Shown here piece by piece: positions 1-42,200 of a stretch of 42,200 nucleotides of DNA. The notes under the pieces are model-generated. The model searched no databases. It was given only the letters and a program-made list of their open reading frames with translations, and was not told the DNA's origin. Numbering within the stretch: position 1 is the stretch's first letter; each line of letters opens with the position of its first letter. The translations under genes and the position numbers were made by a program. Location of the stretch: assembly GCA_027459705.1 (NCBI GenBank), contig DAIDHM010000228.1, positions 1-42,200 of the forward strand, read 5' to 3'. The DNA is from Ktedonobacteria bacterium. GTDB taxonomy: Bacteria; Chloroflexota; Ktedonobacteria; Ktedonobacterales; JACDGC01.

Positions 1-717
1 CAGTGTGGGGTTGCGCAACACATAGCCCAGCGCTTGCCATGAAGAACGGAAGAGTGATTCCCGCTTAGCGTCCGATACCACCTCCTGCCCCGGTGTCGCC
101 GGATCATGCATGCCGAAGAGTACCGCGCCACTTGCTACAAAGAGCGAGGCGGTAAAAAGAAAGGTTCCTTCCCCCCCGACCAAGGCAACACCAAAACCCG
201 CCAGCGCCGGACCAACCACCATGGCGATTGCTTGTGTACCACTATCAATGGCATTGGCGCGATCCCAGAGGTGTCGGGGAACGACGATGGGAAAGAGAGT
301 ACGCGTGCCACTGGCACTCAGCGGGCCGGTCAAAGAACTGACGGCGATGATCCCCAGCAGTAACGGAGAGGGCAGATGCCCGATAAGCGCGAGCGTCGCG
401 ATAGTTACCATCGTCGCAGCAGCAACAGTATAATCTACCAGGATCATTCGCAGCCGACGATAGCGATCTAGCAACGCACCGGCGACAGGACTGAAGATGA
501 CGCCAGGCACGATTCCGCAAAAAGTCGCGAGGCCCGCCAGGATGGGTGAATGATAACGCTGCAGGACAAACAGTACGAGCGTTAGTCCCCATAGTGAGTT
601 GGCCGTGCGTGCCAGCAAGGTGCCGATCGCTAACCGGGGAAAGCCTTCCAGATCAAAGAGCGCGCGGTAACTAAATGGAGCGGAATCTTGAGCAAGATCA
701 TGCAATTCAGCGGCCAT
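1..717 (-). CDS. MFS transporter, N-terminal part (cut by window edge)
   Basis: The frame is open from an ATG at 717-715 to the window edge, giving 239 residues of a longer protein. The N-terminus (MAAELHDLAQDSAPFSYRAL) is cytoplasmic and is followed by strongly hydrophobic segments with short basic loops. These include LLDRYRRLR between putative helices, which resembles the basic loop-2/3 motif of major facilitator transporters. The order of segments resembles the MFS_3 / enterobactin-exporter-like branch, so a proton-driven exporter of a small molecule in the cytoplasmic membrane is likely; the substrate cannot be told. An AAGGAGG ribosome binding site lies at 726-732, eight bases before the ATG. 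The upstream gene on the same strand is the FprA-like reductase, but a strong hairpin separates them, so it probably has its own promoter. Confidence 0.85.
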   Translation of the reverse strand, partial: MAAELHDLAQDSAPFSYRALFDLEGFPRLAIGTLLARTANSLWGLTLVLFVLQRYHSPILAGLATFCGIVPGVIFSPVAGALLDRYRRLRMILVDYTVAAATMVTIATLALIGHLPSPLLLGIIAVSSLTGPLSASGTRTLFPIVVPRHLWDRANAIDSGTQAIAMVVGPALAGFGVALVGGEGTFLFTASLFVASGAVLFGMHDPATPGQEVVSDAKRESLFRSSWQALGYVLRNPTL

Positions 718-1018
718 ACAATTTTCCTCCTTCATATGGTATCACGATTGACATACGACAAAGGCAACGGTCATCATCCACAAATCCCTAAATCGGTCAA
801 TTTCCTATTCCGTGCTGAGCTCGCATTTCCAGTCATTAGTCCATCGTTTCGATTGAATCCAGCGCATCAACCAGTCCTGGCGCAGGTAACGGAGAGCGAT
901 ACTGAAAGCTGTCACTACCGCGTGGAAAACAGGAGATAATGAGCACCAGCAATGACAAAGAAGTAGGGGCGAAGCCTTCCATCGCCGTGGAAGGCCCCGC
1001 CCCTACAATCGGGCTCGT
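718..1018. other. Intergenic spacer between FprA-like and MFS genes
   Basis: About 300 bases without a supportable gene. It holds the MFS ribosome binding site at its left end and the stem-loop at 963-1006. A short open frame at 688-939 has no ribosome binding site or protein-like composition. No convincing minus-strand promoter was identified by eye. Confidence 0.6.
963..1006 (-). terminator. 18-bp stem-loop with G.U pairs in minus-strand RNA; terminator or REP-like repeat
   Basis: Arms 963-980 and 989-1006 are complementary over 18 positions around an 8-base loop. The only two non-Watson-Crick positions (972-973 against 997-998) are A/C on the plus strand but become G.U pairs in the minus-strand transcript, so the structure is intact only for RNA running out of the reductase gene. 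It lies 13 bases past that gene's stop. There is no clear U-run after it. The GTAGGGGC...GCCCCTAC ends also resemble dispersed palindromic repeats in environmental genomes. Confidence 0.7.
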
Positions 1019-2428
1019 TTAGCCCCGGATGACCTCGAGCATCTCGGCAACGGTCGTCACTTTAACGCGCGGACGGCCCTGCGCTTTACCACGATCAAGC
1101 TCGTAAGCATCCAGCTTTTTCCAATCCTGTACAGTAACGAAATCGATATGCCGTGATTGCATGAGACTGACGATCGCAGCGGGATCACGATGCGCATCGT
1201 CGATTCCCGCGAGATTCGGCAGATCCGCGAGCATGGATTCGACTGTCGCGACCGAGTCGGGCTTATTGTTGCCGATCAAGCCACTGGGACCGCGCTTGGC
1301 CCAACCCACTACATACTCGGCAGGGTGCACCATAGTCGGTGCATTGTCATCGGCAGTATCCGGATGGATAACCCGACCAGCGATATTACTGATGGTCGCT
1401 GTTTCTTCGTTGAACGGCACACCTTCAATTGGTGTACTGCGATAGCCAATTGAACGGAGCACCATGCCACAGGGAATCACTTCGAATTCACCGGTACCTT
1501 GTGCGCGCTGACTGCCATTGGCGTCTGTCACTAATGCGTTGCGTTCTATGCGAATGCCGGTAATATGCCCATGCTCGCTGAGAATCTCGACAGGCGATGT
1601 CAGGAAACGCATCGTGATGCGGCGCGCCTGCGTGTGTTGGGTCTGGGCGGCATATCCACGCAAGACCTCCATATTCGCGGCAGCGGTCCGATCTTCTTCT
1701 AACAGGGCAGCACTCTGGGGATCGAGCTCAATATTCTGCGCATCTACCAGAACATCCACGCCGGGGATCTTGCCGAACTCTTTGATTTCGGGCGTGGTAA
1801 AGGCCGCCTGCGCCGCGCCACGTCGCCCTAAGAGGACGACCTCGCGGAGTTTGCTGGCGCGGAGCCGTTCCAGTGCATGGTCAGCAATGTCGGTCTTGGC
1901 GAGTTCGTCAGGTGGGGTAACCAGAATGCGGGTCACATCCATCGCGACGTTCCCATTCCCGATCACTACGGCCCGTTCGACATCCAGGTCCAGAGGCAGT
2001 TCACGGTAATCGGGATGTCCATTGTACCAACCTACGAATGCCGTCGCGGGATAGCTATTCGGCAGATCCTCGCCAGGAATATGCATACGGCGGTCGGCCT
2101 GCGCGCCAACCGCATAGATGATTTGATCGTAGTAGGCGACCAGGTCGTGATGGTGGAGATCTACCCCATACGTCACATTGCCGAAGAAGCGGACACGCGG
2201 ATCGCTGAGAATCTTGTCAAATACCCGAATCACAGCTTTGATCGATTGATGATCAGGTGCGACGCCATCACGCACCAATCCAAAAGGTGTTGGGAAACGA
2301 TTGATGAAATCGATCGCGACCGTGAGATCGGCGCGTTTGAGCAATGACTCAGCGGCATAGAAACCTGCCGGGCCTGCCCCAATGATCGCGACGCGCAACG
2401 GCTGCGCCGCCGTGCCCACTTGTGACAT
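1019..2428 (-). CDS. Ferredoxin--NADP+ reductase, FprA/adrenodoxin reductase type
   Basis: The 469-residue product is a soluble FAD enzyme that would move electrons between NADPH and a ferredoxin. The FAD dinucleotide fold is at residues 17-22 (GAGPAG), the NADP-binding turn at 157-164 (GNGNVAMD), and a C-terminal GWAKRGPSGLIGNNKPDS element at about 385-402 matches the family signature GW.KRGP.G.IG.NK. Length fits mycobacterial FprA (about 456). The ATG at 2428 has GAGGAG about eight bases upstream. It is first on the minus strand, divergent from the TPR gene, and followed by a hairpin. No ferredoxin or P450 gene lies beside it, so its partner is unknown. Family identity is firm; the physiological role is inferred. 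Confidence 0.9.
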   Translation of the reverse strand: MSQVGTAAQPLRVAIIGAGPAGFYAAESLLKRADLTVAIDFINRFPTPFGLVRDGVAPDHQSIKAVIRVFDKILSDPRVRFFGNVTYGVDLHHHDLVAYYDQIIYAVGAQADRRMHIPGEDLPNSYPATAFVGWYNGHPDYRELPLDLDVERAVVIGNGNVAMDVTRILVTPPDELAKTDIADHALERLRASKLREVVLLGRRGAAQAAFTTPEIKEFGKIPGVDVLVDAQNIELDPQSAALLEEDRTAAANMEVLRGYAAQTQHTQARRITMRFLTSPVEILSEHGHITGIRIERNALVTDANGSQRAQGTGEFEVIPCGMVLRSIGYRSTPIEGVPFNEETATISNIAGRVIHPDTADDNAPTMVHPAEYVVGWAKRGPSGLIGNNKPDSVATVESMLADLPNLAGIDDAHRDPAAIVSLMQSRHIDFVTVQDWKKLDAYELDRGKAQGRPRVKVTTVAEMLEVIRG

Positions 2429-2900
2429 ATACTATTCTCCTCACCGGCTGTATCGTTATGGTGCAGCAGGTCTGTAGTGAAATGTTGGCGACATGCGCCA
2501 TACAGCATAGATAAAGCCTACTCTAGCCAGCGGATTTTCGCAACTGGACTGTGTGCTGTTTACCCATCGGACCGAACAAAGCGCGGGAAATCACGTCGCA
2601 GTTCCTGGATTGGGCCAGAACACAGCTATGAGACTCGACGGCGAGGATAGTCGTAGACACGAACATCAAAGATTACAATCTCCTGCCCGGGTGATCCAGC
2701 TCGCCGTTCCCTACACAATAAACCAAACATCCCAAGCCACTTGCAACCATTGACGTACTGTGCGAAAATAGCGGCAACGCGAGGGATCGGTCACGCGATG
2801 ACTTCGCAATGGCGAGCACGTGCAAACATCAGCCCACACCACCGTCACCCAACAACACCATAGACGAATGTCGTGGTATAGAGGCATAAGGAGCGACATT
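2429..2900. other. Divergent intergenic region, no gene seen
   Basis: About 470 bases between divergent starts. Short frames at 2553-2753 (plus) and 2711-2914 (minus) lack ribosome binding sites and recognisable protein character. The region must hold promoters for both flanking genes, but I see no pair of convincing -35/-10 boxes. Confidence 0.5.
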
Positions 2901-5096
2901 GTGCCTACCACCATCCCACTACGCGAAATCGTTCACCTGACCGAGCAATTACTCGTGTCACGGCGTCCGAATGATGCGTTGCGGCGATGCGATGTGTTAT
3001 TGGCAGCCAATCCCCACTGGCTGGAGATTAAGCGCATTAAAGCTGAGGCAATGATCGCTCTCAATCAGCCAGTTCCCGCCTTGGAGATCATTGATCATCT
3101 GCTCGCCTGTGATCCCGAGATGGCGCGTGCGTATGTATTGCGCGGATGGATCATGCGGCAACAAAATGATCTTTTGGGGACACTGGCCTGCTTACGACGC
3201 GCCTGTGAATTGGCGTCAAATGATGAAGGGTTGCGCAACAGACATGACGAGTTGGCGGTGAGTCTACATCGCCCCCCATATTCGCCTTCGCATACTGGCC
3301 TGGCGCGCATGTACGTGCGATCCGAACTCTATCAACATGCGGTGCGCGAATGGGATACAGCGTTGCGGGCGAATCCTCACCGTATCGACGCGCAGATCGG
3401 TATCGCCGAAACGTTCTGGTGTATGGGTGAGACGAAGCGCGCCATTCCTATCTGCCTCGCAATTCTGCGAACTTATCCTGATTGCCTCAAACCACTGTTG
3501 CTGGTCGCGGTCGATAATCTGCACCAGGGGCAGCGCGATCGTGCCCAGGCCGCCCTCTTTCACGCCAGTCAGCTCGATCCAGATATGCGCGCCGCCGGCG
3601 AACTTTTCGCAAATCAGGTCGCTGCTGGTGACACTGTTTTAGCCAGTTGGTTGCGTGACGCGGCAAAGGCTGTCTATAATTTATTAGCACCCGTCATCAC
3701 CCCTAACTTTACTCCGCGCGACACGCATCCGCCCGCGCAATCCTCCGCCCAGCCATCTCCGCGTACATATTTAACTGACCCGCTACCGCAAGGCAAGGCA
3801 CCTACCGGGCCACTCTTTGCAACCAACAGACCGAACACTTCCCCATTGGAACCCACCAGCAAATTGCCACCACTAACTCCCCAGTCCATGCTCGGTGCCG
3901 ATCAAGATGGGGACTTCTTCAGTCGGTCACGCACGTCGATGTTGCCTGATGATTTCCAGAGAATCTTTGACGAATCGCGGAACATCCTCTGGCGCGATGA
4001 TCACCAAGCCGAGAATGGGCAATCCACTGACCCTGTCGATACGCACGAGACTACCAGCGAAGCCACAGATCCGCCCGCGAGCAAAGAAGAACTCGACTAT
4101 GTGCGGTGGTTGCAATCGCAAGGGGCACAGGCCATCGAGGAAGATCCTGCCGAGCGATCAGTGATACAGCCTGTCGCGCCACCACCGTTTCTCCTCGACG
4201 CGCTGCGACAATCCGCTTCCCCAGAACAGGGGATCCCCGCTTTACCCCCGGTCATCCCACTGGAAGTTTCCGCGCCTTCCGCTCCCGTGAGCGAACCGCC
4301 GCAACCACTGGTGCATGGCAACATGGAGGAGCGCGCGCCGCTCGTTCCACAGCCACCAACCGCACAGGGTACAACTGCTGAGGGAGAAGCGCACTTGTCA
4401 ACCTCAGTAGCTAGTGAGCGTTGGGCCGAGAGCGAACCAGCAGTACCGGTGGCTTTGCCACCGATGGTGCCACCCCCACGCTCAGACGAAGGGCATGAAG
4501 CCACTCGGCCCCCCCTGCCGGTGGCGGATCCATTGCCCCCGCCTGATCCCGATGTAGCTGCACCGGTCAGCGTCTGGCCAGCTCCCCCCACTACCGTTGA
4601 ACAACAGCCCGCTAACGTATGGCCAGGCGCGCCTGAACCTGATGAACCAGTCCATCCAGCTGCGGCGGCCGCACCTGTGACATCATTACCAGCCGAGCAA
4701 ACACTCACTATCGAAGCGATCGAACAAGGGTTATCGGCGATCGGCTTTGCGCGTCACGAGACAGGACGGTTGGCGACCGTAGCTTCATTGCTGCACGACG
4801 CCGAACCATCGCCTGAAGTTATCGATCCAGATATTCATGTCCGCTTAGCACGCGCGCGGCAGTTACGTCATGCTGGCCAGATGTCCGAGGCATTAGGTGA
4901 ATATCGCACCGCTGTCAAGGCGCAATCCGATGCGTTGCCCGACGTCATCCGCGCGCTGATGGACGCGGCGATTGAACACCCCCAGGAGCCTGAACTCCAA
5001 CGACTGCTGGGAGATGCCCATATTCGTATGGGCAACTATGTTGAGTCTCTAGAAGCCTACAATCGCGCCAGTGCGCTGGGTCAAGAGGGCAGTTGA
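2901..5096 (+). CDS. TPR-domain protein with proline-rich linker
   Basis: I choose the GTG at 2901 (731 residues): AAGGAG at 2888-2893 is well spaced, while the in-frame extension to 2820 has no ribosome binding site and untypical sequence. Residues about 1-245 are helical TPR-like repeats (for example DPEMARAYVLRGWIMRQQND, and NPHRIDAQIGIAETFWCMGE). About 250-600 is a low-complexity Pro/Ala/Glu-rich, probably disordered linker. About 615-731 returns to TPR-like repeats (ELQRLLGDAHIRMGNYVESL). No signal peptide or membrane segment is seen, so it is probably a cytoplasmic scaffold. Its stop TGA overlaps the ATG of the roadblock/LC7 gene by one base, implying translational coupling and a shared complex, possibly regulating a small GTPase. 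The precise function is unknown. Confidence 0.85.
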   Translation: MPTTIPLREIVHLTEQLLVSRRPNDALRRCDVLLAANPHWLEIKRIKAEAMIALNQPVPALEIIDHLLACDPEMARAYVLRGWIMRQQNDLLGTLACLRRACELASNDEGLRNRHDELAVSLHRPPYSPSHTGLARMYVRSELYQHAVREWDTALRANPHRIDAQIGIAETFWCMGETKRAIPICLAILRTYPDCLKPLLLVAVDNLHQGQRDRAQAALFHASQLDPDMRAAGELFANQVAAGDTVLASWLRDAAKAVYNLLAPVITPNFTPRDTHPPAQSSAQPSPRTYLTDPLPQGKAPTGPLFATNRPNTSPLEPTSKLPPLTPQSMLGADQDGDFFSRSRTSMLPDDFQRIFDESRNILWRDDHQAENGQSTDPVDTHETTSEATDPPASKEELDYVRWLQSQGAQAIEEDPAERSVIQPVAPPPFLLDALRQSASPEQGIPALPPVIPLEVSAPSAPVSEPPQPLVHGNMEERAPLVPQPPTAQGTTAEGEAHLSTSVASERWAESEPAVPVALPPMVPPPRSDEGHEATRPPLPVADPLPPPDPDVAAPVSVWPAPPTTVEQQPANVWPGAPEPDEPVHPAAAAAPVTSLPAEQTLTIEAIEQGLSAIGFARHETGRLATVASLLHDAEPSPEVIDPDIHVRLARARQLRHAGQMSEALGEYRTAVKAQSDALPDVIRALMDAAIEHPQEPELQRLLGDAHIRMGNYVESLEAYNRASALGQEGS

Positions 5097-5440
5097 TGGA
5101 GCATTTCTTACGGGGCTTTTTTGAGATCGATGGCGTCACAGGAGCTTTGCTCATCGATAAAGATGGATTGATCATTGCTAGCGCACTCGATCCAGCACGC
5201 GCGGAGATGCATGCCGCGCAGGCCGCCACCGCCTTCGATGGTTGCGCGGCCTATGCGTCCCAGATCTCACCCGGTTCAGCACGTATGGTGACCCTGGAAA
5301 CAGGAACGCATGCCATCCTCATCGCCGCAGCAGCCGATCTGCTCATAGTCGTCGAAACGAGCGCGAATACGCAACTTGGCCACCTGCGTCTGGAAGCCCG
5401 GCGAGTTGCCGCGGCGATCACCAATCATCTACGTGGGTAG
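5096..5440 (+). CDS. Roadblock/LC7 domain protein
   Basis: The 114-residue product is a single roadblock/LC7 domain: an N-terminal helix, the strand-turn element GALLIDKDGLIIAS at about 17-30, a central helix and a C-terminal helix (LGHLRLEARRVAAAITNHLR). Bacterial members such as MglB dimerise and act on Ras-like GTPases or on cell polarity and gliding regulators. The ATG at 5096 shares its A with the TGA stop of the TPR gene; a TTG at 5093 is also possible but the ATG is preferred. No GTPase gene is present in the window, so the partner is either the TPR protein or encoded elsewhere. The stop codon is only about 20 bases before structured RNA copy A. Confidence 0.85.
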   Translation: MEHFLRGFFEIDGVTGALLIDKDGLIIASALDPARAEMHAAQAATAFDGCAAYASQISPGSARMVTLETGTHAILIAAAADLLIVVETSANTQLGHLRLEARRVAAAITNHLRG

Positions 5441-5460
5441 CAGAGTGTACCTTGTACGGA

Positions 5461-5817
5461 TAGCCCGTGAAGCCGCTGTGCCTTTAGACCTTGCGGAGGA
5501 AAGGGCTTGCGCTGGCTTTTGCCAGAGACTACACGCTGGACCGATAGGCAATCGTGTGGTACCCTGATTGGGAAGTCCGGAGAAAACCGAATGGTCCGGC
5601 GCCTAGGCGCAAGCCGAAGCAAGACCATCCTCACGGATCGGTGGGACTTCAAGCATACCTCCTTGCTGTACGGTCGGGCAGACCGGAACAGCCTGGTCTT
5701 GCACCAGGGAAACGCTTGGGGAGAGAGGGGCGGCTGGCATCGGGGTGTGAGTTCCGATGGTAGGCCCACTGGTTGAACCAAGAATCCGCCACGGCTTCAA
5801 CCTGTGCGGAGTGTCAA
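5461..5817 (+). ncRNA. HEARO / IscB-type omega RNA-like structured RNA, copy A, standalone
   Basis: About 355 nt with no credible protein frame, sharing ordered blocks with the minus-strand element at 24778-25103. The shared blocks are a 5' pseudoknot-like element with CCGTGAAGCC and a nested CCGC/GCGG helix (5463-5506), a GAAGTCC/GGACTTC helix (5572-5578 with 5644-5650), the identical 17-mer AGGCGCAAGCCGAAGCA (5605-5621), GAAACGCTTGGGGA (5709-5722), a CATCGG/CCGATG hairpin (5738-5743 with 5754-5759) and a 3' GAACCAAGAATCC hairpin ending GTGTCAA. The end resembles IS200/IS605-type right ends. HEARO RNAs are the guide-carrying omega RNAs of IscB nucleases; there a guide sits 5' of the scaffold, here about 5441-5460. 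No iscB or tnpB is adjacent: ndk follows. A TnpB-type RNA is the alternative. Family call is by eye, not by covariance search. Confidence 0.8.
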
Positions 5818-5855
5818 AGCATACAATAGCAGTAGGCTGGCTTTTGCCACACTCT

Positions 5856-5873
5856 GCTTCCTCATGAGGAAGC
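5856..5873. promoter_or_regulatory. 18-bp perfect palindrome upstream of ndk
   Basis: GCTTCCTC-AT-GAGGAAGC reads the same on both strands and lies 35 bases before the ndk start. It could be an operator or a leader hairpin; there is no T-run, so a terminator is less likely. Confidence 0.45.
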
Positions 5874-5908
5874 AATGTAGACTGCAAATCACGAAGGAGC
5901 ACATTCGC

Positions 5909-6322
5909 ATGCGCGAGCGCACGCTGATTATTGTCAAACCCGATGGCGTGGAGCGGGGCCTCAGTGACCAGATCCTTGAACGGTTTACTGCCAACGGCTT
6001 CACAGTGGTGCAACGTAAAGAGATGACCATCCCGCGTTCCCTGGCAGAGCAACACTACGCTGAGCATGTTAACAAGCCATTCTTTCCCAGTGTGGTCAAT
6101 TATATGACTTCTGGTCCAGTCGTCGTCGCCATTCTGGAAGGTGAGGATGCGGTCGCGCGGGCACGCGCCTTGATGGGTCCAACCGATCCCGCAAAGGCGA
6201 CACCGGGTACGATCCGCGGCGATTTTGGGGAATCCATCGATCGCAACACCATTCATGGGTCAGACTCCGCAGAGTCCGCTCAAAGGGAGATACATCTTTT
6301 CTTTGGTGAGAACCCCAACTGA
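5909..6322 (+). CDS. ndk: Nucleoside diphosphate kinase
   Basis: The 137-residue product transfers the gamma phosphate of ATP to nucleoside diphosphates through a phospho-histidine. It starts RTLIIVKPDGVERGL (with Lys10 of the KPD motif) and carries the active-site block NTIHGSDS with catalytic His116, followed by AESAQREIHLFF. Length is typical of short bacterial Ndk. I choose the ATG at 5909, with AAGGAG at 5894-5899; the in-frame extension to 5804 runs into the 3' end of RNA copy A and is not family-like. The gene sits between RNA copy A and a G.U-containing hairpin at 6331-6360, so it is probably transcribed alone or from read-through of the roadblock unit. Confidence 0.97.
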   Translation: MRERTLIIVKPDGVERGLSDQILERFTANGFTVVQRKEMTIPRSLAEQHYAEHVNKPFFPSVVNYMTSGPVVVAILEGEDAVARARALMGPTDPAKATPGTIRGDFGESIDRNTIHGSDSAESAQREIHLFFGENPN

Positions 6323-6330
6323 TCTCATCG

Positions 6331-6360
6331 CTGGGCGGCGCACGAGGTCACGTCGCCTAG
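6331..6360 (+). terminator. Stem-loop downstream of ndk, between convergent genes
   Basis: CTGGGCGGCG (6331-6340) pairs with CGTCGCCTAG (6351-6360) around a 10-base loop. The two imperfect positions are G.U pairs in plus-strand RNA but A/C in the other strand, so it is tuned to the ndk transcript. It overlaps the stop of the convergent minus-strand gene. There is no long U-run. Confidence 0.6.
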
Positions 6361-6644
6361 CGTTCATTCGCGGGTTGTGAAGATGATTCCGCCTGTGGGG
6401 GGCGCTTGGATTGGTTGGTCTTGCTCTGGACCAGGCGCCAGCAGTGAGTGGGGCTGTGCAAACATTGTTCTTGCTCTTCGTGTGACGTTGGAGGCGTATT
6501 GAGACAACAATACACTTGATAGAGGGGCTCACCCGCACGCGTATCACTATCGGCGGGCCAGCGTACGCGATAATTTGGACATCCCGTACGGTAAGTGCGC
6601 CAATCCAAGCTGGTGCGTGGGTCGTTGCGCAGGCCTTCTGTCAT
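6357..6644 (-). CDS. Small cysteine-rich conserved-looking protein, function unknown
   Basis: With the ATG at 6644 this is 95 residues. An AAGGAG box (in minus-strand sequence) lies 11 bases before this ATG; another in-frame ATG nine bases upstream would be too close to it. The protein has a compact aromatic and cysteine-rich core, CPNYRV (Cys22), YQVYCCLNTPP (Cys46-47), EQCLHSPTHCWR (Cys61, Cys68), then a polar Gln/Ser/Lys tail. The spaced cysteines suggest metal binding or a small disulfide fold; there is no signal peptide. I do not recognise a named family. It is convergent with ndk and divergent from the CPBP gene. Protein-like composition and a good ribosome binding site support it as real, with moderate certainty. 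Confidence 0.6.
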   Translation of the reverse strand: MTEGLRNDPRTSLDWRTYRTGCPNYRVRWPADSDTRAGEPLYQVYCCLNTPPTSHEEQEQCLHSPTHCWRLVQSKTNQSKRPPQAESSSQPANER

Positions 6645-6824
6645 GATTGTCATAGCTCCTTGATCGGCCAACATCACTGTCGGCGTCGTAGCAATCCCCA
6701 CCTGGATAACGACCTGAACACCGATAAGCGTATTATAACACAACTTATAGCAAGGCATCGCGTACCGAACGGCTCGTTAGATGGGCTGTTCGCTTCATGT
6801 CGCAGACAGAAAGCGATCGACAAC

Positions 6825-7625
6825 ATGCAACCACCACGCGTATCCCCGCCTGCTGGGGAGCTTCCTCCGTCACCAGTCGTGGAGAGTGAACCAGATATTG
6901 CACTATGGACGTGGCGTGATACTCTGGTGGGCACGCTGGCGACCCTCGTCCCCTTAGTGCTGCTGAATCTACTCTTGAGCGGCACGAACGGGGGCGCCGC
7001 GACACAGGTGCAGCAATTGAACGCATTCCAGGACACCATCGCCGCAATTGTGCAATTTGTCTTCACGACAGCATTGGAAGCTGTTTTTCTGATTGCTCCG
7101 CTCATCTATGCCCTACGTCGGCATGGACAATCAAGGCTACGGAGCTTAGGATTTCGACCGACGAATGCTTGGATGTCGTTGATACAGGTCGTCATGGCCA
7201 TGGTAGTCACACTGGTCTTCGGATATCTTTATACCTTGATCGCGCAAAAGTTGACTGGCATGGCCCCAACCACAAACCTGGATCAGCTATTGAAAGAAGT
7301 ACGCCTCGCACCGCGAACTATTCTGGCATCGGGTATCGTCGCGACGCTCTTTGCGCCAATTTTTGAAGAAATCTTCTTTCGCGGTTATTTGCTGCAGGGA
7401 TTGCGCCTAGTGCTTTCCGATTTTTGGGCGGTTTTCATTTCCGCGGCAGTCTTTGCAATCGTCCATCTGAGTCCTGGTTCGACAATCCTCCTCTTCATCC
7501 TGGGACTGATCCTCGGATACCTGCGAGTCACCACGCGCTCTCTCTGGCCAGGAATAGCTTTGCATGCACTGAACAACGCGCTGGGCCTGGTACAGATCAT
7601 CCTGCTCATCGCATCATCTCATTAA
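6825..7625 (+). CDS. CPBP family intramembrane glutamic protease
   Basis: The 266-residue product is a polytopic membrane protein with the three ABI/CPBP motifs: EEIFFRG at 181-187 (Glu181-Glu182 and Arg186), FAIVHLS with His214, and ALHALNNAL with His247 and Asn251. These residues form the metal-independent active site of Rce1-type intramembrane proteases. A 30-residue proline-rich cytoplasmic tail precedes the first helix. I use the ATG at 6825 because the protein character begins there; the frame stays open upstream to 6516 but that part looks untranslated, and the ribosome binding site is weak. A HAD phosphatase gene follows after 15 bases, so the two are probably cotranscribed. Substrate unknown; bacterial members process peptides or maturation partners. 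Confidence 0.88.
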   Translation: MQPPRVSPPAGELPPSPVVESEPDIALWTWRDTLVGTLATLVPLVLLNLLLSGTNGGAATQVQQLNAFQDTIAAIVQFVFTTALEAVFLIAPLIYALRRHGQSRLRSLGFRPTNAWMSLIQVVMAMVVTLVFGYLYTLIAQKLTGMAPTTNLDQLLKEVRLAPRTILASGIVATLFAPIFEEIFFRGYLLQGLRLVLSDFWAVFISAAVFAIVHLSPGSTILLFILGLILGYLRVTTRSLWPGIALHALNNALGLVQIILLIASSH

Positions 7626-7640
7626 AGAGGTCGTATTCCA

Positions 7641-8312
7641 ATGGAGAAACATAGCATGCCGTCGAGCATTCGCGGCGTCATCTGGGATCTGGATGGCGTC
7701 ATCATCGACAGTTCTGAACAACACTGGCAGTCCTGGAAAGCCCTGGCAAGTGCGACGAAAGTCCATTTCACACAGGCCGATTTCCAGAAAACTTTTGGAA
7801 TGCGGAACGCCGATATCATTCCCCAATACTGGCAGATCGAATCTGCTGAAGAAATCGCCCACCTGGCGCACCAGAAGGAAGAGTTGTATCGCGAATTACT
7901 GCGTAAAGATGCGCGAGCGTTGCCAGGAGCGCTGGAATTAATGGCAAGCATACAAGCGCAAGGTTGGCGGCAAGCACTGGGTTCTTCAGCACCCATGGAA
8001 AATATCCAGATCGTCCTGGACCTGCTGGGTTTGCGTGGATTATTGGATGCCGTTGTCTCCGGCGAAGAGACACCAAATGGCAAACCCGCGCCGGATATTT
8101 TTCTGGCCGCGGCACGCGCTCTGAATCTAGCGCCCTACAATTGTGTAGTCATCGAAGACGCCGTTGCGGGGGTCCAGGCGGCGCGGGCGGGCGGAATGCA
8201 CAGCATCGCGGTCACGAACGGACATCCGAATCGTGAGCTCGAAATCGCCGATCGCGTGGTCGCGTCATTGCGTGATCTGACGTTACGCGACCTGAATGCA
8301 CTGCTGGGATGA
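7641..8312 (+). CDS. HAD-superfamily hydrolase, beta-phosphoglucomutase/phosphatase-like
   Basis: The 223-residue product is a cytoplasmic HAD phosphotransferase of the subfamily I type with a helical cap. Motif I is DLDGVI (Asp16 nucleophile and Asp18), motif II GSSAP (115-118), motif III Lys148 in NGKPAPDIF, and motif IV VIEDAVAGVQAA with Glu172-Asp173. The pattern matches PgmB/Gph-like sugar phosphatases or mutases; substrate specificity cannot be read from the sequence. The ATG at 7641 has AGAGGT eight bases upstream. It follows the CPBP gene after 15 bases, suggesting a shared transcript, and converges with the GlcD-like gene only 12 bases away with no obvious terminator between them. 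Confidence 0.9.
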   Translation: MEKHSMPSSIRGVIWDLDGVIIDSSEQHWQSWKALASATKVHFTQADFQKTFGMRNADIIPQYWQIESAEEIAHLAHQKEELYRELLRKDARALPGALELMASIQAQGWRQALGSSAPMENIQIVLDLLGLRGLLDAVVSGEETPNGKPAPDIFLAAARALNLAPYNCVVIEDAVAGVQAARAGGMHSIAVTNGHPNRELEIADRVVASLRDLTLRDLNALLG

Positions 8313-8324
8313 GCGAGGACGGCA

Positions 8325-9827
8325 TCACCAGTCTGAAGTCCCGGACGGAAAGATCTTACCGGGATTCATGATGCCTTGTGGATCAATGGCATCCTTGATG
8401 GTTCGCATCAGGGCGATCTGGCGCGCGCCAAGATCGCTCTCCATAAATTCTTTCTTGAGCAAACCAATGCCATGTTCTCCAGAGAGTGTGCCGCCCAGGC
8501 TGATAGCCTGCACAAAGATCGCCTCCGCTGCCGCCCGCACTCTGCCCATCTCATCCGCATCCCGACGATCGCAGAGAATGTTGGGGTGGAGGTTGCCATC
8601 ACCCGCATGGCCATAAACGGGAATCATCAATTGATATTGGAGGGCGATCTCACGGATTGCCTGGATCATCGCGGGAATCTTACTCCGGGGTACAGAGATA
8701 TCTTCTCCAAGTTTATTAGGACGGCGACGAGCCAAGGCTGGGGCAATGCTCCGCCGCGCGCGCCAGAGGCGCCCTGCCTCCGCATCATCCGCCGCCACCC
8801 GTACGGTCGTCGCACCCTCAGCACGACAGATTGCCGCCACCGCTTCCAGGTCTTCGCGCAATGTCGCCAGATGATTCCCATCCACGCTGATCAGCAGCAT
8901 TGCGGCGCTCTCAAGCGGCAACCCATAGTGAAAGGCTTCCTCGACACAACCGATGGTCAGTTGGTCCATCAACTCAATGCTCGTCGGTAGAATGCCGGTC
9001 GCGAGTATCTGCGTGGTCGCGATTCCCGCCGCGCTTACATCAGAAAAATGAGCCGACAGTGTCAGCGTGTAACGAGGCTTAGAGAGCAGACGCAAAGTTG
9101 CCTCTGTCACGACTCCCAGCGTCCCTTCCGATCCGACAAAAAGCGAGCGCAGATTGTACCCCGTGACATTCTTGACCATCCGTCCACCCGTCCGGATAAT
9201 CTCACCATCTGGTAGGACGACCTGGAGAGCCATGACGTAATCACCGGTGACCCCATACTTCAGACAGCGGGCGCCTCCCGAATTTTCGGCGATATTTCCC
9301 CCAATTGCGCTGACGCCGAGGCTGGATGGATCAGGGGGATAGAACAGTCCTTGTCGCTCGACCTCGCGTTGTAACTCACCAGTGATGACCCCTGGCTCGA
9401 CGACTGCAACTTGATCGACGCGATCAATTTCCAGAATTCGACACATACGTACCATGCTGAGGGCGATCCCGCCAAGAGCTGGCAAGGATCCACCCGAGAG
9501 TCCACTGGAGGATCCGCGCGGCGTAATAGGGATGCTTTCGCGCGCCGCCACTTTGACAACGCGGGCAACCTGTTGCGCGGTATCCGGGAGGATGACGCAG
9601 AGTGGCGCGCGCTCTACCCAGGTGCCATCGACCTCATACGCCAGGCGGTCTTCACGACTCGTTAAGACCGCGTCACGACCAACAATGGCGTGCAACTCAG
9701 CGATCAATCTGGGTGCCAATTCATTGTGCGGGCTACCGGGCAGCGAAGATGGTTGCGGGGTAGCAGCTTTTCCCATCGCGGAAGGCCCCCCACCATTGGC
9801 AGAGGAAGGTGCGTGATCGAATGGCAT
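8325..9827 (-). CDS. FAD-linked oxidase, GlcD-type (glycolate/D-lactate dehydrogenase-like)
   Basis: The 500-residue product has the PCMH FAD-binding fold, with PRGSSSGLSGGS at about 103-114 and NIAENSGGARCLKYGVTGDY further on, then a C-terminal FAD-oxidase domain with PVYGHAGDGNLHPN and SGEHGIGLLKKEF. This is the architecture of 2-hydroxyacid dehydrogenases such as GlcD and D-lactate dehydrogenase. No GlcE or GlcF gene is adjacent, so it may work alone. I prefer the ATG at 9827, preceded by AAAGGA at good spacing. A GTG at 9866, overlapping the upstream stop as GTGA, is an alternative that adds 13 residues. The first 35 residues are low-complexity Pro/Ser/Gly. It is last in a minus-strand run and converges with the HAD gene. 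Confidence 0.92.
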   Translation of the reverse strand: MPFDHAPSSANGGGPSAMGKAATPQPSSLPGSPHNELAPRLIAELHAIVGRDAVLTSREDRLAYEVDGTWVERAPLCVILPDTAQQVARVVKVAARESIPITPRGSSSGLSGGSLPALGGIALSMVRMCRILEIDRVDQVAVVEPGVITGELQREVERQGLFYPPDPSSLGVSAIGGNIAENSGGARCLKYGVTGDYVMALQVVLPDGEIIRTGGRMVKNVTGYNLRSLFVGSEGTLGVVTEATLRLLSKPRYTLTLSAHFSDVSAAGIATTQILATGILPTSIELMDQLTIGCVEEAFHYGLPLESAAMLLISVDGNHLATLREDLEAVAAICRAEGATTVRVAADDAEAGRLWRARRSIAPALARRRPNKLGEDISVPRSKIPAMIQAIREIALQYQLMIPVYGHAGDGNLHPNILCDRRDADEMGRVRAAAEAIFVQAISLGGTLSGEHGIGLLKKEFMESDLGARQIALMRTIKDAIDPQGIMNPGKIFPSGTSDW

Positions 9828-9862
9828 CTGTGGTCCTTTCCACCCCGAAGATCGCGATGCGC

Positions 9863-10423
9863 TCACGATATGGCGACATCCTGAGAAACATCATAGCGTG
9901 GCGGGGCTTGAGGGCGCAGTTCGAAAGGATGGCGTCCTTTATATTCCCGCGCGAGACCGCGCTTGCAATCGAAATGGATCATCAGCCAACCTACGAGTTC
10001 TTTATCGACAAAGATACCATCCCATGGCTCACCGGGATCATTGGTGATAGGCTGCTTACAGACCAGGCAACTCACCTTGTTTGCCGCTACTGCCTGGCTA
10101 AGATATCGCACCAGAAAGATATGGTAGTCAACCAGAGTCATCTCCGCCAGTCTATGCTCCGGATACCCCATTACATCAGGATCCGGGCAGGCATAAACAT
10201 CGCTTGCGCCAGGACCCAGGAGCATCACGGGGGGCGCCACGATCTCGACAATGTCACCGTGCGCATCGCCTTGAATCAGGTAGCGACAGAGTTGATGCTC
10301 CACACACCATGCCAGCATTGCTGGTGTCGTGTGGGCGACGACCTCAGCAAGCAAATCCGCCCGCTCGCGTTCATCTGGCATTGGCAACTGCATGTATAGC
10401 AACCAATCATCGTGAAGTCGCAT
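9863..10423 (-). CDS. Hypothetical protein with CxxC...HxxC cluster
   Basis: A 186-residue soluble protein with no signal peptide. The N-terminal two thirds (DERERADLLAEVVAHTTPAM and LIQGDAHGDIVEIVAPPVML) look like a compact alpha/beta domain. The C-terminal third holds CLVCKQPI, then IHFDC about 35 residues later, a spacing compatible with a zinc-binding treble-clef or ribbon. I do not recognise a named family. The start is uncertain: the ATG at 10423 has no evident ribosome binding site but overlaps the end of the upstream membrane-protein gene by 17 bases, and internal ATGs (MQLPMPDERE) are possible. Tight packing with both neighbours suggests one transcript with the GlcD-like gene. Confidence 0.65.
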   Translation of the reverse strand: MRLHDDWLLYMQLPMPDERERADLLAEVVAHTTPAMLAWCVEHQLCRYLIQGDAHGDIVEIVAPPVMLLGPGASDVYACPDPDVMGYPEHRLAEMTLVDYHIFLVRYLSQAVAANKVSCLVCKQPITNDPGEPWDGIFVDKELVGWLMIHFDCKRGLAREYKGRHPFELRPQAPPRYDVSQDVAIS

Positions 10424-10829
10424 GTGGCACGATTGGCGCGCTCAGATATCGCGGCCCAGCAATGCCATATACCAGGACGCCAAGGCCTGGCACCCAGACA
10501 AAGATGCCAAATGCGCTGAAAGCCAGGGCACCCAACCAGACCCAATCTTTCTGGCGAGTGGCTGTCACCAGCGCGAGCACCCAGAAAACCATCACAATCA
10601 ACAAGCCGATCTGCGCAAACGCGAAGAACGGAGTGAGATTGGTTTTAGTTGAAATGAGGCCGAAGTCGGAAAAGATCAACAGCAACGCAAACAATATTTG
10701 CCCAACTGCGCCACCCACCGCGATGTTGGGATAAGCTAGCCGTCCTGGTTCACGGAAGCGGCAATAAGCTACGTACGCAAACGCCGCGATGCTCCCTAAT
10801 GCAATGATCCAGTTCAGAAGCGCTACCAT
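10407..10829 (-). CDS. Small membrane protein, four predicted helices, unknown function
   Basis: The 140-residue product starts MVALLNWIIALGSIAAFAYV and contains four hydrophobic stretches separated by short polar loops, ending in a short basic tail. I choose the ATG at 10829 because GGAGGA lies nine bases before it; the open frame extends to 10886 but without a ribosome binding site. There are no catalytic motifs and no signal for a known family. It overlaps the next gene (9863-10423) by 17 bases, indicating cotranscription. A possible -10 box and an inverted repeat lie upstream at 10877-10929. Confidence 0.7.
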   Translation of the reverse strand: MVALLNWIIALGSIAAFAYVAYCRFREPGRLAYPNIAVGGAVGQILFALLLIFSDFGLISTKTNLTPFFAFAQIGLLIVMVFWVLALVTATRQKDWVWLGALAFSAFGIFVWVPGLGVLVYGIAGPRYLSAPIVPHATSR

Positions 10830-10876
10830 GTAAACAAGTCCTCCGCATCTCCCCAGGGGCAATGGTTCATGTGGAA

Positions 10877-10882
10877 AGTATA
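10877..10882 (-). promoter_or_regulatory. Possible -10 box for the 10829 membrane-protein gene
   Basis: TATACT on the minus strand, about 48 bases before the ATG at 10829. The matching -35 region (about 10900-10905) is not a good match to TTGACA and falls inside the left arm of the inverted repeat at 10897-10929. Confidence 0.35.
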
Positions 10883-10896
10883 GCATGAAGGTCGAC

Positions 10897-10929
10897 CTCT
10901 AAGATCCCACCATAGTATCAATCTTAGAG
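10897..10929. promoter_or_regulatory. 9-bp inverted repeat overlapping a putative promoter
   Basis: CTCTAAGAT (10897-10905) and ATCTTAGAG (10921-10929) are exact inverted copies with 15 bases between. The repeat covers the expected -35 region of the minus-strand promoter with -10 at 10877-10882. That placement suits an operator. It may instead be a weak terminator for the gene ending at 11087, but in that direction the A/T tract comes before the hairpin rather than after it. Confidence 0.4.
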
Positions 10930-11086
10930 ATCAAAAAAACACGTTTTCCAGCAATTATCGGGCGGTAAACTATGAGACGAGCAATCAACAGCACAACGCA
11001 TGTGCACCACCGACCTAAGACGTGAAGCGGCGCCCTGGGTCGTTGGCCTACATAGATTCAACGAAGGCGAACTAACATGCTCTCAA

Positions 11087-11998
11087 TCAGTCAAGCATAG
11101 TCCGACATTGGGGGCAAAAACGAGCATCGACAGGCGCATGCGTCGCACATGTTGGACAGATCTTTGGTCTGGGTTGAGTTTCAGCACCGCAGAAAGCACA
11201 GAATGGCGCATCTGCAACCAGCGGCCTATCGCAGGTTGTGCAAGTGCCAGCGAGGGGAATATCCACCATGCCCAAATCCGCCTCCAGGCGCGCAGTTTCG
11301 AAGGCGATGCGCTGGCGCCGATCGGGATCTCGTCGAAACGCCTCAACAACCAGGTGCCCACAATAATACCACCAAAGCCAGGGGAAGAGGGTCAGCCATG
11401 CCAGAATCGCGACGATCCAGCCAATCGGTGACATCCGCGACCAGGGTATCGCGCCACGCAGTGCGAATACTCCTTTGATATCAACACTCAAGGCATACGC
11501 CCCTGAAATCAGGACGCCACAAAGCGCGAGCGCGGTCGACGAGAAGAGGACAATACTCGCGGTAATCGGCATGATATGCGCCAATGCAACACTGACAGCC
11601 GCCGCCTGTAATCCCAGGTAGAGTGCGTTGATCGTCGCAATTGCCGCAACTTCACCTCGTCCAAATTTGTGAAAACGGCTGCTCCGCCGGGATATGGGTT
11701 GCGTTGTCCATGCTACTGGTCGAGAGGTCCTCGTGTTTGTTGGCATCTTTCGCATCGCGAAATTGCCAGCACCGCGAGGCCCGCGGACACTGCTGAGAAA
11801 GCCTTCCAGCCAGGTGACTCCCAGATGCGCTGCTCGCACCCAATCATCAGCGGAGTTTGGTGTTCGACCAGAGACACGGCGAGCACTATCACGCTGCCTG
11901 CGTTGCGGAGTCTTCACATGCAGATGTACCGCTTCTGGGTCACTGTCCCGACCGAATTGAGCCTGGTCATCATCTGAAAAATGAATGTGGATGCGCAT
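11087..11998 (-). CDS. Membrane protein with C-terminal double zinc ribbon
   Basis: The 303-residue product starts MRIHIHFSDDDQ at 11998, with AAAGGA upstream in minus-strand sequence; the longer frame to 12037 lacks support. Residues about 1-115 are basic and poorly ordered. About 120-225 contains three hydrophobic segments (including LYLGLQAAAVSVALAHIM and PIGWIVAILAWLTLFPWLWW). Residues 253-300 hold four CxxC knuckles (CTTCD, CAFCG, CPTCA, CPQCR), a double zinc ribbon like those in many membrane-anchored bacterial proteins of unknown role. The zinc ribbons follow the last membrane segment and are probably cytoplasmic. About 290 bases separate it from the upstream CpaF gene, so it may have its own promoter. 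Molecular function is unknown. Confidence 0.78.
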   Translation of the reverse strand: MRIHIHFSDDDQAQFGRDSDPEAVHLHVKTPQRRQRDSARRVSGRTPNSADDWVRAAHLGVTWLEGFLSSVRGPRGAGNFAMRKMPTNTRTSRPVAWTTQPISRRSSRFHKFGRGEVAAIATINALYLGLQAAAVSVALAHIMPITASIVLFSSTALALCGVLISGAYALSVDIKGVFALRGAIPWSRMSPIGWIVAILAWLTLFPWLWWYYCGHLVVEAFRRDPDRRQRIAFETARLEADLGMVDIPLAGTCTTCDRPLVADAPFCAFCGAETQPRPKICPTCATHAPVDARFCPQCRTMLD

Positions 11999-12284
11999 CA
12001 CATCCCGTTCCTTTCGCACATGCGGGCTGGTCTCCAAGCATATATCACTACTGATAGTGTGCGATATTTCGCCTGATGATGCTAGTGCAACAAGTCACAT
12101 TACCACCAGGACTAGGCTGAATAGATCGATATTACGCTTGTGATGAAGCTGGTCATGTGTGGATGCAGGTTGGCGCGGCTTGCATCACCGCCCCGCGCAA
12201 CACAAGCCTATATGAAGAGAAGAATCACAAGGGACAAATCTTGTAAAATTGTCCATTGTGATCCTTCTGATAGGAAGCTGGTCT

Positions 12285-14237
12285 CTAGGCGCCACGCGCA
12301 AAAGTGTTGTTTGGATATAAAGGGAGCGGGCCATCTTCGATGCGGCCGGCAAAGGTCGGCATCATCCCAGTAGCATAGAAATCACCCCGGAGCCGCCCGG
12401 TCGACATGTCCACTCCCGCTTCGCGGAAAGCGAAGAGATCTGCAGTCATGATCGCCTCGCCCTCCATCCCTACCACATCCGTAATCTGCGTCACACGGCG
12501 ACCACCATCGCGCAATCGCGTACAATGTACGATGATATCGATCCCGGTCGCGAGTTGTTGGCGCAATGCTGCAGGCGCGTAGACAGTCCCGGCCATCGCA
12601 CAGAGCGCCTCCATGCGTTGCAGCGCATCGCGTGGGGTGACGGCATAGATAGTCGTCATAGTGCCATCGTAACCACCATTCATTGCCTGCACCAATGCCA
12701 GCGCCTCTGGCCCGCGGCACTCCCCCAGCAGCATCCGATCAGATCGCATACGCAGGGCATTGCGCACAAGTTCTGATGCCGCCACACTCCCCTGGCCATC
12801 GGGACCGGGAAGGCGAATTTCTAGCGGGACGATGTGACGTTGATGCAATTGGAGTTCTGAGGTCTCTTCGATTTTGACAATGCGATCGGCATCATCAATT
12901 GTACTCGCCAGCGCGTTGAGTAACGTCGTTTTCCCTGATCCAGGGCCGCCACTGATGAGAATATTCAGACGCGCGCTCACGCATTGGCGGAGAAAATCCG
13001 CCATATGTAACGAGAGGACGTCCATCCGTACCAACTGTTCCAGAGTAAAGATGCGGCGGACCGATCGGCGTATAGTCAGCGTGGGTCCACTCACCGCGCT
13101 GGGTGGCATGACGACATTGATGCGCGTTCCATCAGGGAGGCGCACATCGGCGATCGGATTCCGTGGCGTGAGCAGTGTACTCTGTGGACCGAGGATGCGG
13201 TGAATGGTACGGAGCAGATGGTTATCATCTTCGAAATGGACGGGCACTTCGTAGAGCCGTCCTCCTTGCTCCACGTAGGTCATACGCGGACCCGTGACGA
13301 GAATTTCCGTAATCGTCTCATCCCGCATCAGCGGATCAAGCGGACCATACCCCAACGTTTCATCGACGATCGCATTCAAGAGGCGTTCACCCTCGGCCGC
13401 ATCAGGAATGGCATCGATCAAGGCGCGTTCGCGCCGCAAATAATTGCGGGCCAATCGCCGGACCAATTCGACACGGTCGGGAGTGCGTTCTAAGGGAACT
13501 TGCTCACCCTGTTCTTCCAGTTGTTTCTCAATCACCATACTCACTGCCAGGCAGATTGGTCGCAATGGATCATCCACAGGGGTATTGACTCGCCCAGAAT
13601 GGCTTGTCGCAGCTCCATTGGCTGGCTGGCCCATGGGCAGTCCGCTGATAGGACGGCTTGGTAGTGGCTGATTGGACGTTCCAACTGGCTGGTTCACCAC
13701 TGGATGGACGGGGGTTGATTGAAGATGTTGTCGGGATACCGGTTGTATCGTTGCGAGTGGCTGACTCACGGATGGCGTTTTTCCTGCCACGGCCATGGGT
13801 ATCGAACCTGGCCGCTGGACATCCATCACCAGGAAATCACTCTGCCCATCGTGCGGCTCGCTGAGCTGCCACTCACCGCGATCTGGCGTGATTGCTGGCG
13901 CACTGACGGCCCAGAGGTCTTCCGTCGCGGCGTGCAGTTGTCGTCCAGCGACAGGGTACGGGTCTTCGAGTGGATAGGCAGGCACCACATCGGGAGCTGG
14001 CGGCGTGATCGGTTGATCGCTCAACCAGGTATCATTGGGATCATGACGGTTATTCTGCGGCAGCAAGACCGTCGGATTATTGGAGGCATATGGATTGATA
14101 GCATCCACCATCTCGGCATGGGGATGGGGAACGTTGTTGGGTCGGAATGGCATGGATCCCTCCACGTGCTGATAACGTCCATCGATCTTTTGCTCACGGA
14201 GCATGAAAGCGCGGTGGAGCGAGAGTGAATCTCCCAT
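12285..14237 (-). CDS. CpaF/TadA-type secretion ATPase with long disordered N-terminus
   Basis: The 650-residue product has a low-complexity Pro/Gln/Asn-rich first 220 residues, then a CpaF-family core: an N-terminal domain (ERLLNAIVDETLGYGPLDPL), Walker A GGPGSGKTTLLNAL near residue 432, the ASP-box region, and an arginine- and glycine-rich stretch LRMRSDRMLLGECRGPEA with Walker B-like features followed by AMNGGYDGTMTTIYA. Such ATPases power type IVb (Tad/Flp) pilus assembly or type II-like export at the inner membrane. The usual partners TadB, TadC and CpaE are not in the window, so this is an orphan copy here. The ATG at 14237 has GAAGG four bases upstream, rather close. The next gene on its strand is 287 bases downstream. 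Confidence 0.88.
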   Translation of the reverse strand: MGDSLSLHRAFMLREQKIDGRYQHVEGSMPFRPNNVPHPHAEMVDAINPYASNNPTVLLPQNNRHDPNDTWLSDQPITPPAPDVVPAYPLEDPYPVAGRQLHAATEDLWAVSAPAITPDRGEWQLSEPHDGQSDFLVMDVQRPGSIPMAVAGKTPSVSQPLATIQPVSRQHLQSTPVHPVVNQPVGTSNQPLPSRPISGLPMGQPANGAATSHSGRVNTPVDDPLRPICLAVSMVIEKQLEEQGEQVPLERTPDRVELVRRLARNYLRRERALIDAIPDAAEGERLLNAIVDETLGYGPLDPLMRDETITEILVTGPRMTYVEQGGRLYEVPVHFEDDNHLLRTIHRILGPQSTLLTPRNPIADVRLPDGTRINVVMPPSAVSGPTLTIRRSVRRIFTLEQLVRMDVLSLHMADFLRQCVSARLNILISGGPGSGKTTLLNALASTIDDADRIVKIEETSELQLHQRHIVPLEIRLPGPDGQGSVAASELVRNALRMRSDRMLLGECRGPEALALVQAMNGGYDGTMTTIYAVTPRDALQRMEALCAMAGTVYAPAALRQQLATGIDIIVHCTRLRDGGRRVTQITDVVGMEGEAIMTADLFAFREAGVDMSTGRLRGDFYATGMMPTFAGRIEDGPLPLYPNNTFARGA

Positions 14238-14897
14238 ACCACCTTCTTGTGTTGTCGTCTGATCCCATCATACACAACACGCAAAACCAAAGAAGCAATG
14301 AAATGATGGCGGCGATTCATGGTCGGCTACAGGTTGACCCTGTCATTATTGAGACGCGCCCCCCTGGCGAAACAGTGGCTCATGCGAAGGGAAAACCGTC
14401 GTTACGTGATAATTACTGAACACCTCGCATAGTGCTGACCTTTGTATTGTTTTTTGCACGTTATAATAATCTGGAAGGTTATTGCCTGTATACTTCCTGT
14501 TATCCATAATACATCGTATCTGGAGCGATGTACTACCAGGTTACAATATTACGATTCTCAAAAATTCAGCTCTACTCAACTGCTTGGCTCGGCACCTGTC
14601 TTGCAGAAAGGTAGCGCGGGGATTTCCCAATTACATCTGCCGCTGGGAGTGCCGATTCCGGACTGCACATCCTCTTGCAGAAATCAACGCGGACATTTCC
14701 CAATTAAACTATCTGTAGCTCAGCTACATCTGAACGCATCTGCAGAACCTAAATCAGTGTACATCATTCAGGAGAGACTTCACGCAGTAAATAACTGCTA
14801 CAGCAAATGACCAGCAGACTATGGGGATGTCTCTCCGTCCACACCCGGACCACCATTGTGTGCCCGGATCCATTTCAGACATTGAGGTGTAAAGCGA
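14238..14897. other. 660-base gene-poor region with diverged direct repeat
   Basis: Divergent intergenic region between the CpaF-type and ferritin-like genes. It is AT-richer than its surroundings, especially 14420-14580. The frame 14442-14810 (122 codons) has no ribosome binding site, an untypical Cys/Ser/His-rich composition and covers the direct repeats, so I do not call it a gene. Both flanking promoters must lie here but are not recognisable by eye. Confidence 0.5.
14600..14706. repeat. Imperfect tandem direct repeat, two copies of about 33 bases
   Basis: Copy 1 (14600-14633) and copy 2 (14674-14706) both read CTTGCAGAAA, a variable 4-5 bases, CGCGG, two variable bases and ATTTCCCAATTA. 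The repeat starts are 74 bases apart with about 40 bases between copies. Function unknown; it could be a regulatory site pair or the remnant of a mobile element. Confidence 0.6.
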
Positions 14898-15647
14898 ATG
14901 ACCCGAACAACTGACGAGCACCTGACAGATGATCAGGAGGCGACTACCAGGTCACTATCCCGTCGTACATTATTCCGCCGCACGGTGATCTCTGGTGCTG
15001 CGCTTGTGCCACTGAGCGCATTAGCCGTTTTCTCATCGAATCATGCCGCCACCCCCACCGTCATCCATTCTGCGGTGGTGAATCAGGCGCATCAGCAACC
15101 AGAACCTGCGCCAAATCATGCACAGTACCATTCTGAGCAGACTGCGGCGTACTTCACCGAGATCATGAACGATGAGAACAGCCATGTGCAATTCCTCCAG
15201 AAAGCGTTGAGTAGTTCCGCTCGTCCCAAACCGACCTTTCAGAAGCTCACTCAGACGAATACTAATAGCTTCATCACGCTCTCGCGAACATTCGAGAACG
15301 TCGGCGTCGGCGCTTACTTGATGGCGGCACCAGCAATCTCTGATAAAAAATACCTCGCAGCGGCTGGCTCGATTCTGACCATCGAAGCACGCCACGCGGG
15401 CTTTCTGGACTCGCTCTCCGGCGTGGCATTGAGCTCAAACGGCGCGTTTGATAAACCTCTCAGTCAGTCAGATATTGTCACTGCGGTAACCCCTTTCATC
15501 GCGAGTCTCAACGGCGGCCCGAATCCATCAGGCACGCTGGCAAACGATACGGATATCTTGAATTTCGCCCTCCTACTAGAATTTCTGGAAGCAGAATTCT
15601 ATAACAACAACGTACCGACGTTGTATGGAACACCTGGAAATGGCTAA
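14898..15647 (+). CDS. Tat-exported ferritin-like protein with permuted helix order
   Basis: The 249-residue product begins with a polar stretch and a twin-arginine leader (SRRTLFRR at 21-28, then VISGAALVPLSALAVFSS), so a folded, probably metal-bound protein would be exported. The ferritin-like family normally starts with a helix DILNFAL.LE.LEAEFY. Here that helix (218-235, Glu228, Glu231) is at the very C-terminus, after the helices NDENSHVQFLQKAL (Glu93, His96), TFENVGVGAYLMAAPAIS (Glu133) and LTIEARHAGFL (Glu163, His166). All four metal-ligand helices are therefore present in the order 2-3-4-1. Related proteins are called desiccation-related or Ferritin_2 proteins; activity is unproven. 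ATG 14898 has GAGGTG upstream; a terminator hairpin follows. Confidence 0.85.
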   Translation: MTRTTDEHLTDDQEATTRSLSRRTLFRRTVISGAALVPLSALAVFSSNHAATPTVIHSAVVNQAHQQPEPAPNHAQYHSEQTAAYFTEIMNDENSHVQFLQKALSSSARPKPTFQKLTQTNTNSFITLSRTFENVGVGAYLMAAPAISDKKYLAAAGSILTIEARHAGFLDSLSGVALSSNGAFDKPLSQSDIVTAVTPFIASLNGGPNPSGTLANDTDILNFALLLEFLEAEFYNNNVPTLYGTPGNG

Positions 15648-15673
15648 CTGTTGAGCCTATCCCTACCATCTCT

Positions 15674-15704
15674 GATCACCACCGGTCGACCGACGGTGGT
15701 GATC
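15674..15704 (+). terminator. 11-bp hairpin terminator after ferritin-like gene
   Basis: GATCACCACCG (15674-15684) and CGGTGGTGATC (15694-15704) pair perfectly around nine bases, 26 bases past the stop, followed by a short TT rather than a long U-run. Confidence 0.65.
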
Positions 15705-15848
15705 TTGGTGGGATTACATGTATGCTTCGAACTTTGAGCGCATGATGCCATGGAAAACGAGAACGCACTTCCCATTGCTTACGTCCAGTGCATCATGACA
15801 ACCGCGTGTGCATGGTGAAGCGGCATAGTTCCGCGAAAGGTAAAAAGG

Positions 15849-16823
15849 ATGCCACGACTCCGTGTGTCATCGTCCCTCAGCCAATTCTTACTCATCATGG
15901 TATTCGCGTGTTCAGTCGGACTAGCCATTCCACCGAGTTCAGTGGCACCACCACAAATTCTTGTCAATGTGCCACCTCCCACTATGGTAAGCCAACCATT
16001 CATTGATCGCCATGCGCCACTCTATCGCACCTACGCCAGTGCTGATCTGTTACCGTACCTGGCACTACGCCGACAGATCGTACGTGACGATACCGCTGAT
16101 CGCGTGCTGCTTGCTCAGGTCACCGCGCGGGGAATCATGGATTATGAATATAGTGGTTCGCTGGGCTTGCCAGCAATTGAAGCGCAATGGGCGGCCGCAA
16201 AGCAAGCAGCAACACATTTTTCTGAGAATCATACACCTGCGACCTTACAAGCGTGGAATGCTGTCTATAACCGTTTATTACAGGTAGATATGCATTTGCA
16301 GGTCTTCGCTGTTCTTCTGCAGGCGATGGTTCTGAATTTCCACGATTCGACCCCGTATAATCAGGTCCACATGACGGATGTGTCGCTCATGCAATATTTC
16401 GGCGTCAGTCATCAAAAAGTCATCATTGTCTCGCTCCGAGAACAGACGTTACGCGCCTATGACGATGGCCAACTGGCACTCAGCACCTATGTCACGACAG
16501 GACGCCGATCACGACCCTCTCCGCCTGGATTCCTGAATATTCTTGACCGACGTAGCCCGACTATTTTCGTCTCCAGCGAACCCCGCAATTCACCACTCTG
16601 GTTCGCGCCAACTGAAATTAATTACGCGCTGCTCTATTATCCCAATGGGGATTGGATTCATGATGCCTGGTGGCGCACCTCCTTTGGGCCAGGTACAAAC
16701 TTGCCACACTATGATCCGTTAGCGTTCAATGGTGGTTCGCATGGATGCGTCAATCTGCCCCTCCAGCCGATGGCGCAACTCTATGCATGGACACCGCTGG
16801 GAACCCCGGTCATTGTCTATTAA
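15849..16823 (+). CDS. L,D-transpeptidase (YkuD domain), exported
   Basis: The 324-residue product begins with a basic signal peptide followed by a hydrophobic core (FLLIMVFACSVGLAI), then a helical region about 50-170 and a C-terminal YkuD domain. The domain has KVIIVSLREQTLRAYDDGQL at its start, a conserved IHDA histidine near 271, and the catalytic motif GGSHGCVNL with Cys300 and His298. Enzymes of this family make 3-3 cross-links in peptidoglycan or attach proteins to it, acting outside the membrane. The ATG at 15849 follows AAAGG with seven-base spacing. It is probably transcribed alone from the 15700-15848 region. A cell-wall role fits the presence of murE further along, although the genes are unlinked. 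Confidence 0.93.
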   Translation: MPRLRVSSSLSQFLLIMVFACSVGLAIPPSSVAPPQILVNVPPPTMVSQPFIDRHAPLYRTYASADLLPYLALRRQIVRDDTADRVLLAQVTARGIMDYEYSGSLGLPAIEAQWAAAKQAATHFSENHTPATLQAWNAVYNRLLQVDMHLQVFAVLLQAMVLNFHDSTPYNQVHMTDVSLMQYFGVSHQKVIIVSLREQTLRAYDDGQLALSTYVTTGRRSRPSPPGFLNILDRRSPTIFVSSEPRNSPLWFAPTEINYALLYYPNGDWIHDAWWRTSFGPGTNLPHYDPLAFNGGSHGCVNLPLQPMAQLYAWTPLGTPVIVY

Positions 16824-17014
16824 TCCACCCTCCATTCTTGTGATAAGCCCCAAGCGCGAAACATCTTGAAGCAAAAAGAGATGTGGAAATGCTGGGTCGG
16901 TTCATCATGCTTTGAGGCACCTACAGTTGCAGCTACGATAGGCATCACATCGCCACAAGAAACATCCGGCAACCCTATGGTATGCTCTGATCGCAATGAT
17001 GAGAGGAGAATTCC

Positions 17015-18946
17015 ATGCTCAGTAGCCGAAGATCGCAACGGCGGATGCAATCTGGCCGCGACGATCGATCATCAGGCCTACATCGTGACGCTCAGACTCC
17101 CGCGCGACCACCACGCCGTCTCACCCCTGAAGCACGAAAGAAACGGCGCAATGAGATACGCCGACTGATTGGATTACTCCAGCCATATCGCGGCCGACTC
17201 ATCATCGGCGCGCTGTTGCTAGCGGTGACGAGTGGGTTAGGATTGATTTTTCCCCTGGTGATCCGAAGTCTTTTGAACACAATTTTGCAACAACACGATG
17301 CCGCGTTACTGAATAATGTTGCGTTGGCACTGATCGGCGTCTTTGTTTTACAAGCCATCCTGGGCGCCTGGCAGGGCTACTTGCTGACCTCCGTCGGAGA
17401 GCGACTCTCGTTCGATCTGCGGACTGGCCTCTTCCGCCACCTGCAACGCTTGCCAATGAGTTTCTTCGATCAGCGACGCACGGGCGAGTTGATGAGCCGT
17501 GTCACTAACGACGTGACAGTACTACAGACGTCGCTGACGAGTAACGTCCTGCCGCTGATCTCCCAGATACTCACGTTGCTTGGCAGTTTGGTTATCGCTT
17601 TTGCGATTAACTGGCGCATCACCTTGTTTGTACTGGGAGTCGCGCCGCCAGCGGGAATTATCGTTGCCATATTAGGCAGGCAGATACGCCGGACGACCAG
17701 GGGAGTACAGGAGGGATTGGGGAGCGCGGGAACGGTGCTTGAGGAGGCTTTGACCGCGCCGCGTGTCGTCAAATCCTTCGCTCGCGAGGGGTATGAAGAT
17801 CAACGCTTCTCGAGCCGGATGCGCGAATCTTTGCGCCAGGCGCTGCGGCGCGCGCTCGCCCAGGCTTCGCTCGGCCCGCTCATCGGTTTCGTCGGCTTTG
17901 GCGCGGTAGTGGCAGTGCTCTGGTTTGGTGGCCATGAGGTCCTGGCAAACCGCTTGACAGCTGGTGATCTCATCGCCTATATTTTCTACCTGGCGCTGGT
18001 TATTGGTCCGCTCATCGCCCTGAGCAATGTGTATTCCCAGATTCAGGCAGCTTTAGCGGCGGGAGATCGCGTCTTTGAATTATTAGATGAGCCAGTCGAA
18101 GTAGCCCTTGCACAGACCGACGCCCCAAAGATGTCGGCCATCCGTGGCGATGTCACGTTTGATCAGGTCTCGTTTCGCTATCCAGAACGCCCGTCACAAG
18201 ATCCTGATCAACGCCGCAGCGAAGTGCTCAGCCAGCTGAATTTCCATGCCGCTGCCGGCCAGGTTGTTGCTATCGTGGGGCCTAGCGGCGCGGGAAAGAC
18301 TACTACACTCAGTCTCTTGTTACGCCTGTATGAGATCGATCATGGGCAGATATTGATCGATGGTGTCGATATCCGTTCGGTCGATATTCAGTCGCTGCGC
18401 GAACAGATCGCCGTGGTGCCCCAGGAACCAGTACTCTTTGGCGGAACTATCGCGGAGAATATTCGTTACGGCAAGCTGGAAGCCGATGATACGCTGGTGC
18501 GCGCGGCGGCCGCGGCGGCCAACGCTCTGAACTTCATCGAACAGATTCCAGAAGGATTTAACGCGATCGTCGGCGAGCGCGGGGTCATGCTCTCTGCTGG
18601 CCAGCGGCAAAGGATCGCCATCGCGCGCGCGCTAATCCGCGATCCACGTATCTTGCTGCTGGATGAAGCGACCGCATCCCTCGATAATGAGTCTGAAGCG
18701 CTGGTTCAGGATGCCCTGAATCGCTTGATGCTGGGTCGGACGACGCTCGTTGTCGCGCACCGCTTGACGACCGTGGAACGTGCTGATCAGATCCTGGTAT
18801 TGGATCATGGAGTAATTGTCGAACGCGGCACCCATGCTGAATTGATAGCATTGGATGGTCTGTATGCCCGGCTCTATACCCGCAATTTCGAGGACCTGGT
18901 TGGAACGCCAGCCTATCTGGCAAATATCCAGGCGGGAGCTAAATAG
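17015..18946 (+). CDS. ABC exporter, fused permease and ATPase (MsbA/BmrA type)
   Basis: The 643-residue half-transporter begins with about 50 basic polar residues, then a six-helix type I exporter domain (about 55-350) and an ATP-binding domain. The latter has Walker A GPSGAGKTT near 421-429, signature LSAGQRQRIAIARAL near 526, Walker B ILLLDEATASLD near 546, and the H-loop VVAHRLTT. It would act as a homodimer, or heterodimer, exporting lipid, peptide or drug; the substrate is unknown. The ATG at 17015 follows AGAGGAGA closely. The stop is 110 bases before the thioesterase gene, so cotranscription is possible. Confidence 0.95.
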   Translation: MLSSRRSQRRMQSGRDDRSSGLHRDAQTPARPPRRLTPEARKKRRNEIRRLIGLLQPYRGRLIIGALLLAVTSGLGLIFPLVIRSLLNTILQQHDAALLNNVALALIGVFVLQAILGAWQGYLLTSVGERLSFDLRTGLFRHLQRLPMSFFDQRRTGELMSRVTNDVTVLQTSLTSNVLPLISQILTLLGSLVIAFAINWRITLFVLGVAPPAGIIVAILGRQIRRTTRGVQEGLGSAGTVLEEALTAPRVVKSFAREGYEDQRFSSRMRESLRQALRRALAQASLGPLIGFVGFGAVVAVLWFGGHEVLANRLTAGDLIAYIFYLALVIGPLIALSNVYSQIQAALAAGDRVFELLDEPVEVALAQTDAPKMSAIRGDVTFDQVSFRYPERPSQDPDQRRSEVLSQLNFHAAAGQVVAIVGPSGAGKTTTLSLLLRLYEIDHGQILIDGVDIRSVDIQSLREQIAVVPQEPVLFGGTIAENIRYGKLEADDTLVRAAAAAANALNFIEQIPEGFNAIVGERGVMLSAGQRQRIAIARALIRDPRILLLDEATASLDNESEALVQDALNRLMLGRTTLVVAHRLTTVERADQILVLDHGVIVERGTHAELIALDGLYARLYTRNFEDLVGTPAYLANIQAGAK

Positions 18947-19056
18947 ATCAGCTGTCCTGTCACCTGCGTGGACTCTGAACCATCCCGGTCATCCGCCGTC
19001 GTACGCACGAGCTTCCAGAAGCAGCCAAATACCGTAAGTTGCCCGGAGGATTTTTG

Positions 19057-19563
19057 ATGAGCGAACCAACGTCACTGCCAACTCGTACCCGGTCCGTCAG
19101 TTGGGCGGATCCGCAAATCTTGGTAAACCACGCCGACGCAATGACCGGTATTGAATTTTTGAGCGCCATCCGCGACGGTCAGCTTCCCCCTCCTCCGATC
19201 TTCACACTCATGGATTTGACGATCGCGGACATCGCCGAAGGCAAGGTCATCATCCAGACGGTACCCGCCGAATTTCACTATAATACGATTGGCGTCGTCC
19301 ACGGTGGTCTGGCAGCGACCCTGCTGGATACCGCGATGGCTTGCGCGATTCATGCGACACTCGCGTCGCATGTGGCCTACACCACGCTCGAGCTACATGT
19401 CAACTATGTTCGTCCGATGACCGAAGCGACTGGGCCGGTACAAGGCATTGGGGAAGTGCTGCATCGTGGATCGCGCGTGGCGACCGCCGCAGGTCGGATC
19501 GTCGATGCCATGGGCAAACTCTATGCGCACGCGACGACAACCTGCATGATCTTCCGCGGCTAA
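19057..19563 (+). CDS. PaaI-family hotdog thioesterase
   Basis: The 168-residue product is a single hotdog-fold domain. It carries the PaaI-type block YNTIGVVHGGLAATLLDTAM with His82-Gly-Gly and Asp91, then LHVNYVRPM, G.VLHRGSRVATAAGRIVD and a C-terminal HATTTCMIF strand. Such enzymes hydrolyse acyl- or aryl-CoA thioesters in the cytoplasm. I choose the ATG at 19057, with CGGAGGA six bases upstream, over a TTG six codons earlier. Position 110 bases after the ABC exporter may mean read-through transcription. A strong hairpin follows at 19644-19689. Confidence 0.92.
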   Translation: MSEPTSLPTRTRSVSWADPQILVNHADAMTGIEFLSAIRDGQLPPPPIFTLMDLTIADIAEGKVIIQTVPAEFHYNTIGVVHGGLAATLLDTAMACAIHATLASHVAYTTLELHVNYVRPMTEATGPVQGIGEVLHRGSRVATAAGRIVDAMGKLYAHATTTCMIFRG

Positions 19564-19643
19564 CGGGGAGGGAAACCACCACAAATAAGCGAATCACCAC
19601 AAACCTCATTGCCACCGGCAGCACACTCCAATGCGGATGCGGT

Positions 19644-19689
19644 ATGCTACGAGTGCAGCACTGAGGTGGGGTAACTGCACTCGTAGCAT
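19644..19689 (+). terminator. Perfect 15-bp hairpin after thioesterase gene
   Basis: ATGCTACGAGTGCAG (19644-19658) is exactly complementary to CTGCACTCGTAGCAT (19675-19689), with a 16-base loop. It lies 80 bases past the thioesterase stop and 127 bases before the methyltransferase start. No U-run follows, so it may be a transcript-end stem, a regulatory leader or a palindromic repeat. Confidence 0.5.
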
Positions 19690-19816
19690 CCACACCAGCA
19701 GTGGTGAGCCAGGTGTCGCGCACTTTCGCATGGCCGGTTGATGCCCACACGTGCGATAGAGGACATGATCGGTGCAACGCGCAATCAACGTTACGCGCAC
19801 CAAAAGGAAGATACAC

Positions 19817-20452
19817 ATGGCAAATCCAACAGATAAGCAGAATGCTCCAGATCCAGAATCGATGTTTACGGAACGCTATCTATCAGGTGTGACCCCCTGG
19901 GATTCAGGGATCACGCCCCCCGAATTGATGGCATTTCTAGAAGATGCTCAACACAAACCCGGTCGCGCCTTAGACCTGGGGTGCGGCACCGGCACGAACT
20001 GCGTGACAATGGCTGAACACGGGTGGCGAGTTTTGGGGGTAGATTTCGCCCAGCCCGCGGTGGACAGAGCGGAGGCTAAAGCACATGAACACCTCACGGC
20101 GATCGCGTCGCGCGGCGGTAGCACGCATTTCCTCCGCGCCGACGTCACCACACTTGATCCACCACCTGCGGATGCGCGCTTTGACCTCATATTCGATCTG
20201 GGGTGCCTCAATGGCATTCCAGTAGATCGCCGACCGGCCTATGCTCAAGTTGTCCGGGTAGCGGCTGCCCCTGGTGCGCTGTATATGTTATACGCCCATA
20301 TGCCGCGAGCCGATGGTAATGGACCACACGGTTGCACAACCGATGAACTGGATGCGCTCTTTGGCGATATTTTCACGCTGGAAAACCGCGTCATCAGTGA
20401 TGACAACCATGGCGGTCAGGCATCCTGGAATTGGTATCGGGCAGCACGTTGA
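19817..20452 (+). CDS. Class I SAM-dependent methyltransferase
   Basis: The 211-residue product has the SAM-binding motif I LDLGCGTGTN at about 52-61, an acidic residue at the end of strand 2 (VLGVDFAQPAVDRAEAKA), and the post-motif RFDLIFDLGCLNGIP. The N-terminal element YLSGVTPWDSGITPPEL resembles the entry motif of thiopurine/tellurite-resistance (TPMT/TehB-like) methyltransferases. The substrate is not predictable. I choose the ATG at 19817 with AAAAGGAAG upstream; the longer frame from 19772 is not supported. The LLM-class oxidoreductase gene follows 66 bases later on the same strand. Confidence 0.9.
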   Translation: MANPTDKQNAPDPESMFTERYLSGVTPWDSGITPPELMAFLEDAQHKPGRALDLGCGTGTNCVTMAEHGWRVLGVDFAQPAVDRAEAKAHEHLTAIASRGGSTHFLRADVTTLDPPPADARFDLIFDLGCLNGIPVDRRPAYAQVVRVAAAPGALYMLYAHMPRADGNGPHGCTTDELDALFGDIFTLENRVISDDNHGGQASWNWYRAAR

Positions 20453-20518
20453 TAGTGTGGTGGCTATCCACGATGCGTGAATGCAATCAAGAATGAACCT
20501 GCGTAGCGGAGGAACATG

Positions 20519-21367
20519 ATGGCAAACGTCAGTTTTGGTATCAAAACGGCGCCCCAGATGACAACATACGAGAATATGCTACGCATCTGGGAAGCGGCCG
20601 ATGCCATTCCCGTGCTCGAACATGCCTGGCTCTTCGATCATTTCGCGCCGATCAGTGGGAATCCCATTGATGGTCCTTGTCTGGAAGGTTGGACGTTATT
20701 GGCCGCTTTGGCTGCCCGTACGCAACGCCTGCGGGTAGGGATCATGGTGACAGGCAACACCTATCGCCACCCAGCGGTTCTAGCAAACATGGGAGCCACC
20801 ATCGATATTCTGTCGAATGGTCGACTTGATTTTGGGATTGGCGCAGGGTGGAATGAGATGGAGCATGACATGTATGGCATTCCACTCTACGCGCCGGGTG
20901 AACGCATCCGCCGCATGGGCGAAGCCTGCGAGGTCGTTCGCTTACTCTGGACCCAACCCAAAGCCAATTTCACCGGGAAATATTACCAACTGCACGACGC
21001 ACTCTGCGAACCCAAGCCGATCCAGAAGCCCTATCCGCCTTTCACCATCGGTGGTAGCGGCGAGCAGTTGACCCTGAAGATGGTAGCACGCTATGCGGAC
21101 ATCTGGAATTTTGTCGGTGGGGATATCGATGTGTTCCATCATAAGATCGCAATCTTACATGAGCATTGTCGTGCGATCGGACGTGACCCCGCTGAGATCC
21201 GAATTTCCGTGCAACCAGCGATGGATTACGAACACCTGGATACCTCGCGCGCGAATGTCAAACGCTATATCGATGCTGGTGCCAGCCACGTCATTCTCAA
21301 CTTCCGGGCACCATACCCAGAGCACATCGTCGAGCGGGTCGTGGATGAGGTAGTCGCCAAGATCTGA
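20519..21367 (+). CDS. LLM-class flavin-dependent oxidoreductase (probably F420-dependent)
   Basis: The 282-residue product is a luciferase-like TIM barrel. Characteristic blocks are AWLFDHFAPISGNPIDG, LRVGIMVTGNTYRHPAVLAN, ILSNGRLDFGIGAGWNEMEH, FTIGGSGEQLTLKMVARYAD and a C-terminal barrel strand. The wording of these blocks fits the F420-dependent actinobacterial/chloroflexal branch (TIGR03560-like), in which F420H2 replaces FMNH2, but cofactor use is inferred. Two ATGs overlap, at 20516 and 20519; GGAGGA at 20508-20513 makes the second better spaced. A 16-bp perfect hairpin after the stop ends this plus-strand run. Confidence 0.9.
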   Translation: MANVSFGIKTAPQMTTYENMLRIWEAADAIPVLEHAWLFDHFAPISGNPIDGPCLEGWTLLAALAARTQRLRVGIMVTGNTYRHPAVLANMGATIDILSNGRLDFGIGAGWNEMEHDMYGIPLYAPGERIRRMGEACEVVRLLWTQPKANFTGKYYQLHDALCEPKPIQKPYPPFTIGGSGEQLTLKMVARYADIWNFVGGDIDVFHHKIAILHEHCRAIGRDPAEIRISVQPAMDYEHLDTSRANVKRYIDAGASHVILNFRAPYPEHIVERVVDEVVAKI

Positions 21368-21392
21368 TCAGAGGTGCAGGCATCATACTGTT

Positions 21393-21427
21393 ACAGACGC
21401 AGTGGCACGACGTGCCACTGCGTCTGT
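21393..21427. terminator. Perfect 16-bp hairpin between convergent genes (bidirectional terminator)
   Basis: ACAGACGCAGTGGCAC (21393-21408) pairs exactly with GTGCCACTGCGTCTGT (21412-21427) across a GAC loop, followed on the plus strand by ATTTAAT. It is 25 bases past the oxidoreductase stop and 36 bases past the DinB-like gene's stop on the other strand, so it can serve both. Confidence 0.85.
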
Positions 21428-21463
21428 ATTTAATGGAATGTGCGCGAGGTCAGCAGCATCACC

Positions 21464-21961
21464 TTAATCCGCTATTGGGTGCGCTGCTCGCCAGAGATCA
21501 GCAGTCAGTTCCATTTGACCGAAGTGCTGTGCAAGGTGTTCCACACTGTGCATCAAGCAACGGCGGTTCGTCCGATCACCATTGGGGTGGTGACTCAAAG
21601 CCCCAAACCAGTCGGCGTTATGGTCGTGCAGCAATGCCTCTGTCGCGGCAAACCAGGCTTCGAAGCGCTGGCGTATGGCGCTGGCGGTTGTCCCGGCACG
21701 GAACTCCGCGTCGCGGTCGCGCGGAATCTGATCGCCACGGACACAGGCCAGAATCCACCATTCGAGCGATGCGACACTATGCACCGCGAGCGCCGCCAGG
21801 GTATTCGCCTGGGCAAAATCCGGGCGCCAGTCTAATGCGTCCTGCGGCACAGCGTCCACGATGCGCAGCACGCCCTCCATGTTGCGACGCAGCGCAAAGA
21901 GGAATTGCTCACCTTCGGTCAATGGTTCGGGAAGTGGCAATGGCGGTTGCAGACTCGTCAT
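21464..21961 (-). CDS. DinB/YfiT-like four-helix metal-binding protein
   Basis: The 165-residue product has the DinB-superfamily pattern of a four-helix bundle with three metal-binding histidines: His61 in LAALAVHSVASLEWW, and His142 and His146 in the last helix HSVEHLAQHFGQMEL. The family includes DNA-damage-induced proteins and mycothiol/bacillithiol-dependent transferases; here the substrate thiol is unknown. Its ATG overlaps the TGA stop of the FAH-family gene by four bases (ATGA), so translation is coupled and the two probably work in one pathway. Transcription ends at the hairpin 21393-21427. Confidence 0.85.
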   Translation of the reverse strand: MTSLQPPLPLPEPLTEGEQFLFALRRNMEGVLRIVDAVPQDALDWRPDFAQANTLAALAVHSVASLEWWILACVRGDQIPRDRDAEFRAGTTASAIRQRFEAWFAATEALLHDHNADWFGALSHHPNGDRTNRRCLMHSVEHLAQHFGQMELTADLWRAAHPIAD

Positions 21962-22902
21962 CGCTCAGCCTCCAGCACGATGGTATTGCGTAATACCCCT
22001 AGCCGTTCGATCTCCATCTCCACGACGTCGCCGGGCTGCAACCATGGCACATTTTCTGGACCCAACTCGAGAATGCAGCCAGTGCCGACGGTGCCAGATC
22101 CAATGACATCGCCTACCCGCAGAGTTACATGCCGCGACGCACGCTCGATCATCTGCGGGAAGGTGAAATAGAGGTCTTTAAAATTGGCTGAGGAGACCTG
22201 TCGACCATTGACGCGACCAGAGATCGCGAGATCGTAACGCTCATCTGCTCCATTGCCCAGACGACGATCGCTGATTTCATCAGGGGTGACCAGCCATGGA
22301 CCCAGTGAAGTGGCGAAATCTTTGCCTTTCGCCGGTCCCAGATTCATCTTCATTTCGTCGCGCTGCAGGTCGCGTGCACTCCAATCATTCATCACCAGAT
22401 AACCAGCGATATAGTTGGATGCTTCAGCAGCGGGGATATTTCTGCCTTCGCGTCCAATGACCAGCGCGACTTCCAATTCGAAATCCAGTTCACGACTGTC
22501 AATCGGATAGGGGACATCAGCTTCCGGACCCTGGATGGCGGATGGGTTCGAGAAGTAGAAGACCGGAAATTGATACCACTCGGGGATCATTCCTACATTG
22601 CGTCGTGCCCTGGCGGCCTTTACATGCTGCTCGAAGGCGTAAAAATCGCGGACTGATGGCGGTGTCGGTACGGGAGCGAGCAAATCATTGAGCGTCGCCT
22701 GTTGTTTGACTGCCAGGTCAGTCGATGTGTGTTTGAGCGCGTCTTGCAATATTACTTGCGACTCAGATCCCAGACGCAAGAGATCGATCATTGACAGGGG
22801 TGTTGGATGTCGTAGCAATGTCGCGGCATCATAGATAGTCCCCTCCTGCCAGACGCCAGCCCAACCCGCACCCTGGCCATTTCGATAGGTCACCAGCTTC
22901 AT
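21958..22902 (-). CDS. Fumarylacetoacetate hydrolase (FAH) family protein
   Basis: The 314-residue product starts MKLVTYRNGQGAGWAGVWQ and has the FAH fold in its C-terminal two thirds. Recognised blocks are FYFSNPSAIQGP, LDFELEVALVIGREGRN (metal-binding Glu-x-Glu), MNDWSARDLQRDEM, GPAKGKDFATSLGPWLVT and GDVIGSGTVGTGCILELG. Members cleave C-C bonds of acylpyruvates or fumarylacetoacetate, or decarboxylate related keto acids, using Mg2+ or Mn2+. AAAGGAGC lies about 11 bases before the ATG at 22902; the frame extends upstream to 22992 without support. It is coupled to the DinB-like gene by a 4-base overlap, suggesting a small aromatic-degradation or detoxification operon, possibly isomerase plus hydrolase. 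Confidence 0.93.
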   Translation of the reverse strand: MKLVTYRNGQGAGWAGVWQEGTIYDAATLLRHPTPLSMIDLLRLGSESQVILQDALKHTSTDLAVKQQATLNDLLAPVPTPPSVRDFYAFEQHVKAARARRNVGMIPEWYQFPVFYFSNPSAIQGPEADVPYPIDSRELDFELEVALVIGREGRNIPAAEASNYIAGYLVMNDWSARDLQRDEMKMNLGPAKGKDFATSLGPWLVTPDEISDRRLGNGADERYDLAISGRVNGRQVSSANFKDLYFTFPQMIERASRHVTLRVGDVIGSGTVGTGCILELGPENVPWLQPGDVVEMEIERLGVLRNTIVLEAER

Positions 22903-23092
22903 CGCGTTCTTTGCTCCTTTGCGAATGTCCCTCAGCACAAGTGGAGAGAAAACCTCCCCAGGTCTCGCGCAACCGTACCCGACAACGAGCAAACCGAGAA
23001 AGAGAAGGATTGCGCGATACTATGGGCACGCGCGTAGTCTACGATCCCTTTTGAAGTGATTGCCACCGAAACAGCCCAACACCCAATAGGAG

Positions 23093-23809
23093 CTAGATGG
23101 AAATGCCAAAAGATCGACAGAAGGCCGCCCAGCCAGCGTCAAGGCCATCGATGCGAGCGCGTTGTAGCCAGACCAGCGATGCACGGAGGAACCGTTCCTG
23201 TTCTGCCTGACCATGGTATTGAGCGATGAGCGTTGAGAGAATCTCTTCAGCTTTCGTATCGAGTAATTCGCGGTGTGCGGCCAGGTATTCACGTTGTTCC
23301 TGGAACGATGGGGTATTCAGCCAGTCCAATACATGCTGGGGAAGTGCGGGCAGCGGCGGCGTTGTCCCTTCAGACTGATCGAGCATCCCGCGCAAACGCT
23401 CCTGAATCTCGCCCAACCGTGGGTCTGAGGCTGAAAGACCAACCAACTCAGCCAGGTACGTCCGGTCTCGCGCGGCACGACGCGCTTGCTCAATGGTGAT
23501 TTCTTGTTGGTTTGCACCATTCGCCTGCGTGGCATTCGCTTGTTTTTCATGCTCAATCCAGGCCGCGGAAATCCCAAGAGCGATGGCGCTTCGCAGAAAT
23601 TCCTTGCGTTGACGTATACGTGACGCGTATTGCCGGGCAGATGAATAGAACCCAGCTTCGGCAGATTTCGCCACGCCCTCCAGCAAATCGACCGCCTTTG
23701 GTACAAGTAATGAAGTCGCATGAGCTTCCAAATAGGTGCGTGCACTTTCCCATGTCGGTTGGTTAGCAAACTCTAAGACGATACTTAACAGTGGATCAGT
23801 GTTAGGCAT
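23093..23809 (-). CDS. Helical repeat protein with internal duplication
   Basis: The 238-residue product starts MPNTDPLLSIVLEFANQPTW at the ATG 23809, with GAGGAGG just upstream. It contains two similar halves: ANQPTWESARTYLEAHATSL...KAVDLLEG...RKEFLRSAIALGISAAW and NTPSFQEQREYLAAHRELLD...KAEEILSTL...QERFLRASLVWLQRARIDGL. The pattern of a short hydrophobic start, W/F.E.R.YLEAH..LL, KA...L and FLR.. resembles the helical repeats that accompany CHAT- and NACHT-type proteins in cyanobacteria and Chloroflexota. No enzyme domain, signal peptide or membrane segment is seen, so a protein-binding adaptor role is the best guess. It sits about 190 bases upstream of the FAH gene on the same strand. Confidence 0.75.
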   Translation of the reverse strand: MPNTDPLLSIVLEFANQPTWESARTYLEAHATSLLVPKAVDLLEGVAKSAEAGFYSSARQYASRIRQRKEFLRSAIALGISAAWIEHEKQANATQANGANQQEITIEQARRAARDRTYLAELVGLSASDPRLGEIQERLRGMLDQSEGTTPPLPALPQHVLDWLNTPSFQEQREYLAAHRELLDTKAEEILSTLIAQYHGQAEQERFLRASLVWLQRARIDGLDAGWAAFCRSFGISI

Positions 23810-24331
23810 GGGAAACCTCCTCGTTTCAAACACATATAGCAACGTTCACGCGCGGAAGCCTGTGAGTCTTCAGCAACATCAGTGTATCATATCAGAGCGT
23901 CTAGGATCGTGAGCGTGCTCACGTCCTGCTGGTCCTCAGGTTTTTTCAAATTGACCGAAACCGAGCATCGTGGGTGGCAATTCAAAGGGATGCTAATTTG
24001 GCAATTAGATCGGGCTTTCGCTCTCTGTTCTTGCACGTCGTGTTTTTATGGCACCTAATTCATGTTGTTACCGATTGTATCGTTGTACGAACAAGCGTAA
24101 GCGAAAGTCCTTAGCCTATTGAATTTTACCTAATAATCATTGTCATATGTTTGGAAAGACAGATTGAACTGGTGAGTCAGGAGTCGACCAAACCCAAAAA
24201 CTTCAATCCCAAGATTCTAGGACTTTTGCAATGTCCTTTACCTCAACTCTAAACGTATTAGTCGTAGGTTGCGAGTGCGCATCAGGGGAAAATATGGTAG
24301 ACTACTTCGTAGTTCATAGCCGGAGGATACC
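23810..24331. other. 520-base divergent intergenic region
   Basis: AT-rich spacer between divergent genes with no supportable coding frame. It contains a 16-base near-palindrome CGTGAGC-GT-GCTCACG at 23908-23923, about 100 bases upstream of the helical-repeat gene, which could be an operator. Near the right end GACTAC-TTC-GTAGTT (24300-24314) forms a small hairpin just before the ribosome binding site of the next gene. Confidence 0.45.
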
Positions 24332-24751
24332 ATGCTGGAAGAGTCGACCAATCCAATCGCGGGCGCCTCATCACATTCAGTCGTCTTCGATCTGAAAGTA
24401 TTGACGAAATTCAGTGAGCATGGGCCTCAAGCCGTAATTTTAGCGGATACAGGCGCGGCGCAAGTAGTATTACTGGGGATGCGTGCCGGCCAGACCGTGG
24501 TGGATGTGCGAAGTCCCACTCAACTGATCGCGCAGGCGATGCGCGGCCGGGCAACCCTACGCATTGCCACAACCGTGCACGCTCTGCGTGCTGGCTTGCT
24601 GGCACTGGTTGAAGCCGACACACTTCATACCTTTACCGCGACCACGGATTGCGTACTGTTGCTGACCCTCACACCCAGCCCAGAACAAGAACAACCCGCA
24701 CACGCGCTCCTTGCCGACCTGATTGCGATAGTTTCACGCGAAACCATGTAG
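24332..24751 (+). CDS. Small cupin-like protein
   Basis: The 139-residue product starts after a good GGAGGAT ribosome binding site. The pattern AVILADTGAAQVVLLGMRAGQTV, a short acidic turn DVRSPTQ, then alternating strands ending LLLTLTPSP suggests a small beta-barrel of the cupin type, with MRAGQ at the position of the usual G(x)5HxH motif. The metal-binding histidines are absent, so it is unlikely to be a standard metal cupin enzyme; sensing or binding is possible. The family call is tentative. The gene is alone on its strand, and structured RNA copy B begins, on the opposite strand, 26 bases past its stop. Confidence 0.6.
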   Translation: MLEESTNPIAGASSHSVVFDLKVLTKFSEHGPQAVILADTGAAQVVLLGMRAGQTVVDVRSPTQLIAQAMRGRATLRIATTVHALRAGLLALVEADTLHTFTATTDCVLLLTLTPSPEQEQPAHALLADLIAIVSRETM

Positions 24752-24777
24752 CTTGCATGTCGCGATGATCTATCCGA

Positions 24778-25103
24778 TGACACTCCCCCGGCTCAAGCAC
24801 GGGGGATTCTTGGTTCAAACCAGCGTGCTTACCAGCCAGGCTTACGCCTGACTGCCAGAGGCCCGTCTGTCCCCAAGCGTTTCTCCATGTTCCATGACAT
24901 AACCGTTTCCCCGTGCCCCAGGGTACGGAAAGGAAGGATGCGATGAAGTCCGATCACCCGGTAGGGAGATAATGCTTCGGCTTGCGCCTCTCTTCGCCAG
25001 ACTTCTTTCCTATTCTCCAACCATGCTACTGGAAAGTCAAGGGCCGCGTCCTGCGGAGGGCCGTTTCATCCCCCGCTTGAAAGACCGGGGCTTTCACGGC
25101 CCT
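24778..25103 (-). ncRNA. HEARO / IscB-type omega RNA-like structured RNA, copy B, standalone
   Basis: About 325 nt read on the minus strand, homologous to copy A at 5461-5817. It begins GGGCCGTGAAAGCC, with outer helix 25096-25102 paired to 25058-25064 and a nested CCCCG/CGGGG helix. It has the GAAGTC/GACTTC helix (25000-25005 with 24945-24950), the identical 17-mer AGGCGCAAGCCGAAGCA (complement at 24973-24989), GAAACGCTTGGGGA, a nine-bp hairpin with GTAA loop (24846-24854 with 24833-24841) where copy A has a different six-bp helix, and a perfect 3' TCCCCCG/CGGGGGA hairpin before GTGTCA. Helices conserved despite sequence change argue for a functional RNA. A guide, if IscB-type, would come from about 25104-25123. 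No nuclease gene is adjacent. Confidence 0.82.
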
Positions 25104-25111
25104 TTCCTGTA

Positions 25112-25130
25112 AGTGCCATGCTATGGCACT
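25112..25130 (-). terminator. 8-bp perfect hairpin at the end of the Ycf48-like gene
   Basis: AGTGCCAT (25112-25119) pairs with ATGGCACT (25123-25130) across GCT. It spans the Ycf48-like stop codon (25121-25123) and lies just outside the 5' end of RNA copy B, so part of it would be in that RNA's putative guide. Confidence 0.5.
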
Positions 25131-26419
25131 GTGGCCTGAATCCAGGTCAGGCCACCATTCGTGGTGTGCCAGAGAGTATTGACGATAGGCTGAGTGGGTG
25201 CGGAAAACAGCACCCAACCAATGGACTGAGAAATCCAATTCTGTTGCGTCGGATCGCACCAGGGTAAGGTCGAATTGGCGAAGTGCCACGTTTGCCCACT
25301 ATCCGTCGTCATAGCGAGGTAGGCATTTTGGGCCGCATTGGCGCTGTCATCGACACATTGGGACGTCTGAGGCACGACAACTCCCCAACCATGGGCCATA
25401 TCAACAAATATTGGTTGGTTGATCGACTTGGTCACGTTAGGTAACGGTGTCCAACTCACCCCCCCATCACTACTCGTATAGATCACCAGCGCTATCGACG
25501 GGGGAACATTGGTGATGGATTGCTGGCCAGAGATTGGCAACACGCAGTGCACTTGATCGAAGCATTGCGGTGGATCAACCGCGGCGATGATATGCCCATT
25601 GGCGGGGGGCAGCGTTTGCAAAGCCCAATGGAGGCCACCATCTTCGGTCTTCCAAAGATCGAACTGGTTGGCTTGTCCGGTGTAATCTCCGATCTCTTCT
25701 CCTATCCAACCACGGAGGGGCGTCACAAAACTCGGACCACCACCCAATGCGCCCGATTGTGGGCCGCCAGGGTCATCGGCCTGAGTCACTTCTGCCCAGG
25801 TCGCACCGCCATCCAACGTGCGGTAGAGCGCCATATAGTGATGCCCCAGGCCAGAACCTTCCCCTTCGAAGAGCCAGCCATGGAGTGGGTCGAGAAATGC
25901 TAAATGTACCCCTATTGCTTGTCGCTGGAAGGCAATCGGCGTCACTTGCCACGCGAGGCCACCATCCACACTCCGATAGATTGTATAGGTGGCGGGGTTA
26001 GCGCCAAATTCGCCGCCACTGATGCAGATCATCCAAACGTGTTGCGCATCGAGCGCGGCAAGGGAACCAATGTTGACTTGAGTTTGCGACGCACAATTCG
26101 GCGGCGTTCGGTTTTGCCAGGTCGCGCCGCTATCGGCGGTATACCAAATCGCAGTGCCGGTTGCCACCCAGCCCTGCTGGTTGTCCAGCATCTGCAACGC
26201 GACAATTTGATCTGGACCCGGGCCGGTGTTTGGTTGGTTCGTCGCAGTTGGCGGAGGCATCGGTGTGGGGGCAGCGGTCGCTGTGTAGGCTGGCGGATTG
26301 GGAAGTGTGGGCGTTTTGATCGCGCTCACCTGGGATTGAGCGCATGCAGTACAGAGGAAGATGAGCATGGCGAACATAGCGATCAGCCAAGAACGCAATC
26401 GAATGAATACATGCATCAT
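25121..26419 (-). CDS. Ycf48/BNR-repeat lipoprotein
   Basis: The 432-residue product starts MMHVFIRLRSWLIAMFAMLI with GAAGGAGA upstream. A basic, hydrophobic leader ends in LCTAC, a near-lipobox with Cys26 as the likely lipidated residue, so the protein probably sits on the outer face of the membrane. A Thr/Pro-rich spacer (about 35-65) precedes a beta-propeller with about seven Asp-box/BNR repeats of the form S.DGG..W (for example IYRSVDGGLAWQV, LYRTLDGGATWAEV, LWKTEDGGLHWAL, IYTSSDGGVSWTPL, LWHTTNGGLTWIQ). This resembles Ycf48-like and sortilin/exo-alpha-sialidase propellers; in a non-phototroph a binding or scaffold role is more likely than photosystem assembly. RNA copy B lies directly downstream. 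Confidence 0.87.
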   Translation of the reverse strand: MMHVFIRLRSWLIAMFAMLIFLCTACAQSQVSAIKTPTLPNPPAYTATAAPTPMPPPTATNQPNTGPGPDQIVALQMLDNQQGWVATGTAIWYTADSGATWQNRTPPNCASQTQVNIGSLAALDAQHVWMICISGGEFGANPATYTIYRSVDGGLAWQVTPIAFQRQAIGVHLAFLDPLHGWLFEGEGSGLGHHYMALYRTLDGGATWAEVTQADDPGGPQSGALGGGPSFVTPLRGWIGEEIGDYTGQANQFDLWKTEDGGLHWALQTLPPANGHIIAAVDPPQCFDQVHCVLPISGQQSITNVPPSIALVIYTSSDGGVSWTPLPNVTKSINQPIFVDMAHGWGVVVPQTSQCVDDSANAAQNAYLAMTTDSGQTWHFANSTLPWCDPTQQNWISQSIGWVLFSAPTQPIVNTLWHTTNGGLTWIQATVP

Positions 26420-26583
26420 AGTTCTCCTTCGCAGTTCACCACATTTCATTCACCAGAGCTGCCTACAACGCAGTATACAATAGTGGTCAGGCGGTAGTTT
26501 GTACAATCCAAGATTGCGAAAGCCGCGCGGATCAGGCACAATACCAGAGGAGAAAACAAGAGCATGCGCGGAGGTTGAACGGA

Positions 26584-28134
26584 ATGCGTCTACATCATGT
26601 ACTACGTGGTCTGCTAGGAAGCGGCTTGACACCTCAACTCAGTGGTCCTGCGCCTGAGGCGGTAGAGATTACCGGTATCACCTATGATTCACGCCAGGTT
26701 ACACCTGGCATGATCTTCGTCGCAGTGCCAGGCCGCAAGCAAGATGGACATGATCACATTCCGTTGGCGCTTGACCACGGAGCTGTCGCGATCGTCGGTA
26801 CGCGAATGAGCACTGAGCTCGACATACCGACGACGATCGTTTACGTGCGGGTCGCTGATGCCCGACGGGCACTGGGATTGCTAGCGAGTGAACTGGCCGA
26901 TCACCCATCGCGCCACATGGGTATCATCGGCGTTACCGGAACTGATGGCAAGACGACCACGACGAATCTCATCGCAGCCATCCTGGACGCCGCCGGCCAT
27001 AAAAGTGGCCTGACCAGCACCGTCGATTTCAAGATCGGCACCGAACGTATCGCGAACGAGACCCGCTTCACCAATCTGGAAGCGCCCGAGCTCCAGCAGT
27101 TACTGGCGCGGATGCGAGATGCAGCCGTCGATTATGCCGTCCTGGAGACGACATCCAGCGGTCTGGAACTGGAGCGAATGGCAGGTATTGAGTACGATGT
27201 CGCGGTGGTGACCAACATTACCAGCGAACACATCGAGGTCCACGGTACCAAAGCCCGCTATTGGCGAGCGAAGGCCATGCTATTCGATCGCATTGATCCC
27301 CACCAGACGAAGATCCCTGGGCCACCTTTTGTCGTCCCCCGCGCGTGCATCTTGAACGCGGATGATGCCTCCTACGCATTTTTAGCGCGCTTCTGTCATG
27401 CGCCTATCCTCAGTTATGGTATCGAAAATCCGGGTGCGGATGTGCAGGCCAGTGCACTGGATTTGCGGGCCACCGGCAGCGCTTTCACTGTGACTTTGCC
27501 AGATGGTCAGCATTTTCGCGTCGAGATTGCGGGCATGGCGCGCTTCAATGTCGCCAATTGCCTGGCTGCGATTGCCGCAACGTACAGTCAAGGCGTCCCG
27601 ATCTCCGCGATGATCGAAGCCTTAGAGGCATTCCAGGGAGTACCGGGGCGTATGGAGCGTATCGTCGCTGGTCAAGATTTTGCCGTAATCGTGGACTATG
27701 CCCACACCGCTGAAAGCCTGCGCCAGGTTTTGACTGTTCTGCGGCCGCTGACGCGTGGCCGCCTCATTGCGGTCTTCGGCTCTGCCGGAGATCGCGATCG
27801 GACAAAGCGACCTGAGATGGGAGCAGTGGGAGCGGAACTCGCCGACTATTGCGTCATCACCGACGAGGATCCACGTACCGAAGACGCCGCGACGATACTA
27901 CGCGAGATCGCGCGCGGTGCGGAACAAGTCGGCGCGGTTGAAGAGAGAGATTTCGTCTGTCAGGTGGGGCGGCGGGCGGGAATCGCCCGGGCTTTTGGGG
28001 CAGCACAGCCGGGTGATACTGTTGTGTTATGCGGCAAAGGCCACGAACAGAGCATCGTCATTGGCACCGAGAAAGTGCCATGGGATGATCGTACGGTAGC
28101 GCGCGAGCTCCTTGCCGAGCTCGCGCATGACTGA
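26584..28134 (+). CDS. murE: UDP-MurNAc-tripeptide synthetase (MurE ligase)
   Basis: The 516-residue Mur ligase adds the third amino acid to the peptidoglycan stem peptide in the cytoplasm. It has the N-terminal UDP-binding domain (ITGITYDSRQVTPGMIFVAV), the ATP loop GVTGTDGKTTTTNL at 117-130, SSGLELERMAGIEYDV..TNIT.EH, the carbamylated-lysine segment YWRAKAMLF, and the C-terminal domain with VDYAHTAESL and DEDPRTED near 427-434. The DPR motif with arginine resembles the DNPR of diaminopimelate-adding enzymes, though the amino acid used is uncertain. The ATG at 26584 has GGAGG nine bases upstream; a TTG three codons earlier is an alternative. It stands alone, outside the usual dcw cell-wall cluster. 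A short insert (KIPGPPFVVPRACIL) follows the central domain. Confidence 0.93.
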   Translation: MRLHHVLRGLLGSGLTPQLSGPAPEAVEITGITYDSRQVTPGMIFVAVPGRKQDGHDHIPLALDHGAVAIVGTRMSTELDIPTTIVYVRVADARRALGLLASELADHPSRHMGIIGVTGTDGKTTTTNLIAAILDAAGHKSGLTSTVDFKIGTERIANETRFTNLEAPELQQLLARMRDAAVDYAVLETTSSGLELERMAGIEYDVAVVTNITSEHIEVHGTKARYWRAKAMLFDRIDPHQTKIPGPPFVVPRACILNADDASYAFLARFCHAPILSYGIENPGADVQASALDLRATGSAFTVTLPDGQHFRVEIAGMARFNVANCLAAIAATYSQGVPISAMIEALEAFQGVPGRMERIVAGQDFAVIVDYAHTAESLRQVLTVLRPLTRGRLIAVFGSAGDRDRTKRPEMGAVGAELADYCVITDEDPRTEDAATILREIARGAEQVGAVEERDFVCQVGRRAGIARAFGAAQPGDTVVLCGKGHEQSIVIGTEKVPWDDRTVARELLAELAHD

Positions 28135-28208
28135 GAGATCAGCCTGATCTATTGCACGCGTTGCTTATTCTCCAGGCATGCGAAGCAGCCTGATGGTGCA
28201 GCAACCAT

Positions 28209-28838
28209 CTACACGTGTTCTATTGCACTGGATGTCTGACCGGGTAGGGTGCGTGGGGTTGGCGGCTTCAGCGCATTGGGTTGTTGATCCACTTCATCCA
28301 TTGCCTGCTGAAGATAAGGGAGCGCGAACCAGATAATTCCCAAGCCAAAGAGCAAGCCAGTGACGATGCGGAGCGGGATGGTGCTCTCACGCCAACCGAA
28401 GAATTGGGTGCCCCCATCGATTGCCATCGGCAGACACAGCAGTATCGCTAGCCGCCAATCCAGCGGCCTGACACGATGCCGTACGCGGCGAAAGACCATG
28501 GTGCCAAACCATAAGCCGAAATACAGCGAAAAATTGCGCGAACAGAGCGCCATCTGATGCCCAAAGATGAAGAGTGCGTGCGAGGGGATCTGGTCGCAAA
28601 TCGCATGATATGTGCGAAAAATCCAGCCCGCCAGTGGCTCTATTCCCAACCAGGCGAGGATGGGCGTCACGATTGCCCCCAGCAGCACGATACCGAGCGA
28701 CCAATTCATTAATCCCAGCCAATGATCAAGGAGCCAATCAGCGGCAGTTTCGAAGGCCCCCATAACGCCCCGGTTCAGCGATTGCCGCCAATTTGGCAGA
28801 GATGCCGACGGTAGACCATTGTTCGACAACATAGCCAT
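28209..28838 (-). CDS. DUF2085 family membrane protein
   Basis: The 209-residue product is a polytopic membrane protein with about five hydrophobic segments. It carries the DUF2085-like signature CDQIPSHALFIFGHQMALCS followed by RNFSLYFGLWFG and DWRLAILLCLPMAIDGGTQFFG. In the family the region is usually CHQIP.RSF...G....C.RC.GIY, so the first His and the second Cys of the C.RC pair are replaced here. I choose the ATG at 28838, with AGGGGAGC upstream; the frame reaches 28922 without support. It follows the thioredoxin-fold gene by 10 bases, indicating one transcript and perhaps a thiol-related membrane function. The biochemical role of the family is unknown. Confidence 0.85.
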   Translation of the reverse strand: MAMLSNNGLPSASLPNWRQSLNRGVMGAFETAADWLLDHWLGLMNWSLGIVLLGAIVTPILAWLGIEPLAGWIFRTYHAICDQIPSHALFIFGHQMALCSRNFSLYFGLWFGTMVFRRVRHRVRPLDWRLAILLCLPMAIDGGTQFFGWRESTIPLRIVTGLLFGLGIIWFALPYLQQAMDEVDQQPNALKPPTPRTLPGQTSSAIEHV

Positions 28839-28848
28839 GTTGCTCCCC

Positions 28849-29124
28849 TCAGCGCAGCAGTGCGCGTCGCAATATATGGATCTGCTCGCTTGTGAACCGA
28901 CCTTCGACGATTTCCACCCCATCGATCACGATGACAGGAATGCGATAGCGATACAGCTCGAATACGTCTGCCTGCTGTAGAATGTCGATTTCTTCGAGCG
29001 AGAACTGAACATACCGTTCAGGATGAGCCGCGATATCTTCCAAAACCAATCGAGCATCATCACAGAGATGACACCCCGGTTTACTATACAGCTGGACAGT
29101 GTGGTTGATGTTCGCCGCGAACAT
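28849..29124 (-). CDS. Glutaredoxin-like (DUF836-type) thiol-redox protein
   Basis: A 91-residue thioredoxin-fold protein. VQLYSKPGCHLCDDARLVL carries the redox motif Cys18-His-Leu-Cys21; the cis-proline region is YRYRIPVIVIDGVEIVEGRF. It would reduce disulfides or serve as a thiol carrier in the cytoplasm. AGAGG precedes the ATG at 29124. It is the first gene of a two-gene unit with the DUF2085 membrane protein (10-base gap) and is divergent from the alpha/beta hydrolase gene. Confidence 0.92.
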   Translation of the reverse strand: MFAANINHTVQLYSKPGCHLCDDARLVLEDIAAHPERYVQFSLEEIDILQQADVFELYRYRIPVIVIDGVEIVEGRFTSEQIHILRRALLR

Positions 29125-29239
29125 GACCGATACCTCTCTTCCCCTATATTAGCATGATACGGCACAATATGCTATCATAGACGCGCTTTACGTCATCTGA
29201 GGCAGGCAAGAACATAGGCATGGATGGAGGAGTAGGACC

Positions 29240-30199
29240 ATGAGTTCGACGCAGCCCACACCCGCTGATTGGGAAGCGTTGCGCGCTGCCGAAAAGCGGT
29301 TACTCGCTTTGAATCCGGTGACCATCACAGCACAGGATCTCACGATTGAGGGCGAACCGATCCATTACCTGGAAACGGGCAATCCCCATCTACCGCCATT
29401 GGTGATGCTCCATGGGCGGGGAGGCAGTGCTGCGATGTTTTCTTCGATTTTCGCACTGTTAGCTCCCCATCGACATGTGTATGCGATCGATATGCGAGGA
29501 TGGGGACTTTCCACGCGCGCGCCATACACTGGCGCCACACCCGCCCAGGCGGTGGCTTGGTGGCGCGATGGCGTCCTCGCCACAATCGATGCTCTCGGCT
29601 TGCATCGTTATGATCTGCTGGGCCATTCGCTTGGTGGAATGATCGCCATGGAAGTCGCGTTGGCGCGACCCACCGACATCGATCATCTCATTTTAGAAGA
29701 TACCGCTGGGTTTCCCGGATCGCTGGGCATTGTGACTCGTGCCTATTTTGCCGCGACGCCCGAGCGACTCGCATCATGGGCACCTCCGTCCGTCTTCAAT
29801 CGCGTTCTGGAAACATCGGTGATGACCAAAGATCTTACCCCTGGCGCACGCGATGCCGTCCGTGCCTATGTGCGCCAGTTGACCCTTTTTCCTGGAACCT
29901 TAGTGAGTGGCGCACGCGCATTCAATATGATCCTGGATCTGCGCGGCTCACATTATGATATCTCTCAGCGCATGGGCGAATTGCAGCCGATGACTCGAGT
30001 CATCTGGGGGGCGAAAGATGTGGTCATTCCTTTATCTATCGTCCAGGCGGGCGTACGCTTGATTCCACATGGTGACCTGGTGGTCATCCCGAATGTTGGC
30101 CACTCACCTCATCTTGAAGCTCCCGAAGCCTTCGCCCGCAATGTGCTGGCCTTTCTCGCGCGCGGCCCGGAGGTATCTTTAGCCCCCCAGATGGATTAA
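29240..30199 (+). CDS. Alpha/beta hydrolase
   Basis: The 319-residue product is a soluble hydrolase of the epoxide-hydrolase/dehalogenase-like type. It has the oxyanion block MLHGRGG at 57-63, YAIDMRGWGLS, nucleophile elbow LGHSLGGM with Ser130, an acidic residue after VIWGAKDVVIP, and the catalytic His288 in NVGHSPHLEAPE. The Ser nucleophile rather than Asp points to an esterase, lipase or C-C hydrolase. GGAGGAGTAGGA just upstream supports the ATG at 29240. It is probably transcribed on its own from the 115-base region shared with the divergent glutaredoxin-like gene. Confidence 0.92.
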   Translation: MSSTQPTPADWEALRAAEKRLLALNPVTITAQDLTIEGEPIHYLETGNPHLPPLVMLHGRGGSAAMFSSIFALLAPHRHVYAIDMRGWGLSTRAPYTGATPAQAVAWWRDGVLATIDALGLHRYDLLGHSLGGMIAMEVALARPTDIDHLILEDTAGFPGSLGIVTRAYFAATPERLASWAPPSVFNRVLETSVMTKDLTPGARDAVRAYVRQLTLFPGTLVSGARAFNMILDLRGSHYDISQRMGELQPMTRVIWGAKDVVIPLSIVQAGVRLIPHGDLVVIPNVGHSPHLEAPEAFARNVLAFLARGPEVSLAPQMD

Positions 30200-30321
30200 T
30201 TGGTTCAACAGGTCATGGTGAAACAAAGCGACTGAGGATGCTTTCTGCGAGACGAATGCTATGGTGGAGCGTTAATATTGATGAGACGCAGAGAAATTGA
30301 ACAGAGGAGCATGGTGCTTCC

Positions 30322-32262
30322 GTGAACGAGGATACTTCACCTAAAATACCAATTGTTACCGCTGTGGAGACATCAATTATTCAAGAAGATCAGGAGTCGC
30401 AATCCCAACCTGAAGTTCAAACTCCGCTATCTTTGCATGATGATGGGGCTCGACCTGCTGATCAATCTGATGCCTCTCTCAACGTTGTCCACCAATCAGA
30501 GCCTGGATCGGCTGGATTGAGTCCACAAACTGCCGTCACAGCTTCCCATACTATCGACCAAACTTCGGGATCCATGCTCGAGGATGACTTTGCTTCAACG
30601 GAGTCCATACTCGCAAACGATACCGCTGAACCGCTATATGCAGCGGCAAGCGGCGATATGTCAGGTGATCTGGGAGGATCTTATTCTGAATCACCACCCG
30701 CCGACCCACCGGCTATCATCTTTCTGCCATCGACAATCCTGGAAGCGCAGACTGGTGTCTTCAAAGCACTCCGGCCAGACCATGCGATACCTCTCTCATC
30801 AACAGCTGACCTACAATCAAACGCCGATCAGATAGTTACCGATCATCTTGCGATGGTGTCGCGACCGGACAGCCATCGAGACCTGGTGGCTGAAGCTACG
30901 ACCAGCAAAATGCCACGGATCAGCACGCGGAGCATCCATTCGTCACAATCTTCGCTCCCTATGTTGAAATCCGCGCGCGTTATCGGGCTTGCTGTACTGC
31001 TCGCTGGCATTGCGTTATTGGGCGAACTCGTCATCGCAAAGGGCGAAATTGCGCGTGGCGTCGCAATTCTGATCTGGTGTCTGATCACGTTCATCGTGAC
31101 AACGTTCCTGCTCGTACCACGAAGTAAACAATGGCGGCTCGCCTATGCACTCAGCACGCTGGTGCTGCTCATCATCGGGTCTATCATTGGAGCAATTCGC
31201 CCGGTTCATGGGGGATCGGGACCAATTTCATTGCCAACGAAGCCGACTCCAACAACGAAAACGAATGCGACCCGCGTACTACATCATGGCACTGCCCACG
31301 ATTTTGTCTTTTCTACCGATGGCCAGGAGATCGCGATTGGCTCCTCTCAGGGACTGCGACTCTTCAATATCGCTTCAGAATCGACCATCACAGACTTTTT
31401 GATTCCCGACCAGTCTGGCGGCTCGTTAACCATCCAGGCTATCGATTGGCAGCCTTTGACTGGTGAACTTGCCGCCAGTTACGCGATAAGCCCCGAACAT
31501 GGAATACCTGAACTGGGCATCGCGATCTGGTCGAACACGGGCAAGCTTCTCACGCAATTACCCACCGTAGGGTTAGCATCACAGGTCGCCTGGTCTCCAG
31601 ATGGAACGTATCTGGCTAGCGCCATACCGGCTACGTTACGGTCACCGCTGGCCGCCATCGAGGTCTGGCATACTAAAGATTGGTCACCCGCCCCACCCAT
31701 CTTTGTCAGCTCCGAGCTCAGCAATTCCGCGCAACTCTTCTCATGGTCACCCGATTCGCATGATATCGTATATCTGGAGGATCCTCATTCGGTGGAGGTT
31801 GCGCTGGCTGATTCGCATGCGATTGTGGAGCACTTTGCCGATCCCAATGGCCTCACTGTATTGAATTGGTCACCAAGCAGTCAATTGATTGCCCTGGGTC
31901 ATAGTGATGGCAAACTCGGCGTATACGATCTTGCTACGCAACAACTGCACATGAGCACAGCGGTCTTACCGGACGCCCTTCAACATCTGAGTTGGTCACC
32001 TGCGGATAATTATATTCTCGTCGCCAGCAGTCACGACGTGCGAATTGTAGATAGCAAGTCGTTATTGCCCTCGGCTTTCTTCGATCCTGCTTTATCGTCC
32101 TCACCGACTCCCGCTTTGACGCCGGGCGCAACGGTACCCGTCGCGAGCGCCACACCGGGGGTCAATACCCAGATTGCAGCGATCGCCTGGTCACCAAATA
32201 ATCAATATGTTTCCGCCTTGTATGATGATGGACGATTAGCGCTCTGGCACATTGCCGTTTGA
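30322..32262 (+). CDS. Membrane-anchored WD40-repeat protein with acidic N-terminus
   Basis: The 646-residue product uses a GTG at 30322, with GAGGAG about 12 bases upstream; nearby ATG and GTG codons are out of frame. Residues 1-210 are acidic, Ser/Thr/Gln-rich and probably disordered in the cytoplasm. Three membrane helices follow at about 218-310 (VIGLAVLLAGIALLGELVIA, GVAILIWCLITFIVTTFLLV, LAYALSTLVLLIIGSIIGAI). The C-terminal 320 residues form a beta-propeller with repeated (V/I)AWSP(D/N) units, typical of prokaryotic WD40 repeats, apparently outside the membrane. A Pro/Thr stretch near 595-612 interrupts the propeller before the last blade. It is probably a scaffold or sensor; there is no kinase or peptidase domain. 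Confidence 0.85.
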   Translation: MNEDTSPKIPIVTAVETSIIQEDQESQSQPEVQTPLSLHDDGARPADQSDASLNVVHQSEPGSAGLSPQTAVTASHTIDQTSGSMLEDDFASTESILANDTAEPLYAAASGDMSGDLGGSYSESPPADPPAIIFLPSTILEAQTGVFKALRPDHAIPLSSTADLQSNADQIVTDHLAMVSRPDSHRDLVAEATTSKMPRISTRSIHSSQSSLPMLKSARVIGLAVLLAGIALLGELVIAKGEIARGVAILIWCLITFIVTTFLLVPRSKQWRLAYALSTLVLLIIGSIIGAIRPVHGGSGPISLPTKPTPTTKTNATRVLHHGTAHDFVFSTDGQEIAIGSSQGLRLFNIASESTITDFLIPDQSGGSLTIQAIDWQPLTGELAASYAISPEHGIPELGIAIWSNTGKLLTQLPTVGLASQVAWSPDGTYLASAIPATLRSPLAAIEVWHTKDWSPAPPIFVSSELSNSAQLFSWSPDSHDIVYLEDPHSVEVALADSHAIVEHFADPNGLTVLNWSPSSQLIALGHSDGKLGVYDLATQQLHMSTAVLPDALQHLSWSPADNYILVASSHDVRIVDSKSLLPSAFFDPALSSSPTPALTPGATVPVASATPGVNTQIAAIAWSPNNQYVSALYDDGRLALWHIAV

Positions 32263-32372
32263 ATCGCCCAAATCTCCCGGCTGCGCTGTGATACAATGCC
32301 GACGAGAGAAAACGGCGCACGATGGCGCGCGCCGTACAACGGCGAAGTAGCCGGAATGTGGAGCGAAGTGCG

Positions 32373-33740
32373 ATGCAATACGCGGAGAACATCCTGGAGA
32401 CCATCGGTAACACACCGCTGGTTCGTCTCCATCATATCGTTGGTGATGGCGCGCCTTTGATCCTGGCGAAACTGGAACAATTCAATCCAGGAGGCAGCGT
32501 CAAAGATCGCATTGGAGAAGGGCTTATTGCCTCTTGCGAACGATCGGGTCTGCTTAAGCCCGGTGGGACCATCATCGAACCTACCAGCGGCAATACAGGT
32601 ACCGGGCTGGCGATGGCCGCAGCAATCAAAGGCTATCGATGCATCTTCGTGATGACCGACAAAGTCGCGGAAGAGAAGCGTTCGCTGCTTCGCGCCTATG
32701 GCGCGGAAGTCATCATCTGCCCCAGCAGCATACCGGGCGATGAACCGGGCGGCTATCGTGCAGTCGCCAAACAACTCGCGCGCGAGATCCCCAATGCCTG
32801 CAGTCCCAACCAATATGATAACGTCGCCAACCCGCGTGCGCATGAATTGACAACCGGACCAGAGATCTGGGACGCGACAGATGGCAAGATTACGCATTTT
32901 GTCGCGGGCATTGGCACCGCAGGAACTATCATCGGAACAGCACGCTATTTGAAATCACGGAATCCCAACGTGCGAATTATCGGCGCTGATCCAGTTGGGT
33001 CGATCTACTCTGGCGATGAACCGAAGCCCTATAAAGTTGAAGGCATAGGAACCGAAACGTTCCCTGGCAATTTTGACCCATCGCTCGTCGATGCCTATGT
33101 GCGCGTTGATGATCGCACGTCATTTTCATTGACCCGACGGCTGGCGCGTGAAGAGGGCATCTTAGCAGGTGGATCATGTGGAACCGCGTTAGGAGCAGCT
33201 TTAGAAGTCGCACGCAACGCCAATCCTTCCGATGTCATCGTAGTGCTCTTTCCTGATGGCGGCCGGGGCTATCTTTCGAAAGTGTTCAATGACACCTGGC
33301 TCCGCGAAAATGGACTGGCAGATTCCGCGCCAGCGCCAACCTTGCACGATCTGCTGCTCTTCCGCAGCCGCGCGACGCCGCTGCCACTCATCCTGGGGGT
33401 CGCGCCACAGGATCCGATCGCGCGGGCGATCGCATTGTTACATGAGTATGGCATCTCGCAGTTGCCGGTCATCGAGCAACAACATGTGGTTGGTAGCGTC
33501 ACTGAGACCCAATTACTCCAGCGGCTCGCCGGTGGGGAATCGCTGGAAGGCAAACAGGTTGCCGATTGGCAGGGTCCACCCATGGCAACACTGCGCGAGA
33601 GTGCCACTGTGCGCGAGGCATATGATCTCTTCCTGGCTGGGCAAACTGCCCTGGCTATCGCCGATCGCAATGGACATGTGCTGGCGGTTGTCTCCAAGAG
33701 TGACTTGCTGGAATTCTGGGCTCATGGTACAGCGAATTAG
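32373..33740 (+). CDS. Cystathionine beta-synthase / cysteine synthase with CBS domain pair
   Basis: The 455-residue product is a fold-type II PLP enzyme fused to two CBS modules. The catalytic part has GNTPLVRL, the PLP lysine Lys44 in NPGGSVKDRIG, the phosphate-binding EPTSGNTGTGLAMA near 69-82, YDNVANP.AHE..TGPEIW, and GIGTAGTI. It continues through GGSCGTALGAAL to about 310. CBS modules occupy about 320-380 and 390-450 and probably bind adenosyl ligands to tune activity. The reaction is condensation of serine (or O-acetylserine) with homocysteine or sulfide; the domain layout favours cystathionine beta-synthase. I prefer the ATG at 32373 with GGAG upstream over 32322. No reverse-transsulfuration partner gene is adjacent. 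Confidence 0.93.
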   Translation: MQYAENILETIGNTPLVRLHHIVGDGAPLILAKLEQFNPGGSVKDRIGEGLIASCERSGLLKPGGTIIEPTSGNTGTGLAMAAAIKGYRCIFVMTDKVAEEKRSLLRAYGAEVIICPSSIPGDEPGGYRAVAKQLAREIPNACSPNQYDNVANPRAHELTTGPEIWDATDGKITHFVAGIGTAGTIIGTARYLKSRNPNVRIIGADPVGSIYSGDEPKPYKVEGIGTETFPGNFDPSLVDAYVRVDDRTSFSLTRRLAREEGILAGGSCGTALGAALEVARNANPSDVIVVLFPDGGRGYLSKVFNDTWLRENGLADSAPAPTLHDLLLFRSRATPLPLILGVAPQDPIARAIALLHEYGISQLPVIEQQHVVGSVTETQLLQRLAGGESLEGKQVADWQGPPMATLRESATVREAYDLFLAGQTALAIADRNGHVLAVVSKSDLLEFWAHGTAN

Positions 33741-33881
33741 GAGACGATGATTGATGCGGAAATGTGCCTCGTTCGCCGCACGATCTTTCGCGTAAACCAA
33801 GGCGGATCAGCCAGACGCCACGTTTGCCAACACGTGCATGCCGCCCAGTGCCATGGAATCCTGTCGAGGAAAGGATCGTAG

Positions 33882-35396
33882 ATGGGCCAGATAACGCCCA
33901 CTCCACCGTTAGGTACCCCATCGTCCTTTGCCCTGCGCGATCAGATTGTTGCCTGGTTAGGAGAGATTGAAGCGAACCTCCCGCCCCTCGGGGAGAAAGC
34001 GAAGCATATTCGCGACCCTTTACATGGCGCAATCGTGCTATCGCCATATGAAATTCGCCTGTTAGATAGCCTGCCGATGCAACGACTGCGCGGCATCCGC
34101 CAACTTGGATTGGCCTATCTTACCTTTCCTGGGGCTGGTCATTCGCGCTTCGAGCACGCGCTCGGGGTCCGCTTCGTCGCCAAGCGCATGCTGGATCGCC
34201 TCGAGGAGGTGCAGGGACGCGCCTATTCCGCCAATCAGCGTGCAACCGTCCTGGCAGCGGCACTATTACACGATGTCGGACATGGGATTTTTTCCCATGC
34301 CATCGAGGGTATTATCGCGCTCAATCCCCATCTCCGCGCGCAGTATGATGCCACCAATGGCACCGCGTTACATGAGCAAGTGGGCGCGGTGTTGATTGAG
34401 CATGATCCGATTGCTACATGTCTGCGAACCATGGGCATTGCTCCTACAGTTGTCAGCGCTTTGATCTTGCAACAAGCTGAGGTATTGCTGCGACACGACA
34501 TTCCGCGCGAACTCTGGGGAATCATCAGTGGTCCGTTAGATGCCGATAAGCTGGACTATTTCGCGCGCGATTCCTATTTCTCTGGTGTCGTCACTTCGGT
34601 CGATCCAGAACGTATCATGCAGACACTCAGCATCGGGGAACGCCATCAACTCGCCGTGACCCTGGCTGGGGCGAGCGCTTTGGACAAGATGCTCTATGAC
34701 CGCGTCCATATGTATGGTGACCTCTATGGCCATCAGAAGATCCTGGCTGCCGAAATGATGGTGCGCGCATTGGTGGAGACAATGCTGCAATCAGGGAGAA
34801 AGTCGCGGATCTCGATCCGTGGGCAAGATGGTCGCTCGCTTGGCATTCACTTAGATCGGGTGACGGACTATCTCCGGCTGAGTGATGAAGCTTTTCTCGC
34901 AGCACCGGCAAACAACCCGACAGTGGCGGGGATTCAGACGCGATTGTTGCGACGCGATCTGCTCCACCGTGCCTATGCGCTCTCTTATGACGCCGTGAGT
35001 GGAGCTACGGAAGAAGCATATCTGGGTGTCTTGCAGCGCATCCGCCGACCTGACACCCTGGCAACATTGCGCCGCGAATTGATAGCGCGCCACCCAGAGA
35101 TCCCCGCGACCGATCTGTGGTTTGCCGCGACACGCAGTCCAATGATGACCGGAGTCGGTGCCAGCGTGGTTGGTTTGGGTCACCACACCGTACCGACTGG
35201 GTCAGCATTTCATGACTGGGATCAGCGTGACGCCATGGGCATTCCGCAACACAGTATCTTGCGTCATTTTGAACTCTATCGCGCCAAGGTTTATTGCTTT
35301 GCGCCGCCCGCCGTGGCACAACAGGTTGGCCAGACAGCACGCGCGATCTTGCGCGAGTTTTGGGGTGATCTCACTGTAACCCTTGCTCCCGCTTGA
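33882..35396 (+). CDS. HD-domain phosphohydrolase (dGTPase/SAMHD1-like)
   Basis: The 504-residue product belongs to the HD family of dNTP triphosphohydrolases and relatives. It begins with IRDPLHGAIVLSPYEIRLLD and LRGIRQLGLAYLTFPGAGHS, characteristic of this family. The metal-binding residues are His92 in HSRFEHALG, His130-Asp131 in LLHDVGHG, and an Asp in the LDADKLDYFARDSYFSG block near 219-235. Such enzymes cleave dNTPs to deoxynucleosides and triphosphate, or act on other phosphate esters; some proteins of this kind take part in phage defence, though nothing nearby suggests that. AGGAAAGGA precedes the ATG at 33882. The C-terminal 150 residues are less conserved. Confidence 0.9.
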   Translation: MGQITPTPPLGTPSSFALRDQIVAWLGEIEANLPPLGEKAKHIRDPLHGAIVLSPYEIRLLDSLPMQRLRGIRQLGLAYLTFPGAGHSRFEHALGVRFVAKRMLDRLEEVQGRAYSANQRATVLAAALLHDVGHGIFSHAIEGIIALNPHLRAQYDATNGTALHEQVGAVLIEHDPIATCLRTMGIAPTVVSALILQQAEVLLRHDIPRELWGIISGPLDADKLDYFARDSYFSGVVTSVDPERIMQTLSIGERHQLAVTLAGASALDKMLYDRVHMYGDLYGHQKILAAEMMVRALVETMLQSGRKSRISIRGQDGRSLGIHLDRVTDYLRLSDEAFLAAPANNPTVAGIQTRLLRRDLLHRAYALSYDAVSGATEEAYLGVLQRIRRPDTLATLRRELIARHPEIPATDLWFAATRSPMMTGVGASVVGLGHHTVPTGSAFHDWDQRDAMGIPQHSILRHFELYRAKVYCFAPPAVAQQVGQTARAILREFWGDLTVTLAPA

Positions 35397-35542
35397 ACAT
35401 ACGGATCAGGGACGTGACACCACATCGGTGCCCGGCGCTGATGCGAGATCGTGCACGTTGACTTAGCATGGCGAGCAAGAGGACATAACACAATGCCACT
35501 GTCTGGATGGTGATATCACGCCTTATGAAGCAGTTGCATATC

Positions 35543-37024
35543 TTATGCGGAATCGAGACTACTCTGCCCAATTGCCGCGAGCGGGGTATCAGGCTGTTGA
35601 GAAGCTTCGCCTATGCGAGTGATAGGCTCAGATAGTTCGCCGCGCAGGCAGGGATGTAACCGTTCCTGATGGAGCCACCAACCCGCCAGAACCAACAGGA
35701 TGGGTATGGCCACGACGACTGCAGCCGTCGCCAGCCAATGTAATGAACCTACTACGGCCGAGCAGCCGCTTTGACACCAGAATGCCCGCGCCAGCGCGAA
35801 ATTCATCCACATCCCCGCACCGGTCGCCACTAGCCAACGCGGCCCGATGCGTTCCTGTCGCATCGCCAGCAACAAGAACAGGAATGGATAGGCGTCGAAG
35901 AGATAACGTGCGCCTACTTGTAACCACCCCGTTCCATTCCATAACAACGAGAAGGCGATCAGTACTCCAACGCATGCCCAGAGTGTGCGCCGTAGCCAGC
36001 GGTGTGGCCGCTGCGATTGGGGAAAGAGCAATAACAAAAAGAGCGGCGTCGTAAACTCAATGGCAATGCCATTGCCACCGCGCAAGATATCCAGCATCGG
36101 CGTCACATCGAACGGATTTTGAAAATGAAATGCCGGTGCATTCAAGAAAGCAACGATCGCATTCGGCCAGATATAGTGCCAGCTCAGCAAACCGTAGTGG
36201 ATTTGAGGATAGTCCTGCCGCACCTGGATGTCGTAGCCAGTGCTCAGTGGATTGCCAAAAAGTAGTTGATTATGGATCATCCAGATGATGAGCGCACAGA
36301 CGATCGGCGCTCCGGTGAGCACCAGAGCAAGCCACGGCATATGGCGCAAGCGCCAGCGCGAATCAATGCCAATGGAACGGAGATTTCGCCCCACAAAGAG
36401 GTGGCGGGCCAACAATACCAGCGGAAATATAATCGCCAGCACATCCGGCGAGCGCGTCAAAAATACCGCACCAATCCCTGCACTCGCCAACCACCAGCGG
36501 GCATTGGTCGCGCCAATGATCATCACAAGCAAGCCTGTGATGGCGAGCGTTTGGGCGGTGAACCAGACGGCTCCCCCTAACGTTAGCCAGAGCGCAATGG
36601 TGCCAAAACCATAGGTCACTGCCAACACCACCTGCTCTTGTGGCGTCCGCCTTGCCCACCCTCGACGTCGGAACGCATCCAGCGCAATGTACATCAACGT
36701 CACATTGAGAGCGCCGATCGACCAGGTGAAGGGAATATCGCTGAAATGACTCCTCAGCAAGGCGACGAATGGCAGCATGAGGAGCGCAGGCAACGGCGGA
36801 TAGACAATATAGTGCTGGCCATGCAGGACGATGAGATCGTGTCCTAATGACGCGGGTACTGCCATCTTTCCGTGCAGCCATGCCTCTGCCTGCGCGCCAA
36901 AATGATCGGCATAAGATGGGTGCAAAGGATTGATATGAAGCAACCACCCCAATGCGGCCAGGGTCATGAATGACCCGATCCACAGCATAATTGGGAGGCG
37001 CAGACGTAAAGTGAGCGGTTCCAT
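35543..37024 (-). CDS. Polytopic membrane protein, GT-C glycosyltransferase-like
   Basis: The 493-residue product has about ten or more hydrophobic segments. The first extracellular loop contains YADHFGAQAEAWLHGKMAVP, with an acidic residue soon after the first helix as in GT-C mannosyl- or arabinosyltransferases that use polyprenyl-linked sugars. Later loops carry NQLLFGNPLSTGYD and WLQVGARYLFDAYPFLFLLL, which are common in uncharacterised membrane proteins of this type. The glycosyltransferase role is inference. I choose the ATG at 37024, with GAAGGAG upstream, over the open frame to 37087. The gene is divergent from the epimerase gene, whose start is 277 bases away, and both could concern cell-surface sugars. 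The 60-residue C-terminal tail is hydrophilic. Confidence 0.75.
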   Translation of the reverse strand: MEPLTLRLRLPIMLWIGSFMTLAALGWLLHINPLHPSYADHFGAQAEAWLHGKMAVPASLGHDLIVLHGQHYIVYPPLPALLMLPFVALLRSHFSDIPFTWSIGALNVTLMYIALDAFRRRGWARRTPQEQVVLAVTYGFGTIALWLTLGGAVWFTAQTLAITGLLVMIIGATNARWWLASAGIGAVFLTRSPDVLAIIFPLVLLARHLFVGRNLRSIGIDSRWRLRHMPWLALVLTGAPIVCALIIWMIHNQLLFGNPLSTGYDIQVRQDYPQIHYGLLSWHYIWPNAIVAFLNAPAFHFQNPFDVTPMLDILRGGNGIAIEFTTPLFLLLLFPQSQRPHRWLRRTLWACVGVLIAFSLLWNGTGWLQVGARYLFDAYPFLFLLLAMRQERIGPRWLVATGAGMWMNFALARAFWCQSGCSAVVGSLHWLATAAVVVAIPILLVLAGWWLHQERLHPCLRGELSEPITRIGEASQQPDTPLAAIGQSSLDSA

Positions 37025-37300
37025 CCGATGGTGGTCTCCTTCGCTCCGAAGGTGACGCAGAAGCCGTGCCAGGACTACCAGCAACAATGCGACCTATTCG
37101 CTCGATCTCGCCTCGCACAGCAGGGATGCCTCTCACCTCCGCAACACAGAAGAAGGTCGTACCGCGTCCAGCTGACCAGTTTTCGGCATAGACCTCGCTA
37201 CCATATGCGATATTCTCAGATTGCAGGGCATTGTCTCACGCGGTGGGTGCCGAACGCACGCCAGCACGGTCGAGACGCAAACTCTAAGGATGGATGTACT

Positions 37301-38338
37301 ATGCGCTATCTCGTGACCGGAGGCGCCGGTTTTTTCGGCAGCCAGGTGGTCGATCATCTCCACACACTGGGACACGACATTGTCATCATCGACCGTGTCT
37401 ATGATGCCCGCCTCGCGACTATCGCGACCTTCGCTCAAGTTGATCTGCGTGATCGTGCGGCGGTAGACCAGGTCTTCGCTCAACTGGGACCATTCGATGG
37501 TGTTTTCCACATTGCCGCCATGTTGGCACATGCCATCAAAGATCCGCGCGATCTGGTCGCGTCCAATGTCGCGGGCACGCGCAACCTCGCCGAGAGCGCG
37601 GCGCGCCATGGCGTGCCTCACCTGGTCTATACCTCGAGCAATTGTGTCGTCGGCAAACCGTTCAGTCAGCCAGTTCGCGAAGACGATCCGATTAATCCTT
37701 TGGAGATCTACGGCGTCAGCAAATTACGGGGCGAAGAAATATTGGCGGAATTTCAGGACCGCATGGCGATTAGTATGATCCGTTGTCCAACCATCATGGG
37801 CGGAGGCAGATTAGGTTTGCTCTCGATCCTCTATGAATTTATCCATGAGGGCCGCCATGTCTGGATACTCGGGGATGGATCGAATCGCTATCAATTCATC
37901 GCGGTCGTCGACCTGATCGATGCCCTCATGCGCGCTATCGTCCAACCGGGCTTCCATCTCTACAATATCGGTTCAGACGAAGTTCCGACAATGAGCGAGC
38001 TCTATGAGGCGGTCATCGCGAGCGCCGGGACGCAGGCACGCGTCGCCAGTCTGCCGCGCGCCCCAGCGGTACTCGCTATGAAGGTGTTACACCGCCTGGG
38101 AATGTCGCCACTCGGCCCATATCATTATCAGATGCTGGCAGAGAGCTTCATTTTCGATACAACGCGCATCAAGACTGAACTGGGCTGGCAACCAACAAAG
38201 ACCAATACACAGATGTTGATCGAAAGTTACCACTGGTATATCGACCATCTGGATGAAGTCTACAACGCTGACGTTCGATCCGCCCATCGTCAACCAGTCA
38301 AGCTGCAGGCACTGGCGCTTGTGAAGCGCTTCTCCTGA
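37301..38338 (+). CDS. NAD-dependent epimerase/dehydratase family protein
   Basis: The 345-residue product is an extended short-chain dehydrogenase. The N-terminal MRYLVTGGAGFFGSQVVDHL has the G-x-x-G-x-x-G NAD motif at 7-13; the active-site serine region is YTSSNCVVG and the catalytic pair is Tyr137 and Lys141 in IYGVSKLRGEE. Substrate-domain elements include RCPTIMGGGRLG and HLYNIGSDE. Family members change nucleotide-sugar configuration, or act on steroids and other alcohols; specificity is not clear. I choose the ATG at 37301, where family similarity begins, with AAGGA upstream; the frame is open to 37028 but the extra 91 residues are not family-like. A 17-bp hairpin follows. Confidence 0.92.
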   Translation: MRYLVTGGAGFFGSQVVDHLHTLGHDIVIIDRVYDARLATIATFAQVDLRDRAAVDQVFAQLGPFDGVFHIAAMLAHAIKDPRDLVASNVAGTRNLAESAARHGVPHLVYTSSNCVVGKPFSQPVREDDPINPLEIYGVSKLRGEEILAEFQDRMAISMIRCPTIMGGGRLGLLSILYEFIHEGRHVWILGDGSNRYQFIAVVDLIDALMRAIVQPGFHLYNIGSDEVPTMSELYEAVIASAGTQARVASLPRAPAVLAMKVLHRLGMSPLGPYHYQMLAESFIFDTTRIKTELGWQPTKTNTQMLIESYHWYIDHLDEVYNADVRSAHRQPVKLQALALVKRFS

Positions 38339-38352
38339 TACACCCAGCATGA

Positions 38353-38402
38353 CGCATGCTACAAGATCACGTTTTCCCTCTGACCTGATCTTGTAACATG
38401 CG
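38353..38402. terminator. 17-bp stem-loop after epimerase gene
   Basis: Arms 38353-38369 and 38386-38402 (CGCATGCTACAAGATCA with TGATCTTGTAACATGCG) pair at 16 of 17 positions around a 16-base loop, starting 15 bases past the stop. There is no U-run afterwards. Confidence 0.65.
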
Positions 38403-38473
38403 CGCAATCAAGGTATGGTATGGACGGAAGGCTTTCGCGATCTAAAGTTGGATAAAGGGGGAAAATATTTAGT

Positions 38474-39199
38474 ATGTCTCGTCTCATGTCAGGAGCTATC
38501 ACTGGCGTCGTTGGCGCCATCCTTCTGGTAGTGCTCTCGATACTCCAGGTGGGTTTCGTAGGAATTTTGGTCGTGCTCATCGTTGGTGTTGTCGCCGGGA
38601 TTCTCGTCGCAAGGAATCCACGCTTCGCGGGGCGTACGGGTGGTGCGGGAGCAATCGCCGGCTTGATCGCTGGGGCATTCCTGGTGGTTGGTTCAATCAT
38701 CTCGGCAGTGCTATTCGCTAATTCGCCAGCATCTCAAGGTGCTATTAGTTCGGCGGTTCAAACTGCGCAGGCAACCATCACCGTTGGGAATGGTAATTCT
38801 ACCCCAGATGTCACCGGCACAATCCAGTCAGCAGCCAACATAGCTAGCGCCTTTCTTGGTTGCTTAGTTGGCTTATTCGCCCTCGGCGTGTCGACCGGGT
38901 TGGGCGCGATCTCCGGGGCTATCGCCGGAAGAAATACTCAGCAAGTGGTCGCTGGCTATCCCAATGCTTATCCGGCATACGGGCAACCGCCAGCACCTGG
39001 CCAATATCCCCCGCAATATGGCTATCCACCTCAGCCATATTATCCAACAGCTACTCCACCACCAGCACCTGGAGGCTACCCGCCACCACAACCATATTAT
39101 CCACCCGTGTCGCCACCTCCCGCTCCTGGCGGATACCCGCCACCCACAGAGTATCCTCCGACTTCACCGTCAACTTCGCCATTTGATCCAACAAGGTAG
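38474..39199 (+). CDS. Membrane protein with Pro/Tyr/Gly-rich repeat tail
   Basis: The 241-residue product has three or four hydrophobic segments in its first 155 residues (GAITGVVGAILLVVLSIL, GFVGILVVLIVGVVAGILVA, AIAGLIAGAFLVVGSIISAV and LGCLVGLFALGVSTGLGAIS), Gly/Ala-rich as in small multi-pass proteins. From about 160 to the end it is a low-complexity tail with PPPAPGGYPPP units in near-tandem and many QPYYP elements. Such Pro/Tyr tails are typical of proteins that self-associate or bind partners; function is unknown. AAAGGGGG lies about 13 bases before the ATG at 38474. A 10-bp hairpin at 39212-39252 follows. Confidence 0.82.
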   Translation: MSRLMSGAITGVVGAILLVVLSILQVGFVGILVVLIVGVVAGILVARNPRFAGRTGGAGAIAGLIAGAFLVVGSIISAVLFANSPASQGAISSAVQTAQATITVGNGNSTPDVTGTIQSAANIASAFLGCLVGLFALGVSTGLGAISGAIAGRNTQQVVAGYPNAYPAYGQPPAPGQYPPQYGYPPQPYYPTATPPPAPGGYPPPQPYYPPVSPPPAPGGYPPPTEYPPTSPSTSPFDPTR

Positions 39200-39526
39200 G
39201 GTCACGCATGGTATGCGGGCGCGGATCTCCCAATAAAAGATACGCCCGCATATCCCGGCACAGTGGATGAGTAGTGCGGTGCAGCATCGCTATACTGTAT
39301 GGCAGTGCGGGCTCTATGAGGACTACCGCATTGTTGGTATGTTATAGCGCTGAGGTAGTCAGGTGGAGCAAGAGCGACGCTGAGAAAATCCCTTTTCTGG
39401 TCCAAGCCTACCTGGCATCGCCTACCAAAAGATGAAACGTGATGGAATGGTGCGCCGTACAATGCTTAGAGGATGGTGTTATTCTTCGACTGAGCCCACT
39501 GTGTGTTTGCTCGAAAGGACTGTACT
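39200..39526. other. Intergenic region before the two-component operon
   Basis: 327 bases without a supportable gene. The left part holds the hairpin at 39212-39252; the right part should contain the promoter of the response regulator operon, but no clear -35/-10 pair is seen. A minus-strand frame at 39202-39462 lacks a ribosome binding site. Confidence 0.5.
39212..39252 (+). terminator. 10-bp hairpin after Pro/Tyr-rich protein gene
   Basis: TATGCGGGCG (39212-39221) pairs exactly with CGCCCGCATA (39243-39252). The 21-base loop contains an AATAAAA tract. It begins 13 bases after the stop codon. Confidence 0.55.
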
Positions 39527-40249
39527 ATGGCGGATCAACCCGGACAGACAGTGACGATCCTCGTCATTGATGATGAACTGGGCATCATCGAATTTGTGCG
39601 ATCGGGATTGCGGAAAGAGGGCTATCACGTAGAGATCGCCCAAGATGGCCCAACTGGCCTCTCCCGAGCGCGACAACTGCACCCTGATGTTGTCGTGCTG
39701 GATGTCATGCTGCCGGGTATCGATGGATTAAATATCTGTCGACAATTGCGCGCAGATCCAAATACGCAGGATTTACCAATTTTGATGATCAGCGCTAAAG
39801 AAGGCGTAGATGATCGAGTTCGCGGCCTGGAGATGGGCGCCGACGACTATCTCATCAAGCCCTTTGATTTTGTTGAATTGCTCGCACGCATCCGAGTTAT
39901 CCTGCGCCGTCAACAACGTCTGGCCCAGGGGGGAGCCAGCGGGCGAATATTACGTTATGAGGATATGATACTGAACGAGGGATCGCGCGAAGTGACGCGA
40001 GCCGGTCGCCGTGTGAGTTTGACCGCGACGGAATTCAACCTTCTCCAGCTCTTCATGACGCATCCCAAGCAAGTCCTCAGTCGCCAGATCATTCTGGATC
40101 GCGTCTGGGGGTATGATTTTGGCGGAGAGACGAATATCATCGAGGTCTACGTTCGCTATTTGCGTGAGAAACTGGAAGATGATCCGAGCGATCCGCGCAT
40201 GATTCAAACTGTACGCGGGGTCGGATATACTCTGCGGGGAAAAGATTGA
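39527..40249 (+). CDS. OmpR/PhoB-family response regulator
   Basis: The 240-residue product has a receiver domain (about 9-125) with acidic pocket Asp15-Asp16, phosphoacceptor Asp59 in VVLDVMLPG and the conserved lysine in DDYLIKPFD, followed by a winged-helix DNA-binding domain (about 140-240, with VSLTATEFNLLQLFMTHPKQ and TVRGVGYTLRG). It would be phosphorylated by the adjacent histidine kinase and bind direct repeats at target promoters. AAAGGA lies about eight bases before the ATG at 39527. The kinase gene begins four bases after its stop, so the two form an operon. Confidence 0.96.
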   Translation: MADQPGQTVTILVIDDELGIIEFVRSGLRKEGYHVEIAQDGPTGLSRARQLHPDVVVLDVMLPGIDGLNICRQLRADPNTQDLPILMISAKEGVDDRVRGLEMGADDYLIKPFDFVELLARIRVILRRQQRLAQGGASGRILRYEDMILNEGSREVTRAGRRVSLTATEFNLLQLFMTHPKQVLSRQIILDRVWGYDFGGETNIIEVYVRYLREKLEDDPSDPRMIQTVRGVGYTLRGKD

Positions 40250-40253
40250 CCCT

Positions 40254-41933
40254 ATGACGACAAGCGAGCATTTTACCACCCCCCCGAAGCGTCGCAAGCC
40301 ATGGTTGCGCTCGTTGCGCTGGCGATTGACGGTGCTCTACGTTGGAATTTTGGCGATAATTTTGACCATCTTGGGTGGTTTTTTGCTCTTCACCGTCCAG
40401 CATCTCTTGACCGCGAGCACGGCAACGAACTTTGTCGATTCTGCGCATACCGTTGCGATCACTCGCAATCAAGCATTTCTCAATGATGTCTTTCGTAAGG
40501 ATGCTGTGGGGGACTGCTCCACGAACTTTGCGGACGCATTTCAGCAAGTATTGAGCGATCCTCTCACTCAGTCTCCGGCACAATTCACTTCCGTATTGCT
40601 CCTCGACCGCTATACTGGGGTCGTTCTCTCGCCCACTGCCTCGGCGGGGATCGTGCCACCGGAATTAAATTTTAAAGAGCTTGCCGCGCTGCGTGCCACG
40701 GTGGGGAGTACCGATGCCGCATGGATGAATGGCGTGGCGCGTAGCGCAGGCCGAGCCTACCGCGTGAATGTGGGTGGAGTGCCGGGCGGGGTCATCCTGA
40801 TTGCGTACAATTATCGTGTGGTGACGTCCTGCACTAGCCACGCCTCACGCTTATATCCCGCCGTCCTCATGCTCGAGAGCGACTACTCGCGAACCCTGCA
40901 AATTATCACGAGCTTTAAAATTCTGCTCGGTGTTTCCGTAGGACTGCTTTTCGTGTTCGGTCTAGCAGTCGGCATTCCTTTGACCGGAGCAAGCCTGGGG
41001 CCGCTCTCACAAGTGACCACCACTGCCCGGCGCCTCGCGGCAGGTGATCTTTCTCAGCGGGTGCAATTGCGCCAGCGCTATGACGAAGTAGGTGAACTGG
41101 CGCAGACAGTCGATGAAATGGCACAAGCGCTTGAGGTAGCATTCGATCGACTTCAATCTTCGGAAGAACGGATGCGCGAGTTTATCAGTAATGCCTCGCA
41201 TGAGTTGCGAACGCCGATTACCGCCATACGCGGTTGCCTGGAAGTATTGGAGCGTAATGGATATGATGATCCGCGCGAGATGGATCGCCTGATTTCGGCC
41301 GCCCGACGTGAAGCGGATCGCATGCGGCGCCTTGTGGATGACTTGCTCATGTTAGCCCGATTTGATAATGGGCGTCCACTGGATCTAGATTGGACGAATT
41401 TCGCGCAATTGGCGCGGGATACGGTGGAGCAATTGCAGATTATCGCCAGTGAGCGGAACGTAGCGATCGATGCGCCAGATACCATACTGGCATTGGTGGA
41501 CGCCGATCGCATCAAACAGGTGATTTTAGCGCTGGGTGATAATGCCCTGAAATATGGTCGACAGGATCAAGACGGCTGGGTACACCTGGTGATCCACGCG
41601 TCCGAGGCAGCGGTGGTTTTGACGGTATCAGACAATGGTCCAGGCATTGATCCGGCCGATCTTCCGCAGATCTTCAATCGTTTCTTTCGCGCGCGACAGT
41701 TAGGCGCGACACAAACCAGCAATGGATCAGGGTTAGGGTTGGCGATTGTGAAGTCAATCATCAATGCGCACGGGGGGACGATCGCGGTAGAGAGTGTACC
41801 TGGAATGGGAACAACTTTCACAATTGTATTACCCATTGCTGGCAAGCCAGAGGCAGAAATGAGCCAACGACCCACGAGGCCGCTCGAAGCGTGGTCAAGC
41901 GGCGATCTGGCAACGCTCGTCACATCAGAATAG
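40254..41933 (+). CDS. Sensor histidine kinase (HAMP-HisKA-HATPase)
   Basis: The 559-residue product has a basic N-terminus, a first membrane helix at about 25-48 (LTVLYVGILAIILTILGGFL), a periplasm-side sensor domain of about 170 residues, and a second helix near 223-245 (ILLGVSVGLLFVFGLAVGIP). A HAMP linker follows, then HisKA with phosphoacceptor His316 in SNASHELRTPITAIRG, and the ATPase domain with N box DNALKYG, VSDNGPGIDP (G1), FFRAR and GSGLGLAIVKSI (G2). The sensor domain has two cysteines (one in GDCSTNF, one in VTSCTSHASR) that may form a disulfide. It is cotranscribed with the response regulator four bases upstream. The signal is unknown. Confidence 0.96.
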   Translation: MTTSEHFTTPPKRRKPWLRSLRWRLTVLYVGILAIILTILGGFLLFTVQHLLTASTATNFVDSAHTVAITRNQAFLNDVFRKDAVGDCSTNFADAFQQVLSDPLTQSPAQFTSVLLLDRYTGVVLSPTASAGIVPPELNFKELAALRATVGSTDAAWMNGVARSAGRAYRVNVGGVPGGVILIAYNYRVVTSCTSHASRLYPAVLMLESDYSRTLQIITSFKILLGVSVGLLFVFGLAVGIPLTGASLGPLSQVTTTARRLAAGDLSQRVQLRQRYDEVGELAQTVDEMAQALEVAFDRLQSSEERMREFISNASHELRTPITAIRGCLEVLERNGYDDPREMDRLISAARREADRMRRLVDDLLMLARFDNGRPLDLDWTNFAQLARDTVEQLQIIASERNVAIDAPDTILALVDADRIKQVILALGDNALKYGRQDQDGWVHLVIHASEAAVVLTVSDNGPGIDPADLPQIFNRFFRARQLGATQTSNGSGLGLAIVKSIINAHGGTIAVESVPGMGTTFTIVLPIAGKPEAEMSQRPTRPLEAWSSGDLATLVTSE

Positions 41934-42054
41934 CCCAAATGAGACGAGTGTAGTGGTCTTTTCGCGGTTGTGAACCGGACATTTGGCGGTGGTGAACACC
42001 CTCGACTTGCGAACAACAAGGATAGCACACCCCGAATTGTCGACATATTTGCCC

Positions 42055-42084
42055 TTGCGCACATGTACTAGAATATGATATAGT
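42055..42084 (+). promoter_or_regulatory. Probable sigma-70 type promoter of the tRNA gene
   Basis: TTGCGC (42055-42060) and TATAGT (42079-42084) are separated by 18 bases and end about 57 bases before the tRNA. An overlapping alternative pair is TTGCCC with TATGAT. Confidence 0.5.
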
Positions 42085-42141
42085 AAGCACGCAATGGGCA
42101 CCGCGGGGACCTATCGTATCGGTCAACCAAAGGCCTTATTT

Positions 42142-42200
42142 CGGGGTGTAGCGCAGGTGGCTAGCGCGCAGCGTTCGGGACGCTGAGGTCGGAGGTTCAA
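42142..42200 (+). tRNA. tRNA-Pro (CGG), 3' end outside window
   Basis: The sequence folds as a tRNA: acceptor strand CGGGGTG (42142-42148), D-arm with GCGC/GCGC stem (42151-42154 and 42164-42167), anticodon stem CAGCG/CGCTG, and loop TTCGGGA with anticodon CGG (42176-42178), which reads CCG proline codons. A five-base variable loop AGGTC and the T-arm start GGAGGTTCAA follow. The window ends inside the T-loop. Confidence 0.95.

Follow-up and report, generated by a model that had tools for sequence, protein, structure and literature searches.

A solo omegaRNA element between roadblock and ndk genes in a Ktedonobacteria genome: a probable promoter-driven, trans-acting guide gene of IS605 type

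The window, the whole 42,200-nt stretch of DNA that was analysed, comes from a 4.6-Mb draft genome (95% complete) of a Ktedonobacteria bacterium; the 10–14-Mb genomes of the order belong to another family. A discrete, structured, non-coding element, called element A or, among its relatives, copy A, was located at 5458–5817 (+). It lies between the stop codon at 5440 of a Roadblock/LC7 protein gene (5096–5440, +, PF03259) and the start at 5909 of the nucleoside diphosphate kinase gene, ndk (5909–6322, +, PF00334). We describe it as a guide-only IS605-type element composed of a left end (LE), a predicted promoter, an omegaRNA gene, and a right end (RE). No RuvC/HNH or transposase gene was found inside it. 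It has no ORF of its own; the reading frames within it were mechanical only, and a protein-coding role for them was rejected. An earlier note had reported a structured, non-coding element lacking such genes at this place, and this stands, with the ends now at 5458 and 5817. Elsewhere in the window, two tandem repeats of 57 nt (77% identical, 39026–39139) apparently encode a proline-rich repeat, and a tRNA gene (42142–42200) is truncated by the window end.

The relative G002 provided the comparison with an allele lacking the element that the earlier note had proposed. This genome has the same TPR-roadblock-ndk order with an empty site, and its intergenic region is 109 nt long. The roadblock-ndk region of the window measures 111 nt when element A is subtracted. 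Therefore, element A is an insertion. Its 3' end adjoins TACAAT, the likely −10 box of ndk.

Element A was used as a query against its own genome and matched 42 places. Its left end recurred beside genes for IS605 transposases, its right end downstream of tnpB; on contig C131 the order was LE, tnpA, tnpB, RE. The left end with its hairpin (5458–5527, +) was 88–89% identical to the LE of tnpA-bearing elements on C131 and of contig-end copies. Thus the genome contains a tnpA-bearing element that has both LE and RE in common with element A. Near-identical IS605 left ends were also seen near many contig ends of this genome (L008–L027). Full-length IS605 copies therefore broke the draft assembly, and the true copy numbers are higher than those seen.

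The omegaRNA core and RE (5666–5817, +) were homologous to the 3' end of tnpB together with its RE and had the same structure. This part contains a hairpin (5666–5691), the core helix (5715–5719/5778–5782), the apical hairpin of the core (5736–5761), the terminal RE hairpin (5786–5809), and the terminus GTGTCAA (5811–5817), all on the plus strand. The conserved ACGCTTGGGG stands about 100 nt before this terminus in element A and in tnpB-borne omegaRNA alike. The claim of a solo guide-type RNA with an IS605-like 3' hairpin is thereby borne out, as core and ends match those of tnpA/tnpB-bearing IS605 elements. No distant matches to the element were found on plasmids and phages.

Immediately before the left end, most copies carry TTAC, and so did each type III copy that was checked. 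For the family, insertion was on the 3' side of this fixed short target, the site being otherwise empty; copy A itself has GTAC at this degenerate target/TAM position (5454–5457, +). The flank 3' of the RE was different in every copy, those of type III that were checked included. In TnpB omegaRNAs the guide is the 3' flank (PMC8612924). Because the ends and core are those of tnpA/tnpB IS605 elements, element A is read as a TnpB-type omegaRNA whose guide is predicted at 5818–5837 (+; AGCATACAATAGCAGTAGGC, containing TACAAT at 5822–5827), not in the bases 5' of the element, where the earlier note had placed it for the case of an IscB-type RNA. No second target with TTAC was found in the genome for this guide; one other match with three mismatches had no TTAC.

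Guide-only elements of this kind were about 330–375 nt each and coded for no protein. In the genome of element A, 13 standalone copies or fragments were found first and one more by covariance model, giving the about 14 that confirm an earlier expectation of further copies. Copy B lies in the window itself, in a convergent intergenic gap (24778–25108, −), with TTAC at 25109–25112, the predicted promoter TTGACT-17-GAGAAT at 25012–25040, and a 5' domain starting at 25005, all on the minus strand. More standalone copies were present in the same-family genomes G002, G003, and G004, and when the exact type I pattern was compared with 84,980 species genomes, only three MAGs matched, which were these three. 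Standalone copies in G003 (L074, L099) were observed just downstream of −10-like boxes (TGTGGTACAAT, TGTGGTATACT). Copy A is upstream of such a box, and a preference for promoters is possible.

Two covariance models were used across genomes. At the loci checked, the model of the 5' part (R1) scored standalone elements above about 57 bits and tnpB-borne ones below about 42. Its search revealed two further types, type II in G002 and, in a second family (G006, G043, G045, and G036), type III. Searched against 400 Chloroflexota genomes, the model of all three types (R2) matched 29, each of them in the class of the window; clear standalone copies scored at least 95 bits, and the remaining matches were a mix of tnpB-borne and divergent loci. 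Among the loci flagged as having no TnpB are a few that are partial or of another kind, and L176, a type II solo copy, was wrongly flagged as having TnpB. G006 contained 11 standalone copies, most of them near-identical, and at least one full TnpB element whose core was the same. Those checked had TTAC and a different flank each. Near-identity, TTAC, and differing flanks together point to recent movement. The guide-only family is a previously unlisted one, spread within one class of soil bacteria. Two divergent standalone omegaRNAs (L134 in G007:C52 and L136 in G035:C392) had different 5' regions and near-consensus promoters (TTGACA-17-TATACT and TTGACC-17-TATAAT, respectively); more types of standalone omegaRNA likely exist.

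The promoter predicted in element A is sigma70-like (5537–5565, +), with TGGACC at 5537–5542, a 17-bp spacing, and TGG-TACCCT, whose −10 hexamer is at 5560–5565. It is weaker than that of most copies and, taken alone, was no better than in shuffled sequences (p 0.25). Across the type I copies, the best plus-strand promoter match was at the homologous place in 16 of 16, with the −10 ending 6 nt before GAAGTC. The spacing was 17 in 15 copies and 18 in one, and with both strands considered the site ranked first in 15 of 16. The old −35 of copies A and C30 was moved away by an 8-nt insertion, and a replacement −35 stands at 17 bp (TGGACC and TGGACA, respectively). Type II and most type III copies have a predicted promoter at the same place, up to TTGACA-17-TATACT. 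The sigma70 matrix scan found no fixed promoter site in the tnpB-bearing controls. The fixed promoter in type I copies is strong but not conclusive evidence of a working one, because the copies are related, so that the 16 matches are not 16 independent events, and the matrix is our own approximation.

Downstream of the promoter is a standalone-specific 5' RNA domain (5572–5650, +), closed by helix H1 (5572–5577 with 5645–5650) and including a GGC-GCAA-GCC hairpin (5606–5615, +). It was not found in any tnpB-bearing element examined. The RNA of element A is predicted to start at about 5572, and a standalone RNA starting at H1 would begin with GAAGTC or ATGAAGCC. RNAalifold on the 16 type I copies predicted the H1-closed 5' domain, two more hairpins, a core helix topped by the apical hairpin, and the hairpin of the RE. 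The covariation score in these copies was 0.362, compared to 0.141 ± 0.011 for shuffles and at most 0.078 for slid controls. Compensatory change was seen in 23 of 54 RNA pairs, and 94.6% of cells pair. Helix H1 covaries across types (GTC/GAC, GCC/GGC, GCT/AGC, and ACC/GGT), not within type I. Single-sequence folding of element A was weak alone (z = −1.6); the structure of the element family is far beyond chance.

For a solo guide RNA, a nuclease acting in trans would be the natural reading. The genome search for IscB and TnpB genes proposed earlier was positive for TnpB and negative for IscB. Contig C91 carries an intact TnpA (132 aa) and an intact TnpB; C131 carries an intact TnpB and a TnpA with a stop. 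The intact TnpBs have the D-E-D residues. Compared with the omegaRNA of C91's intact tnpA-tnpB element, the core of copy B showed 96% identity, and the cores of copies B and C31 together showed 94–96%. The closest tnpB-borne core came from the own host family in 24 of the 25 standalone copies tested. Furthermore, core motifs were family-specific, being CGCTTGGGG with CCAAG in one family and CGCTTCTGG with GGAAG in the other. This match would be expected of a standalone RNA that has to suit the TnpB of its host; common descent, or recombination with local elements, would yield it as well. Nearly all genomes of the class (46 of 47) have TnpB genes, and finding them in a given genome is therefore of little weight as evidence. 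For G003, standalone copies were the only loci with the exact core motif, and no partner nuclease was found.

We consider it likely that these loci are promoter-driven, trans-acting guide genes carried on IS605-type elements that borrow both TnpA and TnpB. In the sequence, this reading is backed by the element ends, the TTAC target, the absence of nuclease and transposase genes, the covariation, the promoter conservation, and the core match to the omegaRNA of the resident TnpB. From them we infer mobilisation in trans, transcription, TnpB binding, and cutting, in the following manner. TnpA from a full-length IS605 element would move the guide-only element in trans and place it next to TTAC. 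The omegaRNA made from the internal promoter would have its 5' end at helix H1 and extend across the right end into the genomic flank 3' of the element, which would be read as the guide. A resident TnpB would bind the standalone omegaRNA in trans and cut the TTAC-plus-flank junction remaining after excision of the element, and repair would restore the element. Judged by every feature tested, the guide-only family is to be placed among both the IS200/IS605 non-autonomous elements and the TnpB omegaRNAs.

The condition of copy A is a separate matter. It deviates at 12% of conserved positions, C30 at 14%, and the others at 0–6%. That copy A alone is an inert relic, a dead fossil that is no longer transcribed, is a real but minority possibility, compatible with trans-acting guide genes as the explanation of the family. 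Its deviations, its weak promoter, and the GTAC at the TTAC position speak for this. One core pair is also broken. However, 49 of the 54 pairs are retained by copy A in the alignment, H1 is intact in its own register, and the homologous promoter was kept through the shifted −35 after the insertion common to C30. We read copy A as an old, partly decayed member of uncertain activity, which may be transcribed and has probably lost its own TAM.

The family as a whole could instead consist of deletion derivatives of PATE or MITE kind, that is, tnpA/tnpB transposons that lost their interior and retained the ends required by TnpA. Their omegaRNA would be functionless and carried along because it overlaps the right end. 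IS605 PATE-like elements with a piece of tnpB and an RE are known, for example, in Halanaerobium (PMC7290912), the cores of copies B and C31 are close to that of the C91 element, and mobility alone would account for the ends and TTAC. Yet the promoter and 5' domain are common to two families of the class and have no counterpart in tnpB-bearing elements, so the copies hold more than remnants of a parent element. The compensatory change is also strong in internal helices that TnpA does not need. We regard this explanation as unlikely.

Far less probable is a host-domesticated regulatory RNA, in which the RNA or the insertion of element A would control ndk, possibly with a nuclease-dead relative of TnpB. 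Element A was indeed inserted directly upstream of the TACAAT of ndk, and its guide would cover this box. Against this, G002 has no orthologous insertion in the same gene order, the guide has no second genomic target, the copies lie at unrelated loci, and copy A is decaying.

The identity given in the earlier note, a HEARO/IscB omegaRNA with its guide on the 5' side, did not survive. In the window, Rfam gave no HEARO match at the gathering score, nor when E was relaxed to 10. The whole genome gave 0 matches to HEARO (RF02033), and the identical search was above cut-off in 31 of 61 relatives. An RRXRR/IscB gene was absent from the draft genome, which is 95% complete, and present in 32 of 61 relatives. 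The positive controls thus worked in relatives, and no Rfam family scored above its gathering score for element A or any of types I–III. Matches to RAGATH-13 and sR40 in the window were sub-threshold and were dismissed as chance. The resemblance to HEARO is a general one, that of a guide-type RNA with an IS200/IS605-like end, and HEARO copies are abundant in relatives within the same order; but the ends and core are common to tnpB elements, the guide-like variable flank adjoins a TnpB-type right end, and within the sensitivity of the covariance model this reading is refuted. By-eye HEARO labelling of omega-like RNAs near IS605 ends is therefore unsafe.

We lean, with more reserve, towards the wider view that the trans-acting guide genes form a long-lived lineage of mobile guide-RNA genes living off the transposase and nuclease of IS605 elements, with guide and nuclease genes uncoupled and at least ten trans guides per TnpB. 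If so, each copy would bring its own promoter and a new guide at every landing site. Guide and nuclease would then have come apart naturally, a step that CRISPR systems took too, and the lineage would be a case of parasitism on a transposase and a nuclease both. The family makes it testable how TnpB picks among many guides in a cell. Furthermore, it offers compact natural omegaRNA genes with defined 5' ends.

Altae-Tran and colleagues in 2021 reportedly described standalone copies of HEARO, the IscB guide RNA, in K. racemifer. Guide-only elements and HEARO (RF02033) are alike in being guide RNA loci without a nuclease gene in the same bacterial class. They differ in RNA family, in nuclease, and in the side of the guide, which is opposite. 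IStrons, which join a group I intron with IS605 or IS607 (PMC4227781), are another RNA-bearing variant of these transposons; unlike them, element A has no intron. Two group II introns were observed in relatives. In L235 (G030:C577, minus strand), an ORF-less one (Rfam RF00029, 52 bits; about 4180–4900 of the reverse complement) seems to interrupt the RuvC-III motif of an IS607-type tnpB (DRDENAAV / NILAKA...), its first bases being GTGCG. The omegaRNA core follows shortly downstream, and the element has a serine-recombinase TnpA and a TnpB. Splicing of this intron would restore TnpB; the intron is either the group II equivalent of an IStron or one that inserted there by chance. In L234 (G045:C1:1406000–1414500), a related intron (RF00029, 58 bits; about 6240–7000) appears to split the hairpin just before the omegaRNA core (...GGGCAGACAGG / intron / AACGG...), and the sequence directly upstream holds no TnpB gene.

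There are publications on PATEs that carry guide RNAs and on standalone IscB RNAs. In the literature searched for TnpB with standalone, trans, or non-autonomous guides, nothing closer than the PATE-like element of PMC7290912 was found. Like the IS200/IS605 TnpB omegaRNA or reRNA of ISDra2 and relatives (PMC8612924), element A has core hairpins, a right-end terminus, a variable 3' guide flank, and a target motif before the LE. Known TnpB omegaRNA is cut by TnpB from its own mRNA (PMC10278001). In contrast, element A lacks tnpB, and where the coding region would stand it has a dedicated promoter and 5' domain. Like IS605-type PATEs (palindrome-associated transposable elements; PMC7290912), the guide-only elements are short, lack tnpA and tnpB, and were presumably moved in trans. 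PATE-like elements have been described as ends-only deletion products (PMC7290912). The guide-only elements are more than plain PATEs because of their promoter and 5' domain; unlike PATEs, they carry a structurally constrained RNA gene with a promoter, in three types and two families. TnpB omegaRNAs and PATE-like transposons are already known, and the dedicated promoter, the 5' domain, and the class-wide lineage appear to be new.
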